NCBI GenBank assembly: GCA_027923505.1
Contig: BROI01000041.1
Coordinates: forward strand, 1-64,000
Direction of reading: 5' to 3'
DNA from: Mayamaea pseudoterrestris
Lineage: Eukaryota > Bacillariophyta > Bacillariophyceae > Sellaphorales > Sellaphoraceae
Length of the DNA: 64,000 nt
Shown: positions 1 through 64,000 of the stretch, piece by piece
Layout: every line of letters starts with the position of its first letter
How positions within the stretch are numbered: the stretch's first letter is position 1
The notes under the pieces: generated by a model
Told to the model about the DNA's origin: nothing
The model's input: the letters and a program-made list of their open reading frames with translations, nothing else
Database searches by the model: none
Translations under genes and position numbers: made by a program

Positions 1-1420
1 TTTGGCTCGGTCCAGGTGTCCACGGCGCGGGGCCAGCGGAATCGGCCAAGTGTCATAACGGCACAATGAATGTCAAGTCGACATAGGGTCACTGCCCACT
101 GGAGGGCACCGATAAGAGACTGGTACTGTTGAATGCCACGGGCATCCAGCTCTTGGTAAGGTCAAGTTCGGGTGGTCCCCGTCGGCAGCGGTGACTTGCG
201 CTTGGGTTCTCGCCAAACATGGTTTCGTAAGTTCTTGAGCATGCGACCGACGTAGGTCTTTGCGCTCATGCAGAGGGTTCCATCGGGATCACGATAGAAG
301 TCGGCTCCAAGGTGATACTTGATGTCGCCGACGCCCTTCAACTTGTACTTGTACTTCTCTTTGAGGAGGTCCGTGAAGGCTTGTGGATCTTTCATGGCCA
401 TAGCCAGATCGTCGACGAACACGCCGACGTACTCGTAGTGAGTGCCACAGTCTTTCATCCAGACGTCAGGATCCGCTAGCTTGCAGAATCCAATGTCGCG
501 GAGTGTGTCGGCAAAGTGCTCATGCCAACGCGCGCCAGAAGTGCGCAACCGTATAGTGCCTTGAGATGACCAAGGTATGGCCTTCCAATGGTCCAAACTC
601 GGGACCGGCAACAATGTAGACCTTTTCCTTGGTCTTGGCCTCGAGGTAAGCGTTACCGACATCGGCAGCCCAAAACTTGAGGTCGTTCAGTTCAGCTAAC
701 AGTGCTATGGTTCGAATGCTTCGCATAGAGACAACGCCGGAGTAGGCGGAGTCCTTGGGCGGAGCGGTCAAATGTCCCCCGGCGACGAGTCGGGCCTTAC
801 GTCGTCGATCGTATTTGCAGCCAAAAACAAGATGCGCCTTCATGCGCTTCCACTCACTTTCCATGAAGGCACCGATGCCATTGACGATGAAAGTGTCGTA
901 CTCGTGTAGCTGCTCCATCTCAGTCTCGACGGCGTCAGCCTACAGGGTGTTTCCATTAGCAGCGTGAGGCGGTTCGCTTCCTTCCAGGTATTAGGAACTT
1001 GAACGCCAAACTTGAAACGCGCTTCTTGGACACGGTTCTTCTTTGCAGCCTTGCACATGCGGTTAAACAGTTTAGTGCGTCCTGCCATGCGCCTCAAGCG
1101 CTTCCATCCATCCTTGTCCAGCATACCCTTGCGCTTGCCATATTCGGCAACGGTCACAGGGTCGGACTTGATAATCAATGCGAGTGGCTCCCAGGTCTTC
1201 TCGCCATTTGCCCATTAGATGAGCTAGTTGTAGGATGAGCCGCGATACATAGTGTTGGCTTGAGGCAATGGACCTTCATGTCTGTCAATGTAATCGAACT
1301 TACAGTACTGGTCGTCATCGTCATCGTCCCCCAGTCTTATAGCATCTTGCCGCCCGCAAAGGTTGGCTAGTTCATTGTAGGTAATAAGCTCATCAACGTC
1401 GCCATCACCAAGACTCAATC
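1..1420 (-). pseudogene. Element A linker and reverse transcriptase remnant
   Basis: The minus strand encodes the CoDi-type linker (ELITYNELANLCG, DYIDRHEGPLP) at about 1.22-1.42 kb, then the W-x-P/D-DPVTVAEYGKRKGMLDKDGW segment at about 1.1 kb. RT motifs follow: RKARLVAGGHLT, DVGNAYLEAKT and, at about 0.4 kb, VGVFVDDLA with the catalytic Asp pair, then YHLGADFYRDPDGTL. At the left edge the sequence is already in the connection region ahead of RNase H. The motif order matches Copia pol. It is a broken relic. Confidence 0.85.
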
Positions 1421-1899
1421 GAAACTTGATAATCTTGTGGTTGGCATCGTTGCAATCATTTAATTATTTGACAACCTTGTAACGTTGCGTTGAGCCATCT
1501 TCCTCATCAAGAAGGACAGTGCGTCCCATCAGTTCAGCCAGAGTAAAGGACGGCATGGGTCCGTCAGGATCCAGACCGGCTAACTTGGCAGCGCCTTCCA
1601 ACGTGAATGCGTCTTATCCACGGTTCCCCAGAATCAGGCGCTGCGGTGTGTAAGTGTGTTCAAACACCGGACCGACTAGGTCATACTCATCGTCAAACTC
1701 GTCGACAGTTTCGACTTGGACTCGTTCACGCGCGGGGCGCGTCGAAGACAGGTTCCGCGGAACAGTGGTCGTTCGGACTCGGGTTCAGGAGCGCCGGCTT
1801 CAGCCGCGAAGGTTACGTCCTTCGGAGAAGGGACGAACGCGGATCGGACGACAACCATTCCGTTCGATCGGATCGAACTTGGTAACGTGAGGATGTCAC

Positions 1900-3721
1900 C
1901 CTTGTTCTCTGCAATGCCGACCCAGCTCCTGCTGCTTCCTTTGGTGTGAGGAAATGTCGGCGCTTCGTCGGCTCCAGCTTGTACAGGACTCGTTCCCAGA
2001 ACTTGAACTGCAGGAACGGGCGAAAATGTCGGGTACTCGGTTGAAGGCGGCTTCAGTAGGGGTCTTCCAGTTGAGGGACTCGGTCGCCAGATTGTTGAAT
2101 AAGGGCGATTAGCATAGCGCGCATAGGAGCCAGGCTCCAGCGGGTGCGCCCCGCACGGTTCATGATGTTCTGGACTGATGACTTGACTTCTTGGATGCGA
2201 CGCCGCAGGGTTCTGGTTCTGGTATCGGGCTCGCTCTGTTGGTCACGAATCGCGTAGAATCGCAACAAGGTTTCAACTTGCTTCCCGAGCTGCACTCGCG
2301 AAGTTATCGCTAATGAGCAAGTTGGGAGCGCCAATGTCTCGAATGAAGTCTTCAAGCGCCATGGGCATGTCACTCTTGGTTCTCAGTGGTATCCCTTCGT
2401 CAGCAAACTCTTCTTGCCGACAAACAATTGCATCATCTTGCATCCGCCATGGCCGCGGATTCCGTCAAGGCAGCTTCCTTGAAAACCAGGTATCTGTCGC
2501 GTATCGTCATGGAAACGAACCACATTGGCGGCACGGGGAATCGCGACTTAAAGTGTTGGCGAAATGGGGTGTGTCGATGCCGGAAAAGCTGTGTCGTATT
2601 CTTAATGGTGCGCTTGACTCGTTCAGTTGGCGGTAGCCAAGGTAGGGTCTAGGCGCTTGGTAGTCAGGTTCTTGTGGCATTATCGCGTCGTGCATTGGCT
2701 TGGCGCGTCGTATCAGCCTGATTGCGATCGACATACTGCACCACACGCTTCCACTGAATTCATGTTGTTCCGGTAGGTGGCGTCGCCGAGTCATCCATGC
2801 GGGCGTCGACGAAACCGTGGGTTTCTTCCAATTGTCGAGGCGATTAAACTCAAGTTCTTCTTCGTTCCATTCATTATCCAAACTCCACGGATCCCAAAGG
2901 GTGTCCGCAGAGAAAATGACCGTCGGATACATTTCAACTCTGCGTCCGTCGGGTGGATGCATATCCATACGAGGCAAGCCGTCACGGATCGCCAAGGGAA
3001 TGGTCTTGCCACAACTGGTGACAATGGCTTGTGCTCCATTCTGGGAGCGAGCGACGTCGTCGATCAGATGGCCGAACGAACGAAGCTGCGATGGAGCATG
3101 AATGGATTCAGCGCCGTCGTACAAAGCATACTGGTTGAACTGACCGATAATGGGTCCAGTCCGAGTCTCAATCAATGCGACGCCAGTTCCGACTTGGAGG
3201 TCGCGAACCGTGTGGTCGCTCAAACCTGTCACGTTACACGTGTGGTTGGTAGTACTCAAGATTCTCATATCGCTTCCAGCGAGTCCACCGTTCGCACCGC
3301 CGTCAATCAGCGATCCTTGGCGGGTCTCGTTGCTCCGAGCTCGATTCACAGTGTAGCGCACCGATACCATTGCGCGGTACTGACGGCCGTCGCTCCCCAT
3401 AAACTCTTGCTGAGTGTTATTCGCAGCTTGAGTGCGAGACGACGCGGCGTTCGCAAGGAAAGATCTAATCATGTCATCCGGTGCACCTTGAGTGGCTGTC
3501 GTCGGAGCGATCGAGACAGCGTCATTCTGATACAAGATGGTACCAGGCACCGAGGTAGCCGCTTGTGACTGCTGGTTATTCGCGCGGTTGCCATTGTTCG
3601 CACGTCTTGTAGTGGCGGGTTTTGGGACGGCTTCGCGTCGAGCCATGAGCTGTGCGTATTCGTCCTCGTTAAGTCGGCCGAGTCGTTCATACGACATGTA
3701 CGACCAGGGGTTCTGCAACAA
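1900..3721 (-). pseudogene. Element A protease-integrase remnant
   Basis: The longest readable piece (about 2.5-3.7 kb) carries an aspartic protease signature (SLIDGGANGG) in its first half. It continues into the region ahead of the integrase core. The end of the integrase domain is recognisable at about 2.06-2.30 kb by a stretch that includes RRIQEVKSSVQNIMNRAG, the counterpart of the conserved integrase helix after the catalytic Glu in CoDi-like elements. It lies between the gag and RT remnants of the same element. This is a relic; no protein product is expected. Confidence 0.7.
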
Positions 3722-3732
3722 CTGTTCAAAAT

Positions 3733-5020
3733 TCAGATAATTGCCAGGGAATTGTTCCCGATGCGCTTGCGTACCGGCTGCTGGTAGTGGCGCGGAAGAG
3801 CTCGTCCTCCGGAACCGCGGCCCGATTGGGTGCCATGTCCACCGTCTCGTCCACCGCCGCGTCCGCCTTGGCCGCCGCGTCCTCCGCCGCGACCGGAACC
3901 GCGTCCATTACCACGTCCTTGCCCGGAAGTGTTCGCGTTGTTTGCTTGGCGGTCGGCGTTCTTCTTGCCCTTGTTCAGCTTGGCGTTCTTGTTGTCGACG
4001 CGCAGAGCCTGCTGCGACAACATGTCAAAAAGATAGTCGTAATCTTCCGTTAAGACGGCATCTGGGTCACCGTTTGCGTTGATGATGCGTCGTCATTCAA
4101 ATGTCAAGTGCTGGTCGAATGTCGTGCACGTGGGGCCCGAATGCTTCGTCGCCCTCCACTGCAGCTCGGAGCCAGTAGTACTTCTTCTTGTCATCCGACC
4201 TCCGGCGGCATTCGAATTCTTCATGAGCTGGTCGAGAAGTTGTCCCTCGCTCGTCCGTTCGCAGCTAGGCCGAATCGTCGCAGCCTGAATGTTGGCACCA
4301 TTCTGTGTATGGGCACCACACTTGTTGCGGCTTTGAACCATCGCGGGCGGACTGGTGACAGACCAGCCACTTGCGCGCACCATGGTGACCACTGGGATTT
4401 TGCACCAGAGGCTTGCTGTCGTTTAATTCCTTCTTCCGTGACTGGTACGTACTTGCTGTCGAGCACGTTAGAACAGCCACCTGCGCGATTGCCTTGGTAG
4501 ACGCGCTCAACTCAACCACGTGGGGATGTTGGAACGTTTTGTAGTCCTTGTAGTCTCGTTTCGTCAGATTCGAGAAACGACCCTTGGCATCTTCTTCTTC
4601 GGCCTTCTCAGCCTTGATGGTCTCATTTTCGAGTTGCTTGCAAGTAAGCTCGGCTTGCTTCTTCTTGGACTCGAGTACGAGTATCCTTCTTCACGCTCGC
4701 GCGATTTCTTGTTCCGCGAGAACCGCTTGGTATCGTCTCGAGCTTGCCTAAATCAGCAACGCCCACTTCTTGGTGTTCGGGGTCCGTCGTGCATGGTAAA
4801 CCATTCGCATGCATCGAGGACAAGGTTCACGAGACTGGTGCTAGTGTCGTTTCGTATCGTTCTGGCGGCGGCTGCTTGTTCTCGGCCGGTTCCTCGGCGC
4901 TCGTCGCCAGCGACGATCGTTGGGGCCTTCAGGTTGTCCAACGCCAGCTTGGATGGCGGCTCTGTCGACCCAGTAGGGGGCTTTCACCGGTCAATCTCAA
5001 CATCTGGGTAGTGGGGTGGA
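3733..5020 (-). pseudogene. Element A gag remnant with Gly/Arg-rich tail
   Basis: Fragments on the minus strand include a charged coiled-coil-like stretch (AEEEDAKGRFSNLTKRDYKDYK, about 4.55-4.64 kb), a segment resembling the gag of elements B and C (LSASTK, about 4.50 kb) and a strongly Gly/Arg-rich tail at about 3.82-3.95 kb (GRGNGRGSGRGGGRGG). No CCHC zinc knuckle is visible; the Gly/Arg box probably takes the nucleic-acid-binding role, as in B and C. The region between about 4.10 and 4.47 kb is longer than the matching part of B and C, and contains a sat1-like segment. Confidence 0.7.
4262..4360 (+). repeat. Degenerate sat1-like segment inside element A gag
   Basis: This stretch aligns collinearly with the 169-bp satellite. 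It has exact blocks GCAGCCTGAAT, GTTGGCACCATTCTG, GGGCACC and ACTGGTGACA in the satellite order, with several gaps between them. It sits within the gag remnant at a place where element A is longer than its relatives. It may be an old satellite insertion, or the source from which the satellite grew. Confidence 0.6.
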
Positions 5021-5084
5021 CTCTCAAAACAAGAAGCTGCTGTCGTTCAAACGTTCGGGTGCAGAGAGAAGCTGCAAAGCTTCC

Positions 5085-5700
5085 GTAGTGCAACCATGAT
5101 AGTGATACTCCGCCTGCAAGATGTCCTTCTGTCGCCTACAGGGCTCCTGAGTTTGAATGTCGCGGCATCTGGGCTGAGACGGTGACAAGTTGTAAAATAC
5201 AGACCATCCCCTGGACGCCAGCCAAACCTCCATCTTGTAGCGCAGCTGAATAATGTTGGCACCATTCTGGTATTTTGGGCACCTACAGGGCTTGCTGAGG
5301 CGTTTGAAGTCACGGCATCTGCGGGCTGAGACTGGTGACAAGTGTACCAAATACATTGCCATCCCCTGATACACCAGCCAAGCCAACCATCTTGTAGCGC
5401 AGCCTGAATAAGATGTTGGCACCATTCTGGTGTAGTTTGGGCACCTACAGGCTTGCTGTAGGGGCGTTTGAATGTCACGCAACTCGGCTGAGACTGGTGA
5501 CGTTGTCACAAATACATTGCCATCCCTTGAGACACTCCTCACTGGCACAGTCACGCCTCGATCGTCAGCGATTTCACTCATGTATGTGAGGATTCGGTCA
5601 CAAGTGTGACTCAACCCTGCACAGGATTAAATGCATACAAAACACAGGTAGCTAACCGTCTTGTCATGAGACGCAGGTCAACTCAACTCAATAATATTGT
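5085..5700 (+). repeat. Diverged left edge of the sat1 array
   Basis: Roughly three sat1 monomers with many substitutions and indels lead from element A into the regular array. About 5.56-5.70 kb holds partly unique sequence in which only scattered satellite words can be seen. High divergence at the array edge is the usual picture for satellites homogenised by unequal exchange. Confidence 0.75.
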
Positions 5701-8700
5701 GTCATTAGGCACCTACATGGCTTGCTGTAGGGGCGTTTGAATGTCACGGCATCTGCGGGTTGAGACTGGTGACAAGTTGTCACCAAATACATTGCCATCC
5801 CCTGAGACACCAGCCAAGCCTACCATCTTGTAGCGCAGCTTGAATAATGATGTTGGCACCATTCTGGTGTATTTTGGGCACCTACAGGGCTTGCTGTAGG
5901 GGCGTTTGAATGTCACGGCATCTGCGGGCTGAGACTGGTGACAAGTTGTCACCAAATACATTGCCATCCCCTGAGACACCAGCCAAGCCTACCATCTTGT
6001 AGCACAGCCTGAATAATGATGTTGGCACCATTCTGGTGTATTTTGGGCACCTACAGGGCTTGCTGTAGGGGCGTTTGAATGTCACGGCATCTGCGGGCTG
6101 AGACTGGTGACAAGTTGTCACCAAATACATTGCCATCCCCTGAGACACCAGCCAAGCCTACCATCTTGTAGCGCAGCTTGAATATTGAAGTTGGCACCAT
6201 TCTGGTGTATTTTGGGCACCTACAGGGCTTGCTGTAGGGGCGTTTGAATGTCACGGCATCTGTGGGCTGAGACTGGTGACAAGTTGTCACCAAATACATT
6301 GCCATCCCCTGAGACACCAGCCAAGCCTACCATCTTGTAGCGCAGCCTGAATAATGATGTTGGCACCATTCTGGTGTATTTTGGGCACCTACAGGGCTTG
6401 CTGTAGGGGCATTTGAATGTCATGGCATCTGTGCGGCTGAGACTGGTGACAAGTTGTCACCAAATACATTGCCATCCCCTGAGACACCAGCCAAGCCTAC
6501 CATCTTGTAGCGCAGCCTGAATAATGATGTTGGCACCATTCTGGTGTATTTTGGGCACCTACAGGGCTTGCTGTAGGGGCGTTTGAATGTCACGGCATCT
6601 GTGCAGCTGAGACTGGTGACAAGTTGTCACCAAATACATTGCCATCCCCTGAGACACCAGCCAAGCCTACCATCTTGTAGCGCAGCCTGAATAATGATGT
6701 TGGCACCATTCTGGTGTATTTTGGGCACCTACAGGGCTTGCTGTAGGGGCGTTTGAATGTCACAGCATCTGCGGGCTGAGACTGGTGACAAGTTGTCACC
6801 AAATACATTGCCATCCCCTGAGACACCAGCCAAGCCTACCATCTTGTAGCGCAGCCTGAATAATGATGTTGGCACCACCATTCTGAAACATTTTGGGCAC
6901 CTACAGGGCTTGCTGTAGGGGCGTTTGAATGTCACGGCATCTGCGGGCTGAGACTGGTGACAAGTTGTCACCAAATACATTGCCATCCCCTGAGACACCA
7001 GCCAAGCCTACCATCTTGTAGCGCAGCCTGAATAATGATGTTGGCACCATTCTGGTGTATTTTGGGCACCTACAGGGCTTGCTGTAGGGGCGTTTGAATG
7101 TCACAGCATCTGCGGGCTGAGACTGGTGACAAGTTGTCACCAAATACATTGCCATCCCCTGAGACACCAGCCAAGCCTACCATCTTGTAGCGCAGCCTGA
7201 ATAATGATGTTGGCACCATTCTGGTGTATTTTGGGCACCTACAGGGCTTGCTGTAGGGGCATTTGAATTTCACGGCATCTGCGGGCTGAGACTGGTGACA
7301 AGTTGTCACCAAATACATTGCCATCCCCTGAGACACCAGCCAAGCCTACCATCTTGTAGCGCAGCTTGAATAATGATGTTGGCACCATTCTGGTGTATTT
7401 TGGGCACCTACAGGGCTTGCTGTAGGGGCGTTTGAATGTCACAGCATCTGCGGGCTGAGACTGGTGACAAGTTGTCACCAAATACATTGCCATCCCCTGA
7501 GACACCAGCCAAGCCTACCATCTTGTAGCACAGCCTGAATAATGATGTTGGCACCATTCTGGTGTATTTTGGGCACCTACAGGGCTTGCTGTAGGGGCGT
7601 TTGAATGTCACGGCATCTGCGGGCTGAGACTGGTGACAAGTTGTCACCAAATACATTGCCATCCCCTGAGACACCAGCCAAGCCTACCATCTTGTAGCGC
7701 AGCCTGAATAATGATGTTGGCACCATTCTGGTGTATTTTGGGCACCTACAGGGCTTGCTGTAGGGGCGTTTGAATGTCACGGCATCTGCGGGCTGAGACT
7801 GGTGACAAGTTGTCACCAAATACATTGCCATCCCCTGAGACACCAGCCAAGCCTACCATCTTGTAGCGCAGCCTGAATAATGATGTTGGCACCATTCTGG
7901 TGTATTTTGGGCACCTACAGGGCTTGCTGTAGGGGCATTTGAATGTCATGGCATCTGTGCAGCTGAGACTGGTGACAAGTTGTCACCAAATACATTGCCA
8001 TCCCCTGAGACACCAGCCAAGCCTACCATCTTGTAGCGCAGCTTGAATAATGATGTTGGCACCATTCTGGTGTATTTTGGGCACCTACAGGGCTTGCTGT
8101 AGGGGCGTTTGAATGTCACGGCATCTGCGGGCTGAGACTGGTGACAAGTTGTCACCAAATACATTGCCATCCCCTGAGACACCAGCCAAGCCTACCATCT
8201 TGTAGCGCAGCCTGAATAATGATGTTGGCACCATTCTGGTGTATTTTGGGCACCTACAGGGCTTGCTGTAGGGGCGTTTGAATGTCACGGCATCTGTGGG
8301 CTGAGACTGGTGACAAGTTGTCACCAAATACATTGCCATCCCCTGAGACACCAGCCAAGCCTACCATCTTGTAGCGCAGCCTGAATAATGATGTTGGCAC
8401 CATTCTGGTGTATTTTGGGCACCTACAGGGCTTGCTGTAGGGGCGTTTGAATGTCACGGCATCTGCGGGCTGAGACTGGTGACAAGTTGTCACCAAATAC
8501 ATTGCCATCCCCTGAGACACCAGCCAAGCCTACCATCTTGTAGCGCAGCTTGAATAATGATGTTGGCACCATTCTGGTGTATTTTGGGCACCTACAGGGC
8601 TTGCTGTAGGGGCGTTTGAATGTCACGGCATCTGCGGGCTGAGACTGGTGACAAGTTGTCACCAAATACATTGCCATCCCCTGAGACACCAGCCAAGCCT

Positions 8701-11700
8701 ACCATCTTGTAGCGCAGCCTGAATAATGATGTTGGCACCATTCTGGTGTATTTTGGGCACCTACAGGGCTTGCTGTAGGGGCGTTTGAATGTCACGGCAT
8801 CTGCGGGCTGAGACTGGTGACAAGTTGTCACCAAATACATTGCCATCCCCTGAGACACCAGCCAAGCCTACCATCTTGTAGCGCAGCCTGAATAATGATG
8901 TTGGCACCATTCTGGTGTATTTTGGGCACCTACAGGGCTTGCTGTAGGGGCGTTTGAATGTCACAGCATCTGCGGGCTGAGACTGGTGACAAGTTGTCAC
9001 CAAATACATTGCCATCCCCTGAGACACCAGCCAAGCCTACCATCATGTAGCGCAGGCTGAATAATGATGTTGGCACCATTCTGGTGTATTTTGGGCACCT
9101 ACAGGGCTTGCTGTAGGGGCGTTTGAATGTCACGGCATCTGCGGGCTGAGACTGGTGACAAGTTGTCACCAAATACATTGCCATCCCCTGAGACACCAGC
9201 CAAGCCAACCATCTTGTAGCGCAGCCTGAATAATGATGTTGGCACCATTCTGGTGTATTTTGGGCACCTACAGGGCTTGCTGTAGGGGCGTTTGAATGTC
9301 ACGGCATCTGCGGGCTGAGACTGGTGACAAGTTGTCACCAAATACATTGCCATCCCCTGAGACACCAGCCAAGCCTACCATCTTGTAGCGCAGCCTGAAT
9401 AATGATGTTGGCACCATTCTGGTGTATTTTGGGCACCTACAGGGCTTGCTGTAGGGGCGTTTGAATGTCACGGCATCTGAGGGCTGAGACTGGTGACAAG
9501 TTGTCACCAAATACATTGCCATCCCCTGAGACACCAGCCAAGCCTACCATCTTGTAGCGCAGCCTGAATAATGATGTTGGCACCATTCTGGTGTATTTTG
9601 GGCACCTACAGGGCTTGCTGTAGGGGCGTTTGAATGTCACAGCATCTGCGGGCTGAGACTGGTGACAAGTTGTCACCAAATACATTGCCATCCCCTGAGA
9701 CACCAGCCAAGCCTACCATCTTGTAGCGCAGCCTGAATAATGATGTTGGCACCATTCTGGTGTATTTTGGGCACCTACAGGGCTTGCTGTAGGGGCGTTT
9801 GAATGTCACGGCATCTGCTGGCTGAGACTGGTGACAAGTTGTCACCAAATACATTGCCATCCCCTGAGACACCAGCCAAGCCTACCATCTTGTAGCGCAG
9901 CCTGAATAATGATGTTGGCACCATTCTGGTGTATTTGGGCACCTACAGGGCTTGCTGTAGGGGCGTTTGAATGTCACGGCATCTGCGGGCTGAGACTGGT
10001 GACAAGTTGTCACCAAATACATTGCCATCCCCTGAGACACCAGCCAAGCCTACCATCTTGTAGCGCAGCCTGAATAATGATGTTGGCACCATTCTGGTGT
10101 ATTTTGGGCACCTACAGGGCTTGCTGTAGGGGCGTTTGAATGTCACGGCATCTGCGGGCTGAGACTGGTGACAAGTTGTCACCAAATACATTGCCATCCC
10201 CTGAGACACCAGCCAAGCCTACCATCTTGTAGCGCAGCCTGAATAATGATGTTGGCACCATTCTGGTGTATTTTGGGCACCTACAGGGCTTGCTGTAGGG
10301 GCGTTTGAATGTCACAGCATCTGCGGGCTGAGACTGGTGACAAGTTGTCACCAAATACATTGCCATCCCCTGAGACACCAGCCAAGCCTACCATCATGTA
10401 GCGCAGGCTGAATAATGATGTTGGCACCATTCTGGTGTAATTTGGGCACCTACAGGGCTTGCTGTAGGGGCGTTTGAATGTCATGGCATCTGCAGGCTGG
10501 GACTGGTGACAAGTTGTCACCAAATACATTGCCATCCCCTGAGACACCAGCCAAGCCTACCATCTTGTAGCGCAGCCTGAATAATGATGTTGGCACCATT
10601 CTGGTGTAATTTGGGCACCTACAGGGCTTGCTGTAGGGGCGTTTGAATGTCACGGCATCTGCGGGCTGAGACTGGTGACATGTTGTCACCAAATACATTG
10701 CCATCCCCTGAGACACCAGCCAAGCCTACCATCTTGTAGCGCAGCCGGAATAATGATGTTGGCACCATTCTGGTGTAATTTGGGCACCTACAGGGCTTGC
10801 TGTAGGGGCGTTTGAATGTCACGGCATCTGTGGGCTGAGACTGGTGACAAGTTGTCACCAAATACATTGCCATCCCCTGAGACACCAGCCAAGCCTACCA
10901 TCTTGTAGCGCAGCCTGAATAATGATGTTGGCACCATTCTGGTGTATTTTGGGCACCTACAGGGCTTGCTGTAGGGGCGTTTGCATGTCACTGCATCTGC
11001 GGCTGAGACTGGTGACAAGTTGTCACCAAAATGCCCTGAGTCTCCAGCCAAGCCTACCATCTTGTAGCACAGCATGAATATTGATGTTGGCACCATTCTG
11101 GTGTAATTTGGGCACCTACAGGACTTGCTGTAGGGGCGTTTGAATGTCACGGCATCTGCGGGCTGAGACTGGTGACAAGTTGTCACCAAATACATTGCCA
11201 TCCCCTGAGACACCAGCCAAGCCTACCAACTTGTAGCGCAGCCTGAATAATGATGTTGGCACCATTCTGGTGTAATTTGGGCACCTACAGGGCTTGCTGT
11301 AGGGGCGTTTGAATGTCACGGCATCTGCGGGCTGAGACTGGTGACAAGTTGTCACCAAATACATTGCCATCCCCTGAGACACCAGCCAAGCCTACCATCT
11401 TGTAGCGCAGCCTGAATAATGATGTTGGCACCATTCTGGTGTAATTTGGGCACCTACAGGGCTTGCTGTAGGGGCGTTTGAATGTCACGGCATCTGCGGG
11501 CTGAGACTGGTGACAAGTTGTCACCAAATACATTGCCATCCCCTGAGACACCAGCCAAGCCTACCATCTTGTAGCGCAGCCTGAATAATGATGTTGGCAC
11601 CATTCTGGTGTATTTTGGGCACCTACAGGGCTTGCTGTAGGGGCGTTTGAATGTCACGGCATCTGCGGGCTGAGACTGGTGACAAGTTGTCACCAAATAC

Positions 11701-14700
11701 ATTGCCATCCCCTGAGACACCAGCCAAGCCTACCATCTTGTAGCGCAGCCTGAATAATGATGTTGGCACCATTCTGGTGTAATTTGGGCACCTACAGGGC
11801 TTGCTGTAGGGGCGTTTGAATGTCACGGCATCTGCGGGCTGAGACTGGTGACAAGTTGTCACCAAATACATTGCCATCCCCTGAGACACCAGCCAAGCCT
11901 ACCATCTTGTAGCGCAGCCTGAATAATGATGTTGGCACCATTCTGGTGTAATTTGGGCACCTACAGGGCTTGCTGTAGGGGCGTTTGAATGTCACGGCAT
12001 CAGAGGGCTGAGACTGGTGACAAGTTGTCACCAAATACATTGCCATCCCCTGAGACACCAGCCAAGCCTACCATCTTGTAGCGCATCCTGAATAATGATG
12101 TTGGCACCATTCTGGTGTAATTTGGGCACCTACAGGGCTTGCTGTAGGGGCGTTTGAATGTCACGGCATCTGCGGGCTGAGACTGGTGACAAGTTGTCAC
12201 CAAATACATTGCCATCCCCTGAGACACCAGCCAAGCCTACCATCTTGTAGCGCAGCCTGAATAATGATGTTGGCACCATTCTGGTGTAATTTGGGCACCT
12301 ACAGGGCTTGCTGTAGGGGCGTTTGAATGTCACGGCATCTGCGGGCTGAGACTGGTGACAAGTTGTCACCAAATACATTGCCATCCCCTGAGACACCAGC
12401 CAAGCCTACCATCTTGTAGCGCAGCCTGAATAATGATGTTGGCACCATTCTGGTGTATTTTGGGCACCTACAGGGCTTGCTGTAGGGGCGTTTGAATGTC
12501 ACAGCATCTGTGGGCTGAGACTGGTGACAAGTTGTCACCAAATACATTGCCATCCCCTGAGACACCAGCCAAGCCTACCATCTTGTAGCGCAGCCTGAAT
12601 AATGATGTTGGCACCATTCTGGTGTAATTTGGGCACCTACAGGGCTTGCTGTAGGGGCGTTTGAATGTCACGGCATCTGCGGGCTGAGACTGGTGACAAG
12701 TTGTCAACAAATACATTGCCATCCCCTGAGACACCAGCCAAGCCTACCATCTTGTAGCGCAGCCTGAATAATGATGTTGGCACCATTCTGGTGTAATTTG
12801 GGTATCTACAGGGCTTGCTGTAGGGGCGTTTGAATGTCACGGCATCTGCGGGCTGAGACTGGTGACAAGTTGTCACCAAATACATTGCCATCCCCTGAGA
12901 CACCAGCCAAGCCTACCATCATGTAGCGCAGCCGGAATAATGATGTTGGCACCATTCTGGTGTATTTTGGGCACCTACAGGGCTTGCTGTAGGGGCGTTT
13001 GAATGTCATGGCATCTGCGGGCTGAGACTGGTGACAAGTTGTCACCAAATACATTGCCATCCCCTGAGACACCAGCCAAGCCTACCATCTTGTAGCGCAG
13101 CCTGAATAATGATGTTGGCACCATTCTGGTGAATTTTGGGCACCTACAGGGCTTGCTGTAGGGGCGTTTGAATGTCACGGCATCTGCGGGCTGAGACTGG
13201 TGACAAGTTGTCACCAAATACATTGCCATCCCCTGAGACACCAGCCAAGCCTACCATCTTGTAGCGCAGCCTGAATAATGATGTTGGCACCATTCTGGTG
13301 TAATTTGGGCACCTACAGGGCTTGCTGTAGGGGCGTTTGAATGTCACGGCATCTGGGGGCTGAGACTGGTGACAAGTTGTCACCAAATACATTGCCATCC
13401 CCTGAGACACCAGCCAAGCCTACCATCATGTAGCGCAGCCTGAATAATGATGTTGGCACCATTCTGGTGTATTTTTGGGCACCTACAGGGCTTGCTGTAG
13501 GGCGTTTGAATGTCACGGCATCTGCGGGCTGAGACTGGTGACAAGTTGTCACCAAATACATTGCCATCCCCTGAGACACCAGCCAAGCCTACCATCTTGT
13601 AGCGCAGCCTGAATAATGATGTTGGCACCATTCTGGTGTAATTTGGGCACCTACAGGGCTTGCTGTAGGGGCGTTTGAATGTCACGGCATCTGCGGGCTG
13701 AGACTGGTGACAAGCTGTCACCAAATACATTGCCATCCCCTGAGACACCAGCCAAGCCTACCATCTTGTAGCACAGCCTGAATAATGATGTTGGCACCAT
13801 TCTGGTGTAATTTGGGCACCTACAGGGCTTGCTGTAGGGGCGTTTGAATGTCATGGTATCTGCAGGCTACGACTGGTGACAAGTTGTCACCAAATATATT
13901 GCCATCCCCTGAGATACCAGCCAAGCCTACCATTTTGTAGCGCAGCCTGACAGTGAATAAATGATGTTGGCACCATTCTGGTGTAATTTGGGCACCTACA
14001 GGGCTTGCTGTAGGTGTGTTTGAATGTCATGGCATCTGCGGGCTGAGACTGGTGACAAGTTGTCACCAAATACATTGCCATCCCCTGAGACACCAGCCAA
14101 GCCTACCATCTTGTAGCGCAGCTTGCATTATGATGTTGGCACCATTCTGGTGTATTTTGGGCTCCTGCAGGGCTCGCTGTAGGGGGTTTGAATGTCACGG
14201 CATCTGCGGGTTGAGACTGGTGACAAGTTGTCACCAAATACATTGCCATCCCCTGAGACACCAGCCAAGCCTACCATATTGTAGCGCAGCCTGAATAATG
14301 ATGTTGGCACCATTCTGGTGTATTTTGGGCACCTACAGGGCTTGCTGTAGGGGCGTTTGAATGTCACGGCATCTGTGGGATGAGACTGGTGACAAGTTGT
14401 CACCAAATACATTGCCATCCCCTGAGACACCCCAAGCCTACATGTGTAGCGCAGGCTGAACAATGATGTTGGCACCATTCTGGTGTAATTTGGGCATCAC
14501 TTACAGGGCTTGCTGTAGGGCATTTGAATGTCACGGCATCTGCGGGCTGAGACTGGTGACAAGTTGTCACCAAATACATTGCCATCCCCTGAGACACCAG
14601 CCAAGCCTACCATCTTGTAGCGCAGCCTGAATAATGATGTTGGCACCATTCTGGTGTAATTTGGGCACCTACAGGACTTGCTGTAGGGGCGTTGGAAGGT

Positions 14701-15060
14701 CATGGCATCTGCGGGCTGAGACTGGTGACAAGTTGTCACCAAATACATTGCCAATCCCTGAGACACCAGCCAAGCCTACCATCTTGTAGCATAGCCTGAA
14801 TAATGACGTTGGCACGATTCTGGAGTATTTTGGGCACCCACAGGGCTTGCTGTAGGGGCGTTTGAATGTCATGGCATCTGCGGGCTGAGACTGGTGACAA
14901 GTTGTCACCAAATACATTGCCATTCCCTGAGATACCAACCAAGCCTACCATCTTGTAGCGCAGCCTGAATAATGAGGTTGGCACCATTCTGGTTGTAATT
15001 TGGGCACCTACAGGGCTTGCTGTATGGGCATTTGAATGTCAATGGCATCTGGTGCGAGCT
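5700..15060 (+). repeat. sat1: 169-bp satellite array, about 55 units
   Basis: Landmarks recur every 169 bp (for example at 5713, 5882, 6051 and 6220) with high identity between monomers and only rare 1-10 bp length changes. Each monomer carries three dyads: GGTGACAAGTTGTCACC, CCTACAGGGCTTGCTGTAGG and CACCATTCTGGTG. Up to about 10.4 kb monomers mostly read GTATTTTGGGCACC, while beyond that most read GTAATTTGGGCACC, so two variants are zoned. The minus strand holds an overlapping series of open frames of about 88 codons, which are a by-product of the repeat. No gene is seen. Confidence 0.97.
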
Positions 15061-15380
15061 GAGACTGGTGACAAGTTGTCACCAAATACACATAGCCTTA
15101 GCCATGAGCCAGCCTGCTTCAATTTCTCTGTTTGGTAGGCATGCTTGAAGAATGGATGTTGGCAATCCATTCCAGTGTGCCCTTTGCACACCCTACAGGG
15201 TAAAATGCCAGGGCGTTTGAATTCAATGGGTTGATCAACAAGCTGCCACCCAATACATTGCACTGAGACACTCAGCATAGCCTCATCTGAGCACACTGCT
15301 TGAATAATGATGTTGGCACTCTGCGTTTTGGGCACTATAGGGTTCTGCTGTAGGGCGTATGATTGCACGGCATTCTTCAA
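15060..15380. repeat. Chimeric sat1/sat2 transition
   Basis: Words from both satellites alternate at short range. Sat1 gives CTGAGACTGGTGACAAGTTG; sat2 gives AGCCATGAGCCAGCCTGCTT, followed by GGCATGC and GCAATCCATTC; then sat1 returns (GCGTTTGAA, AATAATGATGTTGGCAC). Spacing is irregular. This could be a recombination zone, or a consensus mixed from reads of both arrays. Confidence 0.6.
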
Positions 15381-18300
15381 AATGGTATACCTTTACAAAC
15401 CCCTCCAGAAAATGACGTGGGGTTGGTTTTGGCTTGGTTCAGCTTCCAATACAAACACGCTCAACAGCCATAGCCATGAGCTAGCCTGCTTCAATATGAG
15501 TCTCCCTGCGGTTGCTAGGCATGCATAAAAGATCCAGGTTGAGGAGAACCATTCAATGGTATACCTTCAAACCCTCCAGTGAAATGACCTTGGGGTTGGG
15601 TTCAGCAATGGTTTCAGCTATCAAATAAACACACTCAATAGCCCTAGCCATGGGCCAGCCTGTTAATATGAGTCTCTGCGGTTGCTAGGCATGGCATAAA
15701 ATGCAGGATGTGCAATCCATTTCAATGGTTTACCTTCAAACCCTCCAGGAAAATGACGCTGGGTTACAGCAATGAGGTTTCAGCTATTCAAATACAAAAC
15801 ACACTCAATAGCCCCCTAGCTCATGGGCCAGCCTGCTTCAATATTATGGTCTCTGCGGTTTGCCTAGGCAGGCATAAAGGATGCCGGATGTGCAATCCCA
15901 TTCAATGGTATACCTTCCACACCCTAGTATAATGACTGGGGTTGGGTTCAGCAATGGTTTCAGCTTGTTCAAATAAAACACACTCAATAGTCCTAGCCAC
16001 GGGCCAGCCAGATTCAATATGTGTCTCTGCAGTTGCTAGGCACGCATTAAGGATACAAAATGTGCAATCCATTCAATGGTATACCTACAACTCCTCCAGG
16101 AAGATGACCGGGGTTGGGTTTGGCATGGGTCCAGCTCCTCAAATTTAAACACACTCAATAGCCATAGCCATGAGCCAGCCTGCTTCAATATGAGTCTCTG
16201 CAGTTGCTAGGCATGAATTAAAGGATGCAGGAAGTACAATCCACATTCACCAATGGTATACCTTCACCCTTCAGTAAAAATGACCGGGGTTGGTTTCAAG
16301 CAATGGTTTTCCTTTTCCAATACGAAACACACTCAAAGCCATAGCCATAGAGCCTGCTTCCAATATGGTCTGCGGTTGCTAACTAGGCATGCACTATAGT
16401 CTGGGATGGGGTGTCATTCCAATGCCTTCCCCTCCAGTAAAATGCCGGGGTTGGGTGCAATGGGTTCAGCGTTCCAATACAAACTGCCACCTAGCCATGG
16501 CCATGAGCCAGCCTGCTTCAATATGAGTCTCTGCGTTTGCTAGGCATGCATAAAGGATGCAAGGATGGCGATCCATTCAATGGTATACCTACACCCTCCA
16601 GTAAAATGGCCCGGGTTGGGTTCAGCAATGTTTTCAGCTATTCAAAAATAAAACACTCAATAGCCCTAGCCATGAGGCAGTCTGCTTCGATATGGTCGCT
16701 GCGGTTTGCCCCTAGGCATGCGCGGGGGATGCAGGATGTGCAATCCCATTCAATGGTATACCTTCCAAACCCTAGTAAAATGCGGGCTGGGTTCAGCTAG
16801 CAAGTTTCAGCTATTCAAATACAAAACACATAGCCATAGTCATGAGCCGGCCTCTTCAAAGGTCTCTGCGGTTGCTAGGCATGGCATAAGGATGCAGGAT
16901 GTGCAATCATACAAATTCCCTTCAAACCCTCCAAGGTAAAATGACTGGGTTGGGTTCCAATGGTTTCAGTTATTTAGATACAAGCACACCAAAGCCATCA
17001 TGAGCCAGCCTGCTTCAATATAGAGTCTCTGTGGTTGCTTTCGGCATGCATAAAGGATGCAAGGATGTGCAATCCATTCAATGGTATTATCCTTCCCAAG
17101 TTGGGTTCAGCAGTGGTTTGAGCCTGATTCAAATAAACACTCAATAGCCTAGCCATGGAGCCGGCCTGCTTCAATATGAGTCTCTGCAGTTTGCTAGGCG
17201 TGCATAAAGGATGCAGGATGTAGCAATCCATTCCAATGGTATACCTTACACCCTCGAGTATAATGACCGGGGTTGGGTTCAGCAATGGTTTTCCAGTTGT
17301 TTAATACAAACACACACTCAATAGCCATGGCCATGAGGCCAAGCCTGCTTCAATATGAGGTCTCTGCAAGGATGCAGGATGTTGCAATCCATTCAATGGT
17401 ATACCTTCCAAACTCTCCAGCAAAATGACCGGGGTTGGGTTCAGCAATGGTTTCAGCTATTCCAATACAATCACACTCAAGCCATAGATGTAGGCCAGCC
17501 TGCTTCAATATATGCGTCTCTGCGGTTTCAGGCATGTGCATAAAGGATGCAGGGTGTGAGAACTCCATTATGGTGTACCTTCACACCCTCCAGTAAAAAT
17601 GACCGGGGTTGGGGCTTCAGCAAGTGGTTTGTCAGCTGTTCCAATGACACACACTTAATAGCCATAGCCATGAGCCAGCCTGCTTCAATATGAGTCTCCC
17701 GCGGTTTGTACAGCGATTAAAGTGCAGGGATATTGCAATCCCATTCCAATGGTATACCTTCCCCAGTAAAATGACCCGGGGTTGGGTTCGGCATGGGTTC
17801 AGCTATTCAATTAAACACACTCAAGTAGCCATAGCCATGGGCCAGCCTGCTTCAATATGAGTCTTCTGCGGTTGCTGGGCCATTAAGGATGCAGGATGTG
17901 CAATCCATTCAATGGCATACCTTCAAACCCTCCAGTATAATGACCGGGGTTGGGTTCCTTTCAGCATTCGGTTATTCAGTAGAAACACACTCAATAGCCA
18001 TAGCCATGATGCCTGTTTTAAATGGTGTCTGCGGTTCTAGGCGGCATAAAGTAGGATGGTGCAATCCATTCAATGTTATGCCTCACCTCTCGGCAAGCGG
18101 GGTTGGGTTTGTTGAAAACTTTCATAAGCCATTAGTAAGTGTTCGTGTTTCCGGCGCTCATGCCCGCCAGCCACCATGAGCCAGCCTGCTTCAATGTGGG
18201 TCTCTGTGTTTTCTAGGCATGCATAAAGATGCAGGATTGCAATCCATTCAATGGTATACCTTCAAACCCTCCAGTAATAATGACCGGGGTTGGGTTCTAA

Positions 18301-19960
18301 TAATGGTTTTCAGTTATTCAAATACAAACACACTCAGCCCATGGCCATGAGCCAGCCTGCTTCAATATGAGTCTCTGCGTTTGCTAGGCATGCGATAAAA
18401 GGATGCCAGGATGTAGCAATCCATTCAATGGTATACCTTCCACCCTCCAGTATAAGGACCGGGGTTGGAGTTCAGCAATGGTTTCCAATACAAACACACT
18501 CAATAGCCATAGCCATGAGCCGTCTCATAGCTTAATCTGAGTCTCATGCTGCTCAAGCACATTATAGATGTAGGATGTGTGCAATCTCATTCAATGCTGC
18601 CTTCCCCCTCCAGTAAAATGACCGGGGTTGGGTTCGGCCATGGTCAGGTCTCCCAATCCAATCACACTCAAGCCATGGCCTGGGCGCTTCAATATGAGTC
18701 TCTGCGAGTTTGCTGAGCGTACATAAAGGATGCAAAATTTACCAATCCATTCATAAGTATATCTTCAAACCCTCCAGTAAAAATGACTGGGGTTGGGTTC
18801 AATGGTTTCAGTTATTCAAATACAAACACACTCAATAGCCAAAAACCATGTGCCAGCCAGCTTCAATATGAGTCTCTGCGGTTGCTGAGCATGCATAAAG
18901 GATGCAGGATGTGAGAACCATTCAGAATTATGCCTACCTGGACCCTCCAGTAAAATGACTGGGGTTGGGTTCAGCATAATAGTTGAGCTGTTCAAATACA
19001 AACACACTCCAAAAGCCCCTGCCATGAGTCAGCCTGCTTCATATGAGGTTCCTTTTCCGCGGTTGCTGGGCATGCTATAAAGGATGCAGGATGTGCAGTC
19101 CCATTCCCAAAATTTATACCTACAAGACCCTCCAGTAAAAACTGACCCGGCTGGGTTCAGATGTTCAGCCTAACACTCAAAAGCCATAGTCATGATGCCA
19201 GCCTGCTTCAATATGAGTCTCTGCGGTTGCTATGCATGCATAAAGGATGCAGGATTTGCAATCCATTCAATGATATACCTTCAAACCCTCCAGAGTAAAC
19301 ATGACCGGGGTTTGGGTTCAGCAATGGTTTCAGCTACTCAAATACAAACACACTCAACAGCCCCAGCCATGAGGCAGCCAGCTTTAATATGAGTCTACTG
19401 CGGTTGGGCTAAGGCATGCATAAAAGATGGGATGTGCAATCCCATTCCATGATATGGCCTTCTTACCCACTCAGTAAAATGACCGGGGTTGGGTTCAGCA
19501 ATGGTTTCAGCTATTCAAATACAAACACACCTAGTAGCAGTGCTTATTGAGTCTCTGTGGTTGCTTTAGAAGCATCTAAAGGGATGCCAGGCTGTGCAAT
19601 CCCATTCAATGTTATACCTTCAAACCCTCAGTAAAAATGACTGGGGTTGCGGTTCAGCAATGGTTTTCCAGCTATTCAAATACAAACACACATCAATAGC
19701 CCATAAGCCATGAGCCAGCCTGCTTCAATATAGAGTCTCTGCGGTTGCTAGGCATGCACTAAAGGATACAGGATTTGCAATCCATTCAATGGTATACCCA
19801 AACCCTTCAGTAAAATGACCAGTTAGCTCAGTGGTGAACACATAGCCATAGAGCCAGCCTGCTAATATGAGTTCTCTGCGGGTTGCTAGGGCATTACAAA
19901 CAGGATGTGGGTGATGTTAATCCATTCAAAAATTATACCTACAAACAAATGACCGGGGTT
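15380..19960 (+). repeat. sat2: noisy part of the 172-bp satellite array
   Basis: Monomers are recognisable by AGCCATGAGCCAGCCTGCTT, GAGTCTCTGCGGTTGCTAGG and GATGCAGGATGTGCAATCC. Almost every unit has several single-base or short indels (for example CCC for CC, or a partly missing CAATGGTATACC), so spacing varies. No coding capacity is seen. It is either a degenerate array arm or poorly polished sequence. Confidence 0.85.
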
Positions 19961-22900
19961 GGGTTTTACATGGGTTTCAGCTGCTCAAATACAAACACAC
20001 ACTCAAACAGCCATAGCCATGAGCCAGCCTGCTTCAATATGAGTCTCTGCGGTTGCTAGGCATGCGTAAAGGATGTAGGATGTGCAATCCATTCCATTGG
20101 TATACCTTCAAACCCTCCAGTAAAATAACCGTGGGTTGGGTTCAGCAATGGTTTCAGCTACATTCAAATCCAAACACACTCAATAGCCATAGCCATGAGC
20201 AGCCTGCTTCGATATGAGTCTCTGCGGTTGCTAGGCATGCAATAAAGGTGCAGGATGTGCAATCCATTCAATGGTATACCTTCAAACCCTCCAGTAAAAT
20301 GACCGGGTTGGGTTCAATGGTTTCAGCATCAAATACAAAACACACTCCATAGCCATAGCCATGAGGCAGCCTGCTTCAATATGAGTCTCTGCGGTTGCTA
20401 GGCATGGCATAAAGGATGCAGGATGTGCAGTCCATTCAATGGTATACCTTCAAACCCTCCAGTAAAATGACCAGGGTTGGGTTCAGCAATGGTTTCAGCG
20501 ACTCAAATACAAACACACTCAATGGCCATGTGCCAGCCAGCTTCAATCTGAGTCTTTGCAGTTGCTAGGCATGCATGAAGGATGCAGGATATGCAGTCCA
20601 TTTAATGGTATACCTTCAAACCCTCCAGTAAAATGACTGGGGCTGGGTTCAGCAATGGTTTCAGCTTATTCAAATACAAACACACTCAATAGCCATAGCC
20701 ATGAGCCAGCCTGCTTCAATATGAGTCTCTGCGGTTGCTAGGGACATGCATAAAAGATGCAGGATGTGCAATCCAATCAATGGTATACCTTCACACCCTC
20801 CAGTAATATGACCGGGTTGGGTTCAGCAATGGTTTCAGCTATTCAAATACAAACACACTCAATAGCCATAGCCATGAGCCAGCCTGCTTCAATATGAGTC
20901 TCTGCGGTTGCTAGGCATGCATAAAGGATGCAGGATGTGCAAACCATTCCATGGTATACCTTCAAACCCTCCAGTAAAATGACCGGGGTTGGGTTCAGCA
21001 TGGTTTCAGTTATTCAAATACAAACACACTCAAAAGCCATAGCCATGAGCCAGCCTGCTTCAATATGAGTCTCTGCGGTTGCTAGGCATGCATAAAGGAT
21101 GCAGGATGTGCAATCCATTCAGAATTGGTATACTTCAAACCCTCCAGTAAAATGACCGGGGTTGGGTTCAGCAATGGTTTCAGCTTTCAAATACAAACAC
21201 ACTCAATAGCCCTAGCCATGAGCCAGCCGCTTCAATATGAGTCTCTGCGGTTGCTAGGCAGCAAAAGATGCAGGATGTGCAATCCATTCAATGGTATACC
21301 TTCAACCCTCCAGTAAAATGACCGGGGTTGAGTTCAGCAATGGTTGACCTGTTCAAATACAAACACACTCAATAACCCTAGCCATAAGCCAGCCTGCTTC
21401 AATATGAGTCTCTGCGGTTGCTAGGCATGAATAAAAGATCCAGGATGTGCAATCCATTCAATGGTTTACCTTCAAACCCTCCAGTAAAATGACCGGGGTG
21501 GGGTTCAGCAATGGTTTCAGCTATTTAAATACAAACACACTCAACAGCCCTAGCCATGAGCCAGCCTGCTTCAATATGAGTCTCTGCGGTTGCTAGGCAT
21601 GGTTTAAAGATGCAGGTTGTGCAATCCATTCAATGGTATTCCTTCAAACCCTCCAGTAAAAAGACTGGGTTGGGTTCAGTCATGGATTCAGCTATTCAAA
21701 TACAAACACCCTCATTAGCCAAAGCCATGAGCCAGCCTGTTTCAATATGAGTCTCTGCGGTAGCTAGGCATGCATAAAGGATTGGGATGTGCAATCCCAT
21801 TCAATGTTATACCTTAAACCCTCCAGTAAAATGACTGGGTTGGGTTCAGCATGGTTTCAGCTATTCAAATACAAACACACTCAATAGCCATAGCCATGAG
21901 CCAGCCTGCTTCAATATGAGTCTCTTGTGGTTGCTAAGCATGCATAAAGGATGCAGGATGTGCAATCCAGTCAATGGTATACCTTCACACCCTCCAGTAA
22001 AATGACCTGGGGTTGGGTTCAGCATGGTTTCAGCTATTCAAATACAAACACACTCAATAGCCATAGCCAGTGAGCCAGCCTGCTTCAATATGAGTCTCTG
22101 CGGTTGCTAGGCATGCATAAGGATGCAGGATGTGCAATCCATTCAATGGTATCACCTTCAAACCCTCTAGTAAAATGACCGGGGTTGGGTTCAGCAATGG
22201 TTTAAGCTATTCAAATACAAACACACTCAATAGCCATAGCCATGAGCCAGCCTGCTTCAATATGAGTCTCTGCGGTTGCTAGGCATGCATAAAGGATGCA
22301 GGATGTGCAATCCATTCAATGGTATACCTTCACACCCTCCAGTAAAATGACCAGGGTTGGGTTCAGCAATGGTTGAGCTGTTCAAATACAAACACACTCA
22401 ATAGCCATAGCCATGAGCAAGCCTGCTTTAATATGAGTCTCTGCGGTTGCTAGGCATGCATAAAGGATGCAGGATGTGCAATCCATTCAATGGTATACCT
22501 ACAAACCCTCCAGTAAAATGACCGGGGTTGGTTCAGCAATGAGTTACAGCTATTCAAATACAAACACACTCAATAGCCATAGCCATGAGCCAGCCTGTTT
22601 CAATATGAGTCTCTGCGGTTTCTAGGCATGGATTGATGATGCAGGATGTGCAATCCATTCAATGGTATACCTTCAAAGTCTCCAGTAAAATGACTGGGGT
22701 TGGGTTCAGCAATGGTTTCAGCTATTCAAATACAAACACACTCAATAGCCATAGCCATGAGCCAGCCTGCTTCAATATGAGTCTCTGCGGTTGCTAGGCA
22801 TGCATAAAGGATGCAGGATGTGCAATCCATTCAAAGGTATACCTTCAAACCCTCCAGTAAAATGACCGGGGTTGGGTTCAGCAATGGTTACAGTTATTCA

Positions 22901-23880
22901 AATACAAACACACTCAATAGCCATAGCCATGAGCCAGCCTGCTTCAATATGAGTCTCTGCGGTTGCTAGGCATGCATAAAGGATGCAGGATGTGCAATCC
23001 ATTCCATGGTAAACCTTTAAACCCTCCAGTAAAATGACCGGGGTTGGGTCCAGTGATGGTTTCAGCTATTCAAATACAATCACACTCAATAGCCATAGCC
23101 ATGAGCCAGCCTGCTTCAATATGAGTCTCTGCGGTTGCTAGGCATGCATAAAGGATGCAGGATGTGCAATCTATTCAATGGTATACCTTCACACCCTCCA
23201 GTAAAATGACCGGGGTTGGGTTCAGCAATGGTTTTCAGCTGTTCAAATACAAAACACACTCAATAGCCATAGCCATGAGCCAGCCTGCTTCAATATGAGT
23301 CTCTGCGGATGCTAGGGCATGCATAAAGGATGCAGGATGTGCAATCCATTCCATGGTATACCTTCAACCCTCCAGTAAATGACCGGGTTGGGTTTAGGAA
23401 TGGTTTCAGCTACTTATTAACAAACACACTCAATAGCCATAGCCATGAGCCAGCCTGTTTCAAAATGAGTCTCTGCGGTTGCTAGGCATGCAAAAAAGAA
23501 TGCAGGATGTGCAATCCGTTCAATGGTATACCTTCACACCCTCCAGTAAAATGACTGGGGTTGGGTTCAGCAATGGTTGAGCTGTTCAAATACAAACACA
23601 CTCAATAGCCCTAGCCATGAGGCAGCCTGCTTCAATATGAGTCTCTGCGGTTGCTAGGCATGCATAAGGGATGTAGGAAGTGCAATCCATTCAATGGTAT
23701 ACCTTCCACACCCTCCAGTAAATGACCGGGTTGGGTTCGCAATGGTTTCAGCTTATCCAAAATCCAAAACACACTCAATAGCCATAGCCATGAGCCGAGC
23801 CTGCTTCAATATGAGTCTTCGTAGAAGTGCATAAAGGATGCAGGATGTGCAATCCATTCATGGTATACCTTCGCAAACCC
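19960..23880 (+). repeat. sat2: regular 172-bp satellite array, about 23 units
   Basis: The TGCGG landmark recurs at 22271, 22442, 22614, 22786, 22958 and 23130, a period of 171-172 bp. A monomer reads from GGCATGCATAAAGGATGCAG through CCATTCAATGG (an 11-bp dyad), GACCGGGGTTGGGTTCAGCA and ACAAACACACTCAATAGCC to GAGTCTCTGCGG. It shows no convincing similarity to sat1. No gene is seen. Confidence 0.95.
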
Positions 23881-24940
23881 CTCCAGTATGACGTGTCTAG
23901 CACAAAAGACACCAGCCAGGCATACCATTTTGTGCGCAGCCTGAATTATGTGTTGCATTCTGGTGTCATTGGGTGTGGGCATCCGCCGTGGGGGGGTTTT
24001 TTGTGTCCGGCAGTGCCGGCTGAGACTGGTGACAAGTTGTCACCAACATTTATGCCCATCCCAGCCAGGCCTACCATCTTGTTTCGCCAGCCTGAACAAA
24101 TGATGTTGGCGCCATTCTGGTGTTTTGGGTCTCGGGCTAGCGTCTTTTTGGTTGCATGTAAGAGCTGGTGACAGTTGTCACAAATTACGTATTGCCGTCC
24201 CCTGAGACACCAGCCACGCATACCATCACGAAGCACCGCCTGAATAATGATGTTGGCACCATTCGTGTGTCTTGGGGTGCACCTACAGGGCCTGCTGTGG
24301 GCGTTTGAATGTCAAGGCATCAGCGAGGCTGAGACTGGTGACAAGTTGTCACCAAATACTTGCCGTCCCCTGAGACACCAGCCAGGCCTACCATCTGGTT
24401 TCACGGCCTGTATAATGTGTTGGCACCATTCGGTGTATTTGGGTGCTGCTTGCTGGCAGGGGCGTTTGAATGTACGGCTTCTGCGGGCTGAGACTGGTGA
24501 CAAGTTGTCACCAAATACATGCCGTCCCTGAGACACCAGCCAGGCCTACCGTATCTTGTAGCGCAGCCTGAAAAATGATGTTGGCGGCATTCTGGTGTCT
24601 GGGTGCTCCTACAGGGCCTGCTGCGGGGGCGTTTGAATGTCACGATCTGCGGGCTGAGACTGACAAGTTGTCACCAAATACATTTAGTGAGACACCAAAG
24701 CCAGGCCTACCATCTTGTTGCGCAGCCTGATGCTAATGATTTTGGCACCATTCTGGTGTCATTTTGGGGCACCTCCATGGCTTGCTGTAGTGGCGTTTGA
24801 ATGTCACGGGCATCTGCAGGCTGAGACGCCTGGTGACAGGTTGTCACCAAATTCATTGCCATCCCCTGAGACACCGTAGCCAAGCCTACCATCTTGTCGC
24901 GCAGCCTGAATAATGATGTTGGCACATTCTGGTTTTTGGG
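23880..24940 (+). repeat. Degenerate sat1 at the sat2-to-sat1 boundary
   Basis: About six sat1 monomers with many indels follow the end of sat2. The dyad GGTGACAAGTTGTCACC remains in most. Homopolymer-like stretches (for example GGGGGGG followed by TTTTTT near 24.0 kb) and irregular spacing resemble the noisy sat2 part. Confidence 0.8.
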
Positions 24941-27900
24941 CACCTACAGGCCTTGCTGTAGGGGTGCTTTGAATGTCACGGCATCTGCGCGGGCTGAGAC
25001 TGGTGACAAGTTGTCACCAAATACATTGCCATCCCCTGAGACACCATCCAAGCCTACCATCTTGTAGCGCAGCCTGAAAAATGATGGTTGGAGCAGCATT
25101 CTGTGTAATTTGGTGTATACATGGCATGTTATAGGGGGCAATTATACGTCAGCATCTGCAGGCTGAGACTGGTGACAAGTTGTCACCAAATACATTGCCA
25201 TCGCCAGTGACACCAGCCAAGTCTACCATCTTGTGGCGCGCCTGAAAAATGATGTTGGCACCATTCTGGTGTAATTTTGGACACCTACATGGCCTGCTGT
25301 AGGGGTGTTTGAATGTCATGGCTCGGCAGACTGAAGACTGGTGACAAGTTGTCACCAAATACATTGCCATCCCCTGAGACACCACGCCAGGCCTACCATC
25401 TTGTCGCGCAGCCTGAATAATGATGTTGGCAGCATTCTGGTGTTTTTGGGGCACCTCCAGGGCTTGCTGTAAGGGCGTTTGAATGTCAAGGCATCTGCAG
25501 GCTGAGACTGGTGACAAGTTGTCACCAAACACATTGCCATCTCCTGAGACACCATCCAAGCAAACCATCTTGTAGCGCAGCCTGAATAATGATGTTGGCA
25601 TCATCTGGTGATTTGGGTGTATGCATGGCTTGCTGTAAGGGCGCTTGAATGTCAAGGCATCCGCGGGCTGAGAATGGTGACAAGTTGTCACCAATCACAT
25701 TCCAGTCTACGGAGACACCAAGCGAGCATACCATCTTGTAGCGCAGCCTCAATAATTTTGTTGGCACCATTCTGGTGTACTTTGGGTGTATACATGGCTT
25801 GCTGTAGGGGCGCTTGAATGTCAAGGCATCCATGGGCTGAGACTGGTGACAAGTTGTCACCAATATGATTGCAGTCCACTGAGACACCATCCAAGCATAC
25901 CATCTTGTAGCGCAGCCTGATTAATGATGTTGGCACCACTATACATGGCTTGCTGCTATAGGGGCGTTTGATTGTCACGGCATGTGTGGGCGGAGACTGG
26001 TGACAAGTTGTCACCAAACACATTGCAGTCTACTGAGACACTAGCCAGTCAACTTATCTTGTAGCGCACCTGAAAAAGGGATGTTGGCACCATTCTGGTG
26101 TATTTTGGTGCACACATGGCTTGCTGTAGGGGCGTTTGAATGTCAAGGCATCTGCGGGCTGAGACTGGTGACAAGTTGTCACCAATATGATTGCAGTCTA
26201 CTGAGACACCATCCGAGCATACCATCTTGTAGCGCAGCCTGAATAATGATGTTGGCACCATTCTGGTGTGATTTGGGTGTATACATGGCTTGCTGTAGGG
26301 GCGTTTGAATGTCACGGCATCTGGGGGCTAAGACTGGTGACAAGTTGTCACCAAATACATTGCCATCCCCTGAGACACCAGTCAAGCATTTCATCGTGTA
26401 GCGCATACTGAATAATGATGTTGCCACATTTCTGGTGTATTTTGGGCACCTACAGGGCTTGCTGTAGGGGCGTTTGAATGTCACGGCATCTCGGGCTGAG
26501 ACTGGTTACAAGTTGTCACCAAATACATTACCGTCACCTGAGACACCAGCCAAGCCTACCATCTTGTAGCGCAGCCTGAATAATGATGTTGGCACCATTC
26601 TGGTGTGATTTGGGTACCTACAGGGCTTGCTGTAGGGGCGTTTGAATGTCACGGCATCTGCGGGCTGAGACTGGTGACAAGTTGTCACCAATACCATTGC
26701 CATCCGCTGAGACACCAGCCAAGCCTACCATCTTGTATCGCAGCCTGAATGATGATGTTGGCACCATTCTGGTGTGATTTGGGTGTATATGTGGCATGTT
26801 ATATGGGCATTTGATTGTCCCGGCATCTGCAGGCTGAAACTGGTGACAAGTTGTCACCAATCACATTGCAGTCTATTTTGACACCAGCCAAGCCTACCAT
26901 CTTGTAGCGCAGCTTGAATAATAATGCTGGCACCATTCTTGTGTGATTTTGGGCACTACAGGGCTTGCTGTAGGGGCGTTTGAATGTCAAGGCATCTGCG
27001 GGCTGAGACTGGTGATAAGTTGTCACCAATCACATTGCAGTCTACTGAGACCCCAGCCAAGCATACCATCTTGTTGCGTAGCCTGAATAATGATGTTGGC
27101 ATCATTCTGGTGTGATTTTGGGACACATGGCTTGCTGTAGGGGTGTTTGAATGTCATGGCATCCGATGGCTAGACTGGTGACAAGTTGTCACCTTGCCGT
27201 CTACTGTGACACCATCCAAGCATACCATCTTGGCCGCAGCCTGAAAAATGATGTTGGCAACATTCTGGTGTAATTTGGGTGTATACATGGCTTGCTGTAG
27301 GGGCGTTTATATGTCACGGCATCTGTGGGCTGAGACTGGTGACAAGTTGTCACCAAATACATTGCCTTCCCCTGAGACACCAGCCAAGCATACCAGCTTG
27401 TAGAGCAGCCTGATTAATGATGTTGGCATTATTCTGGTGTGATTTGGGTGTATGCATGGCTTGCTGTAGGGGCGTTTGAATGTCAAGGCATCTGCGGGCT
27501 GAGACTGGTGACAAGTTGTCACCAAATACATTGCCATCCCCTGAGACACCAGCCAAGCATACCATCTTGTTGCGCAGCCTGAATAATGATGTTGGCATCA
27601 TTCTGGTGTGATTTGGGTGTATACATGGCTTGCTGTAGGGGCGTTTGAATGTCAAGGCATCTGCGGGCTGAGACTGGTGATAAGTTGTCACCAATCACAT
27701 TGCAGTCTTCTGAGAGCCCAGCCAAGCATACCATCTTGTTGCGCAGCCTGGATAATGATGTTGGCATCATTCTAATGTGATTTGAGTGTATACATGGCTT
27801 GCTGTAGGGGCGTTTGAATGTCAAGGCATCTGCGGGCTGAGACTGGTGACAAGTTGTCACCAATATGATCGCCGGCGTCAAGCCAAGCATACCATCTTGT

Positions 27901-27967
27901 TGCGCAGCCTGAATAATGATGTTGGCATCATTCGGGTGTGATTTGGGTGTATGCATGGCTTGCTGTA
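24940..27967 (+). repeat. sat1 array, mixed with subfamily sat1b
   Basis: About 18 monomers of about 169 bp. Many belong to a subfamily marked by TTTGGGTGTATACATGGC in place of TTTTGGGCACCTACAGGG, and by CACCAATATGATTGCAGTC or CACCAATCACATTGCAGTC in place of CACCAAATACATTGCCATC. In sat1b the CCTACAG/CTGTAGG dyad is lost, whereas the 17-bp GGTGACAAGTTGTCACC dyad is kept. Standard sat1 units (about 26.4-26.7 kb) are interspersed. The array ends abruptly at element B. Confidence 0.92.
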
Positions 27968-28362
27968 TAACACCGTTGACGATTTCGCAGTCAACGTCTT
28001 ACCTCCAAAAAGCTCCGATACAGGGTCCTTGGCCACGGTCTGTACAGCTCTTGATGGAGATGGCTCGTCGAATAGTCTTGCGCTCGCCACTACACGAATA
28101 CGACTGCACTCTCGTCGCAAACTAGTAGTTCTATATTGTGAGCTTATCGCTACATCGCTACATCGACCACTCGGAAGATCATCCGATCAATCCGTTTCTT
28201 TCAATCACATTACATCAGTCGTAACTGGTCGTTCCATTCATACAACGCATCCACACGACGGTTGCGCACTTTCTTCATTCACATGTCACATACGACAGCT
28301 GCGGACTCGACACAAGCTAATTAGGGTTCGGGCTCTTGACTTCGCCGCTCTGCGACTTGTCA
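27968..28362 (-). repeat. Element B 3' LTR
   Basis: 395 bp, starting TGACAAGTCGCAG and ending AACGGTGTTA in element orientation. It reads identical to the 5' LTR of B and to the LTRs of C and D. The end of the pol frame runs a short way into it. Near its terminus it holds the dyad CGTTGAC/GTCAACG. Confidence 0.95.
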
Positions 28363-31300
28363 CTCCCCTCGGGTACGCTGCTCGTCGTAGCCGCATTCTT
28401 GTCCTTCACAATCGCATATGATGTATCGCCGCGCCAAAACAATACTGGCTTGAGCAATGGCATCGCATCACAGTACGGCAGGTACTTCGTCAATACGTCC
28501 GCAATGTTCTCCTTTCCGTCAATCTTTACAAACTTGATAATCCCCGCAGCAACTGCCCAACGAACACGATGGTAGGCCAACGCATTGTGTCGCTTGGACA
28601 ATGTCGAACTCGGGATTGTAGATTGCGTAATCACTGCTTGGTTGTCTCCGTACATCCAGGCAGACTTCTCCAATGGTACGCCCATAGCCATGAGCGACGC
28701 GCGTAGAGAAATGCTGATATCCGTTCCACTCTTTGCTACGCCCGAATTCCACCGAAGGTCGCAGTCTCGACTGTAGCCTGGAGTTTGCAATGCCAGTCGA
28801 CAGGCGTCTGGTTGACAAATGACAAAACTCCTTCCAATGACTTGCCTGTCACCATGCAATGCATGAGACACGCATCCTCGAAAGTTGATGTTCGTACAGT
28901 CACACCCTTTGGCGGTGGGTAGACGTCCAACATCTCATCAACTCCGTCCTTCCCCGAAACGCTGCGCTCCCAATCTTGTTCCTCCATGGTGCCGAAGTGC
29001 TCCTCGTTGGCTGGCCACTTCGTACGGAAACGGATTGCTGCGTCCGGTAACTCTCGCAAATATCCACAGACTTGCTTCACCCGCTGCAGATGTCCCTTGC
29101 GCGGCTCCACACGGAATCGCGACAGGCTCACAACTGCAACGGCAATGTCAAATCGTCCCAAAGTAATCGCCCACTGAAGTGCTCCGACTAGAGACTGGTA
29201 AATCTTCTTCTCTTGGTCGTTCAGTAGCTCGCTTTGGTCAAGTTCGGGATGATCGTCTTTGTCGATTGGTGATGAATACTTCTTCGGAGGACCTTCAAAC
29301 AACCGCTCGTACTGCGCCAAGAGTTTCGCAACGTAGGTCTTGGCCGACCAGTAAAGAGTTCCGTCAGGGTCTCGTCCAAAGTCACCGCCGAGATGATACT
29401 CGGGATGTCCAACACCTTTGAGCTTAAACTTGTACTTCTCCTCTAGCATCTTGAAGAACGCTGCTGGATCGTCTGAAATATTCAACAGATCGTCGACCCA
29501 TACACAGAGGTAGTCGTAGCTGTCGCCGGCGTCCTTGATCCACAGATCGGAATTGCAATAGGACGGCTTCCACCCTTCCGCAAGTAGGGCGTCGGCTAAG
29601 CGTTCGTGAAATCGTCTCCGCTCGTTCGCAATCCGTACAAAGCCTTGACGATGACCAGGATGTGTCCTTCGCGCTCCCCGAACTCGGGGCCTCCAACGAA
29701 GTATACCTTCTCCTTGGTGAACGCTTCGAGATAAGCGTTCCCAATGTCACCGACCATGCACTTCTTGCCGTTCGCTTCTCCAATGACGAGAGCTAGACGC
29801 ATTGCCTTCAATGAGATAACACTGGAGTAGGCATCGTCGTTGTCTTTCGTCATGTGGCCGCCTGCAACGAGACGTGCCTTGTATCGCAAATCGTGCTTGA
29901 CATCGTACACAAAATGGACTCGGATCTTTTGGTAACCAGTTGGTGGTGCTGTGGTGGAACTCGGACCAAGATCTTGAAACGTCTCGTACTCGTCCAGGTT
30001 CGCAAGCTCCACGCCTTCCGCATCCGTCCACTTCGTGTGCCCTGCAGCTTCCTGCAAACGTCGCGCTTCCTTCCAATCTCGGGGTACTTGGACTCCAAAC
30101 TTGTAGCGCGGTCCGTTCTTCTGCTGCTCCATTCGGGCGGTCGCCACCTTGCGCGCAACCTTCTTGGCGTTCCGGGCCCATCGATTCAACGATGTCCATC
30201 CGTCCTTGTCGAGAAGATTATGCTTTTGCGCGTAGGCTGCCACTGATACTTTGTCGCTTTCGATCATCGCGTTCAGAGGCTCCCAAGTCTTGGATCCATC
30301 GTCCCATTGTACAAGGACGTTCCACTTGGAGTGCTTCCAGTTCTTCGACTTGCTCGTCAGCGGACCCTGATGGTCTAGGATCTCCTTGAAGAACCATTTA
30401 CGCTCAGGATTCGCCATGTCTTGGTTCACTTCGGCCTCGTAGAGATCGGAAACCTCGACATAGGACATGACTTCGTCCGCTTCGCCGTTACCAAGTTTCA
30501 GCATCATTTTAATGTTTTGATGGTTCTGGGCGTCGCGATTGTTCAGCTTGCTCATGACAGTCGCTTGAACTTCTTGCCCGTCGTCCGTCTTCATGAGAAA
30601 CGACTTGCCGATAAGTTCATCGGGTGCATACTTCGGGAGTTTGCGCCACGGATTGATGTTCTTCTTCTTCGGCTTGTCGTCGTCGTCATCGGCAGGGTCG
30701 TCATCGGCAGGATTAGGATCTAGCTCCCCGTCGGTCATATCGTCATCTTCCGGGTATTCCACCGTCTCGACCAAAGGGGTATCGTCTTCGTCAGGAATGA
30801 AAGAATCTTCGTCTCTGCTGTCGGCGTCGGTAATCTTCTTGATCATTTCCGGCATAAGGATCTCGCCACCTAGACCAGGTACGGTATAGAGACGCGGCTC
30901 CCCTTCTTTCATGACTGGGGAAGCAGGTGCCGGTACGCGAAGGTTCAAAAATTTTGGGTCATTTCGGGGTAAGCAAACCGATCGCGTCATGATCTCGTGG
31001 GTCTCGCAATCGCAGATGAAGTACGTCAGGTCGTCTCCGCACGTCGTGTTGGGACCAAGCCAGTACGCCGCGCGCTGGCGGGTACCCGGGGCCTCGACAT
31101 CCTTGACAAAGTAGTTGACAATTTCAAACCAACGAAAATGCAAATACTTCGACACGTCGGGGACTTGCCCAGTGATAAACTCGATGGGAGACTTGCCGTC
31201 CAAGGCAGGATGCGACAAATGACGGTACATCTCGGTCTGAAAGAGTAAAGCGCGTAGCCAGAAGCATGCCGGAGTGCCCGTTCGGTCCATAAGTCTTTCA

Positions 31301-34194
31301 TGACTTTCCTTTACGTGCCCGATGATGCGCTCGGCTGGGTTTTGATTCTGGTAGTACGGCTCCGATGTATGACGACGGCGGATCATGAACTCGCGCATTA
31401 CTTCGTCAAACTCGGCACTCATCGCTTCTTTCGCATTATCCAAGAAGACTTCCAACGGAGCTCCAAACTCGCGGATGAAATCACGGAATCGTTTCGGTAC
31501 GTCACCTTTCGTCCGCATGGGATACACGACAATGATCTGACTGCGACAACCATAGAATAGCTGCACGCATGTGCACCCTGCATGTCCGTCGATATGGTCA
31601 TCCATGGCAGGTTCGTCGAAGAACATGGTGTCATGGGCCACTCGATCATCTAGACGGTAGACGTTCAGGAATCGGCTCTTTCGATGCATTCGTGGGGGGT
31701 ATCGGCGCTCGTGCATGTTGAACTGCGTGCTATGGCGCAAAGTATCCTTGATCGTCTGCGCCGGGTACCATGCAAAGTTCGGCAGCAATGCGTCGATATC
31801 AGGTTTCTTTGGCAGGATAGACTTGTAGGGCTGATAGACGAGATCCGCATTGTACTTCTGTACGACGGCACAAACATTCAGCTCCTTCTCGGTGTAAACA
31901 GGTTGATTGTCGTGTCCGAGATTCGTATACGTCACGTTGCTCTGACGATGGGTGCGATTCCGCGTACGCGAACGTGTCACGCGCGTGAAGCCCTCTTCGT
32001 CGTCACTGTCTTCGTCGTCTTCGTCACGCGACAACAAGTCCGGTACGTCGTCCTCGTCGTCATCGTCATCCGAAGAGTCATAGTCGTCGTCCTCGGTCGG
32101 CTCGACGTCAAACTCATTCGGATCCCAAGGCCCATCGAAAGTCATCATGACCCGAGGTAAGGTGTGAAGCTCATGCGCCGACACTGGAAACATTGGCAAG
32201 GTCGCCATGCCACTTTCCATTCCGAGCATAAACTTGTATCCATCTGGCGTTTCGATTCGTAACTTGCCACCAAAGTTGTAATGCTTATCGTTGACATGAA
32301 GTCCGAAGGCTTCCATCTGCATACTCGAATGAATCGTCTTGCCGGTTCCAGAATATGCGTAATTATGGAACTCGCCGACGACCCAACCCTTGGTGCTCTT
32401 AAGCTTGGCGACTGCTGTGACGGTAGACAGGTCCGGAAGCTTGAGACCACCGACTCCAGTGACTTCAATCTTGTGGAACTTGTCCTCGGTAAGGATGCGG
32501 CCGTCCGCTCCCCATACTCCGCCACTTGCGCCGCGATCGACAGTCGACGCTGAATGCTTATCCAAGTCAATGCTCGCGACTTTGTACTTGCGACTCTGAG
32601 CGATATTCGCTCCCCGAGTCGTAGTCGTGGGCTGGTCTGGACCTAAGAAACTTCGCATCGCTGAGCCACGGCTGGTGTTGTTCACACGTTCGGTCGCCGC
32701 ACTCGCCGTCGTTGCCGCTGATGAAGTGGCTGCGACGTTCGCGTTGCGTGTTGTACTCGTCGTTTGCGTGGTGCCTGCCTGTGTTGCTGATGTCGAACCA
32801 CCTGCAGCACTGGCCGCTCGACTCGTACCACGGCGTTCAAACACTTCGTGTTGCTGATCGCGGGTAAGGAGTCGCCACGTGTTTGGTGGAATCGTCGCAT
32901 TCACGTCGCTGGGAATTTCGATCGTCTTCGTGTCGGCATAGCTGCGAACATACGTACGAGTATCTCCCCGACCGCGGCCGCTGCCGCCGCCTCGTCCCGT
33001 GCTCAAGTCGCCGCGACCACCGCCCCCTTGATTGGATTGCTGATTGTTGCTGCTACTTGGCGTAGACTGGGAATTGTTCGCGCTTGCCTTCTTCGTCTTC
33101 TCCTTCTCTTTCTTGGTTTGCTCAGATTGGTTCGCCTGACGCTTCTCGGTCTCCTTGATGCCACGACGATTGTCAGATTGACGTGCGACGTCGTTCAGGA
33201 GGTTCCAAAACTGGGTGTACGTCATCGGGTTGCCGGTCTTGGACTCTTCGATCAGCGCCATGTTCACCGCCGATGCCATATCCGCATGGCGGAAAACCGC
33301 GCGCTCCAAAATCTGACGCTTCGTGCTTGCTGTAAGTAGCTCGGTTTCCTCGGCGTAGTCATTGTAGTTCTCTTCCTTGCTGGACCACTGGATAAGCCAA
33401 TTGACGAGAGACTTGGCGTAACTCGCGTCGAGAGTGAAATTGCGCCATTCGTCTTCAGCCGAACATAGATCCAACTTGCGCGCCATCCCGTCGAGGAATG
33501 TCGCCTCCAACTCTGCAATGCACGCTGAGGCATTCGCGCTGTCGATGTGCTTGCGGACAATGAGCTTGCTCTGCGGTGTCTTGCAGGTATACTCGAGCGC
33601 CGCTAAAAGCTTTGAACACTGATACTGATACTCGGCAAATTCGGGCTCGAGTGCAGCCGGTGCCTTGAACTCGTCGTCCCAAAAGTAGCCAAGTCGCTCG
33701 CTTCGCATGCGGTTCTTGAAGGCCCGCCAGTAGGAGCAGAACTTGCGATCGTTCTTGAGCTCCAGCATGGTCTTCAGATCCAGCTTGATGTCGTGTCGTT
33801 TCGTCGTGGTGTCGTTGCCTCCGATAACGCTGAAGTCTCCGAAACTGCGGTTGCCTGCGGTCGGTGACCCCGGTGCTGCTGGGAGGTCTCGGCTCGTAAT
33901 GTGGTCTTTCTCCAGGTCTTGCCATTGCGCAGTCGTCCGACGTTGCTCGTGAATCCAACTCATGAGCTTGCGCAATCGGCTTGTTCGTATCGTCGACCAC
34001 TGGTACTGGGTCTTAATGTTCGTCACGTCTTGTTCCGACAGCTCGGCCATCGCCTCCGCAGTCGTGAGTTCCTCTTGCTCGAAACACACTGCGGTAGGGT
34101 CGTTTGGATCCCAAGCTGCGGACGCTGCGAGCCACGGAATATCGAAGACTTTACCGACGGCACGCTTGTAGGTCGTTACATCAATCGTCGCCAT
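28317..34194 (-). pseudogene. Element B gag-pol, broken in about two places
   Basis: Copia-order polyprotein region: gag with a Gly/Arg-rich box, protease, an acidic linker, integrase (DEPAMDDHIDGHAGCTC, DNAKE and NPAER, giving the D-D-E set), the SKTWEPL linker, RT (YKARLVAGGHMT, DIGNAYLEAFT, VDDLL) and RNase H (LQATVETATF, YGDNQAVI). It starts just inside the 5' leader as in element C and ends within the 3' LTR. The extensive readable frame indicates a recent copy, but it is not whole. Confidence 0.92.
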
Positions 34195-34291
34195 GTTGGA
34201 GGTTGATCAGAGGAATCGGACTCGCTGCAGACGAATGTGTCACGATAGCTCCCTCGCTCGTTCTCGCTCTCAAAGCACTGAAATGTTAATC

Positions 34292-34686
34292 TAACACCGT
34301 TGACGATTTCGCAGTCAACGTCTTACCTCCAAAAAGCTCCGATACAGGGTCCTTGGCCACGGTCTGTACAGCTCTTGATGGAGATGGCTCGTCGAATAGT
34401 CTTGCGCTCGCCACTACACGAATACGACTGCACTCTCGTCGCAAACTAGTAGTTCTATATTGTGAGCTTATCGCTACATCGCTACATCGACCACTCGGAA
34501 GATCATCCGATCAATCCGTTTCTTTCAATCACATTACATCAGTCGTAACTGGTCGTTCCATTCATACAACGCATCCACACGACGGTTGCGCACTTTCTTC
34601 ATTCACATGTCACATACGACAGCTGCGGACTCGACACAAGCTAATTAGGGTTCGGGCTCTTGACTTCGCCGCTCTGCGACTTGTCA
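34292..34686 (-). repeat. Element B 5' LTR
   Basis: 395 bp, read as identical to the 3' copy. An AT-rich CACAATATAGAAC stretch in its middle could serve as a TATA-like element, and a short direct repeat GATGTAGC precedes it. Both are read only from the sequence. Confidence 0.95.
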
Positions 34687-37223
34687 ATCTGTGGGCTGAG
34701 ACTGGTGACAAGTTGTCACCAAATACATTGCCATCTCCTGAGACACCAGCCAAGCCTACCATCTGGTAGCACAGCCTAAATAACGATGTTGGCACCATTC
34801 TGGTGTAATTTGGGCACCTACAGGGCTTGCTGTAGGGGGAGTTTGAATGTCACAGCATTTGAGGGCTGAGACTGGTGACAAGTTGTCACCAAATACATTG
34901 CCATCCCCGGAGACACCCACCAAGCCTACCATCTTGTCGCGCAGCCTGAATAATGATGTTGGCAGCATTCTGGTGTTTTTTGGGCACCTACAGGGCTTGC
35001 TGTAGGGGCGTTTGAATGTCACGGCATCTGCGGGCTGAGACTGGTGACAAGTTGTCACCAAATACATTGCCATCCCCGGAGACACCATCCAAGCCTACCA
35101 TCTTGTAGCGCAGCCTGAATAATGATGTTGGCAGCATTCTGGTGTATTTTGGGCACCTACAGGGCTTGCTGTAGGGGCGTTTGAATGTCACAGCATCTGC
35201 GGGCTGAGACTGGTGACAAGTTGTCACCTAATACATTGCCATCCCCTGAGACACCAGCCAAGCCTACCATCATGTAGCGCATCCTGAATAATGATGTTGG
35301 CACCATTCTGGTGTAATTTGGACATCTACATGATTTGCTGTAGGGACGTATGAATGTCACGGCATCTGCGGGCTGAGACTGGTGACAAGTTGTCACCAAA
35401 TACATTGCCATCCCCTGAGACACCAGCCAAGCCTACCATCTTGTAGAGCAGCCTAATTAATGATGTTGGCACCATGCTGGTGTAATTTGGGCACCTACAG
35501 GGCTTGCTGTAGGTGTGTTTGAATGTCACGGCATCAGCAGGCTGAGACTGGTGACAAGTTGTCACCAAATACATTGCCATCCCCGGAGACACCAGCCAAG
35601 CCTACCATCTTGTTGCGCAGCCTGACAAATGATGTTGGCACCATTCTGGTGTATTTGGGGCACCTACAGGGCCTGATGTAGGGGCGTTTGAATGTCATGG
35701 CATCAGTGGGCTGCGACTGGTGACAAGTTGTCACCAAATACATTGCCATCCCCGGAGACACCAGCCAAGCTTACCATCTTGTAGCGCAGCCTGAAAAATG
35801 ATGTTGGCACCATTCTGGTGTATTTTGGGCACCTACAGGGCTTGCTGTAGGGGCGTTTGAATGTCCCGGCATCTGCGGGCTGAGACTGGTGAGAAGCTGT
35901 CACCAAATACATTGCCATCCCCTGAGACACCTGCCAAGCCTACCATCTTGTAGCGCAGCCTGAATAATGATGTTTACACCATTCTGGTGTATTTTGGGCA
36001 CCTACAGGGCTTGCTGTAGGGGCGTTTGAATGTCATGGCGTCTGCGGGCTGAGACTGGTGACAGGTTGTCACCAAAAACATTGCCATCCCCTGAGACCCA
36101 CCAAGCCTACCATCTTGTAGCGCAGCCTGAATAATGATGTTGGCAGCATTCTGGTGTATTTTGGGCACCTACAGGGCTTGCAGTAGGGGCGTTTGAATGT
36201 CACGGCATCCGCGGGCTGAGACTGGTGAGAAGTTGTCACCAAATACATTGCCAACCCATGAGACACCAGCCAAGCCTACCATCTTGTTGCGCAGCCTGAA
36301 TAATGATGTTGTCACCATTCTGGTGTAATTTGGACACCTACAGGGCTTGCTGTAGGGGCGTTTGAATGTCACGGCATCCGCGGGCTGAGACTGGTGACAA
36401 GTTGTCACCAAATACATTGCCATCCCCTGAGACACCAGCCAAGCCTACCATCTTGTAGAGCAGCCTAATTGATGATGTTGGCACCAATCTGCTGTATTTT
36501 GGGCACCTACAGGACTTGCTGTAGGGGCGTTTGAATGTCACGGCATCTGCAGGCTGAGACTGGTGAAAAGTTGTCACCAAATACATTGCCACCCCCTGAG
36601 ACACCAGCCAAGCCTACCATCTTGTAGTGCAGCCTGAGTAATGATGCTGGCACCATTCTGGTGTATTTTGGGCACCTACAGGGCTTGCTGTAAGGGCGTT
36701 TGAATGTCATGGCATCTGCAGGCTGAGACTGGTGACAAGTTGTCACCAAATACATTGCCATCCCCTGAGACACCGGCCATGCCTACCATCTTGTAGTGCA
36801 GCCTAAATAATGATGTTGGCACCATTCTGGTGTATTCTGGGCACCTACAGGGCTTGCTGTAGGGGCGTTTGAATGTCCCGGCATCTGCGGCCTGAGACTG
36901 GTGACAAGTTGTCACCAAATACATTGCCATCCCCTGAGACACCAGCCAAGCCTACCATCAAGTAGTGCAGCCTGAGTATTGATGCTGGCACCATTCTGGT
37001 GTATTTTGGGCACCTACAGGGCTTGCTGTAAGGGCGTTTGAATGTCATGGCATCTGCGGGCTGAGACTGGTGACAAGTTGTCACCAAATACATTGCCATC
37101 CCCTGAGACACCAGCCATGCCTACCATCTTGTAGTGCAGCCTGAATAATGATGTTGGCACCATTCTGGTGTATTCTGGGCACCTACAGGGCTTGCTGTAG
37201 GGGCGTTTGAATTTCACGGCATC
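34687..37223 (+). repeat. sat1 array right of element B, about 15 units
   Basis: Monomers of 169 bp of the standard type (TTTTGGGCACCTACAGGGCT), with moderate divergence between units. It stops abruptly within a monomer (...TTCACGGCATC) where the 241-bp repeat begins. Orientation is the same as in the 5.7-15 kb array. Confidence 0.95.
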
Positions 37224-37744
37224 CATCCAAGGAGTTCATGTTAACTTGTGGTTATGGTCAATGCACCCCGCATCCCATGGGTCCATGTTGATTTGCATCC
37301 CATGTGTCTACATTTTTGGCAGTTGTGATTGATTATGATCGATCCGAGCCATGGATTCAACTTATTCTGTGGTTAAGGTCAATCCAAGCCATGAGTCCAC
37401 CCTATTTTGTATTTAGGGACAATCCAATCCAAGAATCATCGCTAACTTGTGGTAGAGATTGATCCATCCAAAGAGTTCATGTTAACTTGCGGTTATGGTC
37501 AATGCATCCCGCATCCCGCATCCCATGGGTCCATGTTGATGACTTGCATCCCATGTTTCTACATTTTTTGGCAGTTATGATTGATCCAAGCCATGGGTTT
37601 GACTTAATTTGTGGTTAAGGTCAATCCAAGCCATGAGTCCACCCTAATTTGTATTTAGGGACAATCCAATCCAAGGATCATCGCTAACTTGCGGTAGAGA
37701 TTGATCCATCCAAGTAGTTCTTGTTAACTTGCGGTAATGATCAA
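37224..37744 (+). repeat. sat4: 241-bp tandem repeat, about 2.2 copies
   Basis: The landmark ATCCATCCAA(A/G)GAGTTC recurs at about 37221, 37462 and 37704, giving a period of 241-242 bp. The unit contains TTAACTTGYGGTTATGGTCA, GGTCCATGTTGAT and AAGCCATGAGTCCACCCTA. In the second copy the short word GCATCCC is amplified to three in a row. No coding potential is seen. Confidence 0.88.
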
Positions 37745-37786
37745 GTCTGAAAGGTGCAAAACCGACTGCCGGGAGGCCTACACCAT
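37745..37786 (+). repeat. sat3 fragment, left flank of element E
   Basis: 42 bp from GTCTGAAAGGTGCAAAAC to GGAGGCCTACACCAT match the 180-bp satellite at 43.8-44.9 kb. The match stops exactly where element E begins, and the continuation of the same unit (GGAATGG...) is found at the other end of E. Confidence 0.85.
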
Positions 37787-37917
37787 CGGCCAGTCCTTTG
37801 TCCTAGCCGACATACCGGCTTGCTGTCATCCAGCCCATCTAGGCAGCTAGCTAGTTGGAGAGACGAGTTGGTGTTAACAGGCAGTTTACTTGCCAGCCCC
37901 CCCACGCCCAGTGTCGC
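37787..37917 (-). repeat. Element E outer B repeat
   Basis: From CGGCCAG at the element's edge to CCCAGTGTCGC. It shares AGCCCATCTAGGCAGCT, GAGAGACGAGTTGGTGTTAA and CAGGCAGTTTACTTGCCAGC with the inner copy at 38145-38260, with several small length differences between them. Confidence 0.85.
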
Positions 37918-37935
37918 GAGGGTGGGTGAGGAGGG

Positions 37936-38144
37936 TGAAGCTTATGAGACTATCTAATGAAGTACTGGAACTGCTTGACTCGGATGTCTGCAGTTGACTT
38001 CGTGCAACAGAATGAGGAGACGAGAATCGACGTCGCGAGGCTTTCGCCGCGCGGAGCGTAGTAAGGCGGTATCAGGTAAAGTCTCGAGTAGGTGCATGTG
38101 CTTCTTGGTGTTCAATTGTGCCCTTTCTCCCCTGCACGGAATGA
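37936..38144 (-). repeat. Element E inner A repeat
   Basis: 184 bp (37936-38119) are identical to 43606-43789. The last 25 bp match 43790-43823 with indels and end in the same GGAATGA. It is immediately followed by the inner B repeat. Confidence 0.92.
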
Positions 38145-38260
38145 CGGCCAGCCTTTGTCCCGCCCGCTGTCATCAGCCCCAGCCCATCTAGGCAGCTGCT
38201 TGGAGAGACGAGTTGGTGTTAACAGGCAGTTTACTTGCCAGCCCCCAGGCCCAGTGTCGC
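38145..38260 (-). repeat. Element E inner B repeat
   Basis: The copy of the outer B repeat, starting with CGGCCAG directly after the A repeat and ending CCCAGTGTCGC. In element orientation it follows the recombinase region. Confidence 0.85.
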
Positions 38261-38391
38261 TCCAACAGCCTCCCATTTCGGAGGAAGTCTGAGAAATCAG
38301 GCCACCGACAAGTCTGGGGGGGCGAGCCGGGAAGAAGCGGCGCCGAGAAGCGCCAGGCCAAGGCATGAGAAATACATGGTTGGGAATAACA

Positions 38392-39295
38392 TTAAATTAC
38401 GGCCGCCGCGACCATAGTGAGTTGGGCGTAGTGGTGCATGGCGAGTGGGCGATGGAGGTGGCAGGCATCGGCAGCGCGAGTCGGTGCGGGGACAATACTC
38501 TCGAGCCAGCGGAGCAGGTGCGCAGCCAGAAGCCGGTGTCGCGAGGTGAGGAATGTCCCAGCGCGGCGTGGGTTGAAGGCCAGCCGGTGCGCGACTGTGG
38601 TGATGTCATGCGGCGGAGTGACGGGAGGGGCGGATGAGCGGAAAAGGAGTTCGCCACGCCGTGGGCGACGACCTCCCCGCGCGTACCATTCTTTTGGGTA
38701 GTGAAAGTCAGGCTGCAACCAGTGGAGCGTGCCATGTCGGCCGAGGTTGCAGTGGCGAGATCCCATCGACCGCCAGCGTGGAACAGCTGGACATCGCAGA
38801 ACCGAAACGGTTCGGAGTCGACTGTGACGCCAGTGTATTCACGGGAGGAGGAGAAGAAGTAGGCGATGGTGCATACGGCGCTGGAGTAGAGCTTGGCGGT
38901 GGAGACACGAGCGCACTACTTGGATCGGGAGGGGCTTGACGCGATTCGGCGGCGGATCGGCGCGGCCAAAGTACTTTGAGCAGGCGTTGGAGGCGAATGT
39001 CGATTTTGCCCGTGGCGTCGTACCGGATGTCGCTGGTCCCCATGAGGGCGAACGCCCGGCCGGACGGCACGTAGGGCGCCTCCGGGGTCGACCGCAGGTG
39101 CGATGTCGCCCGATTGATACAGCTGCGCGAATACCAGTAGGGGTTGGATGTGGGTCGAACAATGGGGCAGTGTGGGCGCCAATCCGCAGGTGCAGAAGGC
39201 GTTCCAGCACTGCCAGCGGTGTCGGCGGACCGGGCGGTAAAAGAAACGCCCCGTTCGGACGCCCGTACGCAACAAAGCGGAGCTGATCGCAGAGC
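38392..39295 (-). pseudogene. Element E tyrosine recombinase region
   Basis: Recognisable family pieces in order: GKIDIRLQRL, ADPPPNRVKPLPIQV, IAYFF with EYTG and FRFCDVQLF, and LTFTTQKNGTRGE. This pattern, directly downstream of RNase H, is what I know from tyrosine-recombinase retroelements of stramenopiles. I could not place the full R-H-R-Y catalytic set by eye. Identification therefore rests on the family pattern plus the split-repeat ends. The region is broken. Confidence 0.7.
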
Positions 39296-41616
39296 TCATG
39301 GCGGGTCGCAGATGGCAGAGTGTCCATGGGAATCCTGTAGGTAAGTGGTGTTAAAGTGCATGAGAAACTCATCGTCGGACAATTCCCAAAGGCGCGACGT
39401 GTCGGCCATGACGTTACAGGGGCCCGGAATGTAGTCGTGTCGCGGGACATAGCGGTAGTGACGCTGGTGCCAACTTTGGAGGCGCAAGAGATACGCGGCT
39501 GGGCCGACGGTGGTCGTGGAGCCGCGTTGTTGCCAGCTGACGGCGGCGACGTTGTCGTGGAGGCTGTGGATCGTGCGCTCGGCCACGTCCGCGAGCTGGG
39601 CGATGACGTCGTGGTGCGCCACGCTGCCGGCCAGTTCCAAGTCGCTGTTGGTGATGGTACCGTGGGGGTTGTCGCTGGACACCAGCTTGGACTGGATGCG
39701 TGGCGTAAAAGGGTGGCGCCACACGACGGGGCGCACCCGACGGTGCGAGTCGGTGAAGAACGCTGCGCCGCCCATGCCACGGCCGGCTGCATCTGTGGTG
39801 CCGGGAAGGCCCGTGGGCTGAGGGACCACTTCGAGAATGCGAGCAGGGCGCGCGGCGAGGCGACGTGCCACGACGCGAAAGTCGGCGAGAAAGGTGTGCA
39901 CGGCGGGCTTCAGGTGAAGTCTCCCTGAGTGCTCGAGGGGGTGGCGAAAAGCCTCTTGTAGCAGACTGAAGAGTCCGCGTACGCCAGGCAAGGCGAGCGA
40001 CATGGAGCGCAGCTCCCCCAATACCTTATGCCACGTTTTGCGGCCCGCGGTGCGTGGGAGGGGATTGACTCGAGTATCGCGTGGAGGCGCGAGAGGCGAT
40101 GCGGCGGTAGCGTGATGGTGCCTGCGACCGTGTCGATGTCCCACCCCAGTATGGTCTTCCGAGTGGACCACGCGCCGTCGCCTTTGCGTAACTTCTTTAC
40201 CGAGATGGGTTCCTGTCGATGTGGATTGTCAGTTGGGAGCAGTGGGCGGAACACCGTGTCGAGCGCGTGGAAGAGATCACGGCGTAGCTGGCGCTGGCGT
40301 GGCCGGCCGCCTTGGCACAGTCCAATGAAGTCATCAACGTACACGTCATGGTGGCCGACAGGTCGTTGGAAGTATGTTGCTGTCGATGTGACCGGGAGCA
40401 GCATCGTGTCCGGAGTCGTGTCGTCGCACGGTGCGTCGGGCCCCGGCGCTGGGAGCGTGTCGGCTTCGCTTTCCAGCCGGTGCGGCGTGGTGTTGTGGCG
40501 TGGCGTGGCGTTGGCGATGTCGGCGATCGTCTCGGTGGCCGACGTGAAGAATGGCGGCGAATGTACCCACCCCATGGGTAGCGTGAGTGGAAAGGCGATC
40601 AGTTGTTCTTCGCCCGGACTCGTGGGAAAGAGGACGCCCAACTTTGGTATGTCGGCCAGCCATAGCCCAATGCGGTAGAAACCGTCGGCGATGTCAATTT
40701 TTGCGAGGCGTACGTTTCCGTAACGTGGATTGGCGCGTGCGATGTTGTACATGATTCGGTGCAAGGCCCGGCCGAATTGCATTGACTCGAATGGTGCGAT
40801 CGGCACGGACTCGTCGTTTACGCCGAAGAAGCTGTAGTCCACGATCGTGCGCGGTCGTCGCTCATGTTGTTCCACGGCGCCCACGGGGCTGAGTCGCAAG
40901 TCGGGCAAGTGGGCGACGGAACTCGCTGGTACCACGATCCAATGTCCCTTGTGTATCATGTCGGCGAACTCTTTGCGCAGAAAAGCTTGATGGTCCTTGG
41001 CGGACTGATGTGGGCCACGGTCGATCGCGGCTTGTCGTCGTTCAGCCGTCCACGGCGCAGTTTGCAGTTGGACGGGCGCGCCCCGGTCCCGAAGATGGCG
41101 TAGGAGGTGGCGCGCTGGATGGTCAATGTCGCAAACCGTGTCGGCGAGGTCCGGTGGGTCGCGTACTCGATTGATAAAGTCCTCCCACGACGTGGAGGCC
41201 TGCAGCGTGTGGTGTGCTTCGCGTACTAGGTCGCCGAGTGGGTCGTCGAGGAGTTGCGCCGGCCGAGGCACCGTGGGTGTCAATGGCCGTGGGGGTGCGT
41301 CGCGTGGACCCCCGCGCGTGTGCGGTGGCGTGCGTGATGCGTCGAAAGATGTCGGTGGGGCGCGAGTCGCTACTTCGCTTGTCGGTGTCGAGGGGTCAAG
41401 CGTCTCCTCGCTGGACTCGGAGATGGACGCTAATGTCAGTCGGAATGTCGGGGTCGGTGCAGCGCGGCGTCTGCGTAACGTGGTGGTGGAGCGCTGGGTC
41501 AGTTTTCCAACGGCTCCGTCGAATGGTGGCTTACCTAGATTAGCGTTTGGGACAAACATGTGACTAGTTAGGTTTTCAGTTAGACTACTCCTACCTTCTT
41601 CGATCCGCCGCCTCAC
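39296..41616 (-). pseudogene. Element E reverse transcriptase-RNase H
   Basis: The RT core is shown by RLAKIDIADGFYRIGL (first catalytic Asp, about 40.69 kb), PMGWVHSPPFF and VYVDDFIGL (catalytic Asp pair, about 40.33 kb). RNase H follows with TDAAGRGMGGAAFF, NSDLELAGSVAHHD, LHDNVAAVSW and YIPGPCNVMADTSRLWEL (the D-E-D-D set). The RT clade is clearly different from the Copia elements here and fits DIRS-order RTs. It lies between gag and the recombinase. It is partly readable but not whole. Confidence 0.85.
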
Positions 41617-41682
41617 TTGACGACCCTCCCAAAGACTTGCAGGCTGTGACCGTTGCGCGCCAGGCGACGGCCTGCCGACCCC

Positions 41683-43510
41683 CTACGGGGACGGCACGGA
41701 CTGGCACCAGGCCACCAAGCGCGCCGTCTCAGTCGGCGTGTGGGGGCCATGGTCGGCGCAGCGTGCGCACGCTGTCGTGCAACTGCCTCGCACATGGTAG
41801 GTTAGACACATCGGCGTGCCGTCGTCGCGTACCGGGAAAGCGCCGCGTCCGGCCGTGATGTTCCCAATGCGGAAATTCGGCTCCTGGGCGTTGCGAAAGG
41901 CAAGGAGTTCCGGAGGTGTGTCGGCCGCCGGGAGGGCCTCGCGCGTGCCGCCTCCACCGCCGCCGCCGCCTGCGCCGCCGCCACTTTGCGTGCCGCTTGA
42001 GCCTGGAGCGGCACCGCCGTTGCGTGGTGCGCCGCCACCTTGCGACGCTCCCGTCCGGGTGCCCGTTCCCCTTGTCGAAAGTGTCAAGTCATCCGAGGGT
42101 CCGCCGTCGACGATGCCTCCCCACGCCCCAGGTGTGCGCGGTCCGAGGCCCGGCAGCTCGAGGTCGTACCAGCTGCGGTCTTGGTAGTTCCACATGCGGA
42201 GGAGACTGAGAAGCGCGCTGGCTGTCGTGTCCCGATCATCCGCCAAGTCGCGAAGGAAGTGGCCGACACGGATCTGGATCCAACGCATCGCCTTGCTTGG
42301 ACCTTTTTCAATGCGGCCGAGGTAGCCTTCGTAGTCGTGCTCCTTCTCTCGGTACATTACCATGAACGTGTCGACTGTTACCGTGAGCGTGTGCGTCGCC
42401 CCTAGTACCTGCTTGAGTACCTTGAGGTAGGCTTCCATCTGCGAGCGGAACTGAGTTGGGGTGTTCGGGGCGAAGATCTTGCGATTCGCCTTGCGGAACG
42501 AGCGGGCGTCGCGCAAGTCCACGGACCCCCCCTTCAAAGACCAGTTGGTGGTCTTCCACGTTGGCTTGGATCTCAGCCGTTCGAGTCGATGCTGAGTTAG
42601 TGCTGGTGTCGAGCGTGGCGACGATAAACGGCTGGAGGCCTTGCGTCAGGTCGTTGATGTTGTCGGGCGCCGACGCGTTGAGGAGGCTCAAGTGCGCTGG
42701 CGTGGCGATGGGGCGGCAGCCTGGCCCGCCCGACTGGCGGTAGGCGTCGGCCAAGTTGTTCAATGCGTTGGCGCTGGTGCTACCCGCGAGGACCGCCCAG
42801 ATAGGCGGCCACGCGTCGCTGTCGTCCGTTCCCAGTAGGCGCCCCAGCAAGTTCATGCCGCCTACGCCGAACGTCTTGGTGAGTTGTGTCGCGGGGTCCG
42901 TGTCGTCTTTGCGTGATGCGCTGCGTTCTTGAGCGAGGAGCGTCATCAGTCGGATGCTGTCGATTGGGGCTTGAGGCGGCGCCGGCAGCGGAAGGTACAT
43001 GCGATGCACGGCGACACGCTGCTCGGCGAGGGATTGCGTCATCAGCACTGGCACTGGCGGCGGCGCCAAGGCGAGCGACGGTGGTCATTGTTCCGCTCGG
43101 CTGGCGCAGACAAGGAGAAAGTCGAGTAGTTCGCGATAATTGTCGACCCGATCGACCGCTCGCGGCGAACCACGGTGCGGTAGGCCTTGGGGGGGTCGTA
43201 GTGGTGATCCATCAGAAGCTCCACCAGCTCGTGCTGCAAGTAGCACGTGCGTCGCACTCGCGCCACGCATCCCGGAAGCGGGTCGCCGACCAAATCATCC
43301 ATGAGTTGAGTTGCCTAATGCCGGTCAGACGGCGGAGCACTGTCGGTTGTTGTGTCTGCCCGTGTAGGGTTGACGTCACATGCCCTTCGCCCGACGCCAT
43401 CGAGTGAACTCGCTGACGACGGAGGCGGAACCTCGCCGTGAACGTCCAGTGAGAAGCTCGAGAAAGTAAGCGCACGAGTGGAGTGCGGAACATGCACCAT
43501 TCTAGCAATG
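41683..43510 (-). pseudogene. Element E gag with zinc-finger-like C-terminus
   Basis: The N-terminal half is rich in Ala/Leu/Pro with no recognised fold. The C-terminal half has a helical segment (YREKEHDYEGYLGRIEKG), a Gly-rich linker and, near its end, a Cys/His cluster (MCLTYHVRGSCTTACARCADH), which I know from gag-like proteins of this element type, and which would bind nucleic acid. It is the first coding region of the element, starting after the 5' A repeat. The frame is broken. Confidence 0.75.
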
Positions 43511-43605
43511 AGGTCGTCTGCTGTCACGCGACGGAGGCGTTGGTCGAGATGCCGGCGGGGCCCCCAATGGCGTGAGGGACAGGAGGAGCGTCAGCCATGG
43601 TAGCC

Positions 43606-43823
43606 TGAAGCTTATGAGACTATCTAATGAAGTACTGGAACTGCTTGACTCGGATGTCTGCAGTTGACTTCGTGCAACAGAATGAGGAGACGAGAATCGA
43701 CGTCGCGAGGCTTTCGCCGCGCGGAGCGTAGTAAGGCGGTATCAGGTAAAGTCTCGAGTAGGTGCATGTGCTTCTTGGTGTTCAATTGTCCGGTGCGGCT
43801 TTCTTCCCCCTGCACCGGAATGA
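43606..43823 (-). repeat. Element E 5' A repeat
   Basis: The first 184 bp are identical to the inner A repeat. The outermost 34 bp form a potential hairpin with perfect arms CCGGTGC and GCACCGG separated by about 15 bp, then GGAATGA at the element's end. The inner copy has a shortened version of the same hairpin. Confidence 0.9.
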
Positions 43824-44946
43824 GGAATGGCCTGCAGGCTGGGTGTGGCCAACACCCCAAATTATGGAATCGTACCACTACAATGCCCCGTGCCCTGGCC
43901 ACCCAACAACCCAATGAGTCAGGCAAAACATGTCCAGGGTGTGCCATGGACATGAGGATGGTCTGATATGGTGCAAAACGGACTGCCTGGAGGCCTACAC
44001 CATGGAATGGTCTGCATGCAGGGGGTTGCCAACACCCCAAATTATGAAATCATACCACTACAATGCCCCGTGCCCTGGCCACCCAACAACCCAATGAGTC
44101 AGGCAAAACATGTCCAGGGTGTGCCATTGAAACGAGGATGGTCTGACATGGTGCAAAACAGACTGCCGGGAGGCCTACACCATGGAATGGCCTGCAGGCT
44201 GGGTGTGGCCAACACCCCAAATTATGGAATCATACCACTACAATGCCCCGTGCCCTAGCCACCCAACAACCCAATGAGTCAGGCAAAACATGTCCAGGGT
44301 GTGCCATGGACATGAGGATGGTCTGATATGGTGCAAAACGGACTGCCTGGAGGCCTACACCATGGAATGGTCTGCATGCAGGGGGTTGCCAACACCCCAA
44401 ATTATGAAATCATACCACTACAATGCCCCGTGCCCTGGCCACCCAACAACCCAATGAGTCAGGCAAAACATGTCCAGGGTGTGCCATTGAAACGAGGATG
44501 GTCTGACATGGTGCAAAACAGACTGCCGGGAGGCCTACACCATGGAATGGTCTGCAGGCTGGGGGTGGCCAACACCCCAAATTATGGAATCATACCACTA
44601 CAATGCCCCGTGCCCTGGCCACCCAACAACCCAATGAGTCAGGCAAAACATGTCCAGGGTGTGCCATTGACATGAGGATGGTCTGAAATGATGCAAAACG
44701 GACTGTCTGGATGCCTACACCATGGAATGGTCGGCAGGCTGGGTTTGGCCAACACCCCAAATTCTGCAATCATACCACTACAATGCCCCGTGCCCTGGCC
44801 ACCCAACAACCCAATGAGTCAGGCAAAACAAGTCCAGGGTGTGCCATTGACATGAGGATGGTCTGACATGGTGCAAAACGGACTGCCTGGAGGCCTACAC
44901 CATGGAATGGTCTGCAGGATGGGGGTGGCCAACACCCTAAATTATG
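43824..44946 (+). repeat. sat3: 180-bp satellite, about 6.2 units, two-unit higher-order repeat
   Basis: Landmarks such as CATACCACTACAATGCCCCG repeat at exactly 180-bp spacing (43871, 44051, 44231, 44411, 44591, 44771). Odd and even units differ: TGCATGCAGGGGGTTGCC is found in the units at about 44.01 and 44.37 kb, and TGCAGGCTGGGxGTGGCC in those between. This gives a 360-bp higher-order period. Each unit of the second type has the dyad GGGTGTGGCCAACACCC. Short open frames across the array are by-products (180 is divisible by three). Confidence 0.95.
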
Positions 44947-45207
44947 AGACTGGTGACAAGTTGTCACCAAATACATTGCCATCCCCTGAGACACCAGCCA
45001 AGCCTACCATCTTGTAGCGCAGCCTGAATAATGATGTTGGCACCATTCTGGTGTATTTTGGGCACCTACAGGGCTTGCTGTAGGGGCGTTTGAATGTCAC
45101 GGCATCTGCGGGCTGAGACTGGTGACAAGTTGTCACCAAATACATTGCCATACCCTGAGACACCAGCCAAGCCTAACATCTTGTAGCGCAGCCTGAATAA
45201 TGATGTG
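44946..45207 (+). repeat. sat1, about 1.5 units, original orientation
   Basis: Begins abruptly inside a monomer at TGAGACTGGTGACAAGTTG, joined to sat3 with TGA shared by both. It continues with standard sat1 sequence to ...CAGCCTGAATAATGATG. The orientation equals that of all sat1 to the left. Confidence 0.93.
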
Positions 45208-45211
45208 TCTT

Positions 45212-45250
45212 GGTATACCATTGCATGGATTGCACATCCTGCATCCTTTA
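45212..45250 (-). repeat. Inverted sat2 fragment at the sat1 orientation switch
   Basis: 39 bp from GGTATACCATTGCATGGATT to CACATCCTGCATCCTTTA are the reverse complement of the sat2 segment TAAAGGATGCAGGATGTGCA...GGTATACC. Sat1 to its left is in one orientation and sat1 to its right in the other. Confidence 0.88.
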
Positions 45251-46335
45251 AGCACTACGAGATGGTAGTCTTGGCTGGTGTCTCCGGGGATGGCAATGTA
45301 TTTGGTGACAACTTGTCACCAGTCTCAGCCCACTGATGCCGTGACATTCAAACGCCCCTATTTAGCAGGCCCTATAGGTGCCCAAAATACACCAGAATGG
45401 TGCCAACATCATTATCCAATCTGCGCAACAAGATGGTAGGCTTGGGTGGTGTCTCTGGGGATGGCAATGTATTTGGTGACAACTTGTCACCAGTCTCAGC
45501 CGTCGATGCCATGACATTCAAACGCCCCTATAGCAAGCAATAAAGGTGTCCAAATTACACCAGAATGGTGCCAACATCATTATGCAGGCTGCGCAACCAG
45601 ATGGTAGGCTTGGCTGGTGTCTCAGGGGATGGCAATGCATTTGGTGACAACTTGTCACCAGTCTCAGCCCGCAGATGCTGTGACATTCAAACGCCCTTAC
45701 AGCAAGCCCTGTAGGTGCCCAAAATACACCAGAATGGTGCCAACATCATTATTCAGGCTGCGCTACAAGATGGTAGGCTTGGCTGGTGTCTCAGGGGATG
45801 GCAATGTATTTGGTGACAACATGTCACCAGTCTCAGCCGTCGATGCCATGACATTCAAACGCCCCTATAGCAAGCCCTGTAGGTGTCCAAATTACACCAG
45901 AATGGTGCCAACATCATTATTCAGGCTGCGCAAGAAGATGGTAGGCTTGGGTGGTGTCTCAGGGGTTGGCAATGTATTTGGTGACAACATGTCACCAGTC
46001 TCAGCACACAGATGCCATGATATTCAAACGCCCCTACAGCAAGCCCTGTAGATGCCCAAAATACACCAGAATGGTGCCAACATCATTATTCAGGCTGCGC
46101 TACAAGATGGTAGACTTGGCTGGTGTCACTGGGGATGGCAATGTATTTGGTGACAACTTGTCACCAGTCTCAGCCTGCAGATGCTGTGACATATAATTGC
46201 CCCTATAACATGCCCTGTATACACCCAAATTACACCAAAATGGTGCCAACATCATTATTCAGCCTGTGCTACAAGAAAAACTGCCTGGCTGGTCCCTTAG
46301 TAGACTGCAAATGTGATTGGTGACAGCTCACCAAT
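45251..46335 (-). repeat. sat1 array, inverted orientation, about 6 units
   Basis: Monomers of about 169 bp read as the reverse complement of the left arrays (CACCAGAATGGTGCCAACAT, GGTGACAACTTGTCACC). The last unit is of the sat1b type (TGTATACACCCAAATTACACC), as in the 25-28 kb array. Confidence 0.95.
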
Positions 46336-46480
46336 ATGTGGATTAAAGATGGCAATGCTTCAAATGATGGGGTTAGCCAAAGTTCTCTGCCTTTTGGGCA
46401 TAGAAGGAATTTTTTAAGAATCTCTTTTACTAGCCTGGCAGGTACCAATCTTACACAACATACATGATCAAAGCCTACAT
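46336..46480. other. Non-satellite spacer
   Basis: About 145 bp (AATTTTTTAAGAATCTCTTTT and surrounding sequence) between inverted sat1 and the second sat2 array. It matches no other part of the window that I can see, and has no open frame of note. Confidence 0.6.
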
Positions 46481-49400
46481 TCTAGGCATGCATAAAGGAT
46501 GCAGGATGTGCAATCCATTCAAATTTATACCTACAGACCCTCCAGGAAAATGATCGGGGTTGGGTTTGGCATGGGTCCAGCTACTCCAATACAAACACAC
46601 TCAAAAGCCATAGCCATGAGCCAGCCTGCTTCAATATGAGTCTCTGCGGTGGCTAGGCATGCATAAAGGATGCAGGATGTGCAATCCATTCAAATTTATA
46701 CCTACAGACCCTCCAGGAAAATGACCGGGGTTGGGTTTGGCATGGGTCCAGCTACTCCAATACAAACACACTTAAAAGCCATAGCCATGAGCCAGCCTGC
46801 TTCAATATGAGTCTCTGCGGTTGCTAGGCATGCATATAGGATGCAGGATGTGCAAACCATTCAATAATATACCTTCACACCCTCCAGTAAAATGACCGGG
46901 GTTGGGTTCAGCAATGGTTGAGCTGTTCAAATACAAACACACTCAATAGCCATAGCCATGAGCCAGCCTGCTTCAATATGCGTCTCTGCGGTGGCTAGGC
47001 ATGCATAAAGGATGCAGTATGTGCAATCTATTCAATGGTATACCTTTACACCCTCCAGTTAAATGACTGGGGTTGGGTTCAGCAATGGTTTCAGCTATTC
47101 AAATACAAACACACTCAATAGCCATAGCCATGAGCCAGCCTGCTTCTATATGAGTCTCTGCGGTTGCTGGGCATGAACTTTAGATGTAAAATGTGCAATC
47201 CATTCAATGGTATACCTTCACACCCTCCAGGAAAATGACTGGGGCTGGGTTTGGCATGGGTCCAGCTACTCCAATCTAAACACACTCAAAAGCCATAGCC
47301 ATGAGCCAGCCTGCTTCAATATGAGTCTCTGCGGTTGCTAGGCATGCATAAAGGATGCATGATGTGCAAACCATTCAATGGTATACCTTCACACCCTCAA
47401 GTAAAATGACCGGGGTTGGGTTCAGCAATGGTTGAGCTGTTCAAATACAAACACACTCAATAGCCATAGCCATGAGGCAGCCTGCTTCAATATGCGTCTC
47501 TGCGGTTGCTAGGCATGCATAAAGGATGCAGGATGTGCATTCCATTCAATGGTATACCTTCAAACCCTCCAGTAAAATGACCGGGGTTGGGTACAGCGAT
47601 GGTTTCAGCTATTCAAATACAAACACACTCAATAGCCATAGCCATGAGCCAGCCTGCTTCAATATGCGTCTCTGCGGTGGCTAGGCATGCATAAAGGATA
47701 CAGGATGTGCAATCCATTCAAATTTATACCTACAGACCCTCCAGGAAAATGACCCGGGTTGGGTTTGGCGTGGGTCCAGCTACTCCAATACAAACACACT
47801 CAATAGCCATAGCCATGAGCCAGCCTGCTTCAATATGAGTCTCTGCGGTTGCTAGGCATGCATAAAGGATGCAGGATGTGCAATCCATTCAATGGTATAC
47901 CTTCACACCCTCCAGTAAAATGACCGGGGTTGGGTTCAGCAATGGTTTCAGCTATTCAAATACAAACACACTCAATAGCCCTAGCCATGAGGCAGCCTGC
48001 TTCAATATGAGTCTCTGCGGTTGCTAGGCATGCATAAAGGATGCAGGATGTGCAATCCATTCAAATTTATACCTACAGACCCTCCAGGAAAATGACCGGG
48101 GTTGGGTTTGGCATGGGTCCAGCTACTCCAATACAAACACACTCAAAAGCCATAGCCATGAGCCAGCCTGCTTCAATATGAGTCTCTGCGGTTGCTAGGC
48201 ATGCATAAAGGATGCAGGATGTGCAATCCATTCAATGGTATACCTTCAAACCCTCTGGTTAAATGACTGGGGTTGGGTTCATCAATGGTTTCAGCTATTC
48301 AAAACAAACACACTCAATAGCCATAGGCATGTGCCAGCCAGCTTCAATCTGAGTCTCTGCGGTTGCTAGGCATGCATAAAGGATGCAGGATGTGCAATCC
48401 ATTCAATGGTATACCTTCAAACCCTCCAGTAAAATGACCGGGGTTGGGTTCAGCCATGGTTTCAGCTATTCAAATACAAACACACTCAATAGCCATAGCC
48501 ATGAGGCAGCCTGCTTCAATATGAGTCTCTGCGGTTGCTAGGCATGCATAACGGCATGAGCCAGCCAAGGATGTGCAATCCATTCAATGGTATACCTTCA
48601 AACCCTCCAGTAAAATGACCGGGGTTGGGTTCGGCCAATGGTCACAAGTTCAAATACAAACACACTCAACAGCCTTGGCCATGGGCCAGCCTGTTTCATT
48701 ATGAGTCTCTGCGGTGGCCAGGCATGCATAAAGGATGCAGGATGTGTCAATCCATTCAATGGTATACCTTCAACACCCTCAGTAAAATGACTCAGGGTTG
48801 GGTTCGGCATGGGTTCAGTTATTCAAATACAAACACGCTCAATAGCCATAGCCATGAGTCAGCCTGATTCAATATGAGTCTCTGCGGTTGCTAGGCATGG
48901 ATTAAAGATCCAGGTTGAGCAATCCATTCAATGGTATACCTTCAAACCTTCCAGGAAAATGACTGGGGTTGGGATCAGCCATGGTTTCAGCTATATAAAT
49001 ACAAACACACTCAATAGCCATAGCCATGGGCCAGCCTGCTTCAATATGAGTCTCTGCGGTTGCTAGGCATGGAATAAAGATGCAGGATGTGCAATCCATT
49101 CAATGGTATACCTTCAAACCCTCCAGTAAAATGACCGGGTTGGGTTCAGCAATGGTTTCAGCTATTCAGATACAAACAGATTCAATAGCCATAGCCATGA
49201 GCCAGCCTGCTTCAATATGAGTCTCTGCGGCTGCTAGGCATGGTTAAAGGATGCAGGATGTGCAATCCATTCCATGATATACCTTCACACCCTCCAGTAA
49301 AATGACCGGGGTTGGGTTTAGCAATGGTTTTAGCTGTTTAAATACAAACACACTCAATAGCCATAGCCATGAGCCAGCCTGCTTCAATATGAGTCTCTGC

Positions 49401-52400
49401 GGGTGCTAGGCATGCATAAAGGATGCAGGATGTGCAATCCTGTCAGTGGTATACCTTCAAACCCTCCAGTAAAATGACCGAGGTTAAGTTCAGCTACTCA
49501 AATACAAACACAATCAATAGCCATAGCCATGGACCAGCCTGCATCAATATGAGTCTCTGCGGTTGCTAGGCATGCATAAAGGATGCAGGATGTGCAATCC
49601 ATTCAATGGTATACCTTCAAACCCTCCAGTAAAATGACCGGGGTTGGGTTCAGCAATGGTTTCAGCTATTCAAATACAAACACACTCAATAGCCATAGCC
49701 ATGAGCCAGCCTGCTTCAATATGAGTCTCTGCGGTTGCTAGGCATGAACTATAGATGTAGGATGTGCAATCCATTCAATGGTTTACCTTCAAACCCTCCA
49801 GTAAAATGACTGGGGTTGGGTTCAGCAATGGTTTCAGCTATTCAAATACAAACACACTCAATAGCCATAGCCATGAGCCAGCCTGCTTCAATATGAGTCT
49901 CTGCGGTTGCTAGGCATGCATAAAGGATGCAGGATTTGCAATCCATTCAATGATATACCTTCACACCCTCCAGTAAAATGACCGGGGTTGGGTTCAGCAA
50001 TGGTTGACTCTCCAAATACAAACACACTCAATAGCCATAGCCATGAGCCAGCCTGCTTCAATATGAGTCTCTGCGGTTGCTAGGCATGCATAAAGAATGC
50101 AGGATGTGCAATCCATTCCATGGTATACCTTCAAACCCTCCAGTAAAATGACCGGGCTGGGTTCAGCAATGGTTTCAGCTATTCAAATACAAACACACTT
50201 AATAGCCATAGTCATGAGCCAGCCTGCTTCAATATGAGTCTCTGCGGTTGCTAGGCATGCATAAAGGATGCAGGATTTGCAATCCATTCAATGGTATACC
50301 TTCAAACCCCAGTACTGGGGTTGGGTTCAGCAATGGTTTCGGCTATTCAAAATAAACACACTCAATAGCCATAGCCATGAGCCAGCCTGCTTCAATGTGC
50401 GTCTCTGCGGTCGCTAGGCGCATGCATAAGGATGCAGGATTTGCAATTCATTCAATGGTATACCTTCAAACCCTCCAGTAAAATGACCGGGGTTGGGTTC
50501 AGCAATGGTTTCAGCTTATTCAAAAAACACACTCAATAGCCATAGCCATGAGCCAGCCTGCTTTCAATCTGGTCTCTGCGGTTGCTAGGCATGCATCAAC
50601 GATGCAGGATTTGCAGTCCATTCAATGGTTCCTTCCCCCTTCAGTAAAATGCGGGTTGGGTTCTAGCCATGGTTTCAGCTGTCCCGAAATACACTCAATG
50701 CCATGGCCCCTGCTTCTTGGTCTCTGCGGTTGCTGGGCATGGGTTAAAAGATGCAGGATGTGCAATCCATTCAATGTTCACCTTCAAACCCTAGTAAAGC
50801 GGTGGGTTCGGCATATGCTCCTCCAAAACAATCATGCTCTAGCCATGAGCCAGCCGCTCTTCAACTGGTCTCTGCGGTTGCTAGGCATGGATAAAGGATG
50901 CAGGTTGTGCAATCCGTTCAATGGTTCCTTCACACCCCGTAAAACGGGGTTTCGCTTCGGGTTTCAGCTATTCCCAAACACACTAGCTGCCCCGAGCCAG
51001 CCTGCTTCAATATGAGTCTCTGCGGTTGCTAGGCATGCATAAGGATAGCAGTATAAATATAAACATTTCTTAACCATTGGTATACCTTCAAACCCTCCAG
51101 AAAAATGACCTGGGTTGGGTTCAGCCAAGGTTTCAGCTATTCAAATTTAAACACACTCAATAGCCATAGCCATGAGCCAGCCTGCTTCGATGAGTCTCTG
51201 CGGTTGCTAGGCATGGATTAAAGATGCAGGATGTGCAATCAATTCAATTGTATACATTCACACCCTCCAGTAAAATGACTGGGGTTGGGTGGGGTTTGGT
51301 GGTGTCTGGCAGGCACATGGGTTTCAGCTATTCAAACACACTCAATAATCATATCCATGGGCCATCCAGCTTCAATATGAGGCTCTGCGAATGCTAGGAA
51401 TGCTGAAAGGATGCAGGATGTGCAATTCATTCAATGGTATACCTACAACCCCTCCAGGAAAATGACTGGGGCTGGGTTCGGCATGGGTCCGACTACTGAA
51501 ATATAAACACACTCAATAGCCATAGGCATGTGCCAGACAGCTTCAATCTGAGTCTCTGCGGTTGCTAGGCATGCATAAAAGATGCAGGATGTGCAATCCA
51601 TTCAATGGTATACCTTCAAACCCTCCAGTAAAATGACCGGGGTTGGGTTCAGCCATGGTTTCAGCTATTCAAATACAAACACACTCAATAGCCATAGCCA
51701 TGAGCCAGCCTGCTTCAATATAAGTCTCTGCGGTTGCTAGGCATGGATTAAAGATGTAGGATGTGCAATCTGTTCAATGGTTTACCTACAAACCCTCCAG
51801 GAAAATGACCATGGTTAGTTTCAGCATGGGTTTCAGCTACTCAAATACAAACACACTCAATAGCCAAAGCCATGGGCCTTCCAGCTTCAATATGAGTCTC
51901 TGCGATTGCTAGGAATGCTTTAAAAATGCAGGATGTGCAATCCCTTCAATGGTATACCTTCTAACCCTCCAGTAAAATGACCAGGGTTAAGTTCAGCCAT
52001 GGGTCCAGCTACTCAAATACAAACACACTCAATAGCCATAGCCATTAGCCAGCCTGCATCAATATGAGTCTCTGCGGTTGCTAGGCATGGATTATGGATG
52101 TAGGATGTGCACTCCGTTCAATGGTTTACCTACAAACCCTCAGTAAAATGACCGGGGTTGGGTGGGGTTTGGTGGTGTCTGACAGGCACATGGGTTTCAG
52201 CTATTCAAACACACTCAATAGCCATACCCATGGGCCATTCAGCTTCAATATGAGGCTCTGGGGTTGCTAGGCATGGATTAAAGATGCAGGATGTGCAATC
52301 CATTCAATGGTATACCTTCAAACCCTCCAGTAAAATGAACGGGGTTGGGTTCAGCCATGGTTTCAGCTATTCAAATGCAAACACACTCGATAGCCATAGC

Positions 52401-52541
52401 CATGAGCCAGCCAGCTTCAATAAGAGTCTCTGTTGTTGCAAGGCATGGATTATGGATGTAGGATGTGCAATCCATTTAATGGTATACCTTCCAACCTTCC
52501 AGAAATTTGACCGGGGTTGGGTTCAGCAATGGTTTCAGCTA
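46481..52541 (+). repeat. sat2: second 172-bp satellite array, about 35 units
   Basis: Same monomer and same orientation as the 15-24 kb array. Two variants mix: the standard type (AATGGTATACCTTCAAACCC, GGTTCAGCAATGGTTTCAGC) and a variant with AAATTTATACCTACAGACCC and TTTGGCATGGGTCCAGCTAC, common between 46.5 and 48.2 kb. A rare form with GGGTGGGGTTTGGTGGTGTC occurs at about 51.28 and 52.15 kb, five units apart. About 50.56-51.0 kb is an island of dense indels. It ends abruptly inside a monomer at GGTTTCAGCTA. Confidence 0.95.
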
Positions 52542-54050
52542 CACCCCTATAGCAAGCCCTGTAGGTGTCCAAAATACACCAGAATGGTGCCAACATCATT
52601 ATCCAGGCTGCGCAACAATATGGTAGGCTTGGCTGGTGTCTCAGGGGATGGCAATGTATTTGGTGACAACTTGTCACCAGTCTCAGCCCGCTGATGCCAT
52701 ACACTCAGACACACCTACATCAGGCCCGGTAGGTGCCCAAATTACACCAGAATAATGCCAACCTCCTTTTTTTCGGCTGCGCTACAAAATGGTAGGCTGT
52801 CCAAAATACACCAGAATGGTGCCAACATCATTATTCAGGCTGCGCTACAAGATGGTAGGCTTGGCTGGTGTCTCCGGGGATGGCAATGTATTTGGTGACA
52901 ACTTGTCACCAGTCTCAGCCCACTGATGCCATGACATTCAAACGCCCCTACATCAGGCCCTGTAGGTGCTTAAATTACACCAAAATGGTGCAAACATCAT
53001 TATTCCGGCTGCACTACAAGTTGGTAGGCTTGGCTGGTGTTTCTGGGGATGGCAATGTATTTGGTGACAACTTGTCACCAGTCTCAGCCCACTGATGCCG
53101 TGACATTCAAACGCCCCTACATCAGGCCCTGTAGGTTTCCAAATTACACCAGAATGGTGCCAACATCATTATTCAGGCTGCGCGACAAGATGGTAGGCTT
53201 GGCTGGTGTTTCCGGGGATGGCAATGTATTTGGTGACCTTTTGTCACCAGTCTCAGCCCGCTGTTGCCGTGACATTCAAACGCCCCTACATCAGGCCCTG
53301 TAGGTGCCCAAATTACACCAGATTGATGCCAACATTTTTTCAGGCTGCGCTACATGATGGTTGGCTTGGCTGGTGTCTCAGGGGATGGCAATGTGTATTT
53401 GGTGACAACTTGTCACCAGTTTTAGCCCGCTGATGCTGTGACATTAAAACGCCCCTATAGCAAGCCCTGTAGGTGTCCAAATTACACCAGAATGGTGCCA
53501 ACATCATTATTCAGGCTGCGCTACAAGATGGTAGGCTTGGCTGGTGTCTCTGGGGATGGCAATGTATTTTGTGACCTTTTGTCACCAGTCTCAGCCCGCT
53601 GTTGCCGTGACATTCAAACGCCCCTACATCAGGCCCTGTAGGTACCCAAATTACACCAGAATGATGCCAACATTTTTCAGACTGCGCTACAAGTTGGTTG
53701 GCTTGGCTGGTGTCTCAGGGGATGGCAATGTGTATTTGGTGACAACTTGTCACCAGTTTTAGCCCGCTGATGCCGTGACATTCAAACGCCCCTATAGCAA
53801 GCCCTGTAGGTGTCCAAATTACACCAGAATGGTGCCAACATCATTATTCAGGCTGCGCTACAAGATGGTAGGCTTGGCTGGTGTCTCCGGTGATGGCAAT
53901 GTATTTGGTGACAACTTGTCACCAGTCTCAGCCCACTGATGCTGTGACATTCAAACGCCCCTTCATCAGGCCCTGTAGGCGGTTAAATTAACACCAGCGA
54001 GCCCTGTAGGTGCCCAAATTAAACCAGCATGGTGCCAATATTCCGGCTCA
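52542..54050 (-). repeat. sat1 array, inverted orientation, about 9 units
   Basis: Starts directly at the end of sat2 with CCCCTATAGCAAGCCCTGTAGG. Several units have CTACATCAGGCCCTGTAGG, which keeps a CTACA/TGTAG dyad with a changed loop. It becomes irregular after about 53.95 kb and ends near 54.05 kb. Confidence 0.93.
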
Positions 54051-54221
54051 GGGCGGATGCTTCGAGGAGACTGCCTTGGGGACACTCATAAGATACCTTA
54101 TGAGTACACTCTGAGTGATACACATCATCGATGGTTCGGGACACGTCACATGCGACATCAATGGAGGACCGACAACCACAGACCAAGTTGCCGATCCCCA
54201 TCCGATGCCTCTCATTCCTCT

Positions 54222-54280
54222 TGCTTGCTTGCTTGCCAACCCTGTTGTCTAGCCAGCTTGTTTGTTTGTTTGTTCTTGCC
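54222..54280 (+). repeat. CTTG and TTTG microsatellites
   Basis: Short runs of CTTG (about four copies) and TTTG (about four copies) lie just upstream of the unknown reading frame, in a pyrimidine-rich stretch that could be a 5' untranslated or promoter region. Confidence 0.7.
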
Positions 54281-54332
54281 TTTGTTGCTCGAACCGCGTT
54301 TCTCAGCTTTCATTCCCTCATTTCTCTCGATC

Positions 54333-55313
54333 ATGACGCTTGTCCGTTTTCCAGGAGCTCTCAAAGAGTTTGGAGGCGCCTCGCCTGCTTTCCGTTTGCC
54401 GATCCAAACCTCAGCCTCGACTACTTGGTTGGGAGAGGAGATGCCCAAGCAGGAGGAGCGCGCGGAAGCCATGGCGTTTCAGATTGATGGTTGGAAGGAA
54501 GGACAGGCGGTCCTGACGAAGGAGGAAGTTTTCGCGTTGAACAAGAGGATGATCCTAGCTCGCGACCAACCCAACGACAAGCAGCTCTGGCTCGGCACAC
54601 CCGATCGCCTCCACCAGCTGAACGTCGAGGATATTGGCGGCATCTTGACGCTGTCGGTGTTCCAGAGCCAGTATCTCGGGACCCAGCCTGAGCAAGAAGA
54701 CCAGTTGGCGGCGCCAGAGCAGACGGTCATCATCTGCTCGGCTCGACCTTCAGGCACCAAGGATGGAAGCAAGTTCCTCCTCCATGACAACAGCAACCAG
54801 CCCAATATCGGGGATACGCAGCAGCAGTCGGATAATCGCTACATGCCAAGTGGTTTCGCCATTCCGAAAGCAGTCAATCCAATCTTGGCCATAGCCTCGT
54901 GTCAGACGAGGGCCACAAGCGACGCCAAAATGGAGGACTGGTACAATGCCATTCGAGCGGACCACATCCTTTTCCCAAGAGGCGATGAGTTACTGCAGCC
55001 AGTCGTGTTGGTTTTTCATTCCGAGGCTGCGCGACACGCCAGATGCAGCAGGCTTGGCGGGTCCAGGGACTTTGACAGCAATGTAGGGAAACTTGTCACC
55101 AGCTCAGCCCGCAGACGCCGTGACATTCAAACCCCCTACAGCAAGCCCTGTATGCCCCAAATACACCAGAATGAGGCCAACATCCTTATGCAGACTGCGC
55201 TACAAGATGGTAGGCTTGGCTGGTGTCTCAGGGGATGGCAATGTATTTGGACAACTTGCACCAGTCTCAGCACGCGATGCCTTGACATTCACACGCCTAC
55301 AGCAAGCCACTAG
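54333..55313 (+). CDS. Unknown protein gene fragment, 3' part overrun by sat1
   Basis: I do not recognise this protein. From ATG at 54333 (MTLVRFPGALKEFGG) about 230 codons of complex, non-repetitive, hydrophilic sequence run to about 55.02 kb, with motifs such as WKEGQAVLTKEEVFALNKRM and MEDWYNAIRADHILFPRGDE. After that the frame enters inverted sat1 and is satellite-encoded to its stop. The frame is open upstream to 54057, but that part is pyrimidine-rich with CTTG and TTTG microsatellites and begins at the satellite edge, so I prefer the internal start. No transmembrane segment, zinc finger or transposon motif is evident in the unique part. It could be a host gene fragment captured in the satellite, or the gag of an unrecognised element. 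No introns were inferred. Confidence 0.4.
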   Translation: MTLVRFPGALKEFGGASPAFRLPIQTSASTTWLGEEMPKQEERAEAMAFQIDGWKEGQAVLTKEEVFALNKRMILARDQPNDKQLWLGTPDRLHQLNVEDIGGILTLSVFQSQYLGTQPEQEDQLAAPEQTVIICSARPSGTKDGSKFLLHDNSNQPNIGDTQQQSDNRYMPSGFAIPKAVNPILAIASCQTRATSDAKMEDWYNAIRADHILFPRGDELLQPVVLVFHSEAARHARCSRLGGSRDFDSNVGKLVTSSARRRRDIQTPYSKPCMPQIHQNEANILMQTALQDGRLGWCLRGWQCIWTTCTSLSTRCLDIHTPTASH

Positions 55314-55430
55314 GCCGCCCAGAAATACACCAAATGGTGCCAACATCATTATGTCAGGCTGCGCGACAAGATGGAAGCTTGGACTGGGACTCTCGACATT
55401 TGACAACTTGTCAATCAGCCCAGCCTGGAC
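55024..55430 (-). repeat. sat1 block (about 2.4 units) within the unknown gene-like region
   Basis: Inverted-orientation sat1 sequence (GGCTGCGC..., CAGTCTCAGC, GTGCCAACATCATTATG) with numerous indels, bounded on both sides by non-satellite sequence. The orientation is the same as in the neighbouring 52.5-54.05 kb array. Confidence 0.8.
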
Positions 55431-55659
55431 ACCAGTCGGTAACCCCCACACATGGCAAGGCCAGTATGGACAAATGCGCACCAATGCGACATTTCGACAG
55501 GTCGCCAGAAATCGCACGTTTCCACACTTCAAAAGTTGCCGACATGTGGTATCTCCCAGCCCTGATTAATATTAAAACCAACACCTGGGTCAAGCACTTC
55601 GAAATCCAATTTCAGAGAACAGATTTACCAACTTGGTTGGACGAATACGCTCGCGTGGA
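55431..55659 (+). other. Non-repetitive stretch left of element C
   Basis: About 230 bp of unique sequence with an open frame on the plus strand (…ADMWYLPALINIKTNTWVKH…FQRTDLPTWLDEYARVD) up to the 5' LTR of C. No family is recognised. It may belong to the same locus as the unknown gene fragment on the other side of the sat1 block, but that is a guess. Confidence 0.4.
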
Positions 55660-56054
55660 TGACAAGTCGCAGAGCGGCGAAGTCAAGAGCCCGAACCCTA
55701 ATTAGCTTGTGTCGAGTCCGCAGCTGTCGTATGTGACATGTGAATGAAGAAAGTGCGCAACCGTCGTGTGGATGCGTTGTATGAATGGAACGACCAGTTA
55801 CGACTGATGTAATGTGATTGAAAGAAACGGATTGATCGGATGATCTTCCGAGTGGTCGATGTAGCGATGTAGCGATAAGCTCACAATATAGAACTACTAG
55901 TTTGCGACGAGAGTGCAGTCGTATTCGTGTAGTGGCGAGCGCAAGACTATTCGACGAGCCATCTCCATCAAGAGCTGTACAGACCGTGGCCAAGGACCCT
56001 GTATCGGAGCTTTTTGGAGGTAAGACGTTGACTGCGAAATCGTCAACGGTGTTA
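55660..56054 (+). repeat. Element C 5' LTR
   Basis: 395 bp from TGACAAGTCGCAG to AACGGTGTTA. Contains the short direct repeat GATGTAGC and, about 10 bp from its end, the dyad CGTTGAC-TGCGAAATC-GTCAACG. Confidence 0.95.
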
Positions 56055-56151
56055 GATTAACATTTCAGTGCTTTGAGAGCGAGAACGAGCGAGGGAGCTA
56101 TCGTGACACATTCGTCTGCAGCGAGTCCGATTCCTCTGATCAACCTCCACC

Positions 56152-59100
56152 ATGACGACGATTGATGTAACGACCTACAAGCGTGCCGTCGGTAAAGTCT
56201 TCGATATTCCGTGGCTCGCAGCGTCCGCAGCTTGGGATCCAAACGACCCTACCGCAGTGTGTTTCGAGCAAGAGGAACTCACGACTGCGGAGGCGATGGC
56301 CGAACTGTCGGAACAAGACGTGACGAACATTAAGACCCAGTACCAGTGGTCGACGATACGAACAAGCCGATTGCGCAAGCTCATGAGTTGGATTCACGAG
56401 CAACGTCGGACGACTGCGCAATGGCAAGACTTGGAGAAAGACCAGATTACGAGCCGAGACCTCCCAGTAGCGCCGGGGTCACCGACAGCAGGCAACCGCA
56501 GTTTCGGAGACTTCAGCGTTATCGGAGGCAACGACACCACGACGAAACGACACGACATCAAGCTGGATCTGAAGACCATGCTGGAGCTCAAGAACGATCG
56601 CAAGTTCTGCTCCTACTGGCGGGCCTTCAAGAACCGCATGCGAAGCGAGCGACTTGGCTACTTTTGGGACGACGAGTTCAAGGCACCAGCCGCACTCGAC
56701 CCCGAATTCGCCGAGTATAAGTATCAGTGTTCGAAGCTTTTAGCGGCGCTCGAGTATACCTGCAAGACACCGCAGAGCAAGCTCATTGTCCGCAAGCACA
56801 TCGACAGCGCGAATGCCTCAGCGTGCATTGCAGAGTTGGAGGCGACATTCCTCGACGGGATGGCGCGCAAGTTGGATCTACGTTCGGCCGAAGACGAATG
56901 GCGCAATTTCACTCTCGACGCGAGTTACGCCAAGTCTCTCGTCAATTGGCTTATCCAGTGGTCCAGCAAGGAAGAGAACTACAATGACTACGCCGAGGAA
57001 ACCGAGCTACTTACAGCAAGCACGAAGCGTCAGATTTTGGAGCGCGCGGTTTTCCGCCATGCGGATATGGCATCGGCGGTGAACATGGCGCTGATCGAAG
57101 AGTCCAAGACCGGCAACCCGATGACGTACACCCAGTTTTGGAACCTCCTGAACGACGTCGCACGTCAATCTGACAATCGTCGTGGCATCAAGGAGACCGA
57201 GAAGCGTCAGGCGAACCAATCTGAGCAGACCAAGAAAGAGAAGGAGAAGACGAAGAAGGCAAGCGCGAACAATTCCCAGTCTACGCCAAGTAGCAGCAAC
57301 AATCAGCAATCCAATCAGGGGGGCGGTGGTCGCGGCGACTTGAGCACGGGACGAGGCGGCGGCGGCCGCGGTCGGGGAGATACTCGTTCGTATGTTCGCA
57401 GCTATGCCGACACGAAGACGATCGAAATTCCCAGCGACGTGAATGCGACGATTCCACCAAACACGTGGCGACTCCTTACCCGCGATCAGCAACACGAAGT
57501 GTTTGAACGCCGTGGTACGAGTCGAGCGGCCAGTGCTGCAGGTGGTTCGACATCAGCAACACAGGCAGGCACCACGCAGACGACGAGTACAACACGCAAC
57601 GCAAACGTCGCAGCCACTTCATCAGCGGCAACGACGGCGAGTGCGGCGACCGAACGTGTGAACAACACCAGCCGTGGCTCAGCGATGCGAAGTTTCTTAG
57701 GTCCAGACCAGCCCACGACTACGACTCGGGGAGCGAATATCGCTCAGAGTCGCAAGTACAAAGTCGCGAGCATTGACTTGGATAAGCATTCAGCGTCGAC
57801 TGTCGATCGCGGCGCGAGTGGCGGAGTATGGGGAGCGGACGGCCGCATCCTTACCGAGGACAAGTTCCACAAGATTGAAGTCACTGGAGTCGGTGGTCTC
57901 AAACTTCCGGACCTGTCTACCGTCACAGCAGTCGCCAAGCTTAAGAGCACCAAGGGTTGGGTCGTCGGCGAGTTCCATAATTACGCATATTCTGGAACCG
58001 GCAAGACGATTCATTCGAGTATGCAGATGGAAGCCTTCGGACTTCATGTCAACGATAAGCATTACAACTTTGGTGGCAAGTTACGAATCGAAACGCCAGA
58101 TGGATACAAGTTTATGCTCGGAATGGAAAGTGGCATGGCGACCTTGCCAATGTTTCCAGTGTCGGCGCATGAGCTTCACACCTTACCTCGGGTCATGATG
58201 ACCTTCGATGGGCCTTGGGATCCGAACGAGTTTGACGTCGAGCCGACCGAGGACGACGACTATGACTCTTCGGATGACGATGACGACGAGGACGACGTAC
58301 CGGACTTGTTGTCGCGCGACGAAGACGACGAAGACAGTGACGACGAAGAGGGCTTCACGCGCGTGACACGCTCGCGTACGCGGAATCGCACCCATCGTCA
58401 AAGCAACGTGACGTATACGAATCTCGGACACGACAATCAACCTGTTTACACCGAGAAGGAGCTGAATGTTTGTGCCGTCGTACAGAAGTACAATGCGGAT
58501 CTCGTCTATCAGCCCTACAAGTCTATCCTGCCAAAGAAACCCGATATCGACGCATTGCTGCCGAACTTTGCATGGTACCCGGCGCAGACGATCAAGGATA
58601 CTTTGCGCCACAGCACGCAGTTCAACATGCACGAGCGCCGATACCCCCCACGAATGCATCGAAAGAGCCGATTCCTGAACGTCTACCGTCTAGATGATCG
58701 AGTGGCCCATGACACCATGTTCTTCGACGAACCTGCCATGGATGACCATATCGACGGACATGCAGGGTGCACATGCGTGCAGCTATTCTATGGTTGTCGC
58801 AGTCAGATCATTGTCGTGTATCCCATGCGGACGAAAGGTGACGTACCGAAACGATTCCGTGATTTCATCCGCGAGTTTGGAGCTCCGTTGGAAGTCTTCT
58901 CGGATAATGCGAAAGAAGCGATGAGTGCCGAGTTTGACGAAGTAATGCGCGAGTTCATGATTCGCCGTCGTCATACATCGGAGCCGTACTATCAGAATCA
59001 AAATCCAGCCGAGCGCATCATCGGGCACGTAAAGGAAAGTCATGAACGACTTATGGACCGAACGGGCACTCCGGCATGCTTCTGGCTACGCGCTTTACTC

Positions 59101-62013
59101 TTTCAGACCGAGATGTACCGTCATTTGTCGCATCCTGCCTTGGACGGCAAGTCTCCCATCGAGTTTATCACTGGGCAAGTCCCCGACGTGTCGAAGTATT
59201 TGCATTTTCGTTGGTTTGAAATTGTCAACTACTTTGTCAAGGATGTCGAGGCCCCGAAGACCCGCCAGCGCGCGGCGTACTGGCTTGGTCCCAACACGAC
59301 GTGCGGAGACGACCTGACGTACTTCATCTGCGATTGCGAGACACACGAGATCATGACGCGATCGGTTTGCTTACCCCGAAACGACCCAAAATTTTTGAAC
59401 CTTCGCGTACCGGCACCTGCTTCCCCAGTCATGAAAGAAGGGGAGCCGCGTCTCTATACCGTACCTGGTCTAGGTGGCGAGATCCTTATGCCGGAAATGA
59501 TCAAGAAGATTACCGACGCCGACAGCAGAGACGATGATTCTTTCATTCCTGACGAAGACGATACCCCTTTGGTCGAGACGGTGGAATACCCGGAAGATGA
59601 CGATATGACCGACGGGGAGCTAGATCCTAATCCTGCCGATGACGACGACGACAAGCCGAAGAAGAAGAACATCAATCCGTGGCGCAAACTCCCGAAGTAT
59701 GCACCCGATGAACTTATCGGCAAGTCGTTTCTCATGAAGACGGACGACGGGCAAGAAGTTCGAGCGACCGTCATGAGCAAGCTGAACAACCGCGACGCCC
59801 AGAACCATCAAAACATTAAAATGATGCTGAAACTTGGTAACGGCGAAGCGGATGAAGTCATGTCCTATGTCGAGGTTTCCGATCTCTACGAGGCCGAAGT
59901 GAACCAAGACATGGCGAATCCTGAGCGTAAATGGTTCTTCAAGGAGATTCTAGACCATCAGGGTCCGCTGACGAGCAAGTCGAAGAACTGGAAGCACTCC
60001 AAGTGGAACGTCCTTGTACAATGGGACGATGGATCCAAGACTTGGGAGCCTCTCAACGCGATGATCGAAAGCGACAAAGTATCAGTGGCAGCCTACGCGC
60101 AAAAGCATAATCTTCTCGACAAGGACGGATGGGCATCGTTGAATCGATGGGCCCGGAACGCCAAGAAGGTTGCGCGCAAGGTGGCGACCGCCCGAATGGA
60201 GCAGCAGAAGAACGGACCGCGCTACAAGTTTGGAGTCCAAGTACCCCGAGATTGGAAGGAAGCGCGGCGTTTGCAGGAAGCTGCAGGGCACACGAAGTGG
60301 ACGGATGCGGAAGGCGTGGAGCTTGCGAACCTGGACGAGTACGAGACGTTTCAAGATCTTGGTCCGAGTTCCACCACAACACCACCAACTGGTTACCAGA
60401 AGATCCGAGTCCATTTTGTGTACGATGTCAAGCACGATTTGCGATACAAGGCACGTCTCGTTGCAGGCGGCCACATGACGAAAGACAACGACGATGCCTA
60501 CTCCAGTGTTATCTCATTGAAGGCAATGCGTCTAGCTCTCGTCATTGGAGAAGCGAACGGCAAGAAGTGCATGGTCGGTGACATTGGGAATGCTTATCTC
60601 GAAGCGTTCACCAAGGAGAAGGTATACTTCGTTGGAGGCCCCGAGTTCGGGGAGCGCGAAGGACACATCCTGGTCATCGTCAAGGCTTTGTACGGATTGC
60701 GAACGAGCGGAGCACGATTTCACGAACGCTTAGCCGACGCCCTACTTGCGGAAGGGTGGAAGCCGTCCTATTGCGATTCCGATCTGTGGATCAAGGACGC
60801 CGGCGACAGCTACGACTACCTCTGTGTATGGGTCGACGATCTGTTGAATATTTCAGACGATCCAGCAGCGTTCTTCAAGATGCTAGAGGAGAAGTACAAG
60901 TTTAAGCTCAAAGGTGTTGGACATCCCGAGTATCATCTCGGCGGTGACTTTGGACGAGACCCTGACGGAACTCTTTACTGGTCGGCCAAGACCTACGTTG
61001 CGAAACTCTTGGCGCAGTACGAGCGTTTGTTTGAAGGTCCTCCGAAGAAGTATTCATCACCAATCGACAAAGACGATCATCCAGAACTTGACCAAAGCGA
61101 GCTACTGAACGACCAAGAGAAGAAGATTTACCAGTCTCTAGTCGGAGCACTTCAGTGGGCGATTACTTTGGGACGATTTGACATTGCCGTTGCAGTTGTG
61201 AGTCTGTCGCGATTCCGTGTGGAGCCGCGCAAGGGACACCTGCAGCGGGTGAAGCGAGTCTGTGGATATTTGCGAGAGTTACCGGACGCAGCAATCCGTT
61301 TCCGTACGAAGTGGCCAGCCAACGAGGAGCACTTCGGCACCATGGAGGAACAAGATTGGGAGCGCAGCGTTTACGAGAAGGACGGAGTTGATGAGATGTT
61401 GGACGTCTACCCACCGCCAAAGGGTGTGACTGTACGAACATCAACTTTCGAGGATGCGTGTCTCATGCATTGCATGGTGACAGGCAAGTCATTGGAAGGA
61501 GTTTTGTCATTTGTCAACCAGACGCCTGTCGACTGGCATTGCAAACTCCAGGCTACAGTCGAGACTGCGACCTTCGGATCGGAATTCGGCGTAGCAAAGA
61601 GTGGAACGGATATCAGCATTTCTCTACGCGCGTCGCTCATGGCTATGGGCGTACCATTGGAGAAGTCTGCCTGGATGTACGGAGACAACCAAGCAGTGAT
61701 TACGCAATCTACAATCCCGAGTTCGACATTGTCCAAGCGACACAATGCGTTGGCCTACCATCGTGTTCGTTGGGCAGTTGCTGCGGGAATTATCAAGTTT
61801 GTGAAGATTGACGGAAAGGAGAACATTGCGGACGTACTGACGAAGTACCTGCCGTACTGTGATGCGATGCCATTGCTCAAGCCAGTATTGTTTTGGCGCG
61901 GCGATACATCGTATGCGATTGTGAAGGACAAGAATGCGGCTACGACGAGCAGCGTACCCGAGGGGAGTGACAAGTCGCAGAGCGGCGAAGTCAAGAGCCC
62001 GAACCCTAATTAG
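56152..62013 (+). CDS. Element C Gag-Pol polyprotein
   Basis: A 1,953-residue Copia-order polyprotein. Residues 1 to about 385: gag, no fold recognised. About 388-412: Gly/Arg-rich box (GGGGRGDLSTGRGGGGRGRG) in place of a zinc knuckle. About 540-650: protease region around D551. About 697-726: acidic stretch. About 858-960: integrase core (DEPAMDDHIDGHAG, DNAKE, NPAER). About 1260-1310: linker with WNVLVQWDDGSKTWEPL, which resembles a chromodomain-type W-x-x-W/EP pattern. About 1430-1570: RT (YKARLVAGGHMT, DIGNAYLEAF, VDDLL). About 1790-1890: RNase H (LQATVETATFGSEF, YGDNQAVI). The start codon has a CCACC context. The frame ends 46 bp inside the 3' LTR. Such elements copy their RNA into DNA in cytoplasmic particles and integrate it in the nucleus. 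Confidence 0.95.
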   Translation: MTTIDVTTYKRAVGKVFDIPWLAASAAWDPNDPTAVCFEQEELTTAEAMAELSEQDVTNIKTQYQWSTIRTSRLRKLMSWIHEQRRTTAQWQDLEKDQITSRDLPVAPGSPTAGNRSFGDFSVIGGNDTTTKRHDIKLDLKTMLELKNDRKFCSYWRAFKNRMRSERLGYFWDDEFKAPAALDPEFAEYKYQCSKLLAALEYTCKTPQSKLIVRKHIDSANASACIAELEATFLDGMARKLDLRSAEDEWRNFTLDASYAKSLVNWLIQWSSKEENYNDYAEETELLTASTKRQILERAVFRHADMASAVNMALIEESKTGNPMTYTQFWNLLNDVARQSDNRRGIKETEKRQANQSEQTKKEKEKTKKASANNSQSTPSSSNNQQSNQGGGGRGDLSTGRGGGGRGRGDTRSYVRSYADTKTIEIPSDVNATIPPNTWRLLTRDQQHEVFERRGTSRAASAAGGSTSATQAGTTQTTSTTRNANVAATSSAATTASAATERVNNTSRGSAMRSFLGPDQPTTTTRGANIAQSRKYKVASIDLDKHSASTVDRGASGGVWGADGRILTEDKFHKIEVTGVGGLKLPDLSTVTAVAKLKSTKGWVVGEFHNYAYSGTGKTIHSSMQMEAFGLHVNDKHYNFGGKLRIETPDGYKFMLGMESGMATLPMFPVSAHELHTLPRVMMTFDGPWDPNEFDVEPTEDDDYDSSDDDDDEDDVPDLLSRDEDDEDSDDEEGFTRVTRSRTRNRTHRQSNVTYTNLGHDNQPVYTEKELNVCAVVQKYNADLVYQPYKSILPKKPDIDALLPNFAWYPAQTIKDTLRHSTQFNMHERRYPPRMHRKSRFLNVYRLDDRVAHDTMFFDEPAMDDHIDGHAGCTCVQLFYGCRSQIIVVYPMRTKGDVPKRFRDFIREFGAPLEVFSDNAKEAMSAEFDEVMREFMIRRRHTSEPYYQNQNPAERIIGHVKESHERLMDRTGTPACFWLRALLFQTEMYRHLSHPALDGKSPIEFITGQVPDVSKYLHFRWFEIVNYFVKDVEAPKTRQRAAYWLGPNTTCGDDLTYFICDCETHEIMTRSVCLPRNDPKFLNLRVPAPASPVMKEGEPRLYTVPGLGGEILMPEMIKKITDADSRDDDSFIPDEDDTPLVETVEYPEDDDMTDGELDPNPADDDDDKPKKKNINPWRKLPKYAPDELIGKSFLMKTDDGQEVRATVMSKLNNRDAQNHQNIKMMLKLGNGEADEVMSYVEVSDLYEAEVNQDMANPERKWFFKEILDHQGPLTSKSKNWKHSKWNVLVQWDDGSKTWEPLNAMIESDKVSVAAYAQKHNLLDKDGWASLNRWARNAKKVARKVATARMEQQKNGPRYKFGVQVPRDWKEARRLQEAAGHTKWTDAEGVELANLDEYETFQDLGPSSTTTPPTGYQKIRVHFVYDVKHDLRYKARLVAGGHMTKDNDDAYSSVISLKAMRLALVIGEANGKKCMVGDIGNAYLEAFTKEKVYFVGGPEFGEREGHILVIVKALYGLRTSGARFHERLADALLAEGWKPSYCDSDLWIKDAGDSYDYLCVWVDDLLNISDDPAAFFKMLEEKYKFKLKGVGHPEYHLGGDFGRDPDGTLYWSAKTYVAKLLAQYERLFEGPPKKYSSPIDKDDHPELDQSELLNDQEKKIYQSLVGALQWAITLGRFDIAVAVVSLSRFRVEPRKGHLQRVKRVCGYLRELPDAAIRFRTKWPANEEHFGTMEEQDWERSVYEKDGVDEMLDVYPPPKGVTVRTSTFEDACLMHCMVTGKSLEGVLSFVNQTPVDWHCKLQATVETATFGSEFGVAKSGTDISISLRASLMAMGVPLEKSAWMYGDNQAVITQSTIPSSTLSKRHNALAYHRVRWAVAAGIIKFVKIDGKENIADVLTKYLPYCDAMPLLKPVLFWRGDTSYAIVKDKNAATTSSVPEGSDKSQSGEVKSPNPN
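61960..61967 (+). promoter_or_regulatory. Polypurine tract of element C
   Basis: GAGGGGAG directly precedes the TGACAAG start of the 3' LTR, the position where plus-strand DNA synthesis is primed in LTR retroelements. The same purine stretch precedes the 3' LTR of B. Confidence 0.7.
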
Positions 62014-62343
62014 CTTGTGTCGAGTCCGCAGCTGTCGTATGTGACATGTGAATGAAGAAAGTGCGCAACCGTCGTGTGGATGCGTTGTATGAATGGAACG
62101 ACCAGTTACGACTGATGTAATGTGATTGAAAGAAACGGATTGATCGGATGATCTTCCGAGTGGTCGATGTAGCGATGTAGCGATAAGCTCACAATATAGA
62201 ACTACTAGTTTGCGACGAGAGTGCAGTCGTATTCGTGTAGTGGCGAGCGCAAGACTATTCGACGAGCCATCTCCATCAAGAGCTGTACAGACCGTGGCCA
62301 AGGACCCTGTATCGGAGCTTTTTGGAGGTAAGACGTTGACTGC
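61968..62343 (+). repeat. Element C 3' LTR, 19 bp shorter than the full LTR
   Basis: Identical to the 5' LTR over 376 bp and ends at GACGTTGACTGC, directly followed by the first base of the next LTR. The terminal 19 bp present in all other copies are absent here. Confidence 0.95.
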
Positions 62344-62738
62344 TGACAAGTCGCAGAGCGGCGAAGTCAAGAGCCCGAACCCTAATTAGCTTGTGTCGAG
62401 TCCGCAGCTGTCGTATGTGACATGTGAATGAAGAAAGTGCGCAACCGTCGTGTGGATGCGTTGTATGAATGGAACGACCAGTTACGACTGATGTAATGTG
62501 ATTGAAAGAAACGGATTGATCGGATGATCTTCCGAGTGGTCGATGTAGCGATGTAGCGATAAGCTCACAATATAGAACTACTAGTTTGCGACGAGAGTGC
62601 AGTCGTATTCGTGTAGTGGCGAGCGCAAGACTATTCGACGAGCCATCTCCATCAAGAGCTGTACAGACCGTGGCCAAGGACCCTGTATCGGAGCTTTTTG
62701 GAGGTAAGACGTTGACTGCGAAATCGTCAACGGTGTTA
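62344..62738 (+). repeat. Element D 5' LTR
   Basis: Full 395 bp, TGACAAG to GGTGTTA, identical by eye to the 5' LTR of C. Directly abuts the 3' LTR of C. Confidence 0.95.
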
Positions 62739-62835
62739 GATTAACATTTCAGTGCTTTGAGAGCGAGAACGAGCGAGGGAGCTATCGTGACACATTCGTC
62801 TGCAGCGAGTCCGATTCCTCTGATCAACCTCCACC

Positions 62836-64000
62836 ATGACGACGATTGATGTAACGACCTACAAGCGTGCCGTCGGTAAAGTCTTCGATATTCCGTGGCT
62901 CGCAGCGTCCGCAGCTTGGGATCCAAACGACCCTACCGCAGTGTGTTTCGAGCAAGAGGAACTCACGACTGCGGAGGCGATGGCCGAACTGTCGGAACAA
63001 GACGTGACGAACATTAAGACCCAGTACCAGTGGTCGACGATACGAACAAGCCGATTGCGCAAGCTCATGAGTTGGATTCACGAGCAACGTCGGACGACTG
63101 CGCAATGGCAAGACTTGGAGAAAGACCAGATTACGAGCCGAGACCTCCCAGTAGCGCCGGGGTCACCGACAGCAGGCAACCGCAGTTTCGGAGACTTCAG
63201 CGTTATCGGAGGCAACGACACCACGACGAAACGACACGACATCAAGCTGGATCTGAAGACCATGCTGGAGCTCAAGAACGATCGCAAGTTCTGCTCCTAC
63301 TGGCGGGCCTTCAAGAACCGCATGCGAAGCGAGCGACTTGGCTACTTTTGGGACGACGAGTTCAAGGCACCAGCCGCACTCGACCCCGAATTCGCCGAGT
63401 ATAAGTATCAGTGTTCGAAGCTTTTAGCGGCGCTCGAGTATACCTGCAAGACACCGCAGAGCAAGCTCATTGTCCGCAAGCACATCGACAGCGCGAATGC
63501 CTCAGCGTGCATTGCAGAGTTGGAGGCGACATTCCTCGACGGGATGGCGCGCAAGTTGGATCTACGTTCGGCCGAAGACGAATGGCGCAATTTCACTCTC
63601 GACGCGAGTTACGCCAAGTCTCTCGTCAATTGGCTTATCCAGTGGTCCAGCAAGGAAGAGAACTACAATGACTACGCCGAGGAAACCGAGCTACTTACAG
63701 CAAGCACGAAGCGTCAGATTTTGGAGCGCGCGGTTTTCCGCCATGCGGATATGGCATCGGCGGTGAACATGGCGCTGATCGAAGAGTCCAAGACCGGCAA
63801 CCCGATGACGTACACCCAGTTTTGGAACCTCCTGAACGACGTCGCACGTCAATCTGACAATCGTCGTGGCATCAAGGAGACCGAGAAGCGTCAGGCGAAC
63901 CAATCTGAGCAGACCAAGAAAGAGAAGGAGAAGACGAAGAAGGCAAGCGCGAACAATTCCCAGTCTACGCCAAGTAGCAGCAACAATCAGCAATCCAATC
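62836..64000 (+). CDS. Element D gag, cut by the window edge
   Basis: Same start context (CCACC before ATG) and same reading frame as the gag of C for 388 codons, ending at the window edge just before the Gly/Arg box. No difference from C was found. Whether D is whole cannot be judged from here. Confidence 0.9.
   Translation, partial: MTTIDVTTYKRAVGKVFDIPWLAASAAWDPNDPTAVCFEQEELTTAEAMAELSEQDVTNIKTQYQWSTIRTSRLRKLMSWIHEQRRTTAQWQDLEKDQITSRDLPVAPGSPTAGNRSFGDFSVIGGNDTTTKRHDIKLDLKTMLELKNDRKFCSYWRAFKNRMRSERLGYFWDDEFKAPAALDPEFAEYKYQCSKLLAALEYTCKTPQSKLIVRKHIDSANASACIAELEATFLDGMARKLDLRSAEDEWRNFTLDASYAKSLVNWLIQWSSKEENYNDYAEETELLTASTKRQILERAVFRHADMASAVNMALIEESKTGNPMTYTQFWNLLNDVARQSDNRRGIKETEKRQANQSEQTKKEKEKTKKASANNSQSTPSSSNNQQSN

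Follow-up and report, generated by a model that had tools for sequence, protein, structure and literature searches.

Introduction

Which kind of retroelement occupies positions 37787-43823 of the present DNA, and how do elements of its kind close their ends, choose a target and express pol? For tyrosine-recombinase (YR) retrotransposons, circle closure, target choice and pol expression are known mostly from models. A sequence-only reading had described the locus as a YR retroelement of the DIRS order with split direct repeats, inserted cleanly into one satellite unit. Because the same genome offers three related families of such elements, with a large number of exact ends, open frames in some copies and two satellite sites whose empty state can be read cleanly, end-joining and target choice become testable. 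The analysis also suggests stop-codon readthrough as a route to pol in the Ngaro-like group.

Genome sequence and searches

The genome searched comprises 30.6 Mb in 41 contigs, and the window, i.e., the whole stretch of 64,000 nucleotides that was analysed, corresponds to bases 1-64000 of contig C41. Coordinates are those of the window, repeats are named in the minus-strand sense, the copy in the window is called W, and other copies are named by contig. The light-harvesting family PF00504 has 53 matches in the genome (exon pieces counted apart), which show the host to be a photosynthetic alga; a stramenopile host is plausible from the many light-harvesting genes, and two of the light-harvesting proteins are, we presume, diatom-like.

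Matches to the element were found in at least 22 places for the end region, at least 31 for the reverse transcriptase (RT) ORF and at least 38 for the YR, these lower bounds including W itself, fragments and distant families. Searches with the RT ORF and the YR also led to two related families, called families 2 and 3, in addition to family 1, to which W belongs. No relatives were found by scanning in viral contigs.

Repeat structure of the window copy

The element lies on the minus strand. Its 5' end in sense is the A1 repeat (43606-43823, minus), whose outer end in plus reading is ...CTGCACCGGAATGA and which is identical to A1 of the C9 copy at 218/218 positions. Its 3' end in sense is the B2 repeat (37787-37917, minus), which has the outer end CGGCCAG in plus reading and is identical to the C9 repeat at 130/131 positions. 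Inside these ends lie B1 (38145-38258, minus), an internal copy with many small deletions, and A2 (37936-38144, minus), an internal copy joined to B1 at 38144/38145 (GGAATGA|CGGCCAG); an 18-nt segment (37918-37935, minus) separates A2 and B2. The order A-ORFs-B-A-B proposed earlier is thus read on the minus strand as A1-ORFs-B1-A2-B2. Two 184-bp repeats had been reported as identical, and 37936-38119 and 43606-43789 do agree at 100%; they are the core of the A repeat, whose full length is 218 bp (43606-43823). Alignment of A2 (209 bp) with A1 gives 208 matches and 11 gapped letters, and that of B1 with B2 (131 bp) gives 108 matches, 1 mismatch and 27 gapped letters.

The internal junction had been taken to be the two outer ends joined. 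This holds in W for the 14-base core GGAATGA|CGGCCAG at 38144/38145, but beyond the core the internal A-B region of W departs from its own joined outer ends (1 mismatch, 38 gapped letters), the outer ends being better preserved than the internal joint. When the joined outer ends of W are compared with the internal joint of C9, 348/349 bases match, and at the level of sequence the internal B1/A2 joint is thereby shown to equal the two outer ends joined. The internal joint was read in eight copies (W, C9, C12, C8, C7, C20 and a pair on C11). The 14 bases are unchanged in six of them; C12 has one change, and C20 departs after GGAATGACG. The decayed joint of C9:121k also differs.

The GC content is 61-63% in the three 2-kb bins over the element and 45-56% elsewhere in the window. 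In 38120-39400 and 43100-43550 (L040, L041), patches of about 100-300 bp rich in small deletions alternate with sequence close to C9. Mosaic recombination with decayed copies could explain this patchwork, as could deletion confined to these patches or noise in the assembly.

Termini of sibling copies

The search for other copies found siblings that share the ends of W and have other flanks. Right (A) ends were read in seven copies (W, C9, C30, C12, C20, C4:1178k and C12:362k), and all seven end in CTGCACCGGAATGA and then exit the element. The right flanks are six distinct ones, since C20 and C4:1178k have one flank in common. Copies ending at A without B, which the earlier reading had named as evidence against split repeats, were looked for among the two-ended copies W, C9, C30 and C12; all four have B at the opposite end, with small changes in C12, so copies do not end at the A repeats.

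The two identical 184-bp direct repeats might be taken for the LTRs of an LTR retrotransposon. We rejected this and regard it as next to impossible, since it is contradicted by the copies read: the termini are not LTRs but constant ends (7/7 right ends, and B at the left end in 4/4 two-ended copies), a B repeat lies outside one of the A repeats, target duplication never exceeds 1 nt in the four copies with both flanks read (W, C9, C30 and C12), a YR is present, and the C9 frames have no integrase or protease family in Pfam.

Several siblings have peculiarities of their own. The cleanly inserted copy at C30:215155-219593 (L040) has the form A-ORFs-B, without A2 and one B. Later recombination between its B repeats is somewhat the likelier origin of this form, as compared with integration of a single-joint circle: recombination of B with B would yield exactly A-ORFs-B, and both outer ends are exact. 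Nothing decisive speaks against it, this being the single such copy read. At C11:20455-24505 (L002, L003), one copy lies inside the RT of a same-family copy, its left flank being RT sequence found at window position 40951; the starts of the two units lie 3405 bp apart, their sequences are nearly the same, and at the 5' end a GCAGTGAG-type tandem repeat is entered. In C20, small deletions extend into the flank common with C4:1178k, which we take to be copia-like. The copies C7:44601 and C11:571580 (L007, L075) have their left flank in common, and one of them has only a 93-bp piece of B; this piece is 100% identical, yet its flank shows small changes.

Genes and class of the element

The C9 copy has three open frames, measured from stop to stop: a gag-like frame of 720 aa, a pol frame of 931 aa and a YR frame of 381 aa, the last of which overlaps pol by 457 nt. 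W is broken in all three genes. Its gag-like ORF1 remnant (41686-43619, minus) aligns by tblastn with C9 gag in four pieces in three frames, and has a zinc-finger-like C-x8-C-x3-C-x5-H near its end at about 41741-41808; such motifs, found by eye as C-x8-C-x3/4-C-x3/5-H, lie near the gag C-terminus in families 1 and 3. The pol remnant (39056-41682, minus), with putative RT (YVDD) and RNase H, likewise aligns with C9 pol in four pieces in three frames. The YR remnant (38601-39350, minus) matches in one piece at 48% over residues 1-259 of 381; a separate comparison gave 54% over residues 1-260, with one TAG inside.

Searches of RT and YR against Pfam, PHROGs and solved structures were weak or empty, and both proteins are too diverged for firm Pfam matches. 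RVT_1 is matched by W pol at E 0.23 and by C9 pol at E 0.057, below the curated cut-off, the YVDD and RNase H Asp/Glu motifs being recognized by eye. Pfam gave no family for C9 gag and C9 YR. That sibling copies do encode a YR is seen in an alignment of nine YRs from the three families: Phage_integrase is matched by six of the nine (best E 0.005), with no match for the family-1 member shown first in the alignment and for C9 YR, and the columns of the Arg box, the box II Arg, GRW and Tyr are found in all, the exception being L070, whose Arg box has Cys. In box II, families 1 and 2 have Arg where His is usual, and family 3 has His (YRs of L044 and L046). A YR profile searched against solved structures reached the Cre C-terminal motif at E 1.4, outranked by four urocanate hydratase entries (E 0.34-0.38), which are taken for chance matches.

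From these data, the minus-strand element at positions 37787-43823 is very probably Ngaro-like, a YR retrotransposon copy that is defective. The proposal of a DIRS-order element is therewith supported, and we add the strand, the defective state and a group: the class is best narrowed from the DIRS order to Ngaro-like, since split direct repeats lie downstream of the YR and a weak test found no methyltransferase. The split direct repeats A1-ORFs-B1-A2-B2 are present in W, and so are the YR (38601-39350, minus) and, downstream of it, the internal repeats B1/A2 (38258-37936). Inverted terminal repeats and an internal complementary region of the DIRS1 type are absent from the window element, where the sole inverted pair of at least 20 nt (41954-41983 and 43055-43084, 73%) lies within the ORF region. 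Membership in the PAT-like or Toc-like part of the DIRS group is improbable: PAT elements likewise bear split direct repeats (PMC4157794, in the portion available), but they are defined by a methyltransferase, and Pfam, searched to E 10, gave none in the three open C9 frames; this test is weak for these sequences because RT itself barely scores. The layout found here is already published for Ngaro elements, and the window element adds one more element of the Ngaro type.

Related families and the gag/pol stop

Family 2 (C24:355k, C29, C11:262k and C4:406k) has 46-56% protein identity, and family 3 has about 22-32%. Both likewise carry the B-A|B repeat arrangement: a pair of B copies in direct orientation, the inner one immediately preceded by the A end, was found in three family-2 copies and in six family-3 loci representing four subfamilies (C12:310k and C7:63k; C17; C24:255k and C5; C10a).

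In W, a single UAG (41683-41685, minus) separates gag and pol, with the same frame on both sides and predicted hairpins around and after it, and is a candidate readthrough site. A gag/pol boundary with UAG was found in five of six family-1 copies (W, C9, C30, C12 and C11; not C4:192k), gag and pol being read in one frame in C9 and W. Family 2 has a single UGA with gag and pol in one frame in 3/3 copies examined, C4:406k being set aside in the stop and joint tests. Family 3 has UGA directly before the pol frame in seven of eight loci (C17, C4_991, C12, C24_255, C10a, C10b and C19; not C5), and on the gag side the same frame is open over the 13-107 codons covered; in C5, the stop-plus-hairpin motif is unmatched and the frame arrangement differs. 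In six copies checked, the pol frame has no Met until 42 to 209 residues beyond the stop.

A predicted hairpin starts 6 nt after the family-3 UGA. The alignment, from which C5 (no motif match), C7_63 (ending short of the stop) and C10b (same as C10a) were left out, has 92% of 87 cells paired, compared with 30-62% for slid structures, and its covariation score was reached by 1/500 shuffles. Three of the 15 pairs change on both sides, a number equalled by 70/500 shuffles, and 11 of the 15 never vary. Conservation of the peptide xSSTWxA after the family-3 stop was rejected as an independent proof of translation, since its codons form an arm of the hairpin. Of 1072 fold windows in family 1, the top two fall on the gag/pol boundary, where the UAG is placed in the loop of a predicted hairpin and another predicted hairpin follows just after.

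Since gag and pol are in one frame with a single stop in three families, and a covarying hairpin follows the stop in one of them, pol is probably made by readthrough; the data suggest programmed stop-codon readthrough as the simplest explanation.

Stem-loop at the B/A joint

A predicted stem-loop is found at the joint in two of the families. It consists of GGAATGA|CGGCCAG, 9 nt and CTAGCCGACATACC in family 1, and of GGCAAAGA|CGGG, TTTC and CCCGTCTTAGCC in family 2, so that in both families the joint would fall within an arm, away from the loop, which sets it apart from a classical core site. The joint RNA has a fold z of -3.8 in family 1 and -5.6 in family 2. In family 2, the joint stem is found in the three best of 885 fold windows, a scan that covered the element except its 5' end; among the 1072 windows of family 1, those at the joint rank third and fourth by z, and the two at the gag/pol boundary come first. 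The joined outer ends of W fold at -25.6 kcal/mol; its internal joint reaches -17.2 kcal/mol and no longer forms the full stem. No joint stem was found in family 3 at any of six loci from four subfamilies, where 134-259 of 300 shuffles reach the score and z is -0.15 to 0.49.

The joint stem might be a functionless by-product of a hairpin inside B, which we regard as rather unlikely. Indeed, B alone contains the inner base pairs (7 in family 1, 4 in family 2), the stem is absent at the six family-3 loci, and the joint of family 1 is surpassed in folding by two gag/pol windows. Against this, the inverted-repeat score was reached by only 1/300 dinucleotide shuffles in family 1 and 0/300 in family 2, and the outer arm crosses the joint with 5/7 matches in family 1 and 7/8 in family 2, the sequences of the two families being unrelated. 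At the target flanks, the outer-arm matches fall to 0-4 of 7 in ten family-1 flanks and 0-1 of 8 in two family-2 flanks, C11:262k (with small changes in its B end) having been set aside in family 2. The complete stem is thus found at joined ends and is missing from the outer B end. A stem with a function at the joint is therefore preferred, and it may position the ends for closure or serve as the YR site.

Imperfect inverted repeats around a 6-bp spacer (CTGcaCCG-GAATGA-CGGcCAG) were another candidate for the YR site, dropped because a systematic scan ranked the B-spanning stem higher. Since the joint lies in a stem that is completed only by joining the ends, the YR might act on a folded single-stranded cDNA circle and not on a double-stranded one, as integron integrases do on folded attC. 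We give this little chance; with such a substrate, the lack of target identity and of duplication at insertion would be understandable.

Insertion sites

The claim of a clean insertion into one satellite unit is borne out by the phase across the element, 6217 = 6037 + 180. The left remnant of the interrupted unit (37753-37786, satellite family D6) and the in-phase continuation right of the element (43824-44003, 180-bp units) show that no satellite base of the 180-bp unit was lost or duplicated. In the alignment with intact units that had been proposed as a check, the joined flanks of W align across the joint to six satellite units with one gap opening each; in the one unit inspected, the gap falls at 37750/37751, on the unit's ragged left edge and away from the joint. 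The joined flanks of C30 form an intact unit of another satellite, which is found in the window; 68 of the 113 joint-spanning alignments with satellite units of the window are gap-free, the best having 95.5% over 200 nt.

A 3-bp identity between joint and target as in DIRS1 was sought and is not evident: the A end closes with TGA, which is found at the end of 0/10 left flanks, and the B end opens with CGG, which is found at the start of 1/7 right flanks (C12:362k). These flank counts leave out C11:571k, whose flank is the same as that of C7. At the left end of C12, the boundary can be placed in more than one way within a few bases (AATCGG|CCGCCAG), and under no choice does its flank end in TGA. 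Four of the ten left flanks are in satellites of the window (W, C30, C18 and C8); of the rest, five match nothing in the window apart from the element, and C12 matches over 25 bases only. A preference of family 1 for satellite DNA is possible.

Proposed mechanism

The comparison of copies shows, in their sequences, the anatomy A1-gag-stop-pol(RT-RNase H)-YR-B1-A2-B2, constant termini and clean insertion without target duplication. An RNA from A1 to B2 would be translated into Gag, with Gag-Pol coming from readthrough of the gag stop and the YR from the frame overlapping pol. The repeats would be used in reverse transcription to regenerate complete ends, and a cDNA circle would be formed in which A1 adjoins B2. 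The YR would then recombine the circle joint with chromosomal DNA, identity to the target not being needed; the joint stem of two families may help by bringing the ends together or be the recombinase site itself.

Comparison with known systems

DIRS1-like elements are, in the part of the source available, like the window element in being YR retroelements with a circle-joint model, no target duplication and an overlap of pol and YR (PMC3266345). They differ in having inverted terminal repeats with an internal complementary region and in integrating at a 3-bp identity of joint and target (PMC3266345), which is not evident here. For the gag/pol boundary, murine leukemia virus (PMC4178896) and Tca2 (PMC2194720), as described in the portions available, have gag and pol in one frame, one stop and a 3' structure as here, the last being a potential pseudoknot 3' of the gag-pol stop in Tca2 (PMC2194720). 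Both are of other element classes (PMC4178896, PMC2194720), and readthrough in the present element is predicted from its sequence.

The Ngaro-like DIRS-53_XT of Xenopus has, according to the accessible part of its description, split direct repeats, overlapping ORFs and no methyltransferase (PMC9210276). Its repeats are 236 bp (A) and 152 bp (B), as compared with 218 and 131 bp here, and it has an extra SGNH hydrolase ORF (PMC9210276), for which the three C9 frames gave no Pfam match. In Ectocarpus, 15 Ngaro families have been described (PMC12477816), and in fungal Ngaro elements the YR can use another frame than RT-RNase H (PMC3783388); both belong to the same superfamily as the window element, likened here by description only and from the parts of these sources available.

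No paper title on Ngaro in a diatom was found in the literature searched, in the portions available. The same literature, beyond whose reach the original Ngaro descriptions lie, gave no description of readthrough in Ngaro-type elements, and none of a joint stem.

Cafeteria burkhardae is a stramenopile. In the accessible text on its Ngaro elements, the words readthrough, frameshift and hairpin have no occurrence, and the one stop-codon passage concerns virophage genes (PMC8547959). Its YR is described with His-X-X-Arg (PMC8547959, same text), whereas families 1 and 2 of the present genome have Arg in the place of that His. In the same part of the source, the Cafeteria Ngaro is described as A1-[ORFs]-B1A2B2, with a Gag-like ORF1, an RT-RNase H ORF2 and a YR ORF3, and it is like the window element in layout, in its set of ORFs, in being GC-rich and in its length of about 6 kb (PMC8547959).
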